A stretch of 64,000 nt of DNA from Pseudodesulfovibrio sp. zrk46 (GTDB taxonomy: Bacteria > Desulfobacterota > Desulfovibrionia > Desulfovibrionales > Desulfovibrionaceae), in contig NZ_CP051216.1 of the NCBI RefSeq assembly GCF_012516435.1, positions 622,001 to 686,000 of the forward strand, in the 5' to 3' direction. Below the pieces are notes generated by a model. That model was not told where the DNA came from. It did no database searches and was given only the letters and a program-made list of their open reading frames with translations. The position numbers and the translations under genes were made by a program. Position 1 is the stretch's first letter. Every line of letters starts with the position of its first letter. Shown one piece after another: positions 1-64,000 of the stretch.

Positions 1-1
1 A

Positions 2-1012
2 GCGGACCTTGATCCCACGGTCATCATCGGCGGCAAGCTCTCCATCTACGGTTCCAACGCCCGTCTGGGCGACGGCGACTACCTCATTGCCGAGGCCGAT
101 GAATCCGACGGTTCCTTCCTGCTCCTCTCGCCCATCATCAGCGTTGTCACCAACGTGGATAAGGACCACATGGACTTCTACAAGGATCAGGACGCCATCG
201 ACGAATCCTTTACCAAGTTCATGAACTCCATCCCGTTCTACGGCATGAACGTGGTCTGCGGTGACGACGAAGGCGTGCAGCGTCTCCTGCCCAACATCAA
301 GCGTCCCTGCATGACCTACGGCCTGGGCAAGCACAACAAGCTGCGCGGTGAAATCATTTCCACCCACCTCCGCTCCCTGTTCAAGGTCTATCTGGACGGC
401 GAGGAATGGGGCGAAGTGACCGTGGCCCAGCCCGGCACCCACAACGTCCTCAATGCACTGGCATGCATCGGCGTGGCCCTTGAGGCCGGTCTGGACAAGG
501 AAGACATCATTAACGGCCTGTCCAACTTTGCCGGTGTGGGCCGCCGCTTCGAGCGCAAGGGCGAGAACAAGGGCGTCATCGTGGTGGACGACTACGGTCA
601 CCACCCCGCCGAAATCGAGGCCAACCTGCGCACCGCCAAGGAGTGCTACCCGGACCGCCGTCTGGTGGTAGCCTTCCAGCCGCATCGCTTTACCCGCACG
701 CAGGCCCTGTTCGGCGAATTCTGCAAAGTCTTCAAGGACGCCGACCTGCTCATGCTCACTGAAATTTATCCGGCCAGCGAATCCCCGATCCCGGGTGTTT
801 CCGGCCTCTCCCTGGCGCAGGGCATCAAGCAGGTGTCCGAGACCAAGGTCCAGTTCTTCCCGGACTTTGACGCACTGGAGAAGCGCCTCAAAGACACCCT
901 GAAACCCGGCGACCTGTTCATGACACAGGGCGCGGGCTCCATCTGGCAGATCGGTGAGAACTGGCTGAACATGGAAGACGACATCGACGAGCCCGCCGAG
1001 GGCGAGGAGTAG
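2..1012 (+). CDS. murC: UDP-N-acetylmuramate--L-alanine ligase MurC, C-terminal part
   Basis: This is the last 336 codons of MurC; the reading frame is open from base 2 and the start lies outside the window. MurC adds L-Ala to UDP-MurNAc with ATP in cytoplasmic peptidoglycan precursor synthesis. The visible part covers the central ATPase end (ADESDGSFL near the edge, then NVDKDH) and the C-terminal ligase domain, with [10 protein letters not shown] and FQPHRFTRT, which are hallmark MurC sequences. The stop is 4 bp before murB, so the two genes are probably cotranscribed. The C-terminal tail is acidic. The order murC-murB-ftsQ-ftsA-ftsZ is the standard end of a dcw cluster, which supports the call. 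Confidence 0.96.
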
Positions 1013-1016
1013 GCTT

Positions 1017-1898
1017 ATGGATCTGGAACTCATCAGAAATCCGTCGTTAGCGGAGCGCACTTCACTGGGACTTGGCGGCACCGCCGAGGTCGAGGTGATC
1101 GTGCGTGAGGCGCGGGAACTCGACGGCCTTTCGGAGTTCCTGACGACCAATACGCTCTTCCCCTTTGTCATCGGCGAAGGCAGCAATCTGCTGGCCCCTG
1201 ACGGTCATCTGGACATGGCTCTGATCCGCATGGGCGAGACAGCCGGACCGGAACGCGTGGAGAAAATTGACGACAAGTTCATCATCCGTTGCGGTGCATC
1301 CCAACGGCTGCCCGGTCTGCTCGGCTGGGCCCAGAAAGCCGGATTCTCCGGCATGGAAGGCTTGTCCGGCATCCCCGGCTCCGTAGGCGGCGCAGTCGCC
1401 ATGAACGCGGGCTCCTACGGCACCGAGATAAAGGACGTGCTCACCCGCATCCGCATCTGGACCCCGTCCGAGGGATTGCGCTGGGTCAACGCCAAGGACT
1501 GCGACTTCGGCTACCGCCACTTCGCCTGTCCCGAGGCCGTGGGCAAGATGTTCATCTGGGAGGCCGAGATCGCGCTGAGCGAGTCCACGCCCAAGGCCGT
1601 GAAAGCAGCCATGCAGGATGTCTACGGCAAGAAGAAGGATACCCAGCCGGTCACGGCCCGATCCGCCGGATGCGTGTTCAAGAACCCCGAAGGCCAATCC
1701 GCCGGGCTCCTGCTGGATCAGGCTGGCATGAAGGGCGTCACCCGGGGCGGCATGGGCTTCTCCGACATCCACGCCAACTTCCTGGTCAACAACGGCGGCG
1801 GCACTTCCGCCGAGGCCATGGAGCTGCTGGAACTGGGCAAGCAAGCCGTTAAGGACAAATTCGACATCACCCTGAAAACCGAGGTGATCATACTATGA
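1017..1898 (+). CDS. murB: UDP-N-acetylenolpyruvoylglucosamine reductase MurB
   Basis: MurB is an FAD enzyme that uses NADPH to reduce UDP-GlcNAc-enolpyruvate to UDP-MurNAc. The 293-residue protein has the FAD-binding stretch IGEGSNLLA (about residues 44-52) and GLSGIPGSVGGAVAMNAG (about 116-133). Near residue 217 is SAGCVFKNP, where the catalytic proton donor is Ser in E. coli MurB; here it is Cys, a substitution I believe other MurB proteins also have. The gene starts 4 bp after murC and its stop overlaps the ftsQ start in an ATGA arrangement, suggesting translational coupling. Length fits the short (type II) MurB form. Confidence 0.95.
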   Translation: MDLELIRNPSLAERTSLGLGGTAEVEVIVREARELDGLSEFLTTNTLFPFVIGEGSNLLAPDGHLDMALIRMGETAGPERVEKIDDKFIIRCGASQRLPGLLGWAQKAGFSGMEGLSGIPGSVGGAVAMNAGSYGTEIKDVLTRIRIWTPSEGLRWVNAKDCDFGYRHFACPEAVGKMFIWEAEIALSESTPKAVKAAMQDVYGKKKDTQPVTARSAGCVFKNPEGQSAGLLLDQAGMKGVTRGGMGFSDIHANFLVNNGGGTSAEAMELLELGKQAVKDKFDITLKTEVIIL

Positions 1899-2752
1899 GT
1901 ACATTGACCATGGGCAAACAAAGCCGCCTCAAGCTCGGCTCCAACCGCGGCAACTCGCTGCGCAAGAAGCGCCGTTCCCCGTCCGGCCCCAAGCTCACGG
2001 GCGCAGGGCAGATGGTGGTACGCGTCATCATGTTCATGCTGGCCGTCTCGCTGGTGGCTGTGCTCGGCGTGGGGCTGCTCTACGGCTATCGGTTCATCAC
2101 CTCCACCTCCTATTTCGCACTCAAGGAAATCCATGTGGAAGGCAATCAGAAGCTCTCTCACGGCGACATCCTCCAAATCGGGGACGTATCGCTGGGGCTC
2201 AACTGCATGGAGATGAACGTAGGCGAGGTGGAAGCACGCCTCTCGGACAATCCGTGGATCGAATCCGTGACCGTGCGCCGCGACTTCCCCTCCACTCTGC
2301 GCATCGACGTCAACGAGAAAGTCCCGGCCTTCTGGCTCCGTCAGGGCGACGGTCTCTACTTCGCTGACACCCACGGCAAGGTCATCGCGCCCATGCATCC
2401 GGGAGAGATCGCCTCTCTGCCCGTGCTGGCAGTGGCCCCCGGCATCGATGATGGACAGGCAGTACTTACAGGAATTTTGAAGAAGATAGATGAAAAGCAG
2501 ACACCGTTCACCCAGAACCAGGCGGCATGGATCAAACTGACCAGCGCCCACGAACTGGAGATCTATCTGGACGGCCACGCCGGAGGCAGAGGCCTCACCG
2601 TGCGCCTGTCCATGGATCGCTGGGAGCTGCAATTGGAACGGCTCAAGGTCGCCTGGCGCGACCTGATGCGACGCCACGAATTCAAGAGCGTGTCCATCAT
2701 CGCGGCCAGTGGCGACAAAGTGTGGATCAAGAAACGGCCAGCGGAAGGATAG
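1895..2752 (+). CDS. ftsQ: cell division protein FtsQ
   Basis: This is a bitopic inner-membrane divisome protein of 285 residues. A basic cytoplasmic N-terminus (about residues 1-44) precedes one membrane segment (about 45-70, MVVRVIMFMLAVSLVAV and following). A POTRA domain follows (FALKEIHVEGNQKLSHGDIL, about 75-95), then the FtsQ/DivIB beta domain with VRRDFPSTLRIDVNEKVP. The start codon overlaps the murB stop by 4 bp. FtsQ normally links early Z-ring proteins to FtsB/FtsL and FtsW/FtsI. Sequence conservation is low across the family, so position between murB and ftsA is part of the evidence. Confidence 0.92.
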   Translation: MSTLTMGKQSRLKLGSNRGNSLRKKRRSPSGPKLTGAGQMVVRVIMFMLAVSLVAVLGVGLLYGYRFITSTSYFALKEIHVEGNQKLSHGDILQIGDVSLGLNCMEMNVGEVEARLSDNPWIESVTVRRDFPSTLRIDVNEKVPAFWLRQGDGLYFADTHGKVIAPMHPGEIASLPVLAVAPGIDDGQAVLTGILKKIDEKQTPFTQNQAAWIKLTSAHELEIYLDGHAGGRGLTVRLSMDRWELQLERLKVAWRDLMRRHEFKSVSIIAASGDKVWIKKRPAEG

Positions 2753-2797
2753 CCGTTTTCTGAGGATATTACAGGGAACTACAGAGGAGACATTTTC

Positions 2798-4036
2798 ATG
2801 GCTAAAAGCGATCTAGTTGTCGGACTCGACGTCGGCACCACCAAGATATGTACGGTGGTCGGCGAAGCCAGCGAGAACGGCGTCGACATCATCGGCATCG
2901 GGACGACCCCGTCCACCGGCCTCAGGCGCGGTGTGGTGGTCAATATCGAAAAGACCGTGCAGTGCATCAAGAAGTCCCTTGAGGACGCGGAGCTCATGGC
3001 AGGCTGCGACATCCGCACCGTTTACGCGGGTATCGCGGGCAGCCACATTCAGGGCTTCAACTCCCACGGCGTCATCGCGGTCAAGGGCGGCGAGGTCACT
3101 CAACGCGACGTGGATCGCGTTATCGAGGCGGCCAAAGCCATCGCCATCCCCATGGATCGCGAAGTGCTGCACACCCTGCCCCAGGAATTTATCGTGGACG
3201 ACCAGCGCGGCATCGCCGATCCCCTCGGGATGGCCGGTGTGCGCCTTGAGGTAAAGGTCCACATCGTCACTGGCGCGGTCACTTCCGCCCAGAACATCAT
3301 CCGGTCCTGCAACCGCTCCGGACTGGATGTGTCAAACATCGTACTGGAGTCGCTCGCCTCCAGCCAGGCCGTGCTCTCGCCCGAGGAACGCGAGATCGGC
3401 GTTGCGCTGGTGGATATCGGCGGCGGCACCACGGATATAGCCATCTTCTCCAAGGACTCCATCAAGCACACCTCCGTGCTGGCGCTGGGCGGTCACAACC
3501 TGACCAACGACATCGCCTACGGACTGCGCACCCCGATGATGTCTGCCGAGATGATCAAAATCGATTACGGCTGCGCTCTGGCCGATCTGGTGACCTCAGA
3601 CGAGATCATCGAAGTCCCGAGTGTGGGGGGCCGTGAATCGCGAACCATGAGCAAGCGCGTTCTGGCGGAAATTTGTGAACCGCGTTGCGAGGAAATCCTC
3701 GCCCTGGTGGATCAGGAGCTCATCAAATCCGGTTTCAAGAACCTGATCGCAGCAGGCGTGGTCCTCACGGGCGGCACCTGCATGATCGACGGCATGCAGG
3801 AACTGGCCGAGCAGATTTTCGATCTGCCGGTCCGTATCGGTGTGCCCGGCGAGGGAATCGGCGGCCTGACCGAGGAAGTCAGATCGCCGAAGTACGCGAC
3901 CGCAGTGGGCCTGCTTCTGCACGGAGCAGACGAAAGCGGTCTGAGCAAAGGCCCCGGACCCGACGCCTTCAAGGGCGACTCCAGCTTCGACAAGATTCTG
4001 GGTCGCATGAAGAAGTGGTTCACGGACATCGCCTAA
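2798..4036 (+). CDS. ftsA: cell division protein FtsA
   Basis: FtsA is an actin-like ATPase that anchors FtsZ to the membrane. The 412-residue protein has phosphate-1 motif GLDVGTTKICTVVGE (about residues 9-23), phosphate-2 motif LVDIGGGTTDIAIF (about 203-216) and adenosine motif AGVVLTGGTCMIDG (about 319-332). It ends in a short amphipathic stretch, LGRMKKWFTDIA, the usual membrane-targeting sequence. A clear Shine-Dalgarno (GAGGAG) lies before the ATG. It is 45 bp after ftsQ and 61 bp before ftsZ on the same strand. Confidence 0.97.
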   Translation: MAKSDLVVGLDVGTTKICTVVGEASENGVDIIGIGTTPSTGLRRGVVVNIEKTVQCIKKSLEDAELMAGCDIRTVYAGIAGSHIQGFNSHGVIAVKGGEVTQRDVDRVIEAAKAIAIPMDREVLHTLPQEFIVDDQRGIADPLGMAGVRLEVKVHIVTGAVTSAQNIIRSCNRSGLDVSNIVLESLASSQAVLSPEEREIGVALVDIGGGTTDIAIFSKDSIKHTSVLALGGHNLTNDIAYGLRTPMMSAEMIKIDYGCALADLVTSDEIIEVPSVGGRESRTMSKRVLAEICEPRCEEILALVDQELIKSGFKNLIAAGVVLTGGTCMIDGMQELAEQIFDLPVRIGVPGEGIGGLTEEVRSPKYATAVGLLLHGADESGLSKGPGPDAFKGDSSFDKILGRMKKWFTDIA

Positions 4037-4097
4037 GGGAATGAGGCAACAAGTGGAAACAAACGTTTAACAGGGAACGTTTTTTAGGAGGACACAA

Positions 4098-5384
4098 ATG
4101 GAATACTTTGAAATCGAACACGAAAGCAACGCCAAGATCAAGGTCGTTGGCTGTGGCGGTGCCGGTGGCAACGCGGTCAACAACATGATCCAGTCGGCCC
4201 TCAAGGGCGTCAAGTTCATCGTGGCCAACACTGACCACCAGGACATCGACAAATCGCTGGCCGAACACAAAATCCAGATCGGTGAGAAAATCACCAAGGG
4301 TCTGGGCGCCGGCGCCAACCCCGAGATCGGCCGTAACGCCGCTCTGGAATCCGTGGACCACATCCGCGAGGCCCTCGAAGGCGCGGACATGGTCTTCATC
4401 ACCGCCGGAATGGGCGGCGGTACCGGTACCGGTTCCGCACCTGTCGTGGCCGAAGTGGCTCGCGAAATGGGCGCACTGACCGTCGGTGTCGTGACCAAGC
4501 CGTTCTACTTTGAAGGTAAACGCCGCCTCGAGCAGGCAGACAATGGCGCCAAGGAACTGGCCAAAGTGGTGGACTCCATCATCACCATCCCCAACGACCG
4601 CCTGCTGCAGCTGGCCGCCAAGAAGGCCGCCTTCTCCGACATGCTGAAAAAGGCTGACGAAGTGCTCTACTACGCGGTCAAGGGTATCGCTGACCTGATC
4701 ACCGTCCACGGCCTGATCAACCTTGACTTCGCAGACGTCAAGGCCGCCATGTCCAGCTCAGGCATGGCCCTGATGGGTACCGGCATCGCCTCCGGCGAAG
4801 GCCGCGCCAAGGAAGCCGCCATGAAGGCAATCACCTCTCCCCTGCTGGAAGACGTGACCATCGATGGCGCCAAGGGCGTGCTCATCAACATCACCTGCAG
4901 CCCGGACATGCTCATCGAAGAGGTCTCCGACGCTGCCGACATTATTTACAAGGAAGCGCATGACGACGCCGAGATCTTCTTCGGTACCGTGTTCGATCCC
5001 GATGCAGGCGACGAAATGCGTATCACCGTTATCGCCACCGGCATCGAGCCCGCACAGGAAGAACCTGTCCTGAGCAAGGCCGAGATGCAGAAGCAGCTCC
5101 TGCTCGGCGTGCGCGGCCGTCAGAGCCAGCCCGAATCCAAGGCTGCTCCGTCCGCCCCCATGGCACCCCGCACCACTCAGGAACAGCTCCGCAGCCAGGA
5201 TCGCAACATCCCGGCATACGTGCGCAAAGCCGGCGGTCAGGCTCCCACAGACATGCCTTCCCCGGCCGTGAGCCAGCGGTTGGCAGCCAGCGGCGCAGGC
5301 CCCGGCGAAGAGGATTTCATCTTCGACACCGGTGACGACGAAAATCGAGATGTCCCGGCTTACATTCGCCGTAATGTGAACTAG
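4098..5384 (+). CDS. ftsZ: cell division protein FtsZ
   Basis: FtsZ is the tubulin-like GTPase that forms the Z-ring. The 428-residue protein has GCGGAGGNAVNNM near residue 18 and the tubulin signature GGGTGTGSAPVVAE near residue 109. AGGAGG precedes the ATG at a good distance. The C-terminal region is a flexible linker of about 100 residues. It ends in RDVPAYIRRNVN, the conserved peptide that binds FtsA and other partners. A second, very similar peptide (RNIPAYVRKAGG) sits about 48 residues earlier, so this FtsZ may carry two docking peptides. It closes the division cluster. Confidence 0.97.
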   Translation: MEYFEIEHESNAKIKVVGCGGAGGNAVNNMIQSALKGVKFIVANTDHQDIDKSLAEHKIQIGEKITKGLGAGANPEIGRNAALESVDHIREALEGADMVFITAGMGGGTGTGSAPVVAEVAREMGALTVGVVTKPFYFEGKRRLEQADNGAKELAKVVDSIITIPNDRLLQLAAKKAAFSDMLKKADEVLYYAVKGIADLITVHGLINLDFADVKAAMSSSGMALMGTGIASGEGRAKEAAMKAITSPLLEDVTIDGAKGVLINITCSPDMLIEEVSDAADIIYKEAHDDAEIFFGTVFDPDAGDEMRITVIATGIEPAQEEPVLSKAEMQKQLLLGVRGRQSQPESKAAPSAPMAPRTTQEQLRSQDRNIPAYVRKAGGQAPTDMPSPAVSQRLAASGAGPGEEDFIFDTGDDENRDVPAYIRRNVN

Positions 5385-5539
5385 GGACCGACGTCACTAC
5401 GAGTGTATTCAAACTGGATTGAACGGACCGGTTAACGGACCGGGGCTGGCCTTGTGCCGCCCCGCGACGGACGGCCGATCGCGACAATCGAAAAGCGAGT
5501 GAGGTTGCCACCATCGGCAAACGAGCCCTGTACCATGGC

Positions 5540-7177
5540 GTGAAGGAGCCCGAAGCTCCCAACCTCGGCGGACGACTGCCCATTGCGATAGCCGTCCCCG
5601 GAGGGGAAAAGAACGCCCTCTCGACCCTTGGCTGGCAGTCCGTATATCGGACTCTTGCCGAGGAACCCGGCCTTGCCGTTGAACGTGTCTTCCCGGACAA
5701 GCTGGGATTGACCGATGGCGGTGAACCGAGAACTCGCGAATCAAAAAGCCCACTATCCTCATTCCCTGTAACCGCCTGGAGCGTCACATTTGAGGAGGAT
5801 TTCCTCACCCTCCCGAGGACGCTTCAGGCAGCGGGCGTTCCGCCACTGGCGGCGGAACGCCCGCGCCTTCCACTGGTAATGGTGGGAGGCCCCATAGCCT
5901 TTCTCAACCCCGCGCCCATCGCGCCCTTTGTGGACTTCTTCTGGGTGGGCGAGGCGGATGTAAATTTCGTACCCCTGTTCATGAAGCTCAAGGAGCTCAT
6001 CTTTGACGGCGCGGAAAAGGACACCATCCTTGACGCCATCAAGGACATGCCTGGCATCTACGTCCCGGGCCGCTCCAAGACCCCGGTTAAGCGTCTGTTG
6101 ACCACCGGGCCGACCGTCTCCACGCTCAACGATCCAGCCTTCTCCTGTTTCATCTCCGGCCGCGCCACCTTCCGCGACACCCTGCTGCTGGAGGTCAACC
6201 GAGGCTGTCCCTACGGCTGCCGTTTTTGCGCCGCAGGCTTCATCTATCGTCCGCCCCGCCACGCCGACATCGAAGAGCTCAAGCGTATTGTCGAGCTGAC
6301 CGATCCGCCCAAGATCGGACTGGTGGGAACCGCCCTGACGGACTGGCCTGATCTGCTTCCGTTCCTCAAGTGGATTCACAGCCAGAAGAAAAAGTTTTCC
6401 CTGTCCTCCATGCGAGCCGACGGCATTACCGAAGAGCTGCTGGTCTACCTGCGCGAGCGCGGTATCCGCACCGTCACTCTTGCCCTTGAGGGGGCATCGG
6501 AGCGGTTGCGACGCATGATGAGCAAGAAGCTCAAGATCGAAGATTTCCTGAATGCAGTGACCCTGTGCGCCCGCTACGGCGTGAACCACCTCAAGCTCTA
6601 CCTCATCGCAGGCTGGCCCGGCGAGACAGATGAGGATTATGAAGAGCTGGCCGAATTGCTCGAACAGATCGTGGCCATCCGTGCGGCCGAGCCCGGCGGC
6701 AAAAAGAAGAACTTCATGCGCATCACCATCGGCGTCTCCTCGCTCGTGCCCAAGCCGTTCACCCCGTTCCAGTGGGCTCCCATGATGAGCGAGCAGGAAC
6801 TGAACCGCCGCATGAAGATACTGACCAAGATGGTCAAGCCGTACAAAGGCATCACCTTCCACCACGACAACCCGTTTCAGGCGCGGCTGCAGGGCATGCT
6901 GGCCCGTGGCGGCGAAGAGATGGCGGACTACATCCTCCTGGCCGCAGAGCACGGCGGCTGGAAGAAGGCCCTCAAGAAGTGGGACGGCGATCCGTCAGCC
7001 ATACTGGATCACGAACGCGGCGAGGACGAGGTCTTCCCATGGGAAGTCATCGACATCGGCGTCAAGCGGGAACACCTGTATAAGGAATGGCTGCGCGCCA
7101 AGGAAACAAAGGTCAGCGCCGGCTGTTCCCCCAAAGGGTGTGAAAAATGCGCAGGCTGCGGCGTGGAAGAGATGTAA
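5540..7177 (+). CDS. B12-binding-type radical SAM protein, function unknown
   Basis: This is a radical SAM enzyme with an N-terminal cobalamin-binding-like region (about residues 1-165, including VMVGGPIAFLNP) followed by the radical SAM core. The Fe-S cluster motif CPYGCRFC (CX3CX2C) lies near residue 225 in NRGCPYGCRFCAAGF. It ends in a Cys-rich tail, CSPKGCEKCAGCG, that may bind another cluster. The layout resembles the uncharacterised TIGR03960-like family. The start is uncertain: the GTG at 5540 has no good ribosome site, and the frame is open back to a stop at 5420. A GAGG at 5501-5504 sits 8 bases before an in-frame ATC at 5513. Substrate unknown. Confidence 0.8.
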   Translation: MKEPEAPNLGGRLPIAIAVPGGEKNALSTLGWQSVYRTLAEEPGLAVERVFPDKLGLTDGGEPRTRESKSPLSSFPVTAWSVTFEEDFLTLPRTLQAAGVPPLAAERPRLPLVMVGGPIAFLNPAPIAPFVDFFWVGEADVNFVPLFMKLKELIFDGAEKDTILDAIKDMPGIYVPGRSKTPVKRLLTTGPTVSTLNDPAFSCFISGRATFRDTLLLEVNRGCPYGCRFCAAGFIYRPPRHADIEELKRIVELTDPPKIGLVGTALTDWPDLLPFLKWIHSQKKKFSLSSMRADGITEELLVYLRERGIRTVTLALEGASERLRRMMSKKLKIEDFLNAVTLCARYGVNHLKLYLIAGWPGETDEDYEELAELLEQIVAIRAAEPGGKKKNFMRITIGVSSLVPKPFTPFQWAPMMSEQELNRRMKILTKMVKPYKGITFHHDNPFQARLQGMLARGGEEMADYILLAAEHGGWKKALKKWDGDPSAILDHERGEDEVFPWEVIDIGVKREHLYKEWLRAKETKVSAGCSPKGCEKCAGCGVEEM

Positions 7178-7180
7178 CGG

Positions 7181-8050
7181 CTAAGCTCGACGCCTGAACC
7201 AGACCACCACCATCAGGATAATCAAGGCAAATGCGGCCACGGCCGGAATCACAGCCGTTTCCCATGCGAGGCGAGGCTTCTCATCGACAGTGATGAACCA
7301 GCGCGACTCCATCCGCTTCCATTCGCCCGAATCAATCTCAGCCATGCCTTCATTGACCAATGCCAACAGTTCGGTCTCGCCCTTCTGAACCCCCACGTGC
7401 GTATCACGATAGCTTATCGTCCGGCACACCGAGTATCGATCCTCCATCTTCCTCTCTCGGGCTCTCATAACCAGCATGGGATAGGAGATGACGATGGCGT
7501 CGGTTTGTCGGTCAAGCATCGAGTCCACCGCCTCATTCGTAGTAGCAAACTCAACTCTGTTGGCTTCCGGGTGATAGGCTCTGAGGTATTCATCCGGATG
7601 GCTTCCCGAGACCACGGCCACGCTCCCATGAGACAAGGCATTGGAGCAATCTACGTCGGCCCCGTTCCGAAGAATTAATATATCGGAAGACGAATGAAGA
7701 GCCTCGCCGAAATCAATGAACATGGCTCGTTCATCAGAATAAAAAAGGCCGCTATGCAAATCGGCCTCGCCATTTTTCATACTTTCAAGGGTCCCGTCCC
7801 AATCCTTGTATATGAAACGGATGGGTATTCCCGTCTTCTTCGACCACTTTTTCCAGACATCAATAAGGTAGCCTTCGAGATCCCCCGAGACACCTACAAA
7901 AGAATAAGGCTTTGAATGGTTTGACGTTACGATGGTCACGCCATTCTCAAGATAGTAGTCTTTACTTTTGGGCTCCTTCTCCTCTTGGGCACGACAAATC
8001 GTTGCCGTGCAAACAAGGAACAAAGCCAACAAAAGAACACGTATTTTCAT
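7181..8050 (-). CDS. membrane-anchored periplasmic binding-type protein (SBP family 3)
   Basis: This protein of 289 residues has a cleavable-looking signal sequence (MKIRVLLLALFLVCTATICRA) and a single type-2 periplasmic-binding domain, with sequences such as GYLIDVWKKWSKKTGI and ADLHSGLFYSDERA. It ends in one hydrophobic segment (about residues 266-284) followed by WFRRRA. This resembles the sensor half of binding-domain kinases or diguanylate cyclases but carries no output domain, so it could be a truncated sensor or a tethered binding protein. The ATG at 8050 was chosen because AGGG precedes it and the signal peptide starts there. It converges with the radical SAM gene, 3 bp apart. Ligand not predictable. 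Confidence 0.75.
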   Translation of the reverse strand: MKIRVLLLALFLVCTATICRAQEEKEPKSKDYYLENGVTIVTSNHSKPYSFVGVSGDLEGYLIDVWKKWSKKTGIPIRFIYKDWDGTLESMKNGEADLHSGLFYSDERAMFIDFGEALHSSSDILILRNGADVDCSNALSHGSVAVVSGSHPDEYLRAYHPEANRVEFATTNEAVDSMLDRQTDAIVISYPMLVMRARERKMEDRYSVCRTISYRDTHVGVQKGETELLALVNEGMAEIDSGEWKRMESRWFITVDEKPRLAWETAVIPAVAAFALIILMVVVWFRRRA

Positions 8051-8196
8051 GATAATTTCCCTCAAAATAATGACGAATATAACCTGCCACACAAAATGCA
8101 CAAAGACAATTAAATGCCGCTGCTGGCAGTTGGTAACAGATTCCTATAGACTGCATCGGTCTCACTGCCATGCAACCTAGTATCCTGGAGGAGTTC

Positions 8197-8880
8197 ATGC
8201 TTCGGCTCAGCCATCTCAGCCTCACTGTTGCTCTGTGTTTCATACTGTGCGCCTCTGCCTTTGCCGATGGACGCCCCAAGGGTTTTACAACGCTCAACGA
8301 ATTGATCCCTGATGCGACCTATGACGTTCGCTATTATACGGACGAGAACTTTGTTGGGGCTCCCATCACGGGATACGAGAAGCCGCTGGTCATCCTGACC
8401 GATCAGGCGGCGAAAGCGCTCGTTAAGGTACAGGCCGAACTTGCTCCCTTTGGACTGGGCCTAAAATTCTTCGACGGCTACCGTCCGCAGCGAGCCGTTG
8501 ACCATTTTGTCCGCTGGGCCAAGGATCTAGACGACCAGAAGACCAAACCTCAATACTATCCGGACGTGGAAAAGGATCACCTCTTCCGCGACGGCTATAT
8601 CGCCGCCAAATCCGGTCACTCAAGAGGTTCCACCGTGGACCTTACCATTATGGACCTTGCGACAGGACAAGAACTGAACATGGGGACACCCTTTGACTAT
8701 TTCGGTCTGGAATCATGGCCTGACCATCCTGATTTCTCCCCTGAAATCAGAAGTAATCGTGCCCTGCTGCGCGCTGTAATGATACGCCACGGCTTCAAGC
8801 CACTGAAAGAGGAGTGGTGGCACTTCACGCTCAGCAAAGAACCCTTCCCCCAAACATATTTTAACTTCCCCGTAGAGTAG
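8197..8880 (+). CDS. D-alanyl-D-alanine dipeptidase (VanX/DdpX family)
   Basis: This zinc peptidase of 227 residues is predicted to cleave D-Ala-D-Ala. It has a signal peptide (about residues 1-25, ending ASAFA). The zinc and catalytic motif SGHSRGSTVDLTI (SxHxxGxxxD form) lies near residue 143 and EEWWHF, with the catalytic Glu and third zinc ligand, near residue 207. GGAGGAG precedes the ATG at 8197. Export suggests a role in recycling or using peptidoglycan peptides rather than cytoplasmic vancomycin resistance. No vanHA-like genes are nearby. The next gene starts 62 bp downstream on the same strand. Confidence 0.9.
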   Translation: MLRLSHLSLTVALCFILCASAFADGRPKGFTTLNELIPDATYDVRYYTDENFVGAPITGYEKPLVILTDQAAKALVKVQAELAPFGLGLKFFDGYRPQRAVDHFVRWAKDLDDQKTKPQYYPDVEKDHLFRDGYIAAKSGHSRGSTVDLTIMDLATGQELNMGTPFDYFGLESWPDHPDFSPEIRSNRALLRAVMIRHGFKPLKEEWWHFTLSKEPFPQTYFNFPVE

Positions 8881-8942
8881 CCGCGCAATAATCATCTTCT
8901 CCGGGAAGAAATATGGTATGGTTCCCCAAAAGGAGACTTGCC

Positions 8943-9683
8943 ATGAGAAAGATGATTGCATTCATATCCGCGCTGCTCCTCTTTCCTGCCATGGCTTTGG
9001 CCATGAGCGGACCGGTGGAGTACGAGGTCAATGGACAGCCCTATCAGGGCTATTACATCACCCCTTCCAAGGCGGCCCCGTTCGTCCTGCTCATTCACGA
9101 CTGGGACGGCCTGACCGACTACGAGGTCAAGCGGGCGCAAATGCTGGCAGAGCTCGGCTATTCGGTGTTTGCCGCCGACCTCTTTGGCAAGGGCGTACGT
9201 CCCACCGAGGTGAAGGACAAGAAGCAACTCACTGGCGCTCTTTATCAGGATCGCGAGAAGATGCGCGCATTGATGTATGGCGCATTGAAGAAGGCGAAGC
9301 AGCTTGGCCTCAACACCGATAACGGCGTTGCCATCGGCTACTGCTTCGGCGGTGCGGCCGTATTGGAGTTTGCCCGGTCAGGAGCCGACCTCCGGGGCTT
9401 CGTGTCATTCCATGGCGGCCTGACCACGCCTGAAGGCCAAAACTATACCAAGACCAAGGGATATGTTCTGGTCCTCCACGGCACCGCAGACACGTCCGTG
9501 ACCATGGACGACTTTGCCGATCTCGCCGAGGAGCTTGAGGAGACCGGCGTGACACACGAAATGACGACCTACAGCGGCGCACCGCATGCGTTCACCGTGT
9601 TCGGTAGCAAGCGCTACCACGAAGGGGCCGACAAGCTCTCGTGGGCGCGTTTCATAGAATTCCTCAACGCCATCACCCAATAA
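8943..9683 (+). CDS. exported dienelactone hydrolase family protein
   Basis: This is an alpha/beta hydrolase of 246 residues with a signal sequence (MRKMIAFISALLLFPAMALA). The nucleophile elbow is GYCFGG (Cys nucleophile, typical of dienelactone hydrolases). The likely acid is in HGTADTSV and the His in GAPHAFTVFG. AGGAG lies 8 bases before the ATG at 8943; an upstream in-frame ATG at 8913 would destroy the signal peptide. In many bacteria exported members of this family have no known substrate, so the activity is left general. A strong bidirectional terminator separates it from convergent glyA. Confidence 0.85.
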   Translation: MRKMIAFISALLLFPAMALAMSGPVEYEVNGQPYQGYYITPSKAAPFVLLIHDWDGLTDYEVKRAQMLAELGYSVFAADLFGKGVRPTEVKDKKQLTGALYQDREKMRALMYGALKKAKQLGLNTDNGVAIGYCFGGAAVLEFARSGADLRGFVSFHGGLTTPEGQNYTKTKGYVLVLHGTADTSVTMDDFADLAEELEETGVTHEMTTYSGAPHAFTVFGSKRYHEGADKLSWARFIEFLNAITQ

Positions 9684-9685
9684 TA

Positions 9686-9718
9686 AAAGGGGGAGACTGC
9701 ACAGCAGTCTCCCCCTTT
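9686..9718. terminator. bidirectional intrinsic terminator between dienelactone hydrolase gene and glyA
   Basis: A 15-bp perfect stem (AAAGGGGGAGACTGC, 9686-9700, with its complement 9704-9718) has a 3-nt loop and A/T ends on both sides. It can stop transcription from either convergent gene. Confidence 0.88.
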
Positions 9719-9740
9719 CGATTTACTATCTTACTGATTT

Positions 9741-10979
9741 CTACCAAGCGTAGAGCGGGAACTCGGATGCGAATTCTTCGACTTCTTTGCTGATTTCCTT
9801 CAGAGCCTTGTCGTCGTTCATGTGAACCAGAGCTGCGTTGATGGCCTCGGCAACCACGATCATGTCTTCTTCGATCATGCCGCGGGTGGTCAGAGCCGGG
9901 GTGCCCAGACGGACACCGGAGGTCTGGAACGGAGACTTGGTCTCGAACGGGATGGTGTTCTTGTTGGCGGTAATGCCAGCCTTGTCCAGAGCGATCTGGG
10001 CGTCCTTACCGGTGTAATCCTTGTCGGACAGGTCAACCAGCATCATGTGGTTGTCGGTGCCGCCGGAGACCAGCTTGTGGCCGGATTCCATCAGGGAAGC
10101 AGCCAGCTGCTTGGCGTTCTTGACGACCTGCTGCTGGTACTCGACGAAACCGGGGGACAGGGCTTCACCGAAGGCAACGGCCTTGGCAGCGATGACGTGC
10201 ATCAGCGGGCCGCCCTGGATACCGGGGAAGATGTTGGAGTTCAATTCCTGCTCCAGATCTTCGTTGGACAGGATCATGCCGCCACGGGGACCGCGCAGGG
10301 TCTTGTGGGTCGTGGTGGTAGTGTAGTGGGCGTGCTCGATGCAGGACGGATGCTCACCAGCAGCGATCAGACCGGCGATGTGAGCCATGTCGACCATCAG
10401 CTTGGCGCCGACTTCGTCAGCGATCTTGCGGAAGCGGGCGAAATCGATGATGCGCGGGTAAGCGGAAGCACCGGCGATGATCATGGCAGGCTTGTGCTCT
10501 TTGGCCAGCGCTTCTACCTGATCGTAATCGATGACCTGGGTCTCTTTGTCCACGCCGTAGTGAACCATGTTGAAGAGCTTGCCGGAGAAGTTGACCGGAG
10601 AACCGTGGGTCAGGTGGCCGCCGTGGGACAGGTCCATGCCGAGCACGGTGTCGCCGGGCTTGCAGGCTGCGAAGTACACAGCCATGTTGGCCTGAGAACC
10701 GGAGTGGGGCTGCACGTTGGCGTAAGATGCGCCGAACAGTTCACGAGCGCGCTCACGGGCCAGTTCCTCGGCCTGATCGACAAACTCGCAGCCGCCGTAC
10801 CAACGCTTGCCAGGGTAGCCTTCGGCGTACTTGTGGGTCATGATGCTACCCTGTGCCTGACGCACAGCAGTAGAGACGAAATTTTCACTTGCGATCAGTT
10901 CCAGCTTGGTGACCTGACGTTCGGCCTCGTTGATGATAGACTTGGCTACTGCCGGATCTTGGAGCAAAAGTTCTTCCAT
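9741..10979 (-). CDS. glyA: serine hydroxymethyltransferase
   Basis: This PLP enzyme converts serine and tetrahydrofolate to glycine and 5,10-methylene-tetrahydrofolate. The 412-residue protein has the family N-terminal motif [12 protein letters not shown] (about residues 25-36). It also has [11 protein letters not shown]-type sequence (near 121) and the PLP lysine motif [14 protein letters not shown] (near 223-236, Lys in THKT). A GAGAGGGA site lies about 8 bases before the ATG. It is the last gene in the direction of the fab operon but lies 650 bp from fabF, with a structured leader and repeats between, so it probably has its own control. The length is normal. Confidence 0.97.
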
Positions 10980-11170
10980 GGGTTATTCCCTCTCGTTGAG
11001 TGTGGATACGAATGGCTTCCCATCCCGGTATCACGTCCAGGCAGTTCCTCGCGGTAGTCACACATCCGGCTGTTTGCCTTCTGCGTACCCCCGCTCCCAC
11101 CTGTCCGCGCGGGATGGAGATCCGTCCTTATATCGATACGAGCCACTCGTGCGGTGACCCGGTTTTACCT
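10980..11170 (-). promoter_or_regulatory. structured 5' leader of glyA, class unknown
   Basis: No gene is seen here. Read toward glyA, the strand can form several stems: ACGAG-TGG-CTCGT near 11120, and GATAC...ATGG-GAAG-CCAT...GTATC at about 11000-11030, just before the ribosome site. Such a leader upstream of glyA could be a riboswitch or attenuator. One segment (GCGAGGAACTGCCTGGACG) loosely recalls ZTP riboswitch 3' sequence, but the 5' half does not fit. The class is not assigned. Confidence 0.35.
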
Positions 11171-11175
11171 AAGAA

Positions 11176-11303
11176 TGCCTCCGGCGACCCTGCCGGGAGC
11201 CTCCTCGCCGGAGAGGCGTCTCCGACGGCTCAAGAACCTTTTGAAAAAGGTTCTTGAGAATCTCCAAAACTTTTTGTCGCTCGCTTCGCTCGAGGCGCTA
11301 CGA
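11176..11303 (+). repeat. dispersed intergenic repeat A, copy 1
   Basis: This is one of four copies of a repeat that begins TGCCTCCGG and ends TCGCTTCGCTCGAGG plus GCTACGA. It contains a long hairpin (CTCAAGAACCTTTT with its complement) followed by AATCTCCAAAACTTTTT. The others are at 23548, 49099 and 59913. In this copy the hairpin has C-G where copy 2 has T-A, a compensatory change. Confidence 0.85.
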
Positions 11304-11462
11304 ACATGAAAGATGCGCCCTTGTAGCCCTCAACCCCACCACCTTGCAACAGAGTATTGCGTAGTTGGAGTTATTTTCTTTTCCCCTCATCCATCAATCA
11401 GATGCAAAAAGCCCATAAAAATAAGAAGATGAATGAAAACGAGAACAATAATCCCCATGTGA

Positions 11463-11582
11463 GGCTTTTGAGAGTGGTGCAGCCGCTAGGCGACGGAGTT
11501 AATTGAAGCGGAGGCGTAGCAGCGCTACGTCGAGCATTCAATTGACTCCGGCAACGACGCGGATGTGCCGCTATCAAAAGCC
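11463..11582 (+). repeat. 120-nt hairpin repeat B, copy 1 (possible structured RNA)
   Basis: The element folds end to end: GGCTTTTGA (11463-11471) pairs with TCAAAAGCC (11574-11582), followed inward by a GTGG...CCGC stem, a GGAGTTAATTGAA stem and an apical CGTAGC-AGC-GCTACG hairpin. A second copy of exactly the same length lies at 23733-23852. Differences between copies preserve pairing, and the non-Watson-Crick pairs are G-U only if the RNA is read from the plus strand. It lies directly downstream of fabF (minus strand). From 11304 to 11462 I see nothing else. Confidence 0.75.
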
Positions 11583-11600
11583 GGGGCGGCGCGAAAAAAA

Positions 11601-11625
11601 AGGCGGCCAGTTGGCCGCCTTTTTT
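11601..11625. terminator. intrinsic terminator after fabF
   Basis: AGGCGGCCA (11601-11609) pairs with TGGCCGCCT (11612-11620), with a run of A before and of T after. It can end fabF transcription and also any plus-strand transcript of repeat B. Confidence 0.88.
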
Positions 11626-11629
11626 AAGC

Positions 11630-12868
11630 TTATCCAGTAAAGCGCTTGAACAGGATGGAGGCGTTTGTGCCACCGAATCCGAAGGAGTTCGAAAGCGCGT
11701 AGTTGACCTGCTTTTCACGCGGGCCGTCTGCGCAGACATCCAGATCACAATCAGGATCAGGATTGTCGCGGTTGATGGTGCCGGGAATGACACCTTCAGA
11801 GAGGGTCTTGACGGCCATAACCGCCTCGACACCGCCTGCTGCGCCGAGCAGATGTCCGAACTGGGACTTGTTGGCGCAGATGTTGATGTTGTATGCGTGA
11901 TCGCCAAAGACCTTCTTGATGGCACGCGTTTCACAGAGATCGTTGAGTTTGGTGGAGGTACCGTGTGCGTTGATGTGGTCGATCTCGGTGACGTCAATCT
12001 TGGCCTCGCGGCAGGCAGCGGCCATGGCGAGAGCCATACCGGAGCCGTCCTCGGGCGGAGCGGTCATGTGGTGTGCATCGCCGGAAGCACCGAAGCCGAC
12101 AACCTCAGCCAGGATGTTGGCGCCGCGAGCCTGAGCGTGCTCAAGGGACTCGAGGAGCAGCAAGCCACAACCTTCACCCAGAACGAAACCGGTACGATCC
12201 GCGTCAAAGGGACGGGAAGCGAGCTCGGGCTCGTCGTTACGGGTGGAGAGCGCTTTCATGGCGTTGAAGCCACCGATAGCGAGCTTGGTGACGGTGGATT
12301 CGGAACCACCGCAGATCATGACGTCAGCGCGCCCCATAACGATGTCGGTGTAGGCAGAACCAATACCGTGACTACCGGAGGCGCAAGCCGTGGTGGTACA
12401 GATGGTCGGGCCCATGGCACCGGCCTCAATGGAAACCTGACCGGCAGCCATGTTGGCAATCAGAATGGGAATGAAGAAGGGAGAGATACGCTTGGGACCT
12501 TTGTCCAGCATCTTCTTGTGCATGTCCTCGATGGTCTGGAGACCGCCAAGGCCAACACCGATGGTGGTACCTGCGCGATGCTTTTCAGACTCGGGGATCT
12601 GCCAGCCTGCGGCTTCGAACAGCTGCCTGGTGGCGCCTACCGCATACTGAGTGAAGATCTCCATACGGCGAGCTTCCTTCTTGTCCATGTAGACGGTCGG
12701 ATCGAAATCCTTGACCTCGCCAGCGATTTTGGTCGCATAGCCTTCGGGGTCGAATCTGGTGATCGGTGCAATACCGGACTTTCCGGCAAGCAGATTCTGC
12801 CAACTGGTTTCGAGGTCGTTGCCAAGGGGAGTGATGGCAGCGACACTGGTAACGACAACCCTATTCAT
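11630..12868 (-). CDS. fabF: 3-oxoacyl-ACP synthase II (FabF)
   Basis: This condensing enzyme elongates acyl-ACP with malonyl-ACP in type II fatty acid synthesis. The 412-residue protein starts MNRVVVTSVAAITPLGND. It has the active-site Cys motif TTACASGSHGIG (about residue 164) and the two catalytic His regions NAHGTSTKLND (about 303) and KSQFGHLLGAAGG (about 333-345). It ends NSFGFGGTNASILFKRF, typical of KAS II. It follows acpP by 96 bp in the fab operon. The ribosome site is weak (AGGA about 10 bases before ATG). A terminator follows directly. Confidence 0.97.
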   Translation of the reverse strand: MNRVVVTSVAAITPLGNDLETSWQNLLAGKSGIAPITRFDPEGYATKIAGEVKDFDPTVYMDKKEARRMEIFTQYAVGATRQLFEAAGWQIPESEKHRAGTTIGVGLGGLQTIEDMHKKMLDKGPKRISPFFIPILIANMAAGQVSIEAGAMGPTICTTTACASGSHGIGSAYTDIVMGRADVMICGGSESTVTKLAIGGFNAMKALSTRNDEPELASRPFDADRTGFVLGEGCGLLLLESLEHAQARGANILAEVVGFGASGDAHHMTAPPEDGSGMALAMAAACREAKIDVTEIDHINAHGTSTKLNDLCETRAIKKVFGDHAYNINICANKSQFGHLLGAAGGVEAVMAVKTLSEGVIPGTINRDNPDPDCDLDVCADGPREKQVNYALSNSFGFGGTNASILFKRFTG

Positions 12869-12964
12869 AATAATGTAGTCCTACTGGTATAAATGAAAAG
12901 CGAGCGCCCTGCACAACTCTGTGTGTAAGACGCTCACATTCTTTCGGATTCGGTCGGACGAGAG

Positions 12965-13198
12965 TTAGCCCTGAGCTTTCTCAATGTGAGAGATAGCGTC
13001 CTGAACCTTGACGATCTTCTGAGCTTCTTCGTCATCGATTTCCAGGTCGAACTCTTCTTCCATGGCCATGATCAGTTCGGTCAGGTCCAGGGAATCAGCG
13101 CCGAGGTCTTCAACGAAAGCAGCGGTTTCAACGACTTCGTCTTCAGAAACGCCAAGCTGTTCAACGATAATTTCTTTAACTTTTGCTGCAACGGACAT
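12965..13198 (-). CDS. acpP: acyl carrier protein
   Basis: This small acidic protein of 77 residues carries growing acyl chains on a 4'-phosphopantetheine arm. The attachment Ser is in [18 protein letters not shown], the family signature (DSL motif). The start at 13198 is chosen because GGAGG lies 7 bases upstream and the N-terminus [17 protein letters not shown] matches the family; an in-frame ATG 18 bases earlier would add residues not seen in ACPs. It sits between fabG and fabF, the common order. The gap to fabF contains an imperfect GAGCG/CGCTC stem-loop that could affect mRNA processing. Confidence 0.97.
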
Positions 13199-13230
13199 AA
13201 TTTCCTCCAGTATCAATTTTTGTTTGTCTT

Positions 13231-13974
13231 CTACATGTACATGCCGCCGTTCACGCCCAGTACCTGACCGGTGATGTACCCGGCTCCGGGTCCGGCCAGA
13301 AAGGCGACAGCGGCTGCGATATCCTCGGACTGCCCGAGGGACTTAAGCGGAATCTGTGCCAGCATGCCTTCGACAACTTTCTCAGGCAGTTCGGCAGTCA
13401 TATCAGTTTCGATAAAACCGGGGGCAACGGCGTTGACCGTGATGCCACGACCGGCGAGCTCGCGGGCAGCGGACTTGGTGAGACCAATGAGGCCCGCCTT
13501 GGCAGAGCAGTAGTTGGCCTGACCGGCATTGCCCATCTGACCAACGACGCTGGTAATATTGATGATGCGACCGGAGCGCTGCTTGCCCATGATCTTGGAT
13601 GCTTCCTTGAGGAAGACAAAACAACCGGTGAGGTTGATCTGGATGACCTTGTCCCAGTCATCATCCTTCATGCGCATCATCAGGCCGTCACGGGTGATAC
13701 CCGCGTTGTTGACCAGCGCTTCGAGAGTTACCTTACCCTTGATTTCTTCCTTGAAGAAAGCAGCCACGGAGTCACGATCACCGGAGTCCAGCTTGAAAGC
13801 CTTGGCCTTGCCACCCTTCTCTTCGATGGCGGCAACGACCTTCTCCGCCTCTTCAGGACGAGAGACATAGGTCAGGTAGACTTCAAAACCGTCAGCGGCG
13901 AGCTTTTCGGACACGGTGCGACCGATACCACGGGAACCGCCCGTGACCAACGCGACTTTGGGGAGATCACTCAT
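13231..13974 (-). CDS. fabG: 3-oxoacyl-ACP reductase FabG
   Basis: This NADPH-dependent short-chain dehydrogenase reduces 3-oxoacyl-ACP. The 247-residue protein shows the cofactor motif TGGSRGIG (about residues 11-18), NNAG (about 88-91), catalytic Ser in [13 protein letters not shown] (about 139) and YCSAKAG (Tyr and Lys, about 154-160). It ends [14 protein letters not shown], typical of FabG. AGAGG lies upstream of the ATG. It lies between fabH and acpP. The 168-bp gap to fabH is unusually rich in inverted repeats. Confidence 0.96.
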
Positions 13975-14143
13975 GTATATATTACCTCTTTAAGTTCGAA
14001 TTGACTTGCACCCAATATACCAATTGGTGCAGGACTGCAAATTTGCGCAGTCCGGTCGGTGGAGGGTGTCTAGCACACCTCTGTTACGAAAGTATAGCGA
14101 AACGGACGTTTGAATATCTTGCCGTAATTTTTCTTCGACTTTC
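13975..14143 (-). promoter_or_regulatory. fabH-fabG spacer with three inverted repeats
   Basis: Reading toward fabG there are three dyads: GAGG-TGT-GCTA-GACA-CCCTC, GGACTGC...GCAGTCC (14032-14053) and TGCACC...ATTGGGTGCA just upstream of the fabG ribosome site. None has a terminator-type T run. They could be operators or attenuator hairpins that set fabG-acpP-fabF expression. The regulator is unknown. Confidence 0.45.
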
Positions 14144-15136
14144 CTAAAAACGAATCAGTCCGGCACCCCAGGTGAAACCACCGCCAAAGGTGGGCATGAG
14201 TACCAGATCGCCCTTCTTAATGAAGCCTTCAGTGACGGCCTCGGACAGGGCAAGGGGAACGGAAGCGGCGGAAGTGTTGCCGTATTTTGCGATGTTGCAG
14301 AAGACCTTCTCTTCAGGGATCTCGAACTTGCGGGCAACCGCGTCGATGATGCGCCAGTTGGCCTGATGCGGGATGAGCACGTCCACGTCCTCTTTGCTGA
14401 GGCCGTTACGGGTCAGGACCTTGTCCGACATGGCGCACATGTTGCGCACAGCGTGCTTGAAAATCTCGCGTCCCTGCATCTTGACGAAGTGATCATCGCC
14501 GACGACGTCGCCCTTGGCGTAGGCCCATGCAGAGCCACCACCGTTGACGGTGAGCAGGTCGCCGAGCTTGCCGTCAGCGCCGAGGGTGATATCCACCACG
14601 CGGGGAGCGTCTTCGTCGTCAGTGCCGCTGGTCAGAATGGCTGCACCGGCAGCGTCGCCGAACAGGACGCAGGTAGTGCGGTCTTCCCAGTTCAGGAAAC
14701 GGGAAATTACTTCGGTGGTCACCACCAGAATCTTGGCGTCCGGCTCCAGCATCAGATAGCCGCGGGCCGTCTGCATGGCGTAGAGGAAACCGGAGCAGGC
14801 TGCGGCCACATCCACACACATCTGGCCCTTGATGCCGAGCTTCTCCTGAATACGGCAGGCAGTGGAAGGGACCATGGAGTCCGGAGTAAAGGTACCGCAA
14901 ACGATGTGGGTCAACTCTTCCGCTTTCATTCCGGCCTGAGCGAGAGCGTGCTTGGCAGCCTCGCAGGCCATGTCGGATGCTGCCTGATCTTCGGCGGCGA
15001 TATGACGCTGTTTGATACCGGTGCGGGTAGTGATCCACTCGTCGTTGGTTTCAACTATTTTTTCGAGATCCGCATTGGTCAAGACCTTTTCAGGAGCATA
15101 GTGGCCAAAACCGCGGATAATGAAGTTTGTATTCAT
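14144..15136 (-). CDS. fabH: 3-oxoacyl-ACP synthase III (FabH)
   Basis: FabH starts fatty acid synthesis by condensing an acyl-CoA primer with malonyl-ACP. The 330-residue protein has TNDEWITTRTGIKQRHIA near residue 30, the active-site Cys in DVAAACSGFLYAM (about 114), and the catalytic His and Asn in IPHQANWRIIDAVA (about 245) and YGNTSAAS (about 278). The start at 15136 (MNTNFIIRGFGHYAPEKVL) matches the family; the longer frame adds 28 unlike residues. The ribosome site is poor. It follows plsX by about 190 bp. Confidence 0.95.
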   Translation of the reverse strand: MNTNFIIRGFGHYAPEKVLTNADLEKIVETNDEWITTRTGIKQRHIAAEDQAASDMACEAAKHALAQAGMKAEELTHIVCGTFTPDSMVPSTACRIQEKLGIKGQMCVDVAAACSGFLYAMQTARGYLMLEPDAKILVVTTEVISRFLNWEDRTTCVLFGDAAGAAILTSGTDDEDAPRVVDITLGADGKLGDLLTVNGGGSAWAYAKGDVVGDDHFVKMQGREIFKHAVRNMCAMSDKVLTRNGLSKEDVDVLIPHQANWRIIDAVARKFEIPEEKVFCNIAKYGNTSAASVPLALSEAVTEGFIKKGDLVLMPTFGGGFTWGAGLIRF

Positions 15137-15324
15137 GGTGGGTGGTGTAAGTGATTGGTCCTGTTCGGTCAAGGGGCGCTCAAACAAACGTTTGTCACAG
15201 CTGCAACGCAAAAAGGCCATCCTTCAGCGTCATAAAAAAACGCGTGGGGCAGCCTTTTGCATTTCATCGCGGCCGCTCGAAGGCGTCCCGACGGAATAGG
15301 ATATAAAATTAATGAATGAGAGCT

Positions 15325-16383
15325 CTACGCAGCATCCTTTCCGGGCTGAGCCTTGGAATCGGCCTTTGCCTTGTGAGCGGCCAGGCCTTCGGCCAGGTGC
15401 TCGTGCATACGGTTGCGCACAGATGTGGCAGCCATACGGATGCAGTTGGTGATGGCGAGCTCGTTGGACTTGCCGTGGGTGACAATGACGATTCCCTTGA
15501 GGCCCAACAGCGGCGCACCGCCATATTCGGCATAATCCACCACTTTCTTGAAGCGACGGAATGCGCGCAGGGAAAGCAACGTACCCAGCTTGGACAACCA
15601 ACTGGAACGCAGCTCCTCTTTCAGGATACGGCTCATGGACTTGGCCAGTCCTTCAGACAGCTTCAGGGCAACATTGCCCACAAAACCGTCGCAGACCACC
15701 ACATCCACATCGCCGGTGTAAATGTCTCGACCCTCGACATTGCCAATGAAATGGAGATCGGAATCGCGCAAGAGATCAAAGGCCTCACGCACGGTGGCGT
15801 TGCCTTTGCCTTCTTCCTCACCAATGGAGAGGATACCCACGGAGGGGTCCTTGTAGCCAAGCACGTCGCGAGCCAACACATCGGCCATGAGGCCGAACTG
15901 CGCCAGATGCTGTGGCTTGGAGTCCACATTGGCCCCGACGTCGATGAGGATGACGGGGTTCTTTTCCGTAGGCAGGATGCCAGCCAGGGCAGGACGCAGA
16001 ACGCCCTTGATGCGACCGAGCACAAACATGCCGCAGGCCACGGTGGCCCCGGAGTTGCCCGGCGACACCACGCCGTCAGCCTCACCGTTCTTCACGAGAC
16101 GGCAGGCTACCTGGATGGACGAATCCTTCTTGCGGCGCAAGGCATCAGACGGCTTGTCATCCATCTCGACCACCTGAGTGGTATGGACAACTGTGATGTC
16201 CAGACCATCGGTATCGAGCTTGGCAAGCTCTGCCTTGATCGCCGTTTCATCGCCGACCAAAGAAACTGCAATGCCCTCGCGAGCGGCGTCAACCGCCCCG
16301 GGCACTGCAACCTGGGGGCCGAAATCGCCCCCCATGACGTCCACGGCAATGCGTGGCGTCACTAGTTCTTCAGTCTTAGGCAT
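15325..16383 (-). CDS. plsX: phosphate acyltransferase PlsX
   Basis: PlsX makes acyl-phosphate from acyl-ACP for phosphatidic acid synthesis at the cytoplasmic face of the membrane. The 352-residue protein begins with IAVDVMGGDFGPQVAV, the family signature, and contains GNSGATVACG (about 119) and DGFVGNVALKLSEG (about 226). A charged low-complexity tail (KAKADSKAQPGKDAA) ends it. The start overlaps the end of rpmF by 8 bp. The pair rpmF-plsX next to yceD and fab genes is conserved widely. Confidence 0.96.
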   Translation of the reverse strand: MPKTEELVTPRIAVDVMGGDFGPQVAVPGAVDAAREGIAVSLVGDETAIKAELAKLDTDGLDITVVHTTQVVEMDDKPSDALRRKKDSSIQVACRLVKNGEADGVVSPGNSGATVACGMFVLGRIKGVLRPALAGILPTEKNPVILIDVGANVDSKPQHLAQFGLMADVLARDVLGYKDPSVGILSIGEEEGKGNATVREAFDLLRDSDLHFIGNVEGRDIYTGDVDVVVCDGFVGNVALKLSEGLAKSMSRILKEELRSSWLSKLGTLLSLRAFRRFKKVVDYAEYGGAPLLGLKGIVIVTHGKSNELAITNCIRMAATSVRNRMHEHLAEGLAAHKAKADSKAQPGKDAA

Positions 16384-16555
16384 CGTCGCCGCTGACTACC
16401 TGACGGCCTTTGTAGGCGCCACAGACGGAGCAAGCACGATGGGGAAGATTGGGCTCACCGCATTCGCAGTAAACAACGTTAGGAACTGCCACACGATCGT
16501 GAGCGCGACGCATACCCTTACGGGAACGGGAAGTTTTTTTCTTGGGGACTGCCAT
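16376..16555 (-). CDS. rpmF: 50S ribosomal protein L32
   Basis: This short gene encodes 59 residues beginning MAVPKKKTSRSRKGMRRAHD, the conserved L32 N-terminus. A zinc-ribbon follows (YCECGEPNLPHRACSVCG), with two CxC/CxxC Cys pairs. It uses the frame ending TAA at 16376 and overlaps plsX by 8 bp. GAGGT lies before the ATG. It lies between yceD and plsX, its usual place. Confidence 0.96.
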   Translation of the reverse strand: MAVPKKKTSRSRKGMRRAHDRVAVPNVVYCECGEPNLPHRACSVCGAYKGRQVVSGDDA

Positions 16556-16631
16556 GATGTATACCTCTTTAGTAATGTTCTATCTACACCTGCTCGTCGA
16601 CGATTCGAGATCGCCGTCCGTGCAAGGGGCG

Positions 16632-17150
16632 TTACTTTATCTTCAAGTTGCGGAAAACTGCAAGCCTTTCGTCGCCCTCATCCCGCTCGCACTCGCAATT
16701 ACCTTTATTCAGGTCCTTGCCGCAGTCGGGACACATGCCCTTGCAACCCTCGGAACACAAGGGTTTTACAGGCAATGTAACAGCGAATTCTTCCCAGAGG
16801 ATGGCTCCGATATTGAGCTGCAACTGACCGCTTTCCTTGCGGACGCGCGGCTCATCGTCGAAGTCTTCGTCGGGAAGCTGTTCGTAAACGTCGAAAGTCT
16901 CGTTGATGTCCAGCACGAAATCACCCATGCAACGATCACACGGCAAGACCACGCTTCCTTTCAAGGAACCGCGAACCAGTGCACCGTTGTCTGACTGAGG
17001 CAGGATGGTCACGTTGGCAACCAGATCTTCCTTGGCCTTGGCCGGAACAGAATACTGTTTCCAACCGTCCTGCCATACGGACTGGTCGTCAAAGACGAAA
17101 TCCTTCCCCTCGTGGGAGATGTCGCTAATTGGTATCCACAAATCAATCAT
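16632..17150 (-). CDS. YceD/DUF177 family protein
   Basis: This protein of 172 residues belongs to the DUF177 family, usually encoded just before rpmF and linked in plants and bacteria to 23S rRNA accumulation. A CDRCMGDF motif lies near residue 88. The C-terminus has a Cys cluster, CSEGCKGMCPDCGKDL, and NCEC that may bind zinc. The start at 17150 (MIDLWIPISDI) is preceded by GGAG; the frame extends 29 codons further but without family-like sequence. It is the first gene of the minus-strand operon with rpmF, plsX and fab genes. Confidence 0.88.
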   Translation of the reverse strand: MIDLWIPISDISHEGKDFVFDDQSVWQDGWKQYSVPAKAKEDLVANVTILPQSDNGALVRGSLKGSVVLPCDRCMGDFVLDINETFDVYEQLPDEDFDDEPRVRKESGQLQLNIGAILWEEFAVTLPVKPLCSEGCKGMCPDCGKDLNKGNCECERDEGDERLAVFRNLKIK

Positions 17151-17324
17151 ATATACTCCGTAAGCCCTTCCATGGCCTCCGGTCAATCCGGACCCGCTGG
17201 AAGCGGTGCGAAAAAAAACAAAACCACCACGCATCAATTACATGCGCGAGGGTCGAAACACTATCGCGTCGGCCAAGTGATCATGCCTCTTCAGGCACCC
17301 ACTCTGTCAGGGCAACCGGAGTGT

Positions 17325-17352
17325 CCTATATGGGAAGTTTTTCCATTGTCAA
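17325..17352 (-). promoter_or_regulatory. sigma-70-type promoter for the yceD-rpmF-plsX-fab operon
   Basis: On the minus strand a consensus -35 TTGACA (17347-17352) is followed after 16 bases by TATAGG (17325-17330). The predicted start near 17318 gives a leader of about 168 nt before yceD. The rest of the 17151-17484 gap holds only a possible TATAAA box at 17451-17456 for rpmB. Confidence 0.6.
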
Positions 17353-17484
17353 GAAAAAAACCCTTGCCATTTGCCGGAAGGCTGGTTAATGAATCTCTCC
17401 CGCTGCCTGGGGGAGCTACCAACCCCGACTGGCGAGAACACAAGATAAAGTATAAATTTCATTAGAATACATTAGGAGGTCGCA

Positions 17485-17700
17485 ATGTCCCAGGTTTGCG
17501 ATATTTGTGGAAAGGGTCCCCAGACCGGCAACAACGTTTCTCACTCCCATATCACTACCAAGCGCCGCTTCATGCCGAACCTGCAGAAAGTTCGTCATCA
17601 GCTCGAGTCCGGCCAGGTTGTGTCCATCAAGGCTTGTACCCGCTGCATCCGTAATGGTGCCGTGATCAAGCCCGTGGCCAACAAAAAGCCGAGCGCTTAA
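17485..17700 (+). CDS. rpmB: 50S ribosomal protein L28
   Basis: The 71-residue protein begins [22 protein letters not shown], the L28 signature, with a CDIC and CTRC Cys pair that would form a zinc site. AGGAGG lies 7 bases before the ATG. It is transcribed alone, divergent from the yceD-fab operon, and is followed by a strong terminator. Confidence 0.97.
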
Positions 17701-17725
17701 GTCACACTTTTCGCTTAAGAGCATT

Positions 17726-17759
17726 GCTGCCGCCGACTCCATTCGGCGGCAGCTTTTTT
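17726..17759 (+). terminator. intrinsic terminator after rpmB
   Basis: GCTGCCGCCGA (17726-17736) pairs with TCGGCGGCAGC (17743-17753), followed by six T. Confidence 0.93.
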
Positions 17760-17887
17760 GCGTCCTTTGACCGGACGCCCCACGCTGCGCTTAACTGTTA
17801 CTATAATACAGTTTCTTTCCGCCCCCCTTTGTGCCATAGTTGAAGTCTGTCGACTTTGAACTTATGGAATCACCATCGGAGGTGTCC

Positions 17888-19165
17888 GTGCGTCAAGTCT
17901 GGTCTCATATTCAACCTAGCCTGCTGGCTCTGCTCTTTACGTGCGCTCTAGCTCCAGTGGCTTGGGGCACGCAAGCCAACCCACTCGTTTTTCTCCACTA
18001 CTGGAGTGGTCCGCTTGGTGGTGGCGTCGATGAAATGGTCCAGGCCTACAACCGCGCATCTCCCGACTACAAGGTCCACGCCTCCGCATTTGATCACGAA
18101 TCATTCAAGGTCAGCATCAAAGCTATGCTGGCCAGTGACAGCCCGCCCGATATATTCTCCTACTGGGCCGGAGCAAAAGTCAGAGCACTGGTAGCAGGCA
18201 ACCACCTCGCCCCCATCGACGAAGTATGGAACGAGAGCAAACTCTATGATGTCTTTCCATCTTCCATTGCCAACGCCTGTACCTATTTCGGTCACAAGTA
18301 CGCCCTGCCCGTAACGCAGCACTATGTCGGATTTTTCTACAACAAGAAAATCTTCGACCAATACCACTTGGAACCTCCCATCAACTGGGAAGAATTTCTG
18401 GCCACCTGTGAGAAGCTGAAGAACGCCGGAATTACTCCGTTGGCCCTTGGCTCCAAAGAACGGTGGCCCGCACAATTCTGGTTCGACTACCTCCTGCTAC
18501 GTACGGCAGGCCCAGAATTCAGGCACCGCCTCATGGATGGGAAGGTCAGTTACAACTCCCCAGAAGTGGCCATGGTCTTCGAAGAGTGGAAATCCCTAAT
18601 GTACGCAGACTACTTCAACAGCTCTCCCAACCTCATGGACTGGACCGATGCTGCATCAATGGTCCATTCCGGCAGCGCCGCCATGACGCTCATGGGGACG
18701 TGGGTCATCGGCTATTTTCAGGATCAGCTAAAGTGGAAGCAGGAGACCGATTTTGACTTCTTCCCCTTCCCGCTCATGGACCGCAGCGTACCAGCCACCT
18801 CAGTCGGGCCTATTGATGTCATGGTAGTATCCCGCAAGGGACGTAATCAGGAAGTGAATGCAATCCTCGCATTTTTCTCCGACCCCGGCCCGCAGATGGA
18901 GATGAGCAGTGGCTCCGGCGCCCTTTCACCGAGCCGGGCCATTCCGCCAGGGTTCTACACCAAGCTCCAGCGCCGAATTCTGGAAACCATTCGCAACACA
19001 CCGAACTGGGCTTTCAACTATGACCTTGCGACGCCGCCCGAAGTGGCAGACCTCGGGCTCGATGCCTTCAAACTTTTCCTGTACAACCCCAAAGAATACA
19101 GGCAGATAATCATCGAACTCGACAAGAAAGCCGAGGCGTATTTTAACAACTCTGCCCCCAATTGA
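17888..19165 (+). CDS. extracellular solute-binding protein, family 1
   Basis: This periplasmic binding protein of 425 residues resembles sugar-type ABC binding proteins (LVFLHYWSGPLGGGVDEMV near the N-terminus; FEEWKSLMYADYF; MTLMGTWVIGYFQDQL). The GTG at 17888 is favoured: GGAGG lies 5 bases upstream and a signal peptide of about 28 residues (ending APVAWG) begins there. No permease or ATPase gene is nearby. Instead a histidine kinase starts 10 bp downstream, so the protein may deliver a ligand signal to the kinase rather than to a transporter. Confidence 0.88.
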   Translation: MRQVWSHIQPSLLALLFTCALAPVAWGTQANPLVFLHYWSGPLGGGVDEMVQAYNRASPDYKVHASAFDHESFKVSIKAMLASDSPPDIFSYWAGAKVRALVAGNHLAPIDEVWNESKLYDVFPSSIANACTYFGHKYALPVTQHYVGFFYNKKIFDQYHLEPPINWEEFLATCEKLKNAGITPLALGSKERWPAQFWFDYLLLRTAGPEFRHRLMDGKVSYNSPEVAMVFEEWKSLMYADYFNSSPNLMDWTDAASMVHSGSAAMTLMGTWVIGYFQDQLKWKQETDFDFFPFPLMDRSVPATSVGPIDVMVVSRKGRNQEVNAILAFFSDPGPQMEMSSGSGALSPSRAIPPGFYTKLQRRILETIRNTPNWAFNYDLATPPEVADLGLDAFKLFLYNPKEYRQIIIELDKKAEAYFNNSAPN

Positions 19166-19175
19166 GATTGTCAGC

Positions 19176-21083
19176 ATGCCGTTTTTCAAGAAAAGTCTGA
19201 TCCTGAGCATTGGTGCCGCCGTCCTGCTGGTGGAATGCCTCGTGCTCACGTCTTTGGGACTTTTCTATACTGAACGCTTCTCTCACGAGGTGGACGCCAA
19301 TCTCGAGCGCTCCATCAAGCTCCCCGGCGAACTCATGAATCGCCAGCTTTTGCGCTACGAATCCGTTGAGGACGACAGCGTCATGAAAGCGCTGATTGGC
19401 GAAGAATTCCTCGACGCCATGGTCATTGGCGCGGACGGCCGCATATACTATTCGAATAATCCCGGCGTGGTCGGTGAATCCATTTTTCCCCACCCGGACA
19501 TCACCATAGAGCTTCTCACCGTAACCACCACGACCCCGGTTCTCATTCGCAAAGATGACAACACCATCGTATCCATCACCCCGTTGGTGGCCTACGAGGG
19601 GGCCAAACCGTTCTTTCATGTCTTTATCAAGGCCGACACCAAGGAAACCGCCGCCCGAAAAGGCCGTATAACCCTCCTCTTCATTCTGGGCTCTGCCATC
19701 TGCGTCATGCTTACCTCGCTGGCCATCATCGGCTACTCGCGCAAGGAAGTGATCGCTCCATTGGTTGAGCTTACGGAAAGTGCCGATGCCATGCGCCGAG
19801 GCGAGGATGTGACCATTCCTATCCATCGCAAGGACGAGATCGGCAAACTGGCCACCAGCTTCAACGCCATGAATGAAGCCATCAACCAAAAGATTCATGA
19901 ATTGGAAGAGGCAAACGAAGCAATCGGCAAGCGCGAGCACCGACTGGCCGCCTTTATTCAGGCAATGCCCGACCTTGTCTTCATCATCGACAAGGACGGC
20001 CGTTACGAAGAGGCATACTCTTCTGACGAAGGGATGCTTTTGGACAAGCCAGAAGACCTTAAGGGCAAGTTGCTTCATGACGTCATGCCCAAGGATATGG
20101 CCGATCGTTTTCTTGAGACCATCCGCCTTGCCCTGGAAACAGGCGAAACACAGACCATCGAGTACAATCTGTCTGTCCCGTCCGGCACCATTTGGTTTGA
20201 GGCCCGCACCTCGGCCATTGGCGGCAGCGAAGAGGTTCAGGGGTCTGTCTGGCTGGTCCGTGACATCACCTACCGCAAGGAGATGGAGCAGCGGTTAACC
20301 CGGGCGAAGGAAGATGCTGAGCGCGTCAGCCGCCGTTTGCGTGAGTTGGACGAGACCAAGTCCGCGCTGGTTTCTTCTGTTTCCCACGAACTCCGTACAC
20401 CGCTGACCTCACTGCTCGGATTCTCACAACTCATCCTCAAGAATTTTTCCAAGCACTTCTGGCCCATGGCCAAGGGAGACCACAAGCTCCTGACCAAAGG
20501 CGCGCAGATCGTGGAGAACCTGAACATTCTCATTCACGAGGGCAATCGCCTGACCCGGCTCATCAATGATGTTCTGGATCTCAACAAGATCGAACAGGGG
20601 CACACTGACTGGCGAAAGGAAATCGTCCATCCCGGTGACCTGGCCCGTCGTGCGGTCAGCTCTGTCAGCGGCCAGTTCCACGGCAGACGCAACCTGACCC
20701 TTATCACGGCCATTGACGACGAGCTGCCCGACATTGAAGTGGACAGCGACCGCATGCTGCAGGTCCTGCTCAACCTGCTCTCCAACGCCGCAAAATTCAC
20801 CCAGTTCGGCACCGTCACCCTCAAGGCGTTTGTCACGGACCTCAATCGTCTGCGCTTCGAAGTCATCGACACCGGCCCCGGCATCGCCCCCCGCGAGCGG
20901 GAGCGCATCTTCGATGCCTTCCATCAGGCCGGAGACACGGTTCCCACCGACGACAAGGCTCGTGGCGCAGGGCTCGGACTCGCCATCTGCCGCGACATCG
21001 TCACTCACTACCACGGCTCCATCTGGGTTGAGTCAGAGGTCGGCGAAGGCTCTACCTTCATTATCGAATTGCCGCTGGACTAG
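19176..21083 (+). CDS. membrane sensor histidine kinase (HAMP-PAS-HisKA-HATPase)
   Basis: This kinase of 635 residues has a first membrane segment (about 7-29), a periplasmic sensing region (about 30-162), a second membrane segment (LFILGSAICVMLTSLAIIGY, about 167-187) and HAMP (about 190-240). A PAS domain follows (about 255-365), then HisKA with VSHELRTPLTSLLGFSQLI (phospho-His near 397) and an ATPase domain with DTGPGIAPRERERIF and GAGLGLAICRDIV. It starts 10 bp after the binding-protein gene, so the two are probably one operon and may act together. No response regulator lies next to it. No terminator is seen right after it. Confidence 0.92.
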   Translation: MPFFKKSLILSIGAAVLLVECLVLTSLGLFYTERFSHEVDANLERSIKLPGELMNRQLLRYESVEDDSVMKALIGEEFLDAMVIGADGRIYYSNNPGVVGESIFPHPDITIELLTVTTTTPVLIRKDDNTIVSITPLVAYEGAKPFFHVFIKADTKETAARKGRITLLFILGSAICVMLTSLAIIGYSRKEVIAPLVELTESADAMRRGEDVTIPIHRKDEIGKLATSFNAMNEAINQKIHELEEANEAIGKREHRLAAFIQAMPDLVFIIDKDGRYEEAYSSDEGMLLDKPEDLKGKLLHDVMPKDMADRFLETIRLALETGETQTIEYNLSVPSGTIWFEARTSAIGGSEEVQGSVWLVRDITYRKEMEQRLTRAKEDAERVSRRLRELDETKSALVSSVSHELRTPLTSLLGFSQLILKNFSKHFWPMAKGDHKLLTKGAQIVENLNILIHEGNRLTRLINDVLDLNKIEQGHTDWRKEIVHPGDLARRAVSSVSGQFHGRRNLTLITAIDDELPDIEVDSDRMLQVLLNLLSNAAKFTQFGTVTLKAFVTDLNRLRFEVIDTGPGIAPRERERIFDAFHQAGDTVPTDDKARGAGLGLAICRDIVTHYHGSIWVESEVGEGSTFIIELPLD

Positions 21084-21116
21084 CTCCTTCTTGTGCAAAA
21101 GGTTGCCCTCCCCATG

Positions 21117-21134
21117 GTGCAACCCCTCGCACAG
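21117..21134 (+). promoter_or_regulatory. candidate ZraR-type enhancer site upstream of the SHOCT gene
   Basis: GTGCAACCCCTCGCACAG has GTGC-N8-GCAC symmetry and matches 15 of 18 positions of the site at 31062-31079 upstream of zraP. It is centred about 96 bp before the predicted start of the sigma-54 promoter at 21195. More TGCAC half sites lie nearby (21091-21102 and 21129-21144). Confidence 0.55.
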
Positions 21135-21194
21135 ATGCACAACGCCGGGAGAGGACGAATCGCCCAACCACCCTAAATCACTACAATTCATTTC

Positions 21195-21210
21195 TGGCAC
21201 GACATATGCT
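21195..21210 (+). promoter_or_regulatory. sigma-54 promoter of the SHOCT gene
   Basis: TGGCACGACATATGCT matches the -24/-12 consensus TGGCACG-N4-TTGCW at all but one position with exact spacing. The predicted start near 21221 gives a 22-nt leader with GGAG before the ATG at 21243. Confidence 0.75.
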
Positions 21211-21242
21211 TTATCTTCAGCAACAGCCAAGGAGACAGCAAC

Positions 21243-21527
21243 ATGGATATACTTGCCATTTATCACAACTGGTGCACCCAGCCGTTCTTTATGGGCGGTA
21301 ATGGATGGTTCGGCGGATACGGTTTTCACTTTCCTCCGATCCTCATGTTGCTCGTCATCGGGCTGATTACATATCTCGTCATTCGCTCAGTGCGCCGACC
21401 CACACCAGACACAGGCACCACCTCTCCACTTGATGTCTTGAACCGTCGGTACGCCATGGGCGAGATTGACAAAGCGACATATGAGCAGATGAAAAGCGAC
21501 ATCCAGTCGAAAGGCACATTCGACTAA
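21243..21527 (+). CDS. small membrane SHOCT-domain protein
   Basis: This protein of 94 residues has a Gly/Phe-rich start (FMGGNGWFGGYGFHFPP), one membrane helix (ILMLLVIGLITYLVI, about 33-47) and a C-terminal SHOCT motif (PLDVLNRRYAMGEIDKATYE, about 63-82). SHOCT proteins are short and of unclear function, sometimes linked to envelope stress or oligomerisation. GGAG precedes the ATG. A sigma-54 promoter and an operator shared with zraP lie upstream, so it probably belongs to the same metal or envelope stress response. Confidence 0.8.
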   Translation: MDILAIYHNWCTQPFFMGGNGWFGGYGFHFPPILMLLVIGLITYLVIRSVRRPTPDTGTTSPLDVLNRRYAMGEIDKATYEQMKSDIQSKGTFD

Positions 21528-21570
21528 CACACTCATCAGAAATGCGTTGAAACGCACCTCCTCACAAGTA

Positions 21571-21605
21571 GAAGCCCCTTTGCATTATCCTGGCAAAGGG
21601 GCTTC
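21571..21605 (+). terminator. probable terminator after the SHOCT gene
   Basis: GAAGCCCCTTTGC (21571-21583) pairs with GCAAAGGGGCTTC (21593-21605). The T tract after it is poor. Confidence 0.6.
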
Positions 21606-21708
21606 TCAGTTCTTAGTTGCCGGCTTGCGAGAGCGAGTATAAATGGATATTCTTACGAACCACGTAGACACCCACGTCACATTTATAAGAATTCGCATGG
21701 AGATATCG

Positions 21709-22017
21709 ATGCAGACTCTTGCTGTTAGAAAATTCTCATTCATGACCCTTTTCAAGTTGTATTACATTGGAAATGTGGGGGTCTTCATTCCAATGACTCT
21801 GTGGCTCTACTGGGCTTCAAATAACCCGACAATCTCTGGAGTACCATTTCCAGAAGCCTATGTTTGGATCGATACAATCGGTACTATGATTATCTTTCCT
21901 TTGCTTATGGCCTCCATATTCAGTGGAATCACATACTTGTGCCAATTTGCTTTCGCTAAGATCAGACCAATCACAATCAAAGTAAAAGTCGATAAGCCCA
22001 ATATTCCAGAAGGATAA
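21709..22017 (+). CDS. hypothetical two-helix membrane protein
   Basis: I do not recognise this gene. It encodes about 102 residues with two hydrophobic stretches (about 18-36 and 54-76) and a basic C-terminus rich in Lys and Ile (KIRPITIKVKVDK). GGAG lies 6 bases before the ATG at 21709; earlier in-frame ATGs at 21697 and 21643 are less likely. Its sequence is clearly more AT-rich than its neighbours, which may indicate recent transfer. It lies between two hairpins and is probably transcribed alone. Confidence 0.55.
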   Translation: MQTLAVRKFSFMTLFKLYYIGNVGVFIPMTLWLYWASNNPTISGVPFPEAYVWIDTIGTMIIFPLLMASIFSGITYLCQFAFAKIRPITIKVKVDKPNIPEG

Positions 22018-22078
22018 AACTAACATAGACACCTGTGCTAGCCCTTTGTACATTCCCTACATAATCCCGATTACACAA

Positions 22079-22110
22079 AAAAAGCCCCCACCGTATTCGG
22101 TGGGGGCTTT
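22079..22110. terminator. bidirectional terminator between the 21709 gene and gltX
   Basis: AAAGCCCCCACCG (22081-22093) pairs with CGGTGGGGGCTTT (22098-22110), flanked by an A run and a T run, and so can serve both convergent genes. Confidence 0.88.
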
Positions 22111-22131
22111 GTATTGATCTGTGATCCGGAG

Positions 22132-23529
22132 CTAGAGAGACACGGCGCGGCGGATGCGGGCCAGAGTCTGCTCCTTGCCGAGCACCATCATGGTCTCGAA
22201 CAGGCCGGGAGACTGGGTCTTGCCCACGATGGCCACACGGATGGGCTGGGCGATGACCTTGAACTTGATATCCTTGTCTTCGAGGAACTGGCGGTGCAGG
22301 TCTTCGAGGGACTTCTCGGAGAACTCGTCGAGGGCTTCGATGCGCTCGGCGATCTCTTCGAGGTAGGGCTTAGTCTCTTCGTTCAGGAACTTCTTCACGG
22401 CCTTCTCATCGTACGGCAGGTACTCTGCAGGCACGATGAAGGGACGGGACTGTTCCAGCATATCCACGATGGACTTAGCGCGGGGCTGCAGGAGCGGTGC
22501 CACCTTTTCGAACTCGCCTTCAGAGACATCGGCAGCTTCTTCGTCACCTACTTCGCGGGTCAGGAAGTCGCTGAGCATGGCGGCCAGACGCTTGGGGTCG
22601 GCCTTCTGCATGTACTGTCCGTTGACCCACTCGAACTTGGTCAGGTCGAATACGGACGGGGACTTGCCGAGGTTGTCGGTGGAGAACAGTTTGACCATCT
22701 CTTCCATGGTGAAGAGTTCCTGATCGCCGTGGGACCAGCCGAGGCGGGCCAGGTAGTTGCACACGGCTTCAGGCAGATAGCCCATCTTTTCGTATTCCAT
22801 GACGGACAGTGCGCCATGACGTTTGGAAAGCTTCTTCTTGTCCGGGCCGAGGATCATGGGAACGTGGCCGAACTGGGGTACGTCCCAACCCATGGCGCGG
22901 TAGATCAGTATCTGACGCGGGGTGTTGTTCACGTGGTCGTCGCCGCGCAGCACGGTGTTCACGCCCATGTCGTGGTCATCGACCACCACGGCCAGGTTGT
23001 AGGTCGGGGTGCCGTCGGAACGACGAATGATCATGTCATCCATTTCGGTGTTCTCGACATTGATGGGGCCCTTGACCATATCCACGAAACCGGTGTGACC
23101 TTCCAGCGGGGCCTTGAGGCGGACAACGCCTTCGGTCAGACCCTTGGCGCGGCAGGTGCCGTCGTACTTGGGCTTACGACCTTCTTTCATGGCCTTCTCA
23201 CGCATGGCGTCCACTTCTTCCTTGGAACACTGACAGTAGTATGCGTGGCCGTTCTCGATCAGAGTATCGATCACCTCATTGTGGCGGTCGGCGCGGGTGG
23301 ACTGGAAGACGATCTCGCCGTCATGCTCCAGACCCAGCCATTTCATGGAATCGATGATGGCATCCGTGGCTTCCTGAGTGGAGCGTTCACGGTCGGTATC
23401 TTCGATACGCAGGCGGAATTCGCCACCGGCAGCGCGGGCCAGCAGCCAAGAGAACAGAGCGGTACGGGCACCGCCAATATGCAGGTAGCCGGTCGGGCTC
23501 GGTGCAAAACGGGAAACGATCTTGGTCAT
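22132..23529 (-). CDS. gltX: glutamyl-tRNA synthetase
   Basis: This class I synthetase charges tRNA-Glu. The 465-residue protein has the HIGH-type motif PSPTGYLHIGGARTALF (about residues 9-25) and the KMSKS-type motif KKKLSKRHGAL (about 239-249). The length is normal. AGGAG lies before the ATG. A repeat A copy begins 18 bp upstream of its start, so its promoter lies within or beyond the repeats or it is read from the nfu gene. Confidence 0.97.
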   Translation of the reverse strand: MTKIVSRFAPSPTGYLHIGGARTALFSWLLARAAGGEFRLRIEDTDRERSTQEATDAIIDSMKWLGLEHDGEIVFQSTRADRHNEVIDTLIENGHAYYCQCSKEEVDAMREKAMKEGRKPKYDGTCRAKGLTEGVVRLKAPLEGHTGFVDMVKGPINVENTEMDDMIIRRSDGTPTYNLAVVVDDHDMGVNTVLRGDDHVNNTPRQILIYRAMGWDVPQFGHVPMILGPDKKKLSKRHGALSVMEYEKMGYLPEAVCNYLARLGWSHGDQELFTMEEMVKLFSTDNLGKSPSVFDLTKFEWVNGQYMQKADPKRLAAMLSDFLTREVGDEEAADVSEGEFEKVAPLLQPRAKSIVDMLEQSRPFIVPAEYLPYDEKAVKKFLNEETKPYLEEIAERIEALDEFSEKSLEDLHRQFLEDKDIKFKVIAQPIRVAIVGKTQSPGLFETMMVLGKEQTLARIRRAVSL

Positions 23530-23547
23530 TGTAAATATCTCCTTTTG

Positions 23548-23677
23548 TGCCTCCGACGGCGCTTACCAGCGGGGCCTCCTCGCCGGAGAGCCTCTCCGAC
23601 GGCTTAAGAACCTTTTGGAAAAGGTTCTTAAGAATCTCCAAAACTTTTTATAGCTCGCTTCGCTCGAAGCGCTACGA
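23548..23677 (+). repeat. dispersed intergenic repeat A, copy 2
   Basis: It is the same element as at 11176, with hairpin CTTAAGAACCTTTT/AAAAGGTTCTTAAG followed by AATCTCCAAAACTTTTT and CTCGCTTCGCTCGAAGCGCTACGA. As at copy 1, a repeat B lies next to it on the same side, with 55 bp of AT-rich sequence between (23678-23732) in which I see nothing. Confidence 0.85.
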
Positions 23678-23732
23678 AAACAATATGAAAATCTTTTTTC
23701 TAGAGCTTGAAATCAGCCCTCTCCCAACGCAA

Positions 23733-23852
23733 GGCTTACGAGAGTGGTACAGCCGCTAGGCGACGGGGATAATTGAAGCGGAGGCGTAGCAACGCTACGT
23801 CGAGCATTCAATTGTGCCCGGCAACGACGCGGATGTGCCGTTATCGAAAGCC
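23733..23852 (+). repeat. 120-nt hairpin repeat B, copy 2 (possible structured RNA)
   Basis: It has the same length and fold as 11463-11582. Paired changes relative to copy 1 include A-T to G-C and T-A to A-T in the middle stem, and T-A to C-G in the basal stem. It lies 6 bp downstream of the NifU-type gene stop on the opposite strand. Confidence 0.75.
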
Positions 23853-23858
23853 GGTCAA

Positions 23859-24083
23859 CTAGTCGACAGCTTCGACAGCTTTAACTTCGGGAAGCTCTTT
23901 CAGAACGATGCGCTCGATGCCGTTCTTGAGGGTCATCTGGGACATGGGGCACCCCTTGCAGGCTCCAGTCAGACGGACCTGAACAATACCCTTATCGGTC
24001 ACGTTGACGAGCTCCACATCACCACCATCGGATTGCAGCATGGGGCGCACCTTGTTAAGCACGGCTTCGACTTTTTCACGCAT
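23859..24083 (-). CDS. NifU C-terminal-like Fe-S scaffold protein (Nfu)
   Basis: This protein of 74 residues is a stand-alone Nfu domain, used as an Fe-S cluster scaffold or carrier. It has the conserved region MLQSDGGDVELV and the cluster-binding pair CKGCPMSQMTLKNGIE (CX2C, about residues 42-45). The length is typical for single-domain Nfu. It lies upstream of gltX on the same strand but is separated by repeats A and B. Confidence 0.9.
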   Translation of the reverse strand: MREKVEAVLNKVRPMLQSDGGDVELVNVTDKGIVQVRLTGACKGCPMSQMTLKNGIERIVLKELPEVKAVEAVD

Positions 24084-24192
24084 GATCTATGTCCTTATAG
24101 TTGATTTCGTTCGGAGCGAGACAAGTACGGTTTTGGCCGTCCCATGTCAATTATATGGGCGGACCGCAAAACCAGTGAAACAGACCGGAGAA

Positions 24193-25260
24193 CTAGCTTT
24201 CGATGAGAATGCCGAAGGCCTCTTCCAGTTCCTCGTCAAGATCTTCGATCATCTCGTCCACGCGATCCGGGGTAAGTCCCATGGATTCCCAGATTTCCGC
24301 GTTCGGCGGTTGAATGAAGTATTCGCCGCTGGAACCGATCCCAAGGCCGGTGGCAATGGTCTCGGCGCAGTGAACCAGTGCGGGCTCGTGCTCCTTGTAG
24401 CTCTTCTTGGGCTGATGGTGATCCAGTACAGCGCTCACCAGTACGAAGGGGAAATTCCACTTGCGGAGCAGCATTCCGCCAAGGGTGGCGTGATCGAATC
24501 CAAGGAGCTTCTGCTCCTCGGCCCAAAGCAATACATCCTTGCTGCGGGCATGGCCCAGCACCGCGGTGGCACGCTCGGGCTCGGCCTGCAGCAGAATGAG
24601 CTGGCCAATATCGTGGAGCAAACCAGCCACAAACGCACGCTCAGGGTCGCCCTTGCCCGTGACACGGCAGAGGCGGCGGGCAATCAGGCCACAGGCCACT
24701 GAGTGCTTCCAGAACTGCTCCATGTCGAGCACGTCGGCAGGCACGTCGTTGAACAGGGACATGACCGAGGTACCCACGGCCAGTGTAGAGAGCTGATTCA
24801 CGCCGACGACGGTGACGGCGCGGGAAATGGTATCGATCTGCATGGGCAGACTGTAAAAGGCGGAGTTGACCATGCGCAGAAGAAAGGCGGTCAGGCTAGG
24901 GTCCTGACTGATGATCTCGGCCAGATCGTCCGCCGAGGTATTCTCGGCATTGATGGCCTGCTGCAATTCCAAAAAGACCTGCGGCAAGGCAGGAAGCTGG
25001 TGTTCCTTTCGCAAAATTTCCAGCGGATCGAGCTTGGTGACTTCCGGTGTCGGCATATCCTTGCCGTCCGAAGCATATCGCCCGGGATACAACGTCATGT
25101 CGCGGGCCACGTAAACCGCGCCGTGACGGGCAAGCCGCTTGATCGAATCGTCCGGATTCTTAATGAACTTGAATCGTCGGTTCAGGAGCTTCTTGGCAGC
25201 TTCAACGGTCTCGGGCGCCACCTCAATCTTGTCGCCGGAAACATCTATATCATTCGTCAT
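24193..25260 (-). CDS. HDOD-domain protein
   Basis: This protein of 355 residues has a short N-terminal region of unknown function and an HDOD domain (about 95-310). The domain contains LPALPQVFLELQQAINAENTS, DPSLTAFLLRMVNSAFYS and GLLHDIGQLILL. HDOD proteins resemble HD phosphohydrolases but usually serve in signalling and protein contacts. The ATG at 25260 (MTNDIDVSGD) is favoured over an upstream TTG. An acidic tail (IEDLDEELEEAFG) ends it. It is about 110 bp upstream of the Nfu gene on the same strand. No linked sensor is seen. Confidence 0.85.
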   Translation of the reverse strand: MTNDIDVSGDKIEVAPETVEAAKKLLNRRFKFIKNPDDSIKRLARHGAVYVARDMTLYPGRYASDGKDMPTPEVTKLDPLEILRKEHQLPALPQVFLELQQAINAENTSADDLAEIISQDPSLTAFLLRMVNSAFYSLPMQIDTISRAVTVVGVNQLSTLAVGTSVMSLFNDVPADVLDMEQFWKHSVACGLIARRLCRVTGKGDPERAFVAGLLHDIGQLILLQAEPERATAVLGHARSKDVLLWAEEQKLLGFDHATLGGMLLRKWNFPFVLVSAVLDHHQPKKSYKEHEPALVHCAETIATGLGIGSSGEYFIQPPNAEIWESMGLTPDRVDEMIEDLDEELEEAFGILIES

Positions 25261-25377
25261 TCTGTCTTCCCATTCAGTTTTATACAACCTGAGCCTTACT
25301 ACTCTAAAAGAAAACGAAGAGAAGAAAAAGCTGTTTATCGAGAAGGGCCCGAGACGCCCCTGTGACGGTGCATTTGT

Positions 25378-26004
25378 CTACAGCACGAAATGAGGGTTGT
25401 TGTTCTTCTCGTGCGTCACGGTAGTCATTGGGCCATGCCCCGAATAGATCTGCGTCTCATCCGGAAGAATGAAAATGCGGGACCGGATGGAACCGATAAG
25501 CTGCGGCCCATCGCCCCGGGGCAGATCAGTGCGGCCCACCGCGATCATGAAGATGACATCGCCCACGAATACACAGCCGCCAGCCGGAAAAAAGTAAGAC
25601 AGACTGCCCGGCGTATGGCCCGGCGTGTCCAGCACCACCATGTTCATACCCAACACGGTCCGGATGCCCGGCCCAAGATGCTCGAAAGGGAAATCCACGT
25701 ATTCAACGAATTCGCGGATTCCCCCACCTTCAAGCGATATTTCCTTGAGGAACTCATCCTCACCGCTGGCGTAGACCGGTACGTCGAACCGGGCCAGCAG
25801 CTCTTTCACACCGCCGACATGATCCAGATGAAAATGGGTGAGGTAGACCCCTTTGAGGTCCAGCCCCTCCTTTTCGATCTTTTCGATAAGGCGTGTAGGG
25901 TCCAGCCCCACGTCGATGACCACTGCTTCCTTGCCTTTGGTCAGCAGATAGCAGTTGGTCTCGTCGGGACCAAGGACGAATGTTTCTATGGCAAGTTGCG
26001 ACAT
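25378..26004 (-). CDS. metallo-beta-lactamase-fold hydrolase (GloB-like)
   Basis: This protein of 208 residues has the metal-binding signature THFHLDHVGG (HxHxDH, about residues 57-66). Further ligands are likely His in DTPGHTPGS (about 130) and Asp in VFVGDVIF (about 148), and YSGHGPMT near the end. It resembles small hydroxyacylglutathione hydrolase-like enzymes found in many anaerobes, for which the real substrate is often unknown. It lies 19 bp downstream of the sigma-54 regulator gene and may be cotranscribed with it. Confidence 0.85.
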   Translation of the reverse strand: MSQLAIETFVLGPDETNCYLLTKGKEAVVIDVGLDPTRLIEKIEKEGLDLKGVYLTHFHLDHVGGVKELLARFDVPVYASGEDEFLKEISLEGGGIREFVEYVDFPFEHLGPGIRTVLGMNMVVLDTPGHTPGSLSYFFPAGGCVFVGDVIFMIAVGRTDLPRGDGPQLIGSIRSRIFILPDETQIYSGHGPMTTVTHEKNNNPHFVL

Positions 26005-26023
26005 GCCTTTTTGTCTCTTACGG

Positions 26024-27421
26024 CTAGCGTCGCGTCAACCCGAACTTCTTCAGCTTGTACTGGAGGGTACGGCGGCTGATGCCCAGCGCGTCTGCCGTGC
26101 GTTCGCGGTGGTTGCCGTTTTCTTCCAGCGCACGCATGATGGCGAGCTTCTCAGCCTCTTCCAAGGACGCCGGAGCACTCATGTTCTGCTGGCCCACTTC
26201 CGGCTCAAAACCGTTAGACATATCCACGGCGGCCTCGCGGGCGCCGGTGATCTGGGGCGGCAACAGATCGGGACCCAACGCATCGGCCCTCGACAGGATC
26301 AATGCGCGCTCCAGCACGTTCTCCAGTTCGCGCACGTTGCCCGGCCAGTCGTAGCCAGACAAAGCGTCCAGGAATGCAGGCGTCACAGTACGGATGATCT
26401 TGTGATTCTTGTTGCCCAGACGGCGCAGCAGGAAGCTCACCAGCAGGGGCAGATCTTCCTTGCGCTCGCACAGGGGCGGAATGCGGATTTCCAGCACGGC
26501 GAGGCGATAGTACAGGTCTTCACGGAAGCGTCCCGCCGCGACCTCGGCCTTGAGATTGCGGTTGGTGGCCGCGATAATACGGGTGTCCACCTTCACGGTC
26601 TGCACGGAACCGAGCGGTTCGATGGTCTTCTCCTGCAGCGCCCGCAGCAGCTTGGCCTGCAAAGCGGCTGGCATTTCACCGATTTCATCGAGGAACAGGG
26701 TACCACCGTCTGCCAACTGGAAACGCCCCGGCTTGTCCTTGACCGCGCCGGTAAATGCACCCTTTTCGTAACCGAAGAGTTCACTTTCCAGCAGGTCATC
26801 AGGCAAGGCAGCACAGTTGACCTTGATGAGCGGGCGGTTGGCGCGATTGCTTGCACGATGCAAGCCCTCGGCGACCAATTCCTTACCGGTACCGGACTGA
26901 CCAAGGATCAGCACGGTGGCTTCACTCGGACCGGCCTGACCGATCAGATCGCGCACTCGTTCGATGCCGGGACTCGCACCGATGAAATCCGGCTCGCTGC
27001 TCACCTCGGCCTTGAGGCGGGCGTTCTCTTTGATCAGCTTGTGATATTCATACGCCTTGCTCAGCACGGCGGTCAGTTCGTCATTGTCCGCGGGCTTGGT
27101 CAGGTAGTCGAAGGCGCCCTTCTTCATGGCGTCCACGGCGCTGCCGACGCTGCCAAAGGCAGTCAGCAAGACCACGGGCATACCCGGACGGCGCACCTGC
27201 AATTCCTTGAGCAGCTGCATGCCGTCCATACCCGGCATCTTCATGTCGACCATGGCGACATCGGGGAAGGTGTCGGATTCGGCCTCCTCTGCCAGCACCG
27301 TCAAAGCGCGCTCACCTGAGTCGGCCTCAAGGACCTGCCAGCCGTCGTCTTCCAACACGGCACGAACCATCATCCGGTGACCCGGCTCATCATCAACTAT
27401 CAGTACAATTCTATCATCCAT
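26024..27421 (-). CDS. sigma-54-dependent response regulator, ZraR-like
   Basis: This NtrC-class regulator of 465 residues has a receiver domain (about 4-120; [14 protein letters not shown], phospho-Asp in MVDMKMPG) and an AAA+ domain. The latter shows Walker A GQSGTGKE, the sigma-54 loop GAFTGA and LDEIGEMP. A Fis-type DNA-binding end follows ([20 protein letters not shown]). The start at 27421 has GGAGG 6 bases upstream; an 18-codon longer frame is less likely. It follows the partner kinase gene by 165 bp and probably activates the zraP-like promoter at 30982 and the SHOCT promoter at 21195. Confidence 0.93.
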
Positions 27422-27586
27422 AAGATGCCTCCGTTCCCATCCCCCTTTTACCAAACTATTTGGCAGCGCCTTCACGCGGTCGGGGAATAAGGGAGTCCGC
27501 TCTGCTTATCGTTACGGCTTACGAAATGGGTAAGCCGATTGAATACTTTATCTGCAAAGAGCAATGTGCCGGTTGTCACCGACGGT

Positions 27587-29398
27587 TTATTCGAACTCTC
27601 CCTCCGCAGGGGTTTCACCATTCGGGAAGAAGAGCTTCACGCGCATGCCTTCGCCGGGCTGGGAGTCCACAACGACCTGTCCCTTGTGGGCACGCATGAT
27701 ATTCTGGACAATGGCAAGACCAAGTCCGGTACCGGTCTTCTTGCCGGTAACAAAGGGCTTGAAAATATCCTCATCCATCTCCGGGTCAAGGCCGGGACCA
27801 TCATCTTCCACGATGACCCACACGCCGTTTTCATCTCGCTCGGAGAAGAGGCGTACGTGGCCGGGCTTGTCGCACTTGTCGCAAGCCACAATGGCGTCGA
27901 GGCTGTTGGAGATCAGATTGAGCAGCACCTGCCGGAGCGCATCCGGGTCGGCAAAGGCCGTCTCCGCGCCGAAGTCGAACAAAGGTTCGGCCTGCTTGGT
28001 CTCGAAATCAAAACGCATGAGCTGCTTGATGGAATCGCCCAGTTCAGCCAGATCAAGAGACATGGGATCAAGACGACGCGGGCGAGCCAGATACAGCAGG
28101 TCCGTGACTACGCGGTTGAGGCGGTCCGCCTCCTGCACCATGGTGGTGGCGTACTGATCGAGGGGCGCCTGTCCCTTGAGCTTGTTGGCGAAGAGTTGGG
28201 CAAACCCGCGCAGGGAGCTTAAGGGGTTGCGCACCTCATGGGCCACGCCTGCAGCCAGGGAGCCGATGGCGGCCAGTCGCTTGGCCTCGTTCAAATCTTC
28301 CTCAAGGGAGCGCAACTCGGTACGGTCACGGATGAGCACCAGCTTCTGGCCCAAATCAGAGGCATCGTCCTCGCCCTGCTCCTGGAAGGGCAGCGAGAGG
28401 ATTTCCAACTGACGGCCCTGATAGTCGAACTGCTGCCACTGGTAATCGGCGGACTCCGGAGACTCTCCGGTCTCACGACCAAAGGGAAGAGCCTGCCAGT
28501 TCGCGCCGAGGATTTCCGGCACACCGTCCTCGTCCTTTGGCGAAAGAAGACGCTTGGCCGAATGGTTGGCGGCCATGATCTCCCCTGTCTCGGACAGGGT
28601 GACGATGCCGTCGGGCATGTTGTCGAGCAGCTTGTTCTGGAAGCGTTCCATCCGGATCAGCCTGCGTCCCTCGCCACGACGACGAAGATAGGCGAAGGCC
28701 AGAGACCAGAGCACTACGGCTGCGAGAAAAACGTAACCGGTCTGATAGGTGGCGGCGCGACGGTACTGGCGAAACTGGGCCAGATGCTTTTCCGCGTTGA
28801 ACCCCACTACGAGGTAGACGTGGTCGTCCGTAAAGCCGTTCTCTTCCCGGCCTTTACCCTGCCCTTTGCCGTGACGCATGCCCATCCCCATGCCGCGCGG
28901 AACTTCACCCGCGAGGAGGGAGGAAATGCCGGGCTGCACCTTGAGGCCGGAGATCAATACATCATGCTTGTCGTATTCGGCCATGACGTGCCAGGCGCGG
29001 CCCGCTTCCACATTCTGGGTCACGTTCTCAGGCAGATTGATGGAGGGCTTGGTCTTGTCGCTTTCAGAAGTAACGATGGGACGGCCTTCATCACCGTACA
29101 GGGTGATGAACATGATATCTTCCGAGGAGGCGAGTTCTGTGAAAAGCTCCTCGGCCATGGCCGGAAACAGGGGAACGGCCTGCGGATTCATGCGCAAAGA
29201 ACGCATGATGCGGCTCAGATTGTTGTCCACTCCACGCAGGATGGACGAGCCTGTCATGATCATGTGGTCCTCGACGATTTCGCGCTGGTGCGCGATGGAC
29301 CGCCACGTCAGATACAGACTGCCGATACCCAGCACGATGAGTGCCAGAACAAGGGCCACCAGAGGCCCTTTTTCCTTGCCGATGGAGTGGACTTCCAT
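27587..29398 (-). CDS. sensor histidine kinase, ZraS-like
   Basis: This kinase of 603 residues has a membrane helix (about 12-31), a periplasmic sensor region, a second helix (about 215-235), a PAS domain (about 245-350) and HisKA with GVAHEVRNPLSSLRGFAQLF. The ATPase domain contains EDDGPGLDPEMDEDIF and GTGLGLAIVQNI. The periplasmic loop carries a Met/Gly/His-rich stretch (MGMGMRHGKGQGKG), which could bind a metal. It lies between the DUF4405 gene and the regulator on the same strand, like an expanded zraPSR locus. Confidence 0.9.
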   Translation of the reverse strand: MEVHSIGKEKGPLVALVLALIVLGIGSLYLTWRSIAHQREIVEDHMIMTGSSILRGVDNNLSRIMRSLRMNPQAVPLFPAMAEELFTELASSEDIMFITLYGDEGRPIVTSESDKTKPSINLPENVTQNVEAGRAWHVMAEYDKHDVLISGLKVQPGISSLLAGEVPRGMGMGMRHGKGQGKGREENGFTDDHVYLVVGFNAEKHLAQFRQYRRAATYQTGYVFLAAVVLWSLAFAYLRRRGEGRRLIRMERFQNKLLDNMPDGIVTLSETGEIMAANHSAKRLLSPKDEDGVPEILGANWQALPFGRETGESPESADYQWQQFDYQGRQLEILSLPFQEQGEDDASDLGQKLVLIRDRTELRSLEEDLNEAKRLAAIGSLAAGVAHEVRNPLSSLRGFAQLFANKLKGQAPLDQYATTMVQEADRLNRVVTDLLYLARPRRLDPMSLDLAELGDSIKQLMRFDFETKQAEPLFDFGAETAFADPDALRQVLLNLISNSLDAIVACDKCDKPGHVRLFSERDENGVWVIVEDDGPGLDPEMDEDIFKPFVTGKKTGTGLGLAIVQNIMRAHKGQVVVDSQPGEGMRVKLFFPNGETPAEGEFE

Positions 29399-29422
29399 AA
29401 ACTTCCGTTCCGTTATGCCCTG

Positions 29423-30238
29423 CTACTTGGCGCGTAGGGCGTTGTATACTTCCTTGGGGCTGATGCCGTTCTTGTTGCCGATTTCCTTCATTGTCATGTC
29501 TCCATCAGCCTGAATGGAAAGGGATGCCAGCTTGCTCAGCGCATCGTCCAAAGGCAGGCCAAAAGAGGTACAGAGATCGGCGAACCGGAGCTTGCCCGTA
29601 CCTTCCGGCGGCATGGCCGGCAGTCCGGCGAAGGGATCTCCACCCAGTGCGCCGCGAATCGTATTGAGCACCTGTTGCGGGCTCACGCCCTTGGAGGCGG
29701 CGATATCCACAATCCTTGATTCAAGGGTCACCCCTTCATAGCCAGCCTGTTGCAAGGCAGCCAGAGCTTCCTTGGCATCAAAACCGAGGAAACCGCAAAA
29801 TTTCTTGAGAGGGCTGAGCTCTGCATGACCATAGGGAGGATTGCCATAGGTCTCTGCGGCGGCATCCTTGATGGAGGCCCCCAGATCCAGCAGCTGCTGC
29901 ATGGGGGGAAGATGGAAGAGCGTGCCCACGGCAACAAAAAGAGTGAGGAGCACGCTGATAATCATGGGCGCAGTCATGACCACCATCTCGCGGGATTTGT
30001 TTTTCATGTAGGACATGATGGGCTTCCAGTTCAGCCAAAGGTGGATGAACAACATCACGAGGAACAGAGTTCCCACGGTGATATGGATGTCACCCCACTG
30101 TTCCTTGGAAAGGCCCATAAGATGCCAATCGGCCCAGTAGGCGACACGGCCTTGGGGCACGACATAGAGCACCACGCTGGTGATGAGCGTGACGATGAAG
30201 GAAATGAAGCTGGTCAGAGATGTGATTTTTCGAAGCAT
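29423..30238 (-). CDS. DUF4405-type membrane protein with SAP-like C-terminal repeats
   Basis: This protein of 271 residues begins with a membrane region of three to four helices resembling cytochrome b-like DUF4405 proteins. His residues (DIHITVGTLFLVMLFIHLW) could bind haem. The C-terminal half is soluble and has three related segments, each with a pattern like VDIAASKGVSPQQVLNTI, FADLCTSFGLPLDDALSKL and MKEIGNKNGISPKEVYNAL. GGAG precedes the ATG. It lies between the zraP-like gene and the kinase, so it probably takes part in the same envelope response. Its exact function is unknown. Confidence 0.75.
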   Translation of the reverse strand: MLRKITSLTSFISFIVTLITSVVLYVVPQGRVAYWADWHLMGLSKEQWGDIHITVGTLFLVMLFIHLWLNWKPIMSYMKNKSREMVVMTAPMIISVLLTLFVAVGTLFHLPPMQQLLDLGASIKDAAAETYGNPPYGHAELSPLKKFCGFLGFDAKEALAALQQAGYEGVTLESRIVDIAASKGVSPQQVLNTIRGALGGDPFAGLPAMPPEGTGKLRFADLCTSFGLPLDDALSKLASLSIQADGDMTMKEIGNKNGISPKEVYNALRAK

Positions 30239-30408
30239 TACGGTCTCCGGGTTATGGGGTTTCCCGTCTCCCTCACGACGGGCACTGTCAGTATTGCTGT
30301 TTCGTCACAACCTTGCGGTCCATTATTTTCACATCACAACGGGGCGGCCTTTCCCCGTGAAAAGCCGCCCCGCCTTATCCTGTTTTCCGGGGTTATCGGA
30401 AAAGTTTT

Positions 30409-30900
30409 TTAGTACATGCCTTGTCCCTGGCCCATACCGCGACCCTGACCGGAGCCATAACCTGGGCAGGATTCCTGACCGTATCGGGGGCAGGAGCCGA
30501 AGCCGTTACCAACCACGACACCGGTTTCCTTTTCCAGTTCGGCAGCCATGTTCTGGCGGGTATCGACCATCTTGTCGCGCAGCTTGGAAATATCAGCAGT
30601 CAGCTTGCCAATCGCCTTCTCATCAGCGTTTCCGCCGTTGATCATGGCCTGCAGAGTGGAGTGCTTGGTCCACATCTCAGTGCGAAGCTCCTGGAACTGG
30701 CCGAAGTACTTTTCATAAATCTTGTCCACGGCAGCCTGCTTCTCAGGGGTCAGCTGGCTGTAAAGAGAGTTGCCATAGCCGTTGCCTCCGCAACCGCGTC
30801 CATAGCCCTTGCCATAGCCGGGTCCGGCGAAAGAAAAAGCAGCCATAGCCATAACGAGGACGGCAGCCAATGCTGTGATGGTGATGTTCTTTTTAGTCAT
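30409..30900 (-). CDS. ZraP-like periplasmic metal-sensing/chaperone protein
   Basis: This exported protein of 163 residues resembles the Spy/CpxP/ZraP group. It has a signal peptide (about 1-25, ending AFSFA), a Gly/Tyr-rich stretch, an LTPEKQAAVDKIYEKYF motif (LTxxQ type) and a helical region. The C-terminal tail is rich in Gly, Met, Gln and Cys (SGQGRGMGQGQGMY). ZraP binds zinc and helps control ZraSR in E. coli. The start at 30900 has GGAG upstream and a sigma-54 promoter about 70 nt before it. Confidence 0.85.
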   Translation of the reverse strand: MTKKNITITALAAVLVMAMAAFSFAGPGYGKGYGRGCGGNGYGNSLYSQLTPEKQAAVDKIYEKYFGQFQELRTEMWTKHSTLQAMINGGNADEKAIGKLTADISKLRDKMVDTRQNMAAELEKETGVVVGNGFGSCPRYGQESCPGYGSGQGRGMGQGQGMY

Positions 30901-30981
30901 TGGTAATCTCCTATATACGTAAAAGGTTTCTTGCAGAAGGAAGAAGAAGGAGTGTGTTTTCGCTTCTTTCACCAATCAACA

Positions 30982-30997
30982 AGCACACCCTGTGCCA
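30982..30997 (-). promoter_or_regulatory. sigma-54 promoter of the zraP-like gene
   Basis: On the minus strand TGGCACAGGGTGTGCT fits the -24/-12 consensus with exact GG-N10-GC spacing. The predicted start is near 30971. Confidence 0.8.
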
Positions 30998-31061
30998 AAC
31001 AGGTAACCAACTGATATTTAAGAATCAACATCACTTTTCAAAGAACAAAAGCACTTTTTTT

Positions 31062-31133
31062 GTGCAACACCATGCACAGACTTTTGCACATTTTGTGTAA
31101 CGAGTGCAAGCCTGTTTCCTTGACAATGTGCAA
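31062..31133. promoter_or_regulatory. candidate ZraR-type enhancer cluster
   Basis: This stretch holds the dyad GTGCAACACCATGCACAG (31062-31079), then TTGCACATTTTGTGTAA, GAGTGCAAG and ATGTGCAAAG. The first dyad is centred about 100 bp upstream of the predicted zraP start and is near-identical to the site upstream of the SHOCT gene. The sites also lie upstream of divergent fmdB. Confidence 0.6.
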
Positions 31134-31188
31134 AGAAGTCGCATTTGGTGTGCATCAGCCACATCAATAGCAAGGGAGGAATACCTGT

Positions 31189-31404
31189 ATGCCCATCTAT
31201 GAATACAAATGCGAAGAGTGCGGCCACGAGTTCGAGGAACTGGTCTCCAGCCAGGAAGCCGTGCCTCCGTGTCCCAAATGTAAATCCGAGAAGGTCGCCA
31301 AGCTCATGAGTGCCTGCGCCGTGCAGACCGAAGGCTCTGGCGGCGGCATGCCGGACCTCGGCGCCATGCCCCCCATGGGCGGTGGCTGCGGCGGTGGCGG
31401 CTGA
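31189..31404 (+). CDS. FmdB-family zinc ribbon protein
   Basis: This protein of 71 residues starts MPIYEYKCEECGHEFEEL and has a second Cys pair (CPKCKSEK), giving a zinc ribbon typical of FmdB-like regulators. The C-terminal half is low complexity, Gly/Met/Pro-rich and ends GGGCGGGG. GGAGGAA precedes the ATG. It is divergent from the zraP-like gene. FmdB-type proteins have been proposed to regulate other genes, but the role is not established. Confidence 0.88.
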   Translation: MPIYEYKCEECGHEFEELVSSQEAVPPCPKCKSEKVAKLMSACAVQTEGSGGGMPDLGAMPPMGGGCGGGG

Positions 31405-31447
31405 GGCATTTAACACGCTGTCCCGGTCCGGGACGCATCATTTTTCA

Positions 31448-31480
31448 GGGATTGTCCGTGAGGACAATCCCTTTTCTTTT
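31448..31480 (+). terminator. intrinsic terminator after fmdB-like gene
   Basis: GGGATTGTCC (31448-31457) pairs with GGACAATCCC (31462-31471), followed by TTTTCTTTT. A second small dyad (GTCCCGGTCCGGGAC) lies just before it. Confidence 0.88.
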
Positions 31481-31665
31481 GTATAGGCGACAAGCAATAT
31501 AATAGCCCATGATATCCGCTGGAGATAACAATTCTACAGTGATGCGAATGCGTCAGTAAGCCCTTGAGGAATGGATGGGGGAACGCGCTCGGCCTCACAA
31601 ACACAGCCTTAAATAAAACCAGTAACTATTGCGACATAGTCGCTTTATGGGATAGAAGTGGAACC

Positions 31666-32433
31666 ATGTCCTTCATTGTCAGATTAGCAATACTCGTATT
31701 CGCAATTATTCTTCCCCTTGGTGCTCAGGCCGGGGAGTTCAAAGTGTGGACCAACAACCTCCCGCCGGTGAAGGACGTCAAGGACGGCCTGCCATCCGGT
31801 ATCATCGGCGACGTACTGATTGAGATCATGGCTGACAACGGCATCCACTTCGAGACTGGCGACGCACAGCTCTTCCCGCTTAAGGATGCAATCCTCCTTG
31901 CCACCGAAACTCCAGGCGGTATCATTTTGGGCACCATGCGTACGACAGAACGCGACAGCATGTTCAAGTGGATCGGCCCCATTTATACCTCTACCATGGG
32001 TTTCCTTGCCGCCAAGAGCAGCAATATTGAGCTGAACTCCGTAAGCGATGCCAATCAATACCGCGTCGGCACCATTGTGAATAGCGGATCAGAAAAGGTC
32101 GCACACATGCAGAAACTCGACCTTGAGAAGGCCTTCCGGCTCACGGACAACATCAATGCCATAGACCTGCTCGTTGGCGGCGAGATCGACTTGCTGGTCT
32201 TTCCCAAGTCCTCCGCCTTCTACCTCATGCTTGAAGAGAACGTGAACCCCAATGACTTTGAGATGGTCCTTTAATTGAGGTCGGTGGAGTTGTCCATCGG
32301 TTTCAACGTGGAGACAGACGACTCTTTGATCGAAAGCCTCAGGCAGTCATTCAAGAAGATTCAAAAGCCGGATGCCACCGGCATGTCACGATACCAGCAG
32401 ATCGTATCCAAGTATTTCCGCCCAACACTCTAA
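31666..32433 (+). pseudogene. periplasmic binding protein (SBP family 3) interrupted by an in-frame TAA
   Basis: The gene encodes a signal peptide (MSFIVRLAILVFAIILPLGAQA) and a type-2 binding domain up to NDFEMVL, where TAA occurs at 32272-32274. The same frame continues without a shift for 52 codons as [16 protein letters not shown]... and ends KYFRPTL at the stop at 32431. The tail looks like the normal C-terminal helices of the family ([14 protein letters not shown]). One base change (GAA to TAA) would explain it, so this is probably a recent pseudogene, though a working shortened protein cannot be excluded. The ribosome site is weak. Confidence 0.8.
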
Positions 32434-32525
32434 CTTTTCGGCCATTTCCTGGCCGTTTCCTTTCGCGGCAAGAAGTGGTAGGTCTTTTCCTCATCGAATC
32501 ACCAATGTGTATTGAAGGAATAACC

Positions 32526-32984
32526 ATGCACGAAAGATTACCCTGGCCCGACTATTTCATGCGCATCGCCCACCTTGTGGCGCAACGCTCCACCTGCACC
32601 CGCCGCGCCGTAGGCGCCATTGCCGTCAAGGACAAACGCGTCCTGGCCACCGGCTACAACGGTGTGCCCACCAATATCGCCCACTGTGAAGACGTGGGCT
32701 GCATTCGTGACAAGATGGGTATCCCATCCGGCGAGCGCCACGAGCTTTGCCGCGGCCTTCACGCCGAGCAGAACGTCATAATTCAGGCAGCCACGCACAG
32801 CCTCGATCTCAAGGGATGCGATATCTACTGCACCACCAAGCCGTGCATTCTCTGCACCAAGATGCTGATCAACTGCGAAGTCCAGAACATCTATTTTTCC
32901 GAGAACTACCCTGACGAACTGTCCGAGGCCATGCTCGATGAGGCCGGAGTGAACTATGTATACATGCAGGGCGACTACAGCTAG
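32526..32984 (+). CDS. deoxycytidylate (dCMP) deaminase
   Basis: This zinc enzyme of 152 residues is predicted to convert dCMP to dUMP for thymidylate synthesis. The motif [12 protein letters not shown] (HAE) and [13 protein letters not shown] (PCxxC) give the zinc and catalytic residues of the cytidine deaminase superfamily. The start at 32526 ([12 protein letters not shown]) has GAAGGA upstream. The end overlaps the ribD start by 29 bp, so translation may be coupled. It is placed directly ahead of riboflavin genes, as in related species. Confidence 0.92.
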
Positions 32985-34095
32985 CCACGAAGACCACATG
33001 GCCTGCGCCATTGATCTGGCGCGCAAGGGACGTGGTGCCACTGCGCCCAATCCCTGCGTGGGAGCCGTGCTGGTGGACAAGGAAGGCTTTATCGTGGCTG
33101 GCGGCTGGCATACCCGCTACGGTGCGCTCCACGCTGAGCGCGAATGTCTGGCCACTGCCCGCGCCAAGGGCATCGATCCCACCGGCATGACCATGTACGT
33201 CACCCTTGAGCCGTGCAATCATCACGGCAAGACGCCGCCCTGCACCGAGGCCATCATCGAGGCGGGTATCGCCAAGGTGTTCATCGGCACTCGCGACCCC
33301 AACCCCGTGGCCGCTGGCGGCGTGGAGAAGCTGGAGAAGCACGGTATCAGCGTGGAGACCGGTGTACTCGAACAGGAGTGCAAGGACCTCATCGCGGATT
33401 TCCTGCTCTGGCAGCATTCCCACTCCACCTACAACATCGTCAAGATGGCCGCGACGCTGGACGGCAAGATCGCCTCGCGTCACCGCGTGCCCGAGCCCGT
33501 TTCCTGCCCGGAATCCTTCAACCGGGTACACCTGCTCCGGTCCATGGTCGATGCCGTGGTGGTCGGCGGCGGGACTTTCCGCGCAGACAATCCGAGCCTC
33601 ACCTGTCGACTGGACAATCTGGACGATAATTTCGAGCAGCCCTACGCAGTGATCGTCACCTCCAATCTGCCAGAGGAACCAAACGACTACACCATCCTCT
33701 GCGACCGACCGGAGCGGACCATCTTCTTCACCGATAATGAAACGGCCCGCACCCCTCTGGCTGACAAACTTCGAGAGCGAGGCACCCGCGTCTGGCCACT
33801 GCCCGGTGAACCGGGAGAGTTGAAGCTTTCTGTCGGTTTTGAGCGACTGCGCGCCGAGATCGGTTGCCACTATACATTGGTAGAAGGCGGTGGCGGGCTG
33901 GCCATGCAATGCGCTGCCCAGTCTGTGGCTGACGAGATCGTGCATTTCGTGACGCCGCGCATTCTTGGCGACGATGCAGCTCCGGCCGCTTATTCCGGTC
34001 GAGGCGAGGCCCGCATGGCCGACGCGATCAACTACCGTATTTCCCGCTCAGAGCGCACCGGCAAGGACATGATGCTGGTCCTCATGCCGCAGTAG
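32956..34095 (+). CDS. ribD: bifunctional pyrimidine deaminase/reductase RibD
   Basis: RibD catalyses the second and third steps of riboflavin synthesis. The 379-residue protein has an N-terminal deaminase ([43 protein letters not shown]) and a C-terminal reductase ([25 protein letters not shown]). The ATG at 32956 has GGAG 6 bases upstream and lies inside the dCMP deaminase gene; MACAI at 32998 is a less likely start. It is followed by ribE after 67 bp. Confidence 0.95.
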
Positions 34096-34162
34096 CCGGC
34101 GCGATTTACACCCGCGCCGCTCCCTGCTACAACCCGGCCAACGCAACTTTTACGAGGTAATT

Positions 34163-34825
34163 ATGTTCACAGGACTCGTCATGGGCATGGGCCGCATCGA
34201 GGCCGCCGATAATCGCGGCGCCGAAACCCGCTTCCGCATCAAGGCACTGTTCGATCTCCCGGAGATCGAGCTGGGCGAATCCATTGCGGTCAACGGTGTC
34301 TGTCTCACGGTAGAGACCTTTGGCGACAACTGGTTCACGGCCTACGCATCCCGCGAGACCATGTCCGTCACCTCACTGGGTGAACTCAAGATCGGCTCCA
34401 CCGCCAACCTCGAACGCGCCATGGCCATGGGCGACCGCTTTGGCGGGCACATCGTCTCCGGCCACGTCGACGCCCTCGCACAGGTGGCAGAGGTTCGCCC
34501 TGCCGGTGAATCCAACATCTACAAGCTGTCCTTTGATACCGCTCACGGCAAATACGTCATCCCCAAGGGATCCGTTGCGCTGGACGGTATTTCCCTGACA
34601 GTGAACGCCTGCGGTCCTGACTGGCTCGAAGTGAACATCATCCCCGAGACCCAGAAAGCCACCACCATCTCCGGTTGGGTTGCCGGCCGCAACGTCAACA
34701 TGGAGACTGATGTTATCGGTAAGTATGTTGAAAGAATGGTCGCCCCTTGGGTTGGTGGCGGTTCCAAGGAAGAAGCAAAGCAGTCCAAGATCACGATGGA
34801 TTACTTGCGTGAGCATGGATTCTAG
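34163..34825 (+). CDS. ribE: riboflavin synthase, alpha subunit
   Basis: This enzyme dismutates two lumazines to riboflavin. The 220-residue protein has two similar halves. The first begins MFTGLVMGMGRIE and includes VNGVCLTVETF; the second has GGHIVSGHVDALA and VALDGISLTVNACG. These are the paired lumazine-binding signatures. An ACGAGGT site precedes the ATG. It follows ribD on the same strand. A terminator and a large inverted repeat follow, which separates it from ribBA and ribH. Confidence 0.95.
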   Translation: MFTGLVMGMGRIEAADNRGAETRFRIKALFDLPEIELGESIAVNGVCLTVETFGDNWFTAYASRETMSVTSLGELKIGSTANLERAMAMGDRFGGHIVSGHVDALAQVAEVRPAGESNIYKLSFDTAHGKYVIPKGSVALDGISLTVNACGPDWLEVNIIPETQKATTISGWVAGRNVNMETDVIGKYVERMVAPWVGGGSKEEAKQSKITMDYLREHGF

Positions 34826-34860
34826 TTTCTTTCTTTGATGAAGCTGAAGAATTATGGAAG

Positions 34861-34885
34861 GCCGCCCTTTTGGGGCGGCTTTTTT
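34861..34885 (+). terminator. intrinsic terminator after ribE
   Basis: GCCGCCC (34861-34867) pairs with GGGCGGC (34873-34879), followed by six T. Confidence 0.88.
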
Positions 34886-34898
34886 GTTTGAGATAGGG

Positions 34899-35458
34899 AA
34901 AGGCAGAAATCAAAATTGGAGGCGGCTTATCAGCCGCGATAGACGGAAGAGGGGTTCGGCCCTGAAGGCCGACTTCTTTTTGTCTTGCGCGACAAAAATG
35001 AAGCAAAAAACGCGCTTGAGTTGCTTGGCCGCCTCGTGATTCGTCGGCAAGAATCTGATCCAAGCTGGCAGCTTTTTGCTTGTGATGCTTCGCTGCGCTT
35101 CGCCACAATCAAAACAAGACGCTGCCTGTCGCTTGGTCAGTTTCTAAGCCGCTTGAATCAAGGGCTGGTGTAGGTCTTCGTGTGGAGATCGAAGTCATTG
35201 AGCGCCTTTAGCATTCTTTTGCTTAAACATACAAAGACCGGATTCAGCATTAAGCCCCATCGTGCATAGAAGCTGACCAGATCGTTAGCCGCCGAACCCG
35301 AACAACTATCGGCAGCGACAAGTCGCGCAGCGCACCCCAAGGCTGACTATCTGGATCAGATTCTCGCCCGACGGGGCAGCGGGGCGATCAAAAGCCGCGC
35401 TTTTTTCGTTCTTTTTTGGGGCGGCTCAGCCAAAAAAGAACCGCCGTCCGCGCAGGAC
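34899..35458 (+). repeat. large inverted repeat, copy 1
   Basis: About 560 bp are repeated in inverted orientation at 43121-43760. The core from about 34958 to 35270 is almost identical, including a 62-codon open frame that differs at one codon. The outer end (GGCGGCTTATCAGCCGCGAT) and the inner end (an arm of the GGCGGCTCAGCC hairpin and GCGCAGGAC) also match. I see no convincing gene. The stretch 35459-35706 has GC-rich hairpins (GCGCTTGCAAAGCGC) and nothing else recognisable. Confidence 0.9.
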
Positions 35459-35706
35459 ATGGAGGAGCGAAAGCGACGGCTCTCGCGCTTGCAAAGCGCG
35501 CATCTTACATATAACCGCCGCCCGCTCAGGGCGGCCTTCCTTACCTCTTCTCAAAAAAAACACCCACACCCTCTAAAGATTCCCTTAAACCCGTCCGATA
35601 CGACTCGTGAACAGCCGAAATATACCCGGCTGCCAATTTGAAATATCAGGGGGCTGGGGAGCTACCCTTACAAACCCGCAAGGATCGCGGGGAGGGAGAG
35701 AAGATC

Positions 35707-36438
35707 ATGGCCAGGGACGGCATACTCTTTTCGATCATCATCCCTTCCACCGGTAAGCGGCCCAAGGCTTTACAACAAGCGGTTTCATCCGTGGAAAAGG
35801 CTGGCCGGTTCGCCGGGCTGGAACTGGGACAACTGGAAATCATCATAGGCTTTGACGGCGTCAAGGGCACTCGCCCGCAGTCCGCCTATCCACTGCAATG
35901 CTTCAACCTGCCCCGGGACAACGACTGGGGCAACGGCATCCGCCAGACCCTACTCAAGGTCGCTGGCGGCGAGAAGCTCATCTTTCTGGACGATGACAAC
36001 GTCATCAAGCCGTACACACTCCGACTGTACATGCGTCACTTCGACGCGGAGATGGTCATCGGTCGCATCGACACGCAGCTTGCCTTTGACAAGCCGTATC
36101 TGCCGGTGGAGGACGAAGGTTCTCTGGTGCGTCAGGGCAACATCGACCCGCTCAACCTGTGCGTCTCCCGCCGACTGGTGGAACGCTGCGGTGGCTGGCT
36201 CTTCCAGGGCAAGTACGAAGCCGACTATCTCAACATTCGCAAGTGGCACCGACGCGCCCACAGTCTCACGGTGGTGGAGGAAATCGTCGGCGTCTACGAT
36301 GCAGGGCGCAACCTCGACAACAGCGCGCTCTCACGCAGACAGATGAACCTGCTCGACAGGCTCGCCAACGAACGGGGCGTCCCGGCAACGGGACTCGGGC
36401 GGCCCATGGCTCCCGCCCTCAGCTCGGTTCGCGCATAG
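35707..36438 (+). CDS. glycosyltransferase family 2-like protein
   Basis: This protein of 243 residues has a GT-A fold start (FSIIIPSTGKRPKALQQAV), a DXD-type motif in FLDDDNVIKPY (metal and sugar-nucleotide binding) and later GWLFQGKYEADYLN. GGGAGGGAGAG precedes the ATG at 35707; the longer frame upstream lacks family features. It is short for the family and has no membrane segment. It stands between the inverted repeat and a diguanylate cyclase, splitting the riboflavin genes, so it is not functionally linked to them. Its acceptor is unknown. Confidence 0.8.
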   Translation: MARDGILFSIIIPSTGKRPKALQQAVSSVEKAGRFAGLELGQLEIIIGFDGVKGTRPQSAYPLQCFNLPRDNDWGNGIRQTLLKVAGGEKLIFLDDDNVIKPYTLRLYMRHFDAEMVIGRIDTQLAFDKPYLPVEDEGSLVRQGNIDPLNLCVSRRLVERCGGWLFQGKYEADYLNIRKWHRRAHSLTVVEEIVGVYDAGRNLDNSALSRRQMNLLDRLANERGVPATGLGRPMAPALSSVRA

Positions 36439-36469
36439 ATATCTGTTTAATAACAGAGCCATAGGCAAA

Positions 36470-36502
36470 ACCGGTCCGACGTCACCAGCGCGTCGGGCCG
36501 GT
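36470..36502 (+). terminator. possible terminator after the glycosyltransferase gene
   Basis: ACCGGTCCGACG (36470-36481) pairs with CGTCGGGCCGGT (36491-36502). The T run after it is short. Confidence 0.55.
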
Positions 36503-36631
36503 ACTTTGTTGCAGCATCGACCAAGTTATACTTCCCCACAAAGCCCGTCATGATATAGGGTTATGAGACGGAACAAGAGAATTGCCTTTTTGATTCTGGC
36601 AACTTGCGAAACCCTGAATAGCGACTGACAC

Positions 36632-37930
36632 ATGACGGACACACCGCCCACCTCCCGCTCCCGCACCAAACACAGATGGGTGCAGTACATGATCCAGGTA
36701 AGCCTGCTGGTCACCATTTTCGTGACCGGCCTCTATGCCGGTGTCTATGTTCATGACAAGCAACTGATTCAGGATCAGATCAAGACCGACGCACGCGCCA
36801 TCTTCCAAAGCATCGTGCTGACCCGCATGTGGAATGCCATGCACGGCGGCGTGTACGTCGAGAAAAAGCCGGGCGTAGAGACCAATCCGTATCTGGAGAA
36901 TCCCGAAATCGTCACCAAGGACGGACGCATCTTGACCAAGCGCAATCCGGCCATGATGACCCGTGAAATTTCCGAACTGGCAGACCGCCACTCCCTGTTC
37001 CAGTACCGCATCACCAGTCTCAATCCGCTCAACCCCGGCAACACGCCCGACATATTCGAGCGAAAGGCGCTGGAAGAATTCTCGCGCGGCAAGGATGAGG
37101 CCTTCACCGAGGAAGAACGCGACGGCAAGACCTACTTCCGCTACATGGCCCCACTGATTGTCACGCAGGACTGCCTGCCCTGTCACGCCAAGCAGAATTA
37201 CAAATTGGGCGACGTGCGCGGCGGAATCTCCGTGGCCAAGGACATCACACAAGTCAAAAACGCCATGCGGTCCAACCAGCACATCATCATTGGCCTCATA
37301 GTCGTGACCACGGTACTGCTTCTGGGGACCTTCTCTTTCTTCTCCCTGCGCCTGCGAAAGCAACTCTACCTCGCTCAGGAAAAGCTTGCTGTTCTGGCTG
37401 TTACCGACGAACTGACCGGGCTGTCCAACCGACGCCATTTCTTCCGCCGGTTTGACGAGGAAGTGGACCGGGCGCGACGGTACGGCTCCACCCTGTCCCT
37501 GATCCTGATAGACATCGACCACTTCAAGAAGGTCAACGACACCTACGGACACCCCGTCGGCGACATGGTCCTCAAGGAAGTGGCCCGACTGCTCAATGCC
37601 AACATCCGCACCTCAGACATCCTCGCCCGATACGGCGGAGAAGAGTTCGCCATCCTCATCCCTTCCCAGACGGCACCGGAGGCAAGACAGGCAGCCGAAA
37701 AGCTGCGCAATGTCATCGAGGTCAACGACATGGTCATGGACGGCCCCGAAGTGCGCGTCACCATCAGCGCGGGCGTGGCCGACATCGAACCGCTCCGCTC
37801 CAAGGGCGGCAACATGAAGGACAAGCTCATCCAGAATGCGGACCGTGCCCTGTACCGGGCCAAGGCAGAAGGCCGCAACCGCATAGAGGTCCATGTCCCC
37901 AGCAGCGAGACCCAGCTCAAGCTCAAGTAG
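36632..37930 (+). CDS. diguanylate cyclase with c-type haem-binding DUF3365 sensor
   Basis: This protein of 432 residues has a membrane helix (about 18-38), a periplasmic DUF3365-type sensor (about 40-210) with a haem c site CLPCH (181-185), a second helix (about 217-238) and a GGDEF domain. The GGDEF domain carries LTGLSNRRHFFRRFDEE, the active-site loop GGEEF and a typical cyclase end. It should make cyclic di-GMP in response to redox, gas or other haem-linked signals. The same sensor type occurs in the hybrid kinase at 52828. It is not in the riboflavin pathway although it lies between ribE and ribBA. Confidence 0.9.
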   Translation: MTDTPPTSRSRTKHRWVQYMIQVSLLVTIFVTGLYAGVYVHDKQLIQDQIKTDARAIFQSIVLTRMWNAMHGGVYVEKKPGVETNPYLENPEIVTKDGRILTKRNPAMMTREISELADRHSLFQYRITSLNPLNPGNTPDIFERKALEEFSRGKDEAFTEEERDGKTYFRYMAPLIVTQDCLPCHAKQNYKLGDVRGGISVAKDITQVKNAMRSNQHIIIGLIVVTTVLLLGTFSFFSLRLRKQLYLAQEKLAVLAVTDELTGLSNRRHFFRRFDEEVDRARRYGSTLSLILIDIDHFKKVNDTYGHPVGDMVLKEVARLLNANIRTSDILARYGGEEFAILIPSQTAPEARQAAEKLRNVIEVNDMVMDGPEVRVTISAGVADIEPLRSKGGNMKDKLIQNADRALYRAKAEGRNRIEVHVPSSETQLKLK

Positions 37931-38160
37931 CCCTTGCCAAACCGCCCAAAGTGACTACCTATGCCGTGGTCGCAACCTTCGCGGTGAAGGCCTTTTTGCG
38001 ACAAGCCGCTATATCTGCTTGATTTGACGACCGTTTTTGCCCGTAAATTTCCTCTTTCCCGACACGGGCATTTACGATAAGTAGTTTGGTTCCGCGCGGG
38101 CGGAGATCGATCATTGAGATTCCACCGATCGCGGGCAAATATTTTTACGAGGTAATGAGC

Positions 38161-39372
38161 ATGGCACTGTGCACTATTGAAGAAGCCATTGAGGATATCC
38201 GCCAAGGCAAAATGATCATCATGGTGGATGACGAGGACCGCGAAAACGAAGGTGATCTCGTCTGCGCCGCAGAAGCGGTAACCCCTGAAATCATCAACTT
38301 CATGGCTACCCATGGCCGTGGCCTTATCTGTCTGCCCATGAGCAACCACATGGCCGATGCCCTCGGCCTGGAACTCATGGCACAGAAGAACGAGTCCGGT
38401 TTCGGCACCAACTTCACCATTTCCATCGAAGCCCGTGAAGGCGTCACCACCGGCATCTCCGCCGCTGACCGTGCCACCACGATTCTGGCTGCCGTGGCTG
38501 ATGGCGCCGGTCCCGAATCCATCGTCACCCCGGGCCACATCTTCCCGCTCCGCGCCAAAGACGGCGGCGTTCTTGTCCGCGCTGGTCAGACCGAAGGCGG
38601 CACCGACATCGCCCGTCTGGCAGGCTTCAAGCCCGCAGGCGTCATCTGCGAGATCATGAACGAAGATGGCACCATGGCTCGTATGCCCGACCTCGAAATT
38701 TACGCCAAGAAGCACGACCTCAAGATCTGCTCCGTTGCCGACCTCATCGCCTACCGCATGAAGTTTGGCGGCCAGTCCGTGGAGAAGGTGGCCGAGGCCA
38801 ACCTGCCCACCCGCTGGGGCGACTTCAAGTCCGCCGCCTTCCATTCCGAAGCCGACGGCAAGACTCACATCGCGCTGTACATGGGCGACATCACCCCTGA
38901 CGATCCGACCCTGGTCCGCGTGCACTCCGAGTGCCTGACCGGTGACGTGTTCGGTTCTCTGCGCTGCGACTGCGGCCCCCAGCTGTCCGACGCCATGTGC
39001 ATGATCCGCAACGAAGGCAAGGGCGTGCTCGTCTACATGCGCCAGGAAGGCCGTGGCATCGGCCTCGGCAACAAGATCAAGGCGTACCACCTGCAGGATC
39101 AGGGCTACGACACTGTCGAAGCCAACGTGAAACTCGGCTTTCCGCCGGATATGCGCGAGTACGGTACCGGCGCACAGATTCTGGTATCCCTCGGCGTGTC
39201 CAACATGCGACTCATGACCAACAACCCCAAGAAGATGGTCGGCCTCGAAGGTTACGGCCTCAAGGTTGTTGAGCGTGTGCCCATCGAAGTCGGTGCTTGC
39301 GAGATCAACGAAAAGTATCTCAAGACCAAGCGCGACAAGATGGACCACATGATCAAGGCCGACGAAGATTAA
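38161..39372 (+). CDS. ribBA: bifunctional DHBP synthase/GTP cyclohydrolase II RibBA
   Basis: The 403-residue protein has an N-terminal RibB domain (MVDDEDRENEGDLV; THGRGLICLPM; AGQTEGGTDIARLAG), making the four-carbon precursor. A RibA domain follows with the zinc motif HSECLTGDVFGSLRCDCG and YMRQEGRGIGL, opening GTP. The ATG at 38161 is 8 bases after GAGG; an ATG 6 bases earlier has too short a spacing. The 230 bp upstream has competing dyads (GCCCGT/ACGGGC and CGTAAAT/ATTTACG) but no FMN riboswitch. Confidence 0.95.
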   Translation: MALCTIEEAIEDIRQGKMIIMVDDEDRENEGDLVCAAEAVTPEIINFMATHGRGLICLPMSNHMADALGLELMAQKNESGFGTNFTISIEAREGVTTGISAADRATTILAAVADGAGPESIVTPGHIFPLRAKDGGVLVRAGQTEGGTDIARLAGFKPAGVICEIMNEDGTMARMPDLEIYAKKHDLKICSVADLIAYRMKFGGQSVEKVAEANLPTRWGDFKSAAFHSEADGKTHIALYMGDITPDDPTLVRVHSECLTGDVFGSLRCDCGPQLSDAMCMIRNEGKGVLVYMRQEGRGIGLGNKIKAYHLQDQGYDTVEANVKLGFPPDMREYGTGAQILVSLGVSNMRLMTNNPKKMVGLEGYGLKVVERVPIEVGACEINEKYLKTKRDKMDHMIKADED

Positions 39373-39390
39373 TCATAGACAGTTGATTCA

Positions 39391-39419
39391 CCGGCGACGA
39401 TCCTTTTGGACGTCGCCGG
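39391..39419 (+). terminator. hairpin between ribBA and ribH
   Basis: CCGGCGACG (39391-39399) pairs with CGTCGCCGG (39411-39419). The following sequence is only partly T-rich, so it may attenuate rather than stop transcription. Confidence 0.6.
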
Positions 39420-39486
39420 TATTTGACTTTTATAGAACTGGTAATTTAAAACACCGCATATATCATAATAATAGGGAGATACTATC

Positions 39487-39954
39487 ATGCCCGTGAAGAC
39501 CATCGAAGGACAGCTTAACGCTCAGGGTCTTAAAATCGCCATCGTGGCCGCCCGCTTCAACGATTTCATCGTTGATCGCCTCGTTTCCGGCGCCACCGAT
39601 TACTTCGTCCGCCACGGCGGCAGCGAAGAAAACCTGACTCTGATCCGACTACCCGGTGCCTTTGAGCTGCCCATCGCTGCTCAGAAGCTCGCCAAGTCCG
39701 GCGAATATGACGGCGTTGTCGTTCTGGGTGCTGTCATCCGCGGCGCTACTCCCCACTTCGACTACGTCTGCAACGAATGTGCTAAGGGCGTTGCCCAGGC
39801 CAGCATGGAATCCGGCGTCCCCATGGGCTTCGGTCTGCTGACCTGCGATTCTCTGGACCAGGCCATTGAGCGCGCTGGTTCCAAGGCTGGCAACAAGGGC
39901 GTTGAAGCAGCTTCCGCCCTGCTCGAAACCATTCGTGTGCTGGAGCAGCTCTAA
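39487..39954 (+). CDS. ribH: 6,7-dimethyl-8-ribityllumazine synthase
   Basis: This enzyme joins the RibA/RibD product and the RibB product to form lumazine. The 155-residue protein has the family features [32 protein letters not shown] and [19 protein letters not shown] (with the catalytic His). GGGAGA lies upstream of the ATG. nusB begins 3 bp after its stop, a common arrangement. Confidence 0.96.
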
Positions 39955-39957
39955 TCC

Positions 39958-40398
39958 ATGGCCGGTAACAAAAAGGGCAACAGGCCCGGCATCCGCAGGG
40001 TGGGACGCACCCTTGCATTTCAGGTGCTCTACGGGACCCATTTCCGCGACGCGGACATGGACATGGAAACCTTCTTCGACGTCAACCCGTTGGTGATGGA
40101 GCAGGAATCCGAGACCGCACGTGAGTTCGCCCGCGATCTGGTCATGGGTGTCGAAGCCAAGAAGGCTGAGATCGACAAGACCATCGAGACCCACTCCCAG
40201 CACTGGAAGATTGAGCGCATCGCTTTGATGGAACTTTTCATCCTGCGACTTTCGCTCTACGAGATGATGTTTACCGACATTCCGGTCAAGGCCGCCATCA
40301 ATGAGGCCATCGAGTTGTCCAAGACCTTCGGCGACGGCAAGTCCCGCGGGTTCGTCAACGGCATCCTCGACGGCGCGGCCAAGACGCTCAAGAAGTAG
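39958..40398 (+). CDS. nusB: transcription antitermination factor NusB
   Basis: NusB binds boxA RNA with NusE in rRNA antitermination. The 146-residue protein contains GRTLAFQVLYGTHFRD near the N-terminus and KAAINEAIELSKTFGDGKS with FVNGILDG near the C-terminus, both family signatures. The start is 3 bp after the ribH stop, so translation is coupled. leuS follows after about 90 bp. Confidence 0.95.
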   Translation: MAGNKKGNRPGIRRVGRTLAFQVLYGTHFRDADMDMETFFDVNPLVMEQESETAREFARDLVMGVEAKKAEIDKTIETHSQHWKIERIALMELFILRLSLYEMMFTDIPVKAAINEAIELSKTFGDGKSRGFVNGILDGAAKTLKK

Positions 40399-40489
40399 AC
40401 GTTTTAACGGAACAACACTGTTTCCAAATGCGCGGCTAGGGCATCGGCCTTAACCGCGCATTTTCCAACTAGCCGACAAGGGAAATACA

Positions 40490-42991
40490 ATGGCTTTAGG
40501 AAAATACGATCCGGAAAAAATTGAGAAAAAATGGCAGCAGGTCTGGAACGAGTCCGGCTGCTTTGAGGTGGAGGTCGATGCGGACAAGCCCAAGTACTAC
40601 GTGCTTGAGATGTTCCCCTATCCCTCCGGCAAGATCCATATGGGCCACGTCCGCAACTACTCCATCGGCGACGTGGTGGCACGCTTCAAGTCCATGCAGG
40701 GCTTCAACGTGCTGCACCCCATGGGTTGGGATGCCTTCGGTCTGCCCGCTGAAAACGCGGCCATCAAGAACGAGACCCACCCCGCCGAGTGGACCTACCA
40801 GAATATCTCCGAGATGCGCGAACAGCTGCAGCGTCTCGGTTACTCCTACGACTGGCGCCGCGAGATGGCGACCTGCCGTCCCGAGTACTACAAGTGGGAA
40901 CAGAAGTTCTTCCTGAAGTTCCTTGAGAAAGGCCTCGCCTACCGCAAGGACTCCCCGCAGAACTGGTGCCCCACCTGTAACACCGTCCTGGCCAACGAAC
41001 AGGTCGAGGAAGGCCTGTGCTGGCGCTGCGACTCCGAAGTCGAACAGAAAGACATGGAGCAGTGGTTCCTGCGCATCACCGACTACGCCGACGAGCTCCT
41101 CAAGGATCTCGAAAGCCTCGAAGGCGGCTGGCCCGAGCGCGTGCTGACCATGCAGCGCAACTGGATCGGCAAGTCCTACGGTGCTGAGCTGACCTTCCAG
41201 GTGAAGGACATGGATAAGACCATCGACGTCTTCACCACCCGTCCCGACACCCTGTACGGTGCGACTTTCATGTCCGTTGCCGCCGAGCATCCCATGGTGG
41301 AAGAGCTCATCGCCGACGCCGACAACAAGGAAGAGATCGCAGCTTTCGTCAACAACATCAAGAACATGGACCGCATCAAGCGCGGCGCCGACGATCTTGA
41401 GAAAGAAGGCATCTTCACCGGCAAGTACTGCGTGAACCCGGTCACCGGTAAGGACATCCCCATTTTCGTCGCCAACTTCGTCCTGATGGGCTACGGCACC
41501 GGCGCAGTCATGGCCGTTCCCGCCCACGATCAGCGCGACTTTGAATTTGCCAAGAAGTACGAACTGCCCCTGCAGGTCGTCATCAACCCCAAAGAGCTGG
41601 CCGAAAAGGGCGAGGTCCTCAAGGTTGAAGACATGACCGAGGCCTACACCGATCCCGGTATCCTCGTGAACTCTGGTGAGTTCGATGGCACCGAGAACGA
41701 ACCGGCCAAGAAGGCCATCGTGGAAGAGCTGGACAAGTCCGGCCGTGGCAAGATGGCAGTCAACTACCGTCTGCGCGACTGGAACGTCTCCCGTCAGCGT
41801 TTCTGGGGTGCTCCCATCCCGGTCATCTACTGTGATGACTGTGGTGCGGTTCCGGTCCCCGAGGACCAGCTCCCGGTCATGCTTCCGGAGAACGCTCAGG
41901 TACGCAAGGACGGCAAGTCCCCGCTGCCCACCATGGAAGAATTCGTGAACTGCGAATGCCCGACCTGTGGCAAGGCTGCCCGTCGCGAGACCGACACCTT
42001 CGACACCTTCTTCGAGTCCTCCTGGTACTTCATGCGTTACTGCGATCCCCGCAACGAAGCCGAGCCCATGAGCGATGAGGCCACCAGCTACTGGATGAAC
42101 GTCGACCAGTACATCGGCGGTATCGAGCACGCCATTCTGCATCTGCTCTACTCCCGCTTCTTCACCAAGGCCCTGCGCGATTGCGGCTTTGCCAAGGTGG
42201 ACGAGCCTTTCGCCAACCTGCTGACTCAGGGCATGGTGCTCAAGGACGGCGGCAAGATGTCCAAGTCCAAGGGCAACGTGGTTGACCCCAACGCCATGAT
42301 CAACCGTTATGGCGCGGACGCCACCCGTCTGTTCATCCTGTTCGCTTCCCCGCCGGTCAAGGAACTGGAGTGGTCCGATCAGGGTATCGAAGGCGCATTC
42401 CGCTTCCTCAACCGCCTCTGGCGTCTGGTGGAAGATCAGGAAGGCAAGCTCGAGCCCGTGCTGGCCGGCTCCTTCTCCGATCCGCAGACCGAGGAAGCCA
42501 AGCAGCTTCGCTTCAAGGAGCACGACACCATCCGCCGTGCCACCCGCGACATCGAGAACGAGTTCCAGTTCAACACCGTCATCGCGGCCATCATGGAACT
42601 GGTCAACGAAATGTACCAGCTCAAGGACAAGCTTGGCGATTCCGATCCCAAGGCCCTGTCCTCTGCCGTGGCAACCGCAATCACCCTGCTCGCTCCGGTA
42701 GCTCCGCACATCTGCGAGGAACTCTGGCAGGTCATGGGCCACACCGACGGCCTCACCAAGCAGGCTTGGCCCTCCTTTGACGAGAAGGCTCTGGTCAAGG
42801 ACGAAGTCACCATGGTGGTTCAGGTCAACGGCAAGGTCCGCGGCAAGTTCCAGGCCCCCAACAACGCGCCCAAAGAGGACGCCGAGAAGATGGCGCTGGG
42901 ACAGGAGAATGTCACCAAGTTCATCGAAGGCAAGACCGTTCGCAAGGTTATCGTGATTCCCAACAAGTTGGTGAATATTGTTGCTAACTAG
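40490..42991 (+). CDS. leuS: leucyl-tRNA synthetase
   Basis: This class I synthetase of 833 residues has the HIGH-type motif [16 protein letters not shown] (about residues 43-58), an editing domain with [13 protein letters not shown] (about 247) and the KMSKS motif [12 protein letters not shown] (about 585-596). The zinc-type pairs CPTCNTV and CWRC are visible. A GGGAAA site precedes the ATG. The length is normal. It is followed by a terminator, then the second inverted repeat, and then lptE. Confidence 0.97.
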
Positions 42992-43018
42992 CGATTGGTT
43001 AAGATTAGAATATAAGAA

Positions 43019-43046
43019 GGGCCGCCTGATTGGGCGGCCCTTTTTT
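43019..43046 (+). terminator. intrinsic terminator after leuS
   Basis: GGGCCGCC (43019-43026) pairs with GGCGGCCC (43033-43040), followed by six T. Confidence 0.92.
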
Positions 43047-43120
43047 ATTGGGAGAAAGGAATAAAGAAAGATGATGAAGTCGCCTTCGGCTCCGATTTCA
43101 AAGCTATCCCTGCCGGGGGC

Positions 43121-43760
43121 GTCCTGCGCGGACGGCGGTTCTTTCTTGGCTGAGCCGCCCCAAGAAAGAACCAAAGAAACGCGGCTTTTGATCTCCCCGC
43201 TGCCCCGTCGGGCGAGAATCTGATCCAGACAGTCAGCCTTGAGGTGCGCTACGCGACTTGTCGCTGCGATAAGTTATCCAAATTTAACGGCTAACGATCT
43301 GGTCAGCTTCTAAGCACGATGGGGCTTAATGCTGAGTCCGGTCTTTGTATGTTTAAGCAAAAGAATGCTAAAGGCGCTCAATGACTTCGATCTCCACACG
43401 AAGACCTACACCAGCCCTTGATTCAAGCGGCTTAGAAACTGACCAAGCGACAGGCAGCGTCTTGTTTTGATTGTGGCGAAGCGCAGCGAAGCATCACAAG
43501 CAAAAAGCTGCCAGCTTGGATCAGATCCTTGCCGACGAATCACGAGGCGGCCAAGCAACTCAAGCGCGTTTTTTGCTTCATTTTTGTCGCGCAAGACAAA
43601 AAGAAGTCGGCCTTCAGGGCCGCCAAATCTGCAGGACAGCAGATTTGGACGTCGGTTCTTTACCGACGCCCCAAAGGGGTGAGCCCCAGGACGGGGCGAA
43701 TCAAACCTCTTCCGTCAATCGCGGCTGATAAGCCGCTTCCTTATTTGATTTCCTGCTTTT
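43121..43760 (-). repeat. large inverted repeat, copy 2
   Basis: It is the inverted partner of 34899-35458. It carries about 85 extra bases (about 43622-43706) with a perfect palindrome CCAAATCTGC/GCAGATTTGG and GTCGGT/ACCGAC dyads, in a place where copy 1 has a few bases. Another short patch (TTAAATTTGG in copy 2) also differs. The remaining sequence to lptE (43761-43858) holds nothing recognisable beyond a likely promoter area. Confidence 0.9.
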
Positions 43761-43858
43761 AATACCCAAATAACGTACAACCATCTCTCCTCAAAGTAGA
43801 CCTTTCCCCCATTTCCACGTACATTCTCCGCCAAGACATCAATCTGTGGAGAATACGG

Positions 43859-44353
43859 ATGAAATCCCTTCGATATATTGCTTTATTGCTGCCCCTTCTG
43901 CTCGCCGCGTGTGGCTATGGCTTTGGCGAGCAAAACCATTTCGTGCTCAAGCCGGAATATCGCAAACTTGCCATCGCCGGCGTGCAGAATCCCACCACGC
44001 TGACGTGGTTGGAGCCGCGTATTCGCAAGCTCCTCAAGGACGAATTCACCAACCGAGGCGAAGTTACCTGGACCGACAATCGCCATGAGGCAGATGCGTG
44101 GATCAGTATTCGCATCATCAAGTACTACCGCCCCACCACGGTTTCCGGTTCCAGCGACGAGACATTGCAGTCCAGCGCCATTTTCGATTTCGAGGCCACC
44201 GTCAAATCCGCCACGGACGATTCCGTGTTGTGGAGTTCCGGCAAGATCAGCCAGTCCTGGCCCTTTTACTCTGGCGAGGAAGCCGACGCGGACGCCGAAG
44301 TCACCAAGCTCGGCATTCGTCGACTGGCCGACAAAATGTCCCAAGGCTACTAG
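43859..44353 (+). CDS. lptE: LptE-like LPS-assembly lipoprotein
   Basis: This lipoprotein of 164 residues has a signal sequence ending in the lipobox LLAAC (Cys at about 18). The lipoprotein then reads GYGFGEQNHFVLKPEYRKLAI. LptE plugs LptD in the outer membrane for LPS export. The call rests on the lipobox, length, N-terminal motif and position between leuS and holA, which is conserved in Proteobacteria. The family is weakly conserved. GGAG precedes the ATG. Confidence 0.85.
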   Translation: MKSLRYIALLLPLLLAACGYGFGEQNHFVLKPEYRKLAIAGVQNPTTLTWLEPRIRKLLKDEFTNRGEVTWTDNRHEADAWISIRIIKYYRPTTVSGSSDETLQSSAIFDFEATVKSATDDSVLWSSGKISQSWPFYSGEEADADAEVTKLGIRRLADKMSQGY

Positions 44354-44365
44354 GCGGTTCGCAGT

Positions 44366-45358
44366 ATGAATCGGCCCAAATATATCTTTCTTGTCTGCCC
44401 GGACCCCGAGCTGATCAAGTCCCATGTGAACGAGCGGCTCAAGGCCACCGGCAAGGACGACTGGACCATCAAGACCTTCTGGGGCGACGATGACGATCCG
44501 CTGCCGCAAACCTTCTGGACCGACCTGACCATCAAGTCACTGTTTCCGGAGCCCAAGGCCCTGATCATCCGCCGCGCCCACTCGCTCAAGGCCGAGCACT
44601 GGGACAAGCTGGACGCCAGCGTCAAAGGACTCAGCTCGGACATCTACCCCATCTTCTGCCTCGAAGGACAGTGGAAGACCAAGAAGGCTCCGGTTCCGGC
44701 CACTCTGTCACGCCGCAATCTTTTCAAGAAGGCCAAAAAGGACGGATGGATCTGGGAATCGCAGGGACTGGATTACCGCTCTCTCGGCGAATTTGTCCGC
44801 AACTGGGCCCGGCAGAACAACATCACCTTTGAGCCCGGCGCAGACCGCGCACTGACACAGGCCCTGCCCGTGGATGCGGTTGCAGCCCGGCTGGAACTGG
44901 ACAAGATGGAACTGGCCGCTGGCGACGAACGCATGGTGCGCAAGGAGCACATCGGCCTGATTGCCCAGACCGGCGAGATGGCCTTCTTTGACCTCATGGA
45001 TGCGCTGGCCCAGCCCGGCGCCGAGGCAGCCGTGTGGAAGCGCGTCATTGATGACCACGCCAAGTCCGCCAAAGACCAGATGCTGTTCAACCTCATCGGT
45101 TTTCTGGCCAGTCAGGCCCGCATGTACGGCCAGATTGTGGGAGGCGAGCAGCCCAAGGGCGCCCCTTTCATTATCAAGAAGAAGACACCCGTAGCCCAGC
45201 GACTGGGCCGCGCAGGCGTGGCGCGTATGATCGACCTCGCCCTCGACGCCGAATTTTCCATCAAGACCGGTGCCCGCAAGTACGAAGAGGTGCTCGACAT
45301 CCTCATCGCGGGCCTCATCGACCTGTTCCAGCCAAAACGGCAACAGCGTCGCTTCTAG
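44366..45358 (+). CDS. holA: DNA polymerase III delta subunit
   Basis: HolA opens and loads the beta clamp as part of the clamp loader. The 330-residue protein has an AAA-like N-terminal region without a working ATP site, TDLTIKSLFPEPKALIIRRAHSL being typical. The C-terminus contains LDKMELAAGDE and the helical collar region. It starts 12 bp after lptE. The order leuS-lptE-holA agrees with other proteobacteria. Confidence 0.9.
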   Translation: MNRPKYIFLVCPDPELIKSHVNERLKATGKDDWTIKTFWGDDDDPLPQTFWTDLTIKSLFPEPKALIIRRAHSLKAEHWDKLDASVKGLSSDIYPIFCLEGQWKTKKAPVPATLSRRNLFKKAKKDGWIWESQGLDYRSLGEFVRNWARQNNITFEPGADRALTQALPVDAVAARLELDKMELAAGDERMVRKEHIGLIAQTGEMAFFDLMDALAQPGAEAAVWKRVIDDHAKSAKDQMLFNLIGFLASQARMYGQIVGGEQPKGAPFIIKKKTPVAQRLGRAGVARMIDLALDAEFSIKTGARKYEEVLDILIAGLIDLFQPKRQQRRF

Positions 45359-45405
45359 AGTTATAATTCTCGGATAATAATACTCCTGCGATTGACATCC
45401 CCGAT

Positions 45406-46089
45406 ATGACTGAGAAAGCAAAGCCACATTACCTCGGCCATCGCCAGCGGCTCAAGGAGAAGCTGTTGCAGACTCCGCGCAGCCTGGCGGATTATGAGGT
45501 ATTGGAGCTTGCCTTGGCTCTGGTGATCCCGCGCAGGGACACCAAACCGCTCGCCAAGGACATCATCGAGCGGTTCGGCTCTTTGAAAGACGCTGTCATG
45601 GCCCGTCCCGATCAGTTGGATGACATCAAGGGCGTGGGCGATGGCGTCAAGGCGCAATGGGCGCTCATGCAGGAACTCTTTGCCCGTCTGGGCGAGGCAG
45701 GTGCGCGTAGCCGCCAGCCCCTGTCTGATCCGGCCGATGTTGCCAAGGCTGCCATGGCCCGTATCGGCAACAAAGGCACCGAGGAATTCTGGGCCGCCTT
45801 TCTGGACAACAAAAACCGGGTCATCGCATGGGAGCAGGTATCCAAGGGCACGGTCAATGCCACCCCGGTTTTCCCGCGCGAAATCATGGCGACAGCACTC
45901 CGGCTGGAGGCAACATCCCTGATTCTGGCGCACAATCACCCCGGCGGCGATCCGTATCCGTCCACCGAGGACATGCTCCTCACCGACCGCATCCGTGAAG
46001 TGGCAGAAGGGCTGGACATCCGGCTGCTGGACCACCTCGTTGTCACGGACCACGACTACTACAGCTTCAACGAACAGGGACGACTCTAA
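45406..46089 (+). CDS. radC: RadC/JAB-domain protein
   Basis: This protein of 227 residues has an N-terminal helix-hairpin-helix region (DQLDDIKGVGDGVKAQW, about 66-82) and a JAB/MPN-type metal domain with HNHPGGDPYPSTEDMLLT (about 171-188), the RadC signature. It is called a DNA repair protein by name only; its true function is not established. It lies 47 bp after holA and just before acyP. Confidence 0.92.
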   Translation: MTEKAKPHYLGHRQRLKEKLLQTPRSLADYEVLELALALVIPRRDTKPLAKDIIERFGSLKDAVMARPDQLDDIKGVGDGVKAQWALMQELFARLGEAGARSRQPLSDPADVAKAAMARIGNKGTEEFWAAFLDNKNRVIAWEQVSKGTVNATPVFPREIMATALRLEATSLILAHNHPGGDPYPSTEDMLLTDRIREVAEGLDIRLLDHLVVTDHDYYSFNEQGRL

Positions 46090-46109
46090 CCTCCAAAGGG
46101 GATCAGGAT

Positions 46110-46382
46110 ATGAAACAGATGCATTTCACCGTACACGGCAAGGTACAGGGCGTCTGGTTTCGAGCCTGGACCCAGGATTTGGCCAAGGAGCTCGGCCTGA
46201 CCGGCTGGGTGCGCAACACATCCGACGGCAACGTCGAAGGATTGGCCTTGGGAGAGGACACCCAACTAGCTAAATTTAAAGAACGTTTGCATGACGGACC
46301 ACCCTTGGCACGGGTCACTCAGGTGGATTCCGCCGAGTCCGAAGCCGAAGATATAATCGACAGCTTCAACGTCCGGCCGTAA
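46110..46382 (+). CDS. acyP: acylphosphatase
   Basis: This small enzyme of 90 residues hydrolyses acyl phosphates. The signature HGKVQGVWFRAWTQDLAKE (active-site Arg in FRA) and GWVRNTSDGNVEGLA (active-site Asn) are clear. AAGGGGATCAGGA lies before the ATG. It is 20 bp after radC. The product is soluble. Confidence 0.95.
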   Translation: MKQMHFTVHGKVQGVWFRAWTQDLAKELGLTGWVRNTSDGNVEGLALGEDTQLAKFKERLHDGPPLARVTQVDSAESEAEDIIDSFNVRP

Positions 46383-46480
46383 AGTTCTATAAATTACACG
46401 AAAATCGGACTTGCCAAGCCGATTTTACGACTTATTTGGGTTTAACCGACCCATTTTCACTGCAATCAAAGGATATACCC

Positions 46481-49024
46481 TTGAGCAAAAAGAAAAATAA
46501 ATCGCCGATCAAACCGGCGAAAATCAGGCGCAAAAAGCCGGATACACAACAGAAGAAGCAGCCCGTCCGCAAACCCGAAAGCACGCCGAAACCGGCGCAG
46601 GGTCCGGGACAAGGCGAGGACCTGCCGGACATCATTGAAGCCCTGACCGGCGGCCCCGGCTCCACCGCCATGTTCGCCGACGGAGAAGATCTGGCTACGC
46701 CCAATCCCTCGGATATCCCGTCCGTCCTGCCCGTGCTGGCCGTGCGCGACATCGTGGTCTTCAACTACATGATCCTGCCCCTGTTCGTTGGCCGCGAGAA
46801 ATCCGTGCAGGCCGTGGACGCCTCCCTCAACGACGACCGCTATATCCTGATCCTCACCCAGAAAGACGAGGCCGTGGAAGATCCCGCTGAGGAAGATCTC
46901 TACCTGACCGGCACCGTGGGTATGATCATGCGCATGCTCAAAATGCCCGACGGCCGCCTCAAGGTGCTCGTGCAGGGTCTGGCCCGCGCCAAGGTCAAGA
47001 AATTTACTGCCAACGAGCCGTACCACATCGCTGAGCTGGAACCCATCATCGAGCCCGAAGTTCCCAGCCTGACCAGCGAGCAGGAAGCGCTGGTCCGCTC
47101 CTCCCGCGAGCAGTCCGAACGCATCCTGTCCCTGCGCGGCATCTCCTCGCAGGATATCATGTCCGTGCTGAACAACGTCAGCGACCCCGGTCGTCTGGCC
47201 GATCTCATCGCTTCCAACCTGCGCATGAAGGTCAACGCTGCCCAGAAGATTCTGGAATGCCAGGACCCCATGATCCGCCTGGAACTGGTCAACTCCCAGC
47301 TTCTCAAGGAAGTGGAAGTGGCCAACATGCAGAACAAGATTCAGGCCATGGCCAAGGAAGGCATGGACAAGGCTCAGCGTGACTTCTACCTGCGCGAGCA
47401 GATGAAGGCCATCAAGCGTGAACTCGGTGACGACAACGACGAAACCGAGGAGATGGAAGAGCTCAAGCAGGGCATCATCAAATCCGGCATGCCCAAGGAA
47501 GTGATGAAGGAAGCCCACAAGCAGCTTCGCCGTCTCGAATCCATGCACGCCGAATCCAGCGAGGCCACGGTCATCCGCACCTACCTCGACTGGATGATCG
47601 AGCTGCCGTGGAAGAAGCTCTCCCGCGACCGTCTCGACATCAAGAAGGCAGAAGAGATTCTCAACACCGATCACTATGACCTCGAGAAGGTCAAGGAGCG
47701 CATCCTCGAATACTTGAGCGTACGCAAGCTCAATCCGAAGATGAAAGGCCCCATCCTCTGCTTCGCAGGCCCTCCCGGCGTGGGTAAGACCTCCCTTGGT
47801 CGTTCCATCGCACGCTCTCTGGGCCGCAAGTTCCATCGCATGTCCCTTGGCGGCATGCGTGACGAAGCCGAGATTCGTGGTCACCGCCGCACCTACATCG
47901 GCGCCATGCCGGGCCGCATCATTCAGGCCATCAAGCAGTGTGGCACCCGCAATCCGGTGATCATGCTCGATGAAATCGACAAGCTCGGTTCCGATTTCCG
48001 GGGCGATCCGTCCTCCGCACTTCTCGAAGTGCTTGATCCGGAACAGAACTTCTCGTTCACCGACTACTATCTGAACGTGCCCTTCGACCTGTCCAAGGTC
48101 ATGTTCATCTGCACGGCCAACATGCTCGACTCCATCCCCGGCCCGCTCCGCGACCGCATGGAGATCATCCGCATCCCCGGTTACACCGAGCACGAAAAGA
48201 CCGTCATCACGCGCCGCTACATCATCCCCCGTCAGACCGAGGAAAACGGCCTGAAGGAAGATGAGCTGGTCATCAGCGACAAGCTGGTCTCCAAGGTCGT
48301 TCGCGAGTACACCCGCGAGGCCGGCCTTCGTAACGTGGAGCGCGAGATCGGCACCCTGTGCCGCAAGATGGCCCGCAAGAAGGCCGAAGGCGAAAAGGGA
48401 CCGTTCAAGGTCACTGCCAAGAACCTGTACAAGCTGCTTGGCCCGCCGCACTTCCTCGATGACGAGAAGGAAACCGCACTGCCTCCGGGCGTTGCCGTAG
48501 GTCTCGCCTGGACTCCTGTCGGCGGCGAGCTGCTCCACATCGAAGTGACCACCATGCCCGGCAAGGGCAAGTTGATCCTCACCGGTAAGCTCGGCGAAGT
48601 GATGAAGGAGTCGGCTCAGGCCGCTCTGTCCATCGCCCGCGCCCGCGCCGACGAGTACGGCATTGATCCCAAGTTCGTTGACGAACGGGACATCCACGTA
48701 CACGTTCCCGCAGGTGCCACGCCCAAGGACGGTCCGTCAGCCGGTGTCACGCTGGTCACGGCCCTGATTTCCGCCCTGACCGACGCGCCCATCAACCCCG
48801 AGGTCGCCATGACCGGCGAAATCTCGCTCCGCGGACGCGTACTGCCCGTCGGCGGTATCAAGGAAAAGATTCTTGCCGCCGTATCCCGCGGCATGAAGAA
48901 GGTGCTCATTCCCTCGCAGAACAAGAAGGACCTCGCCGAGGTGCCCGACGAACTGCTCAAGAAGATCACCATCAAGACCATCGAAAAGATCGACGAGGTC
49001 TGGCCCCTCGCCAAGGCTGACTAG
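46481..49024 (+). CDS. lon: ATP-dependent protease Lon
   Basis: This cytoplasmic AAA+ protease of 847 residues has an N-terminal substrate-binding LAN domain with a long basic/proline-rich lead. The ATPase has Walker A GPPGVGKTSLGRS (about 440) and the C-terminal protease domain carries the catalytic Ser in DGPSAGVTLVTAL. AAAGGAT lies 6-7 bases before the TTG at 46481, which is preferred over an upstream TTG at 46436. The N-terminal extension (MSKKKNKSPIKPAKIRRKK) is longer than in E. coli. A terminator follows directly. Confidence 0.95.
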   Translation: MSKKKNKSPIKPAKIRRKKPDTQQKKQPVRKPESTPKPAQGPGQGEDLPDIIEALTGGPGSTAMFADGEDLATPNPSDIPSVLPVLAVRDIVVFNYMILPLFVGREKSVQAVDASLNDDRYILILTQKDEAVEDPAEEDLYLTGTVGMIMRMLKMPDGRLKVLVQGLARAKVKKFTANEPYHIAELEPIIEPEVPSLTSEQEALVRSSREQSERILSLRGISSQDIMSVLNNVSDPGRLADLIASNLRMKVNAAQKILECQDPMIRLELVNSQLLKEVEVANMQNKIQAMAKEGMDKAQRDFYLREQMKAIKRELGDDNDETEEMEELKQGIIKSGMPKEVMKEAHKQLRRLESMHAESSEATVIRTYLDWMIELPWKKLSRDRLDIKKAEEILNTDHYDLEKVKERILEYLSVRKLNPKMKGPILCFAGPPGVGKTSLGRSIARSLGRKFHRMSLGGMRDEAEIRGHRRTYIGAMPGRIIQAIKQCGTRNPVIMLDEIDKLGSDFRGDPSSALLEVLDPEQNFSFTDYYLNVPFDLSKVMFICTANMLDSIPGPLRDRMEIIRIPGYTEHEKTVITRRYIIPRQTEENGLKEDELVISDKLVSKVVREYTREAGLRNVEREIGTLCRKMARKKAEGEKGPFKVTAKNLYKLLGPPHFLDDEKETALPPGVAVGLAWTPVGGELLHIEVTTMPGKGKLILTGKLGEVMKESAQAALSIARARADEYGIDPKFVDERDIHVHVPAGATPKDGPSAGVTLVTALISALTDAPINPEVAMTGEISLRGRVLPVGGIKEKILAAVSRGMKKVLIPSQNKKDLAEVPDELLKKITIKTIEKIDEVWPLAKAD

Positions 49025-49043
49025 CCAGCGACATAAAAACGAC

Positions 49044-49081
49044 AAAGAGCCCCGGAAGCGTATACTTCCGGGGCTCTTTTA
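49044..49081 (+). terminator. intrinsic terminator after lon
   Basis: AAAGAGCCCCGGAAG (49044-49058) pairs with CTTCCGGGGCTCTTT (49065-49079). Confidence 0.92.
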
Positions 49082-49098
49082 TTTTGAAATCAGGACTT

Positions 49099-49404
49099 GA
49101 AGCCGCCCTGACGGGCGGAATTATGCATGGACTAGCAGGGCTTCCTGCCCTGCACCCGGCTTAAGGCCGAGTGCCTTAAGAATCCCATTCGCGGCTTTCG
49201 CCGCAAAGTACTTTTATTTAAAAACTTCCCAATCTCGTTCATCCTCGAGCGAAGCGAGCTACAAAAAGTTTAGAAGATTCTTGCTTTAGCCGTTCCCGAG
49301 TCTTCGAGGGTTACGGATAAAGACAGCAGAGATAAGAACCCTTTTCTCAAAGGGTTCTTAAGCCGTCGGAGACGCCCCGCTGGCGAAGCGGCCCGCCGGA
49401 GGCA
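49099..49404 (-). repeat. dispersed intergenic repeat A, extended copy 3
   Basis: Read on the minus strand it starts TGCCTCCGGC just after the cobT stop and includes a CTTAAGAACCC hairpin and the CTCGCTTCGCTCGAGG part. An extra module (TATCTCTGCTGTCTTTATCC to GGCTAAAGCAAGAATC) and a tail (CTTAAGCCGGGTGCAGGGCA, then a CCGCCC dyad) are shared with copy 4 at 59913. This fills the gap between lon and cobT; no gene is seen. Confidence 0.85.
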
Positions 49405-49408
49405 TTCC

Positions 49409-50479
49409 TTACTCAGTCGCTTCGGCTACACCCGCGTCCGCAAAGGTCGCCATCTTGTTGTAGATGTCGGCGGCGGAACGAACGAGATACATGGCGCAGG
49501 CGGCTCCGGTTCCCTCACCGAGTCGGAACCCGAGGGAGAGCAGCGGCCTGAGGCCCATGGCTTCTACAGCGGTGATATGACCGGGCTCGGCGGAGGCGTG
49601 ACTGATGACACAGTAATCCTGCACAGCCGGACAGATCTTCCATGCGGCAGTGTAGGCGGCAGTGGAAATAAACCCGTCAACGCAGACGAGCTGACGATTC
49701 TTGGCCGCACCGATGATGAGGCCTGCGAGGGTTGCAATCTCAAGCCCGCCAAGGGCGGCGAGGATGGCTACGGGGTCGCCGGATTCGATGGCAGCCTTGT
49801 TGGTTTCGAGACCGCGACCGATGATAACGGCCTTGGAAGCAACGCCGTTCTTGTCGAGGCCGGTGCCGGGACCAGTCATGGCCTCGGGCTCAAGACCAAG
49901 ATACGCGCAGTAGAGAGCGGTGGACGGCGTGGTGTTGCCGATGCCCATGTCGCCGGTGCCGAGAGTGCGAACACCGTCCTCGTGGGCGCGGTCGGCGAGG
50001 GAAATACCGAGCAGCAGCGCTTCGAGACACTGCTCGCGAGTCATAGCCGGACCGACTGCGAGGTTGGCAGTGCCGGGAGCCACCTTGGCCTGGATCAGGT
50101 TGGGATGTTCGTCGTAGCCTTCGCCGCAGGAACCGGCGTCCACCACGTAGAGTTCAGCTCCGGCGGTCTTGGAGAGCACATTGATGCCCGCACCGCCGTT
50201 GAGGAAATTGAGGATCATCTGACGGGTAACTTCCTGCGGGAAGAGAGAGACACCCTCTTCGACCACGCCGTGATCGCCTGCCACGGTGTAGATACGCATG
50301 GGGTCGGCGGCGGGCCCCTCGCCCTGGTTGATCAGGAACATCTGGAGCGCGAGGTCTTCGAGACGACCGAGGCTGCCCTGCGGTTTGGTCAGATTGTCGA
50401 GATGGGCCTGGCCTTTGGCGGCGAGGGAAGTGTCAACGGGCTGAATGGCTGCCACGGCAGCGTCAAATTGGTTCTGCAT
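49409..50479 (-). CDS. cobT: nicotinate-nucleotide--dimethylbenzimidazole phosphoribosyltransferase
   Basis: CobT activates the lower-ligand base in cobalamin synthesis. The 356-residue protein has LTKPQGSLGRLEDLALQM (about 28-45), TVAGDHGVVEEGVSLFP (about 63-79), GDMGIGNTTPSTAL (about 173) and SHASAEPGHITAVEAMGL near the C-terminus. The start at 50479 has ACGAGG upstream; the longer frame is unlike the family. No cobalamin riboswitch is visible. It is divergent from the WcbI-like gene, separated by 136 bp that holds a GCCAGCC/GGCTGGC dyad. Confidence 0.95.
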   Translation of the reverse strand: MQNQFDAAVAAIQPVDTSLAAKGQAHLDNLTKPQGSLGRLEDLALQMFLINQGEGPAADPMRIYTVAGDHGVVEEGVSLFPQEVTRQMILNFLNGGAGINVLSKTAGAELYVVDAGSCGEGYDEHPNLIQAKVAPGTANLAVGPAMTREQCLEALLLGISLADRAHEDGVRTLGTGDMGIGNTTPSTALYCAYLGLEPEAMTGPGTGLDKNGVASKAVIIGRGLETNKAAIESGDPVAILAALGGLEIATLAGLIIGAAKNRQLVCVDGFISTAAYTAAWKICPAVQDYCVISHASAEPGHITAVEAMGLRPLLSLGFRLGEGTGAACAMYLVRSAADIYNKMATFADAGVAEATE

Positions 50480-50615
50480 TATATCCTCGTGAATGGAATT
50501 TTCGTTAGTAGGGCGTGGATACACTGTCGCCAGCCCAGTGTAAACCGTGTGGTTGAACGGCTGGCGCGGACATGGTATTTCTTTGCAGGATATTTCAAGA
50601 GGTTCCGGAAAACAG

Positions 50616-51449
50616 ATGACAAAAGAACTCTGCATAGTACACGCCAATTGTCAGGGCGAACCACTGGTCGAGCGGCTGATGGCATGCCCGGAATTCGCGG
50701 CGCAGTATGACTGCCGACTGTTCACCAACTATGTCCGGGAGCCGGTCCCTGATGATGTACTGGGACGCTGTTCGCTGTTCCTGCATCAATATCTCGGGCC
50801 CAAATGGAATGAACTCGCCTCAGACGTCCTGATCGGAAAACTGCCAGCCAACGCCCGGCACCTGTGCGTTCCCAACATGTTCTTCACCGGCTACTGGCCC
50901 ATGTGGAGTGGCGCAGGCGGCTTCAACTACCGGTGCACCCATCTTGATTCGTACATCGACATGGGCCTCTCGCCCGAAGAAACGGTCATGCTCTTTCTGC
51001 GCTCGGATGTGCAGTCCAAATACGACTTGCCCGGCTTGGTGGAAGCATCACTCAAACGGGAACGGGAGCGAGAGAGTCACACCCCCATCAAATATGTGCA
51101 TGTGATCGAAGAGGAGTTCGGAAGTCGCCGTCTCTACAACACGGTGAACCACCCCGGGCCTCGGCTCATGAACCATGCGGCCAAGGGAATACTGGAACAC
51201 CTCGGCATGACCCCGCCCCCTGCAGAGGCATTCGACGCCTTGGGTGATCCGTTCCCGGAATTTGAGCAACCCATCAATCCCAAAGTGGGAGCCTTTTTCG
51301 GCTGGGATTTTGCCACGCCCGAGACCAAGTACAATATCTACGGACGCAAGATGACCTATGCCCGGTACGTGGCCAACTACGTGGAAGCCCGCTCAAAGGG
51401 CGTCACTGATTTCATCGGCTATTTGCAGGGCGAATATCTCGACAGCTAG
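50616..51449 (+). CDS. WcbI-like polysaccharide biosynthesis putative acetyltransferase
   Basis: This protein of 277 residues has the WcbI-family start CIVHANCQGEPLVERL and later HQYLGPKWNELASDVLIGKL. WcbI is an acyl-CoA-binding enzyme implicated in capsule acetylation in Burkholderia. No other polysaccharide genes lie beside it, so its substrate is unknown. AGAGGTTCCGGA precedes the ATG at 50616; an earlier in-frame ATG at 50547 adds unconserved residues. It converges with the sigma-54 regulator gene, with only 1 bp between stops. Confidence 0.8.
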   Translation: MTKELCIVHANCQGEPLVERLMACPEFAAQYDCRLFTNYVREPVPDDVLGRCSLFLHQYLGPKWNELASDVLIGKLPANARHLCVPNMFFTGYWPMWSGAGGFNYRCTHLDSYIDMGLSPEETVMLFLRSDVQSKYDLPGLVEASLKRERERESHTPIKYVHVIEEEFGSRRLYNTVNHPGPRLMNHAAKGILEHLGMTPPPAEAFDALGDPFPEFEQPINPKVGAFFGWDFATPETKYNIYGRKMTYARYVANYVEARSKGVTDFIGYLQGEYLDS

Positions 51450-51450
51450 C

Positions 51451-52827
51451 CTACCGCTTCATCCCATGCTTCTTGAGCAATTCGTATAGATATCCACGCG
51501 AGACCCCGGCGATTTCGGCGGCCTTTTTCATGTTGCGCTCACTGCGATCCAGCAGCATCTCCACATATTCCCGTTCCGCCTTGTCGCGGTAATCCTTGAG
51601 CTTGGGAAACACGGCAACGGCAGGAGCAACAGAGGGAGACATGGTCGTGTTGTTCAGCCCGGCCTGCGCGGCCTTGATACGCACCTGTGTGGGCAGATGG
51701 CGGCTGTAGATCATGGGGCCGTCCTGTGCAGCGGCAAGGGCACGGCGCACGGCGTGCTTGAGCTCACGGACATTGCCCGGCCACGGATAGGCATGCAGCG
51801 TGGCCCAGAATTCATCGCTTATCTCCTTGCAGGCCACGCCGAGTTCCTTGCAGGCGGCTTCGAAATAGTGGCGGGCCAGCAGTTCCAAATCCTCCAGGCG
51901 ATCGCGCAGCGGAGGCAAGGTCACGGTCACGCCGCGTAGTCGATACAGCAGGTCGCTGCGGAACAGGCCGAGACGAGCCATCTCTTCCAAGTCTTTGTTG
52001 GTAGCGGCCACCAGACGAAAATCGGATTCCCGTTCGGACTGGCTACCCACCGGACGGAAGCGGCCGGTTTCGAGTACACGCAGGAAGGATGCCTGCATCT
52101 CCAGCGGCAACTCACCGATCTCATCCATGAACAGCGTCCCGGTGTGCGCCTGCGCGATCACGCCATCGCGGGAACGGTCGGCGCCAGTGAACGCGCCACG
52201 CACATGGCCGAAAAGTTGTGACCCGATCAGAGTGGGCGACAAAGCAGCGCAGTCGAGGGTGACAAAGGGACGCGCCGCGCGGTTACCCCGCTCATGCACG
52301 GCCTTGGCGAACAACTCTTTACCCGTACCGGTCTCGCCATGGATCATGGTGGGCACATCCATGCGGGCGGCATCCTCGATCTTGGCAAGGCACTGCATCA
52401 GGAGCGGGCTGGCCCCGATAATCCCGGAAGGTCGATTCTCCCTGCTCCTGGCGGGTGCCTGATGTTGTCGGTATGTGACCACGTCGCGCACCGACTGCTC
52501 GATCTTGTCCACGGTCAGGGGCTTGGTCAGATATTCCCAGCCGCCCTGCTCCAACACGGTGGCTGCGCCGGTGGAGTCGCCATGGCTGGTGATGACAATG
52601 ACCTCGGGCGAGCCGGGCAAGTCCTTGTAACGGTTGAGTTCCTCGATTCCGTTGCCATCAGGCAGAAGTACATCCAGAAAGACCACGTCGTGATCACCGG
52701 ACTCCGCCTTGGCCCACCCTTCGGCCAGCGACTCGGCAGCCTCGAAATGATGGCCGAGCCCGGCGGTAACATCCGCAAACAGGACGTGCATCATCTGTTC
52801 GTCGTCGATGAGAAGAATCTTGGCCAT
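51451..52827 (-). CDS. sigma-54-dependent response regulator
   Basis: This NtrC-class protein of 458 residues has a receiver (LIDDEQMMHVLFADV; phospho-Asp in VVFLDVLLPDG), AAA+ with GETGTGKELFAKAV, GAFTGA, MDEIGELPLEMQ, and a Fis end (KAAEIAGVSRGYLYELLKKHG). The gene begins directly after the stop of the hybrid kinase (TAG then ATG), so they are coupled and form a pair. It probably activates the divergent haoCA-like operon, though this is inference. Confidence 0.92.
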   Translation of the reverse strand: MAKILLIDDEQMMHVLFADVTAGLGHHFEAAESLAEGWAKAESGDHDVVFLDVLLPDGNGIEELNRYKDLPGSPEVIVITSHGDSTGAATVLEQGGWEYLTKPLTVDKIEQSVRDVVTYRQHQAPARSRENRPSGIIGASPLLMQCLAKIEDAARMDVPTMIHGETGTGKELFAKAVHERGNRAARPFVTLDCAALSPTLIGSQLFGHVRGAFTGADRSRDGVIAQAHTGTLFMDEIGELPLEMQASFLRVLETGRFRPVGSQSERESDFRLVAATNKDLEEMARLGLFRSDLLYRLRGVTVTLPPLRDRLEDLELLARHYFEAACKELGVACKEISDEFWATLHAYPWPGNVRELKHAVRRALAAAQDGPMIYSRHLPTQVRIKAAQAGLNNTTMSPSVAPAVAVFPKLKDYRDKAEREYVEMLLDRSERNMKKAAEIAGVSRGYLYELLKKHGMKR

Positions 52828-55107
<2,280 letters not shown>

Positions 55108-55449
55108 GTTTCCCCCATGCCGCGCCTCGACAAATGGATTCAGGAGCGGAACGTGTCATGGATACCATACACTCTGTCAGCAATACATGACACAAGTCAT
55201 AAAAAGAGGACACTTTTTTCTGATTCCGTTTTCTCAGGTCATCCCTATCGCCCCGCAAAGGCCCTTCTCGCAACGATTTAAAAATATAATAAGATTTCCT
55301 CCCAATGGCATGAATATTGTTGTATGCTCAGCACAAAATTGTATTCGGGCCGTTTTGGTTTGGCGGTCCGTACAGTGAGGTTGGCTGGGGGCAGGCGGCA
55401 TATTCGGCCGCATTAAGACACGTTCAACTGCAAGGAAAGGGATGTATGA
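55108..55449. promoter_or_regulatory. regulatory region between hybrid kinase and haoCA-like operon
   Basis: No gene is seen. It has a perfect inverted repeat GTGTCATG (55153-55160) and CATGACAC (55186-55193), centres 33 bp apart (about three turns), and an overlapping ATGAC-N4-GTCAT dyad (55187-55200). TGGCATGAATATTGTT (55306-55321) is a weak sigma-54 candidate with the -12 C changed to T. The layout suits a sigma-54 activator. Confidence 0.5.
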
Positions 55450-56019
55450 ATGGCAAACAGTGAGAAGCGTTTTAGCAGAAAGCTGTTGCCAGGCATGCTC
55501 GTCGGCATTCTCCTGACCGTCGGCTTGATCCTCGCCTCGGGCTATATGCTCCAGGTGACGAACACCGACGAATTCTGCGTCACTTGTCACGTAATGAAAC
55601 CCTTCAGGGTTGCGTGGAAGAAAGAGACGCACGGAGGCGCCAATCCCAAAGGCCTTGAAGCGCAGTGTGTGGACTGTCACTTGCCGCATGGCGGTTTTGT
55701 GGAGTTCGTGACGGCCAAGGCGTACACCGGGACTCGGGACATTATCATGAACATGATTATCGACCCCTACACGTACGACTGGGCTGGCCGCGCCAAATTC
55801 CGGCGCGAATTCACCTACGACAATGCCTGTCGCAAATGTCACGTTAACCTCGAGCCGAAAGGCATGAGGACAAGCGGCATTCTGGCGCACAGGCAGTACC
55901 TCATCGGCGATCTGGACAAACGTTGCGTGGATTGCCACGAGCATGTCGGCCACAAGAACATGGTCACGGAAATCAACAACTATTTCAAACAGAGCCCGCA
56001 AGTCGCAGGCAAGAAGTAG
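55450..56019 (+). CDS. NapC/NrfH-family tetrahaem cytochrome c (HaoC-like)
   Basis: This protein of 189 residues has one N-terminal membrane helix (about 12-35) and four c-haem sites: CVTCH (43), CVDCH (73), CRKCH (127) and CVDCH (159). Such proteins pass electrons from menaquinol to periplasmic multihaem reductases. It is followed 8 bp later by an octahaem gene, matching the haoC-haoA pair rather than nrfHA, whose second gene encodes a pentahaem enzyme. An AGGGATG site precedes the ATG. Regulators of the sigma-54 class are divergent. Confidence 0.85.
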
Positions 56020-56027
56020 GAGAGGTT

Positions 56028-57389
56028 ATGAAAAAAGTTTTCGGTACGTTAGCCGTCGCCGGATTCATTTGCTGCATGACTCTCATGCTCGCGGGGCCCG
56101 CTCAGGCCGCCGCAGAGCTTGAAGGTATTAGCCTTGAGAAGAAGCAGCTCGTTGTGCATCGCGGCTACACCAAAGAAGCCAAAGCATGCATTGAGTGTCA
56201 CTCACAGAAGACACCCGGCATCGTTGAAAACTGGAAGAATGGTAAGATGGGTCACGCCACGGTTTCTTGCTACGACTGTCACGTCGTGGAAAAGGATTCT
56301 CCCATGGCGAGCCAGTGTGAAGGTGTTCGCGGAACGAACATCTACACCTCCCCCATGGTATCCTCCAAGACCTGCTCGAAGTGTCACCCGCGTGAAGTCG
56401 AGCAGTTCCTGAAGTCCAACCACGCAATGGGCGCCAGCCGTCCGCTGCTGGAAGTACCCAAGTTCCAGGCCCTGATGTACACCCATGAAGGTGGTACCCA
56501 TCTCGGCATCGAAAAGGGTTCCGGCCCCAACCGCGCCGCTAGCGCTTCCGGTTGCCAGATGTGTCACGGCACCCAGGTTGAACTCGGCACGGACAACAAG
56601 CCCATCAAGGAAACCTGGCCCGGCGGCGTCGGCACCCGCTACCCCGACGGATCCGTCGGTACCTGTACCGTCTGTCACACCCGCCACCAGTTTGCGGTCT
56701 CCGAAGCCCGCAAGCCCGAAGCCTGTGCTTCCTGCCACCTCGGCCCGGACCATCCGCAGATCGAAATCTACGAAGAGTCCAAGCACGGCCAGATCTACAA
56801 CGCTCACAGCGAAAAGTGGAACTTCGAAGCCGCTCCCGACACTTGGGAACCCGGCGATTACGATGCTCCCACCTGTGCCGTTTGCCACATGTCCGGCATC
56901 GGCGAGCTGACCACCACCCACAACGTGGCTGACCGCCTCAAGTGGGACCTGGTTCACGCCCGCTCCGAAATCCGTTCCGGCACTCGCGGCAATGGTGTTG
57001 AAGGTGACAAGAAGATGCGCATGGTTTGTAAGAACTGCCACTCCAGCACCCACACCAACGCTCAGCGTGACCTGCTCGACAACACCGTTGCCCTGTACAA
57101 TGCGTACTGGGATAAGGCTGTCGAGATGAAGAACACCCTGAAGGAGAAGAACCTCCTCGGTGATAACCCGTGGAAGGACGGCTACCAGGAACTCATGTAC
57201 TTCCTGTGGCACCACGCCGGCCGCCGCGCACGTCACGGTGCCGCCATGAACGGCCCGGACTATGCTCACTGGCATGGTTTCTTCCAGGTATTCCAGGTGT
57301 TCTACGACATGGAAGCGCTCTACGACTACCGCCTCAAGACCGGCAAGATCGAAGAGCTGTCACACGTAATGTCCACCGCTCCGGACTAG
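56028..57389 (+). CDS. octahaem cytochrome c, hydroxylamine oxidoreductase family
   Basis: This exported protein of 453 residues has a signal peptide (about 1-28) and eight CxxCH sites: 54, 81, 116, 176, 213, 233, 283 and 334. The C-terminal part contains [12 protein letters not shown] and [12 protein letters not shown], typical of HAO-like proteins. Relatives in Campylobacterota with a NapC-type partner reduce nitrite or hydroxylamine to ammonia; I infer the same here. Whether the cross-linking Tyr of oxidising HAO is present cannot be judged without alignment. GGAGAGG precedes the ATG at 56028. Confidence 0.85.
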
Positions 57390-57434
57390 GCCGACGAAAG
57401 TATCCCGCCTGAAGTGGCGAACCTCACTACCAAC

Positions 57435-57464
57435 AAGGGCCCCGCACGCAAGTACGGGGCCCTT
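57435..57464. terminator. bidirectional terminator after the octahaem cytochrome gene
   Basis: AAGGGCCCCG (57435-57444) pairs with CGGGGCCCTT (57455-57464), followed by TCCTTTTT on the plus strand. It lies between two convergent genes. Confidence 0.85.
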
Positions 57465-57470
57465 TCCTTT

Positions 57471-58310
57471 TTACTTCTTGAGTCCGGAAACAAGCATCAG
57501 GCTGTCATCCGGCAGAGGCCAGTCTTCATGGAACCGGACTTCAGTAAATCCGGTTTCATCAAGGAGGCGTTTCATCTCCTCACGCGACCACGCTTTGGTG
57601 GTGCTGCGGTAGGTCACAGGCTTGGCGGCCCCGCTGACGAGGACATGGAAGCATTGCAGAGTCACGCCCTGCTCCTCGAACCAGTGGTTCTCTGTCAGGC
57701 TCACGTACGGCTCATCCGAGAACAGGCCGCCCTCTTCAGCGCGTGTCCACGAATTGGGCGATTGCCCCAACCCTCTGATGGCATCCGGATTCTGGAATTC
57801 CACCAGCAGTCGTCCGCCGGGATTCAGGGATTTCCACGCCCGGCGCAGGATCGCCTTGCAGTTGTCCGGTGAGAAGACATTCAGCTCGCCGTACAACATC
57901 ATTGTGAGATCATACGGCCCACCGAACTCAGTAGTGGTCACATCTCCCAGGCGGAAGCTGCAACAATTGGAGCCGAACTGATGCGTGGCATATTCAATGG
58001 ACGCAGGGCTGAAGTCGATGCCTTGGTAGCGATGAGCGTCGCCCGCGAGAGACGCGGCATACAGACCGGGGCCGCAGCCGAGGTCGAGGATGGACATGTT
58101 GTCACCGGTCAGGCAGCGGGAGTGAATCCATTCAACCTGACGGCTGATGAACTCCGCCTTGCGGCTGGCCAGATTGTGGTCCTGCGACAGGTGTTCCTTG
58201 AGGATGCGTTGACTGAACGCGGGATCATTCCACGGGATTTTATGACTGCCGTCCCACAGGTTGTCAGGACGAGGTGTGGTGGTAAGGGTGTCGAATATAT
58301 TTTTATTCAT
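57471..58310 (-). CDS. class I SAM-dependent methyltransferase
   Basis: This protein of 279 residues has the SAM-binding motif LDLGCGPGLYAASLAG (about 82-97) and IDFSPASIEYATHQFG (about 105-120). A conserved N-terminal region (IPWNDPAFSQRILKEHL) precedes it. Substrate is unknown. GGAG lies 7 bases before the ATG at 58310. That GGAG is part of a 9-bp perfect inverted repeat with sequence 85 bases further upstream, so translation may be controlled by RNA structure. Confidence 0.85.
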   Translation of the reverse strand: MNKNIFDTLTTTPRPDNLWDGSHKIPWNDPAFSQRILKEHLSQDHNLASRKAEFISRQVEWIHSRCLTGDNMSILDLGCGPGLYAASLAGDAHRYQGIDFSPASIEYATHQFGSNCCSFRLGDVTTTEFGGPYDLTMMLYGELNVFSPDNCKAILRRAWKSLNPGGRLLVEFQNPDAIRGLGQSPNSWTRAEEGGLFSDEPYVSLTENHWFEEQGVTLQCFHVLVSGAAKPVTYRSTTKAWSREEMKRLLDETGFTEVRFHEDWPLPDDSLMLVSGLKK

Positions 58311-58311
58311 G

Positions 58312-58414
58312 ATGTACTCCGTAAAAGCGGTAAGACCACGCCAAGGAGGCGTGTAAGCGATAGCGCGCCGAGTTGACGCGAACCGAAGCCGATATGGTGG
58401 GCCTAGGAGTACAT
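58312..58414 (-). promoter_or_regulatory. structured leader that can hide the methyltransferase ribosome site
   Basis: On the minus strand ATGTACTCC (58406-58414) pairs perfectly with GGAGTACAT (58312-58320), which includes the Shine-Dalgarno. The enclosed 85 nt contain a CACGCC-N5-GGCGTG hairpin. I cannot assign it to a known riboswitch. Confidence 0.45.
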
Positions 58415-58498
58415 GGCGGCAGGAGTATCGCCAGCCGAATTGGAAGTCAACGAATTCCGGAAGAGAAAAGGAAGAACAAATTCTTCCATGTAAACAGA

Positions 58499-59203
58499 TC
58501 AGATATCCAGCAACGGCTGAAGAATAAAATAGAGACCAAGCAGGCCGATCACGCCGCCAGCCATCTTTCGAAACACGGCTCCGCCTGTTTGCCACTGTTT
58601 GCTCTCCATCAATTTCTGCACGAAAGAGGTGGAACTCCCCGCCACAACAATGGGCAGGCAATGACCGATGCCAAACAGCAGGATCATGCCCGTTCCAGCA
58701 ACCACCTCGCCCTGCACCGTAATGATGGCAAGAATGGGAGCAATGAAGCCAAAGGTGCAGGAACCAGACAGAATGCCGTAAGCCAGCCCCAGAATGAACG
58801 CGCCACAATATCCTTTAAGGCGCAATTTACCCAAAAGGTTCCCATGCATACCGCATTTGGACACGCCGAGCATGTCCAGTGACACCCAAACGAGTATGCC
58901 GCCCACCAGCACTGTCCACCACGAACCGATATCGCCGAGCATGCGGCCCAGCATGGAACAAACAATGCCCACAGCGGCAATGGTCAGGAACAGGCCCAAT
59001 GTGAACAGGCTCGCATAGACCGCGGCCTGCTTGCCCCGGACCAGCTCCTTCTGTCCGCCCACGTACCCCACAATCAGCGGGATGGAGGCAAGGTGGCACG
59101 GCGAGAACAGGACACTGATCATGCCCCATGAGAACGCCCCAAGGGCGGCCAGTCCTGTGCCACTTACCAGCCATTCATTAACGGCGAAGAAGAGCTGATT
59201 CAT
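58499..59203 (-). CDS. CcdA-type thiol-disulphide membrane protein
   Basis: This protein of 234 residues has about six membrane helices and the paired Cys of CcdA/DsbD-type electron carriers: FSPCHLASIPLIVGY (about 34) and SGSCTFGFIAPIL (about 147). It moves reducing power from cytoplasmic thioredoxin to the periplasm. It begins 3 bp after the thioredoxin-like lipoprotein gene and its ribosome site lies in that gene's end. It is probably the electron source for the adjacent lipoprotein. Confidence 0.88.
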   Translation of the reverse strand: MNQLFFAVNEWLVSGTGLAALGAFSWGMISVLFSPCHLASIPLIVGYVGGQKELVRGKQAAVYASLFTLGLFLTIAAVGIVCSMLGRMLGDIGSWWTVLVGGILVWVSLDMLGVSKCGMHGNLLGKLRLKGYCGAFILGLAYGILSGSCTFGFIAPILAIITVQGEVVAGTGMILLFGIGHCLPIVVAGSSTSFVQKLMESKQWQTGGAVFRKMAGGVIGLLGLYFILQPLLDI

Positions 59204-59206
59204 GCG

Positions 59207-59635
59207 CTACTCCACGCCGAGCTTTGCCAGAGTGCTGACAATGGCTTCCTTGCTTAAGAAACCTACGTGCCGGAATTGTTCCTGTCCCTTGGCGTCATAG
59301 AATATCTGTGTGGGAATTGAACTGATACCAAACTTGGCAGCCTGTTCCTTATGTTTCCACACATCGATGAAGGCGATGGCAGCCCGCCCCTCGTATTCAA
59401 CAGATAATTCCTCAATAATGGGAGTCATCATTTTGCACGGGATGCATTCATGCGCCCCGATATCCACCATGGTGACCATATCCGGGACCGGCACCTGTTG
59501 AGGGCTGCCGGAGATAAGATCCGAAGCGGATGGCGCCTTACCCTCCGCTTCGGTCGATTCTGTTGAGCAGGCCGTTGCAAATACGCCGATGAGGACGAGC
59601 AGAACAAGAACAGGGAACTGTCTGGCGATTTTCAA
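59207..59635 (-). CDS. thioredoxin-like lipoprotein
   Basis: This exported protein of 142 residues has a signal peptide with lipobox FATAC and a thioredoxin fold with redox motif CIPC (AHECIPCKMMTPIIEELS), then the cis-Pro segment ISSIPTQIFY. The start is TTG at 59635, preceded by AGGAG. The next gene is CcdA-like, 3 bp away, so the two probably form a periplasmic reductase pair. Upstream is a smaller cytoplasmic thioredoxin-like protein. Confidence 0.88.
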   Translation of the reverse strand: MKIARQFPVLVLLVLIGVFATACSTESTEAEGKAPSASDLISGSPQQVPVPDMVTMVDIGAHECIPCKMMTPIIEELSVEYEGRAAIAFIDVWKHKEQAAKFGISSIPTQIFYDAKGQEQFRHVGFLSKEAIVSTLAKLGVE

Positions 59636-59653
59636 TGGGTACTCCTTTTGGTT

Positions 59654-59884
59654 CTAGCTGATCCAGCTGAGAACTTCCTTTTTACTCGGAGCCTTGCCCA
59701 CCACTTTTACCTCGTCATCAATGACAACAGCCGGGGTGGAAAAGATGCCGTATTTGGCGATCTCCTGAAAGTCCTTCACCTTGACGATTTCAGCAACAAT
59801 GCCAGCTTCGGCAACGGCGTCACGGACAGTCTTTTCAGCCTCATCGCATTTGGGGCAGCCAGGGCCCATCACTTGGATCTTCAT
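59654..59884 (-). CDS. small thioredoxin-like (redox-active disulphide) protein
   Basis: This protein of 76 residues has the motif MGPGCPKCDEAEKTV (CPKC, about residues 10-13) and IFSTPAVVIDDEVKVVG with a cis-Pro. It belongs to the small archaeal/bacterial thioredoxin-like family often encoded near ArsR-type regulators and permeases. AAGGAGA precedes the ATG. It lies 18 bp upstream of the thioredoxin-like lipoprotein gene. No membrane segment. Confidence 0.9.
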   Translation of the reverse strand: MKIQVMGPGCPKCDEAEKTVRDAVAEAGIVAEIVKVKDFQEIAKYGIFSTPAVVIDDEVKVVGKAPSKKEVLSWIS

Positions 59885-59912
59885 GATATGTCTCCTTAAA
59901 TTGATTGCTTAT

Positions 59913-60188
59913 TGCCTCCGGCGGCACCTCGCCGGTGGGGCGTCTATCTCTGCTGTCTTTATCCGTAACCCTCGAAGACTCGGGAACGGCTAAAGCAAGA
60001 ATCTCCAAAACTTTTTATCGCTCGCTTCGCTCGAGGCTGAGCGACCTTTTAAGGCCTTCTTTTTTATAAACTCACCCTTGCGCCAAAGGCGCAGACGGGA
60101 TTCTTAAGGCCCTCGGCCTTGAGCCGGGTGCAGGGCAGGCAGCCCTGCTAGTCCATTCTTCATCCCGCCCGCTAGGGCGGTTCCAGCC
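59913..60188 (+). repeat. dispersed intergenic repeat A, extended copy 4
   Basis: It starts TGCCTCCGGC 28 bp upstream of the small thioredoxin gene, lacks the AAGAACC hairpin, and carries the TATCTCTGCTGTCTTTATCC module, the CTCGCTTCGCTCGAGG part and the tail with GAGCCGGGTGCAGGGCAGGC. The last two parts are shared with copy 3. It separates the permease gene from the thioredoxin-ccdA genes. Confidence 0.85.
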
Positions 60189-60199
60189 TTCTTTCCCGT

Positions 60200-61261
60200 C
60201 TAAATAATCGCGTTAAACAGATACCCCACCAACAGGATACCGGAACCGACCACACCGATGAAAGCGGCGATGAGCTTGGGCTTGAGCACCTTGCGCAGAA
60301 TGACCATCTCCGGGAACGACAGGGCGATGACACTCATCATGAAGGCGAGCACTGTACCGAGCGCTGCGCCCTTACCCAGCAGGGCTTCAACAACCGGGAT
60401 GACACCGGCAGCGTTAGTATACATGGGGATACCGATGAGCACGGATAAGGGGACGGACCACCAAGTGGAGTCGCCCATGATACCTGCAAGATACCCCTCG
60501 GGCACATAGCCGTGGATTCCTGCGCCGACTGCGATGCCGATGACCACGAACTTCCACACACGGCCAACGATGTCCTTGACGGAATCGAGCGCGTAATCGA
60601 ACCGGTTGGGCCAGGACAACTTTTGATTTTCCAGACCACTCTCACCAGCGCGAATCTGACGAACCCAGTCTTCGACGTGGTTGTCCAACTTCATGCGCCC
60701 CATGGTCCAGCCCGCAACGACGGCCACGGTGATGCCCGTGACAAAGTAGAGCGCAGCCACTTCCCAACCGAGCAGACCGTACAGGAGCACTAACGCGATC
60801 TCATTGACCATGGGAGCGGAAATCAGAAAGGAAAAGGTAACACCCAACGGCACGCCTGCGGTCATGAAACCGATGAACAGCGGTACGGCCGAACAGGAAC
60901 AGAACGGGGTGACCACACCCAGCAATGCGGCGAGCACGTTACCCACGGACTCGCGCTTTCCGGCCAGCACCTTACGCGTCCACTCCACAGTTACGAAAGA
61001 GCGCAGAATGCCCACGGCAAACACGACCAACAACAGGAGCATCAGCACCTTGGGCGTATCGTAGACAAAGAACTGGATGGCCGCACCGAGATGACTTTCC
61101 GGGGTCATCCCAAGAAGGGAGTAAGCGAACCACTCGGAAAACGGTAAAAGCTGACTGTAGATGGCGTACCAAACGATCAGGGCCAGACCGGTCAGGGCGA
61201 GGTATTTGCCCATGCCGGGTTCGCGCTCCTGTGCAGCCTGGACTTTGGTTTCGGTTGTCAT
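60200..61261 (-). CDS. permease (PF03773/ArsP-like)
   Basis: This membrane protein of 353 residues has about eight to nine helices. It has the Cys motif TPFCSCSAVPLFIGF (CSCS, about residue 131) and SAPMVNEIALVLLY. ArsP-type relatives export organoarsenicals; others have unknown substrates. AGGAG precedes the ATG at 61261. An ArsR-type operator lies just upstream, overlapping this site, and arsR is the next gene, so metalloid or thiol regulation is likely. Confidence 0.85.
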   Translation of the reverse strand: MTTETKVQAAQEREPGMGKYLALTGLALIVWYAIYSQLLPFSEWFAYSLLGMTPESHLGAAIQFFVYDTPKVLMLLLLVVFAVGILRSFVTVEWTRKVLAGKRESVGNVLAALLGVVTPFCSCSAVPLFIGFMTAGVPLGVTFSFLISAPMVNEIALVLLYGLLGWEVAALYFVTGITVAVVAGWTMGRMKLDNHVEDWVRQIRAGESGLENQKLSWPNRFDYALDSVKDIVGRVWKFVVIGIAVGAGIHGYVPEGYLAGIMGDSTWWSVPLSVLIGIPMYTNAAGVIPVVEALLGKGAALGTVLAFMMSVIALSFPEMVILRKVLKPKLIAAFIGVVGSGILLVGYLFNAII

Positions 61262-61271
61262 ATCAAACTCC

Positions 61272-61289
61272 TTTGGCAATTTCGCCAAA
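61272..61289. promoter_or_regulatory. ArsR-type operator upstream of the permease gene
   Basis: TTTGGCAATTTCGCCAAA is a dyad (TTTGGC-N6-GCCAAA) 11 bp upstream of the permease start. The same spaced dyad occurs upstream of arsR at 61641. Confidence 0.65.
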
Positions 61290-61307
61290 TGTATCAGTAA
61301 AAAAATA

Positions 61308-61625
61308 TTATTTTCGGTTGGCGGAAATGACAGACTCGACGCACTCGAAGAAATTGAGGATGCACGGCACCTTCAGGCTGTAGAAAACCTGCTTGCCGCG
61401 CCGCTCGTCAACGACGATGCCCGCCTTCTTCAGTACGTTGAGGTGCTTGGACACCGTGGAGATGTCGTGTCCCACCAGCTCCTGAAGATCACACACGCAC
61501 CGCTCCCCGCGCGACAGCTCGTCCACCATCATCAGTCGGGACGGGTGTGCCATGGCCTTCATGACCTTGGCCCGCTCCTCGAACTGCCGGGGCGATACTA
61601 TTTCATGCGGGATTGCATTGTTCAT
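61308..61625 (-). CDS. ArsR-family metalloregulator
   Basis: This protein of 105 residues is a winged-helix repressor. It has the metal-binding Cys pair ERCVCDLQEL (Cys43 and Cys45) as in arsenic-sensing ArsR, the recognition helix DISTVSKHLNVLKKAGIV and a C-terminal Cys (VPCILNFFECVESV). GAAAGGAGA precedes the ATG at 61625. It is upstream of the permease gene and of two operator copies, so it probably represses itself and the permease. Confidence 0.92.
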   Translation of the reverse strand: MNNAIPHEIVSPRQFEERAKVMKAMAHPSRLMMVDELSRGERCVCDLQELVGHDISTVSKHLNVLKKAGIVVDERRGKQVFYSLKVPCILNFFECVESVISANRK

Positions 61626-61640
61626 GTCGTCTCCTTTCAT

Positions 61641-61656
61641 TTGGCAAAATAGCCAA
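61641..61656. promoter_or_regulatory. ArsR-type operator upstream of arsR
   Basis: TTGGCAAAATAGCCAA is a dyad (TTGGC-N6-GCCAA) with the same spacing as 61272-61289. A further half site AGCCAA lies at about 61662-61667. Confidence 0.65.
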
Positions 61657-61756
61657 GCGTTAGCCAACTGTCAAGAGCAGCGGGTTAAGATTCCATAAAG
61701 AAATATTCAGATGCTACCGATATGACTTGCACAGGCAAACCACGGAGGGTTGGCCC

Positions 61757-62110
61757 ATGTATATCGAATTGGATCAGGCCCACAAGGGTGGGCAGAGTTT
61801 CGAGATGCACCTCAAGGAAGTGGCGCAGAACGAAGCTGCCCGGGTACTCGGCGACATGGTCGAGTTTTCCGAAGAAGCCATAGCCGCCTTCAAGGAAGCG
61901 GCCATTGAGCCTATCAAGGCCGGGACCTTCTCATTGGATTCCATTGAGAAGCGTATCAACGTGGTACGCGGAGAGATCGCCCAGGTCTGGAATTCCGCCC
62001 TGCCCGACGACGAGAAGTATCGCCAGATTTCCTCCAAGGAGAACGAGATCGCCCTGCTGCAGGCAGGCCAGTATACCTTTGCCAAGGCCGGATTCACTCT
62101 TTCCGTGTAA
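61757..62110 (+). CDS. hypothetical protein
   Basis: I do not recognise this protein of 117 residues. It is soluble, helical and acidic, with IELDQAHKGGQSFEMHLKEV near the start and ISSKENEIALLQAGQYTF near the end. GGAGG precedes the ATG at 61757; an earlier in-frame ATG at 61727 lacks a ribosome site. It is followed by a terminator and is divergent from arsR, so it is transcribed alone. No known domain was recognised. Confidence 0.7.
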   Translation: MYIELDQAHKGGQSFEMHLKEVAQNEAARVLGDMVEFSEEAIAAFKEAAIEPIKAGTFSLDSIEKRINVVRGEIAQVWNSALPDDEKYRQISSKENEIALLQAGQYTFAKAGFTLSV

Positions 62111-62142
62111 GATCTGCCTCTCACTTCCCAACCACAGCCAAC

Positions 62143-62173
62143 AAGAAAGGCCTGCTTTTCAGCAGGCCTTTCT
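62143..62173 (+). terminator. intrinsic terminator after the 61757 gene
   Basis: AGAAAGGCCTGC pairs with GCAGGCCTTTCT around a TTTTCA loop (62144-62172). Confidence 0.85.
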
Positions 62174-62198
62174 GGTTCTCAGATACAAAAAAACGGCT

Positions 62199-62519
62199 CT
62201 AACCGCCACAGCCTCGGGAGCCGCCTTTGGGGTAGATGCCGCAATCGTCGACGATGGGTTTTTCGGAATTAATGGAAAAGCCGACGGGGGTCTTGTCTAT
62301 ATATAAGTCGCCTGTACATTCGGCGAGGCGCTTATTTATGATGAAGGTGAAATCCTCACACGTGACTGCCTGATCGCCTGAACACTGGTCATCCAACGCC
62401 AAAAGTAGTTGTCGGGTTTTAAGGTTCCCGTTGGCAAGGTGGATGCGGATAGGACGAACCTCTTTATCTCCGAAGAAAGAGGCCAATCCCTGCCTGGCAG
62501 ACTCAGTCACGTTAATCAT
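62199..62519 (-). CDS. IscA/HesB-like protein without the first Cys
   Basis: This protein of 106 residues resembles the two neighbouring IscA/HesB-like genes (MINVTESARQGLASFF; DFTFIINKRLAECTGDLYID). Where the others have GGC or GG-Sec, it has ANGNLKTRQLLLAL, so the first key residue is missing. The C-terminal end has few Cys (DDCGIYPKGGSRGCGG). AGGAG precedes the ATG. It may be a non-cluster-binding paralogue. Each of the three genes appears to be transcribed separately. Confidence 0.8.
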   Translation of the reverse strand: MINVTESARQGLASFFGDKEVRPIRIHLANGNLKTRQLLLALDDQCSGDQAVTCEDFTFIINKRLAECTGDLYIDKTPVGFSINSEKPIVDDCGIYPKGGSRGCGG

Positions 62520-62663
62520 ACAGACTCCTGAGGGATGAAATTTCTGGGACTATATAAAGGATTCGTCCACGAAAAACAACAGTCCTGTGAACAATTGCTC
62601 CGAAAAGTGGAAAAGTACTATTATTAACTTAACTGTAACCCTACGAAACCCGCTCGCAACAAC

Positions 62664-62694
62664 AAAAAAACGGCGTCTCCACAGGGAGACGCCG
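62664..62694 (-). terminator. intrinsic terminator after the 62717 gene
   Basis: CGGCGTCTCC (62671-62680) pairs with GGAGACGCCG (62685-62694), with seven A on the plus strand (T run on the minus strand). The stem is nearly the same as that after the next paralogue at 63130. Confidence 0.9.
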
Positions 62695-62716
62695 CGACTG
62701 TTGATAGGGGCCTGAA

Positions 62717-63055
62717 TTAGCAGCCACAACCGCTGCTGGAGCAGCCGCCGGCAGAGCCGCAGGAACCGCTGGCGCAACCGCCACCGCCCACGGGGTTTTC
62801 GGAATTTATCGTAAAACCGTATTCGCTCATATCAATGGAGAGTTTGCCCGTGGCTTCGGCAAGCTCCTTGTTGACGAGGAACTGGAAACCTTCCTGATCA
62901 ATAGCGTGATCATCGTCACGTTTCTCGTCCAGAGCCAGAGACAGACGCATGCCGGAGCAACCGCCGTCGATGAGGTGAATGCGGATGGGGCTGGCAGTCT
63001 TGTCTTTGAAGTAATCGCTGAAAGCCTGGGCAGCGGGGGGAGTGACACTAATCAT
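62717..63055 (-). CDS. IscA/HesB-like protein with Cys-rich tail
   Basis: This protein of 112 residues starts MISVTPPAAQAFSDYFKD and has IDGGCSGMRLSLALDE with the conserved first Cys (residue 33) of the IscA fold. It lacks the usual CGCG end and instead carries GGGGCASGSCGSAGGCSS, a Gly/Cys-rich tail. AGGAG precedes the ATG. The paralogue just upstream is closely similar. It may handle Fe-S clusters or metals; function is unproven. Confidence 0.85.
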   Translation of the reverse strand: MISVTPPAAQAFSDYFKDKTASPIRIHLIDGGCSGMRLSLALDEKRDDDHAIDQEGFQFLVNKELAEATGKLSIDMSEYGFTINSENPVGGGGCASGSCGSAGGCSSSGCGC

Positions 63056-63121
63056 ACAAACTCCTTGTTTTTGAATTCCGTCGAGCGGAATGGTTGTCTA
63101 TTCAGGGAAGTGTATGAGGAC

Positions 63122-63154
63122 AAAAAAAAGCGGCGTCTCAAGTAGAGACGCCGC
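63122..63154 (-). terminator. intrinsic terminator after the selenoprotein gene
   Basis: GCGGCGTCTC (63130-63139) pairs with GAGACGCCGC (63145-63154), with a run of eight A before it (63122-63129). Confidence 0.9.
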
Positions 63155-63177
63155 ATTTGGTGCCAGACTGGATCGTC

Positions 63178-63522
63178 TTAGCAGGAGCAACCGCTGCTGG
63201 AGCAGCCGCCGCTGTCGGTGCCGCAGGAGCCGCCGGAGCAGCCACCGCCACCGCCGACCGGTTTTTCGGATTCGACGACGAAACCATAGTAGGTCATGTC
63301 GATCTTTACCTTGCCGGTCTGGCCAAGAAGTTCCTTGTCAATGAGGAAGGTGAATCCACCGGCCTCAAACACTTCGTCTTTATCGTTAGGCTCATCCAGA
63401 GCCAGAGTCAGGCGAGGGCCTGCTCAGCCTCCGGCTGCGAGATAGACACGAACCGGAGAAGGTTCTTTGTCCTGGAAGTAGCCTTCAAGCTGCTTCTGTG
63501 CAGCTTCAGTCAGTTCAAACAT
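63178..63522 (-). CDS. HesB/IscA-like selenoprotein (in-frame UGA, predicted Sec33)
   Basis: The 114-residue reading frame runs from MFELTEAAQKQLEGYFQD through one in-frame UGA (63424-63426) to a Gly/Cys tail (GGGGGCSGGSCGTDSGGC). The UGA falls in YLAAGG-U-AGPRLTLALDE, exactly where the paralogue at 62717 has GGCSG. A stem GGCUC-UGGAU-GAGCC lies 20-35 nt after the UGA with G in the loop, as in bacterial SECIS elements. HesB-like selenoproteins are a known group in other bacteria. AGGAGG precedes the ATG. A plain automated annotation would split or truncate it. Confidence 0.85.
63389..63426 (-). promoter_or_regulatory. UGA codon and SECIS-like hairpin
   Basis: UGA is at 63424-63426. A 5-bp stem (63399-63403 with 63389-63393) closes a UGGAU loop beginning 25 nt after the UGA, within the 16-37 nt range reported for bacterial SECIS, with a G in the first two loop positions. 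Confidence 0.7.
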
Positions 63523-63642
63523 TAAATTGCCTCCTATGAATGGTCGGGAATTGAAGAGGTAAGACCAATAGTAATGTTTGTCAAATCGAAAAACGCACAT
63601 TTCTTCCAGGAATGTTGACCCACCTTGGTTCATGGGATAATT

Positions 63643-63661
63643 CCAAGGTTTGCAAACTTGG
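63643..63661. promoter_or_regulatory. inverted repeat between the selenoprotein gene and pyrR
   Basis: CCAAGGTTTGCAAACTTGG has a perfect GTTTGCAAAC core and lies between divergent genes. It could be an operator; the regulator is unknown. Confidence 0.4.
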
Positions 63662-63689
63662 CTACACGTGACCTGAGAGGCAATACATT

Positions 63690-64000
63690 ATGAAAGAATG
63701 CGGCACCATCCTGAATGACAAGGAAATGAGCCGGACCCTGGAAAGGCTGGCCGTTGAAGTGATCGAACGTCGCGGAGACAATGAGACTCTGGCGATCATC
63801 GGCATCCAGCGGCGCGGAGCAGACCTGGCCGAGCGGCTGAAGAAGCTGCTGGACGAACGTCTGGGCCGCAAGGTCCCCTTGGGCAAGCTGGACATCAACC
63901 TGTACCGGGACGACTGGACCACCAATCTGGAGCTTGCTCCCACCATCAACTGTTCCGAAATCGGGTTCGATATCGAAGGCGCATCCATCGTGCTGGTGGA
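63690..64000 (+). CDS. pyrR: PyrR-like bifunctional regulator/uracil phosphoribosyltransferase, N-terminal part
   Basis: The frame runs from ATG at 63690 to the window edge (about 103 residues, incomplete). The N-terminus ILNDKEMSRTLERLAVEVIE, then IIGIQRRGADLAERLKKLL and GKLDINLYRDDW are PyrR signatures. The PRPP-binding motif would start in IVLVD at the edge. PyrR controls pyr genes by attenuation and/or has uracil phosphoribosyltransferase activity. GAGAGG precedes the ATG. Confidence 0.9.
   Translation, partial: MKECGTILNDKEMSRTLERLAVEVIERRGDNETLAIIGIQRRGADLAERLKKLLDERLGRKVPLGKLDINLYRDDWTTNLELAPTINCSEIGFDIEGASIVLV

Follow-up and report, generated by a model that had tools for sequence, protein, structure and literature searches.

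Does the UGA codon that interrupts an otherwise open frame in Pseudodesulfovibrio sp. zrk46 end the gene, or is it read as selenocysteine (Sec)? The frame lies on the minus strand near the end of the window, by which we mean the whole stretch of 64,000 nucleotides that was analysed. It runs from an ATG at 63522 to a TAA that ends at 63178, and its sole interruption is one UGA. We conclude that the gene at 63178–63522 is very probably (about 0.95) a genuine selenoprotein gene whose internal UGA is read as selenocysteine, a reading that we derive computationally from the frame, the machinery genes, the conservation of a hairpin and the exchange of Cys and Sec among relatives. The features that matter for this question are the following.

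63178..63522, minus strand: probable HesB/IscA-like selenoprotein gene, 114 amino acids with Sec33, from the open frame and the scores against NF038090 and Pfam Fe-S_biosyn
63424..63426, minus strand: UGA codon, residue 33, first position of UAGP; relatives align UGA or Cys here
63389..63403, minus strand: putative bacterial SECIS-type hairpin GGCUC-UGGAU-GAGCC, conserved in UGA forms
63530..63535, minus strand: Shine-Dalgarno-like AGGAGG, 7 nt 5' of the ATG
63181..63255, minus strand: Gly/Cys-rich C-terminal tail, present in relatives too; pLDDT about 41–44

A preliminary description of this DNA had made the selenoprotein call from the raw sequence, and this call is confirmed as correct. It had placed a single frame with one UGA at codon 33 here, and its coordinates are right (UGA at 63426–63424). 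The Gly/Cys-rich tail that it reported was likewise found, at 63181–63255, and is common to relatives.

Assignment to a known selenoprotein family

A dedicated NCBIfam model exists for the selenocysteine family, NF038090 (IscA_HesB_Se), which tempers the earlier expectation that a conventional annotation would call two fragments or a pseudogene. The Sec product matches this model over its full length (positions 1–101 of 101) with 120.7 bits at a cut-off of 85, and we found no difference in the features compared. With the same model, the neighbouring paralogue that carries cysteine scores 104 bits, and a third, diverged copy stays below the cut-off with 61.6 bits. Pfam Fe-S_biosyn (cut-off 26.3) is matched by the Sec copy with 33.1 bits and by the Cys copy with 38.4 bits; the third copy fails this cut-off.

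Residues 33–36 of the Sec product read UAGP and thus correspond to the UxGP motif of HesB-like selenoproteins. This motif is shared with the HesB-like selenoproteins of TIGR01911 (HesB_rel_seleno), but the Sec product misses the cut-off of that model (39.4 bits, cut-off 66.35), which is why we regard TIGR01911 as a related but different subfamily model. The cut-off of TIGR00049 was missed as well. The A-type Fe-S carriers IscA, SufA and ErpA are similar in predicted fold and in the position of the first conserved cysteine, whereas the Sec product has Sec for this cysteine, carries the Gly/Cys-rich tail and scores far under the equivalog cut-offs (IscA 23.2 of 150.6 bits, SufA 24.3 of 136.2 bits, ErpA 22.7 of 117 bits). 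When we scanned a viral contig collection with the Sec protein, no relative was detected in it.

That HesB-like selenoproteins are known elsewhere, as the preliminary description had claimed, agrees with the literature. In the sections available to us, PMC1914089 (2007) lists DVU_1382 of Desulfovibrio vulgaris as a HesB family gene with an in-frame TGA, PMC1794560 (2006) names D. vulgaris and D. desulfuricans among the organisms with HesB-like selenoproteins and has a table with 11 HesB-like selenoproteins and two Sec-to-Cys events, and PMC1242214 names HesB among the known selenoproteins. As described in the available part of that paper, DVU_1382 has the same family name, the same recoded codon and a related host organism. 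As the family has already been described in related sulfate-reducing bacteria, the Sec gene is not new. It is an ordinary member of a described selenoprotein family and not a discovery, and the UGA form is the rule in this group of organisms.

UGA and Cys forms across related genomes

To follow the UGA codon across relatives, we used 149 genomes of the same family of organisms, among which 139 contain a match to NF038090. We treated 124 genomes as selA-positive: in 123 the selA match exceeds the cut-off, and G095 has a partial match that falls short of it. A second search was made for 65 genomes (25 selA-negative and 40 selA-positive) in which the presence of a UGA form had not been settled by the first. 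The UGA form occurs in 112 of the 124 selA-positive genomes compared to 7 of the 25 selA-negative genomes; in 12 of the 124, no UGA form reaches the cut-off. In these counts, the match of G068 with 84.5 bits (cut-off 85) was included as a UGA form, and the weak UGA matches of G001, G026, G027 and G107, which do not reach the cut-off, were left out.

When we restricted the comparison to genomes with a completeness of 90% or more and a contamination of no more than 5%, 105/111 selA-positive genomes had the UGA form compared to 1/10 selA-negative genomes (Fisher p about 4e-9, without correction for kinship). The seven selA-negative genomes with a UGA form are 67–93% complete, and the sole near-complete exception (G124) is 93% complete and split into 820 contigs. 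In two further selA-negative genomes, G027 and G107, there is a UGA match, but it is weak and falls short of the cut-off. The other nine near-complete selA-negative genomes all have an NF038090 match without UGA, which lies above the cut-off in eight; G006 has a weak non-UGA match of 56.9 bits, and G107 has, besides its non-UGA match, one match of 24.5 bits with UGA. For six of the eight (G008, G056, G078, G099, G107 and G119) the locus was fetched, and all six have Cys at the site. Cysteine at this site in selA-negative genomes is what an exchange of Sec and Cys predicts.

The exchange is also visible in the alignment of homologues that the preliminary description had called for, in which the relatives, drawn from many genomes, have UGA, TGC or TGT in one column. 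The conserved Cys that had been reported for the neighbouring paralogue (63055–62717) is a TGC in the same column. Among the best 80 of 136 relatives, the best-matching named records are mostly Pseudodesulfovibrio. A class-wide search with NF038090 matched 148/149 genomes; it added little, since only 17 of its rows came from other families of the order. One genome, G001 (genus g2 of the family), shows an unusual expansion with nine NF038090 matches, one of them above the cut-off; among the weak matches listed, three have UGA.

A hairpin that is frozen in UGA forms

The hairpin GGCUC-UGGAU-GAGCC had been proposed as a SECIS element located 20–35 nt after the UGA. We found that its position is right and that the stem is kept in UGA forms. 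The stem was scored as the pairing of +23 to +27 with +33 to +37, taking the U of the UGA as 0 and allowing G-U pairs. Every copy in a locus was considered; we then removed duplicates among the 54-nt segments, as well as copies in which the Sec/Cys site is occupied by another residue. The first set of domains comprised 105 UGA, 88 Cys and 18 other forms (Ser 10, Ala 3, Glu 3, Asp 1, Leu 1), from which 95 distinct UGA and 84 distinct Cys segments were obtained. A second set comprised 70 UGA, 69 Cys and 10 other forms (Ser 5, Ala 2, Asp 2, Glu 1) and contributed 34 UGA and 40 Cys segments that were absent from the first.

All five stem pairs are present in 95/95 distinct UGA forms compared to 2/84 distinct Cys forms in the first set (loci L021–L138 and the window), and in 34/34 compared to 1/40 in the second, which indicates more than a chance hairpin; as the sequences are related, these counts are not independent events, yet the freeze is absent from the Cys forms of these very loci. 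The pattern extends to synonymous sites. Where the encoded residues are LALDE (94 UGA and 51 Cys forms), alanine is GCT in 94/94 UGA forms but in 8/51 Cys forms, leucine is CTG in 94/94 versus 32/51, and glutamate is GAG in 94/94 versus 30/51. Codons +1 to +5, with a slightly smaller count, are variable in UGA and Cys forms alike. Two of the distinct UGA forms have A-T in place of the basal G-C, a change that preserves the pairing.

Bacterial SECIS elements have a G in the apical loop. The Sec gene has a hairpin just 3' of its UGA with such a G, and the loop is TGGAT or TGGAC in 94 UGA forms. An Rfam scan of 61000–64000 returned nothing at gathering scores, which we do not take as evidence against a SECIS. 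Overall, these comparisons strongly support the reading of the hairpin as a SECIS. The family thus provides a clean comparative case, in which Sec and Cys forms often adjoin each other and the SECIS is visible as a codon freeze in the Sec form that is absent from the Cys form.

Selection downstream of the UGA

If the UGA were a real stop, in a pseudogene or through a sequencing error, the downstream part would be a non-coding remnant. The adjoining Cys paralogue makes such a loss conceivable, as it could allow the loss of the Sec gene to be tolerated. However, codons 34–89 are under purifying selection: four pairwise comparisons (with L047, L139, L141 and L145) gave dN of 0.03–0.15 and dS of 0.51–0.84, and a dN far below dS is expected if the part 3' of the UGA is translated. 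The low dN relative to dS also bears out the earlier claim that coding continues past the UGA. Furthermore, a remnant would fit neither the prevalence of the UGA form among selA-positive genomes nor the freeze of the hairpin at synonymous sites, and the presence of the same UGA in many relatives makes a sequencing error very unlikely. We thus consider a pseudogene or an error extremely improbable and retain the reading as a selenoprotein gene.

Selenocysteine machinery in the genome

The preliminary description had made its claim depend on the presence of selA, selB, selC and selD. We searched the genome (4,082,342 bases, one contig) and found the complete set, so that an absence of the Sec machinery can no longer be held against the claim. 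The matches are well above their cut-offs for selA (613.8 bits, cut-off 267.9), selB (391.9 bits, cut-off 242.25) and selD (325 bits, cut-off 125). The tRNA-Sec scores 81.8 at a gathering score of 47, and at the same place ARAGORN predicts a tRNA-SeC with anticodon tca. Among 14 control genomes, selD exceeded the cut-off in two, selB in two, selA in one and tRNA-Sec in five; with 5/14 control genomes over the gathering score, the tRNA-Sec family match alone is weak and the least specific of these signals. SelB and tRNA-Sec would decode UGA codon 33 as selenocysteine, and the hairpin 20–35 nt 3' of the UGA would direct the insertion.

The selD gene of the same genome (L001, C1:1087726-1088655) itself contains one in-frame UGA and is probably a selenoprotein gene as well.

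Fold and possible function

A profile of 20 family members matched solved IscA-type proteins (1nwb, E 4.9e-11; 2apn, 3.9e-9; 1s98, 8.1e-7), and residue 33 of the query was aligned with the Cys of GCSG. We also modelled the Sec product with AlphaFold2, with Cys standing in for Sec. The model is modest (mean pLDDT 74, pTM 0.59), with most of the tail below a pLDDT of 50. In Foldseek, the top match of the model was 1x0g, an IscA with [2Fe-2S] (E 2.1e-6), and E. coli IscA (1s98) was found with E 4.0e-5. Nine matches had E <= 0.001, including 1x0g, 1s98 and 2d2a, with E. coli IscA and SufA among the nine; TM-scores to IscA-type chains were about 0.5–0.75. We thus predict an IscA-type fold for the Sec product.

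In IscA, the cysteines are ligands of the cluster, and the C-terminus contains a Cys-Gly-Cys (CGC). In the Sec product, Sec33 would replace the first conserved cysteine of IscA, and the flexible Gly/Cys-rich tail would stand where IscA has its C-terminal Cys-Gly-Cys. The most likely activity, for which we see somewhat better than even odds, is that an Fe-S cluster or a metal would be bound and handed over via selenolate and thiolate ligands. The Cys paralogue would then give the same activity without selenium, and the function of the family could conveniently be studied with the Sec/Cys pair.

In the extracts available from our literature search, no bacterial HesB-like selenoprotein is described whose function had been tested. 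According to the portion of PMC11097638 at hand, mutagenesis and 75Se labelling led to the identification of a HesB-like selenoprotein in Methanococcus maripaludis, the function of which is described as not clear; disruption of its gene left nitrogen fixation unimpaired (cited as an unpublished observation), which we count as a point against our favoured reading. A 2026 review (PMC13188914) gives UxGP as the motif of HesB-like selenoproteins and, in the part available, describes the functions of most selenoproteins as not clear while a redox function is thought likely for most uncharacterised ones. This would make the Sec product a redox enzyme with the selenol as nucleophile instead of an Fe-S or metal carrier. 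However, its motif is UxGP and not CxxU or UxxC, and the predicted fold and the position of Sec match IscA-type proteins. We thus regard a redox enzyme as unlikely and favour the carrier.

Paralogues and neighbouring genes

The Sec gene is surrounded by the following features.

62717..63055, minus strand: Cys paralogue, Cys33 codon at 62957-62959; NF038090 match, TGC in the column
62199..62519, minus strand: third diverged paralogue with Leu (CTT) at the Sec/Cys position; NF038090 match below cut-off
63130..63154, minus strand: intrinsic-terminator-like hairpin and T run 3' of the Sec gene
62670..62695, minus strand: intrinsic-terminator-like hairpin 3' of the Cys paralogue
63690-63998, plus strand: PyrR-like gene, truncated where the window ends (97.1 bits, cut-off 138); transcribed divergently from the Sec gene
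58499-61667, minus strand: metalloregulator/permease/thioredoxin cluster of five genes; no Sec in the listed ORFs

As a terminator-like hairpin follows each of the Sec and Cys genes, the two may be transcribed apart; a simple promoter scan found no convincing promoter. The third tandem copy with its Leu may be decaying or have a new role, and other genomes have Ser, Ala, Glu or Asp at this position.

In the best 80 of 136 relatives, 56 loci contain both UGA and Cys forms, 14 UGA only and 10 Cys only. A PyrR-like gene is present in 56 of these 80 loci and is divergent from the nearest hesB-like copy in 56/56; this copy is the UGA form in 44 and the Cys form in 12. It is conceivable, if rather doubtful, that the three tandem copies, with Sec, with Cys and without either, encode isoforms of one Fe-S or metal carrier with selenolate ligation and together make up a selenium-dependent set. 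In this view, the divergent arrangement with pyrR would be conserved because the genes are functionally linked in these sulfate reducers.

The product might instead serve to bind or sequester toxic metals or metalloids, which its Cys-rich tail would chelate. The many Gly and Cys of the tail are in line with this, as is the metalloregulator/permease/thioredoxin cluster 1.5–4.7 kb away in the window. Yet all five cluster genes were absent (0/80 for each) from the loci around hesB-like genes of other genomes, in flanks of at most 4 kb and frames of at least 80 aa; within these limits, the small thioredoxin and the distal part of the cluster might have escaped detection. Membership of the Sec gene in this cluster is thus not supported, and we consider sequestration improbable compared to the handover of a cluster or metal.

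The cluster itself resembles selenoprotein-linked metal systems. It encodes an ArsR/SmtB-type regulator (87.3 bits, cut-off 55), an ArsE-family small thioredoxin (97.4 bits, cut-off 62), a further thioredoxin, a permease resembling SaoE (135.1 of 325 bits) and a DsbD-like protein that weakly resembles part of TsoB (48.5 of 805 bits).
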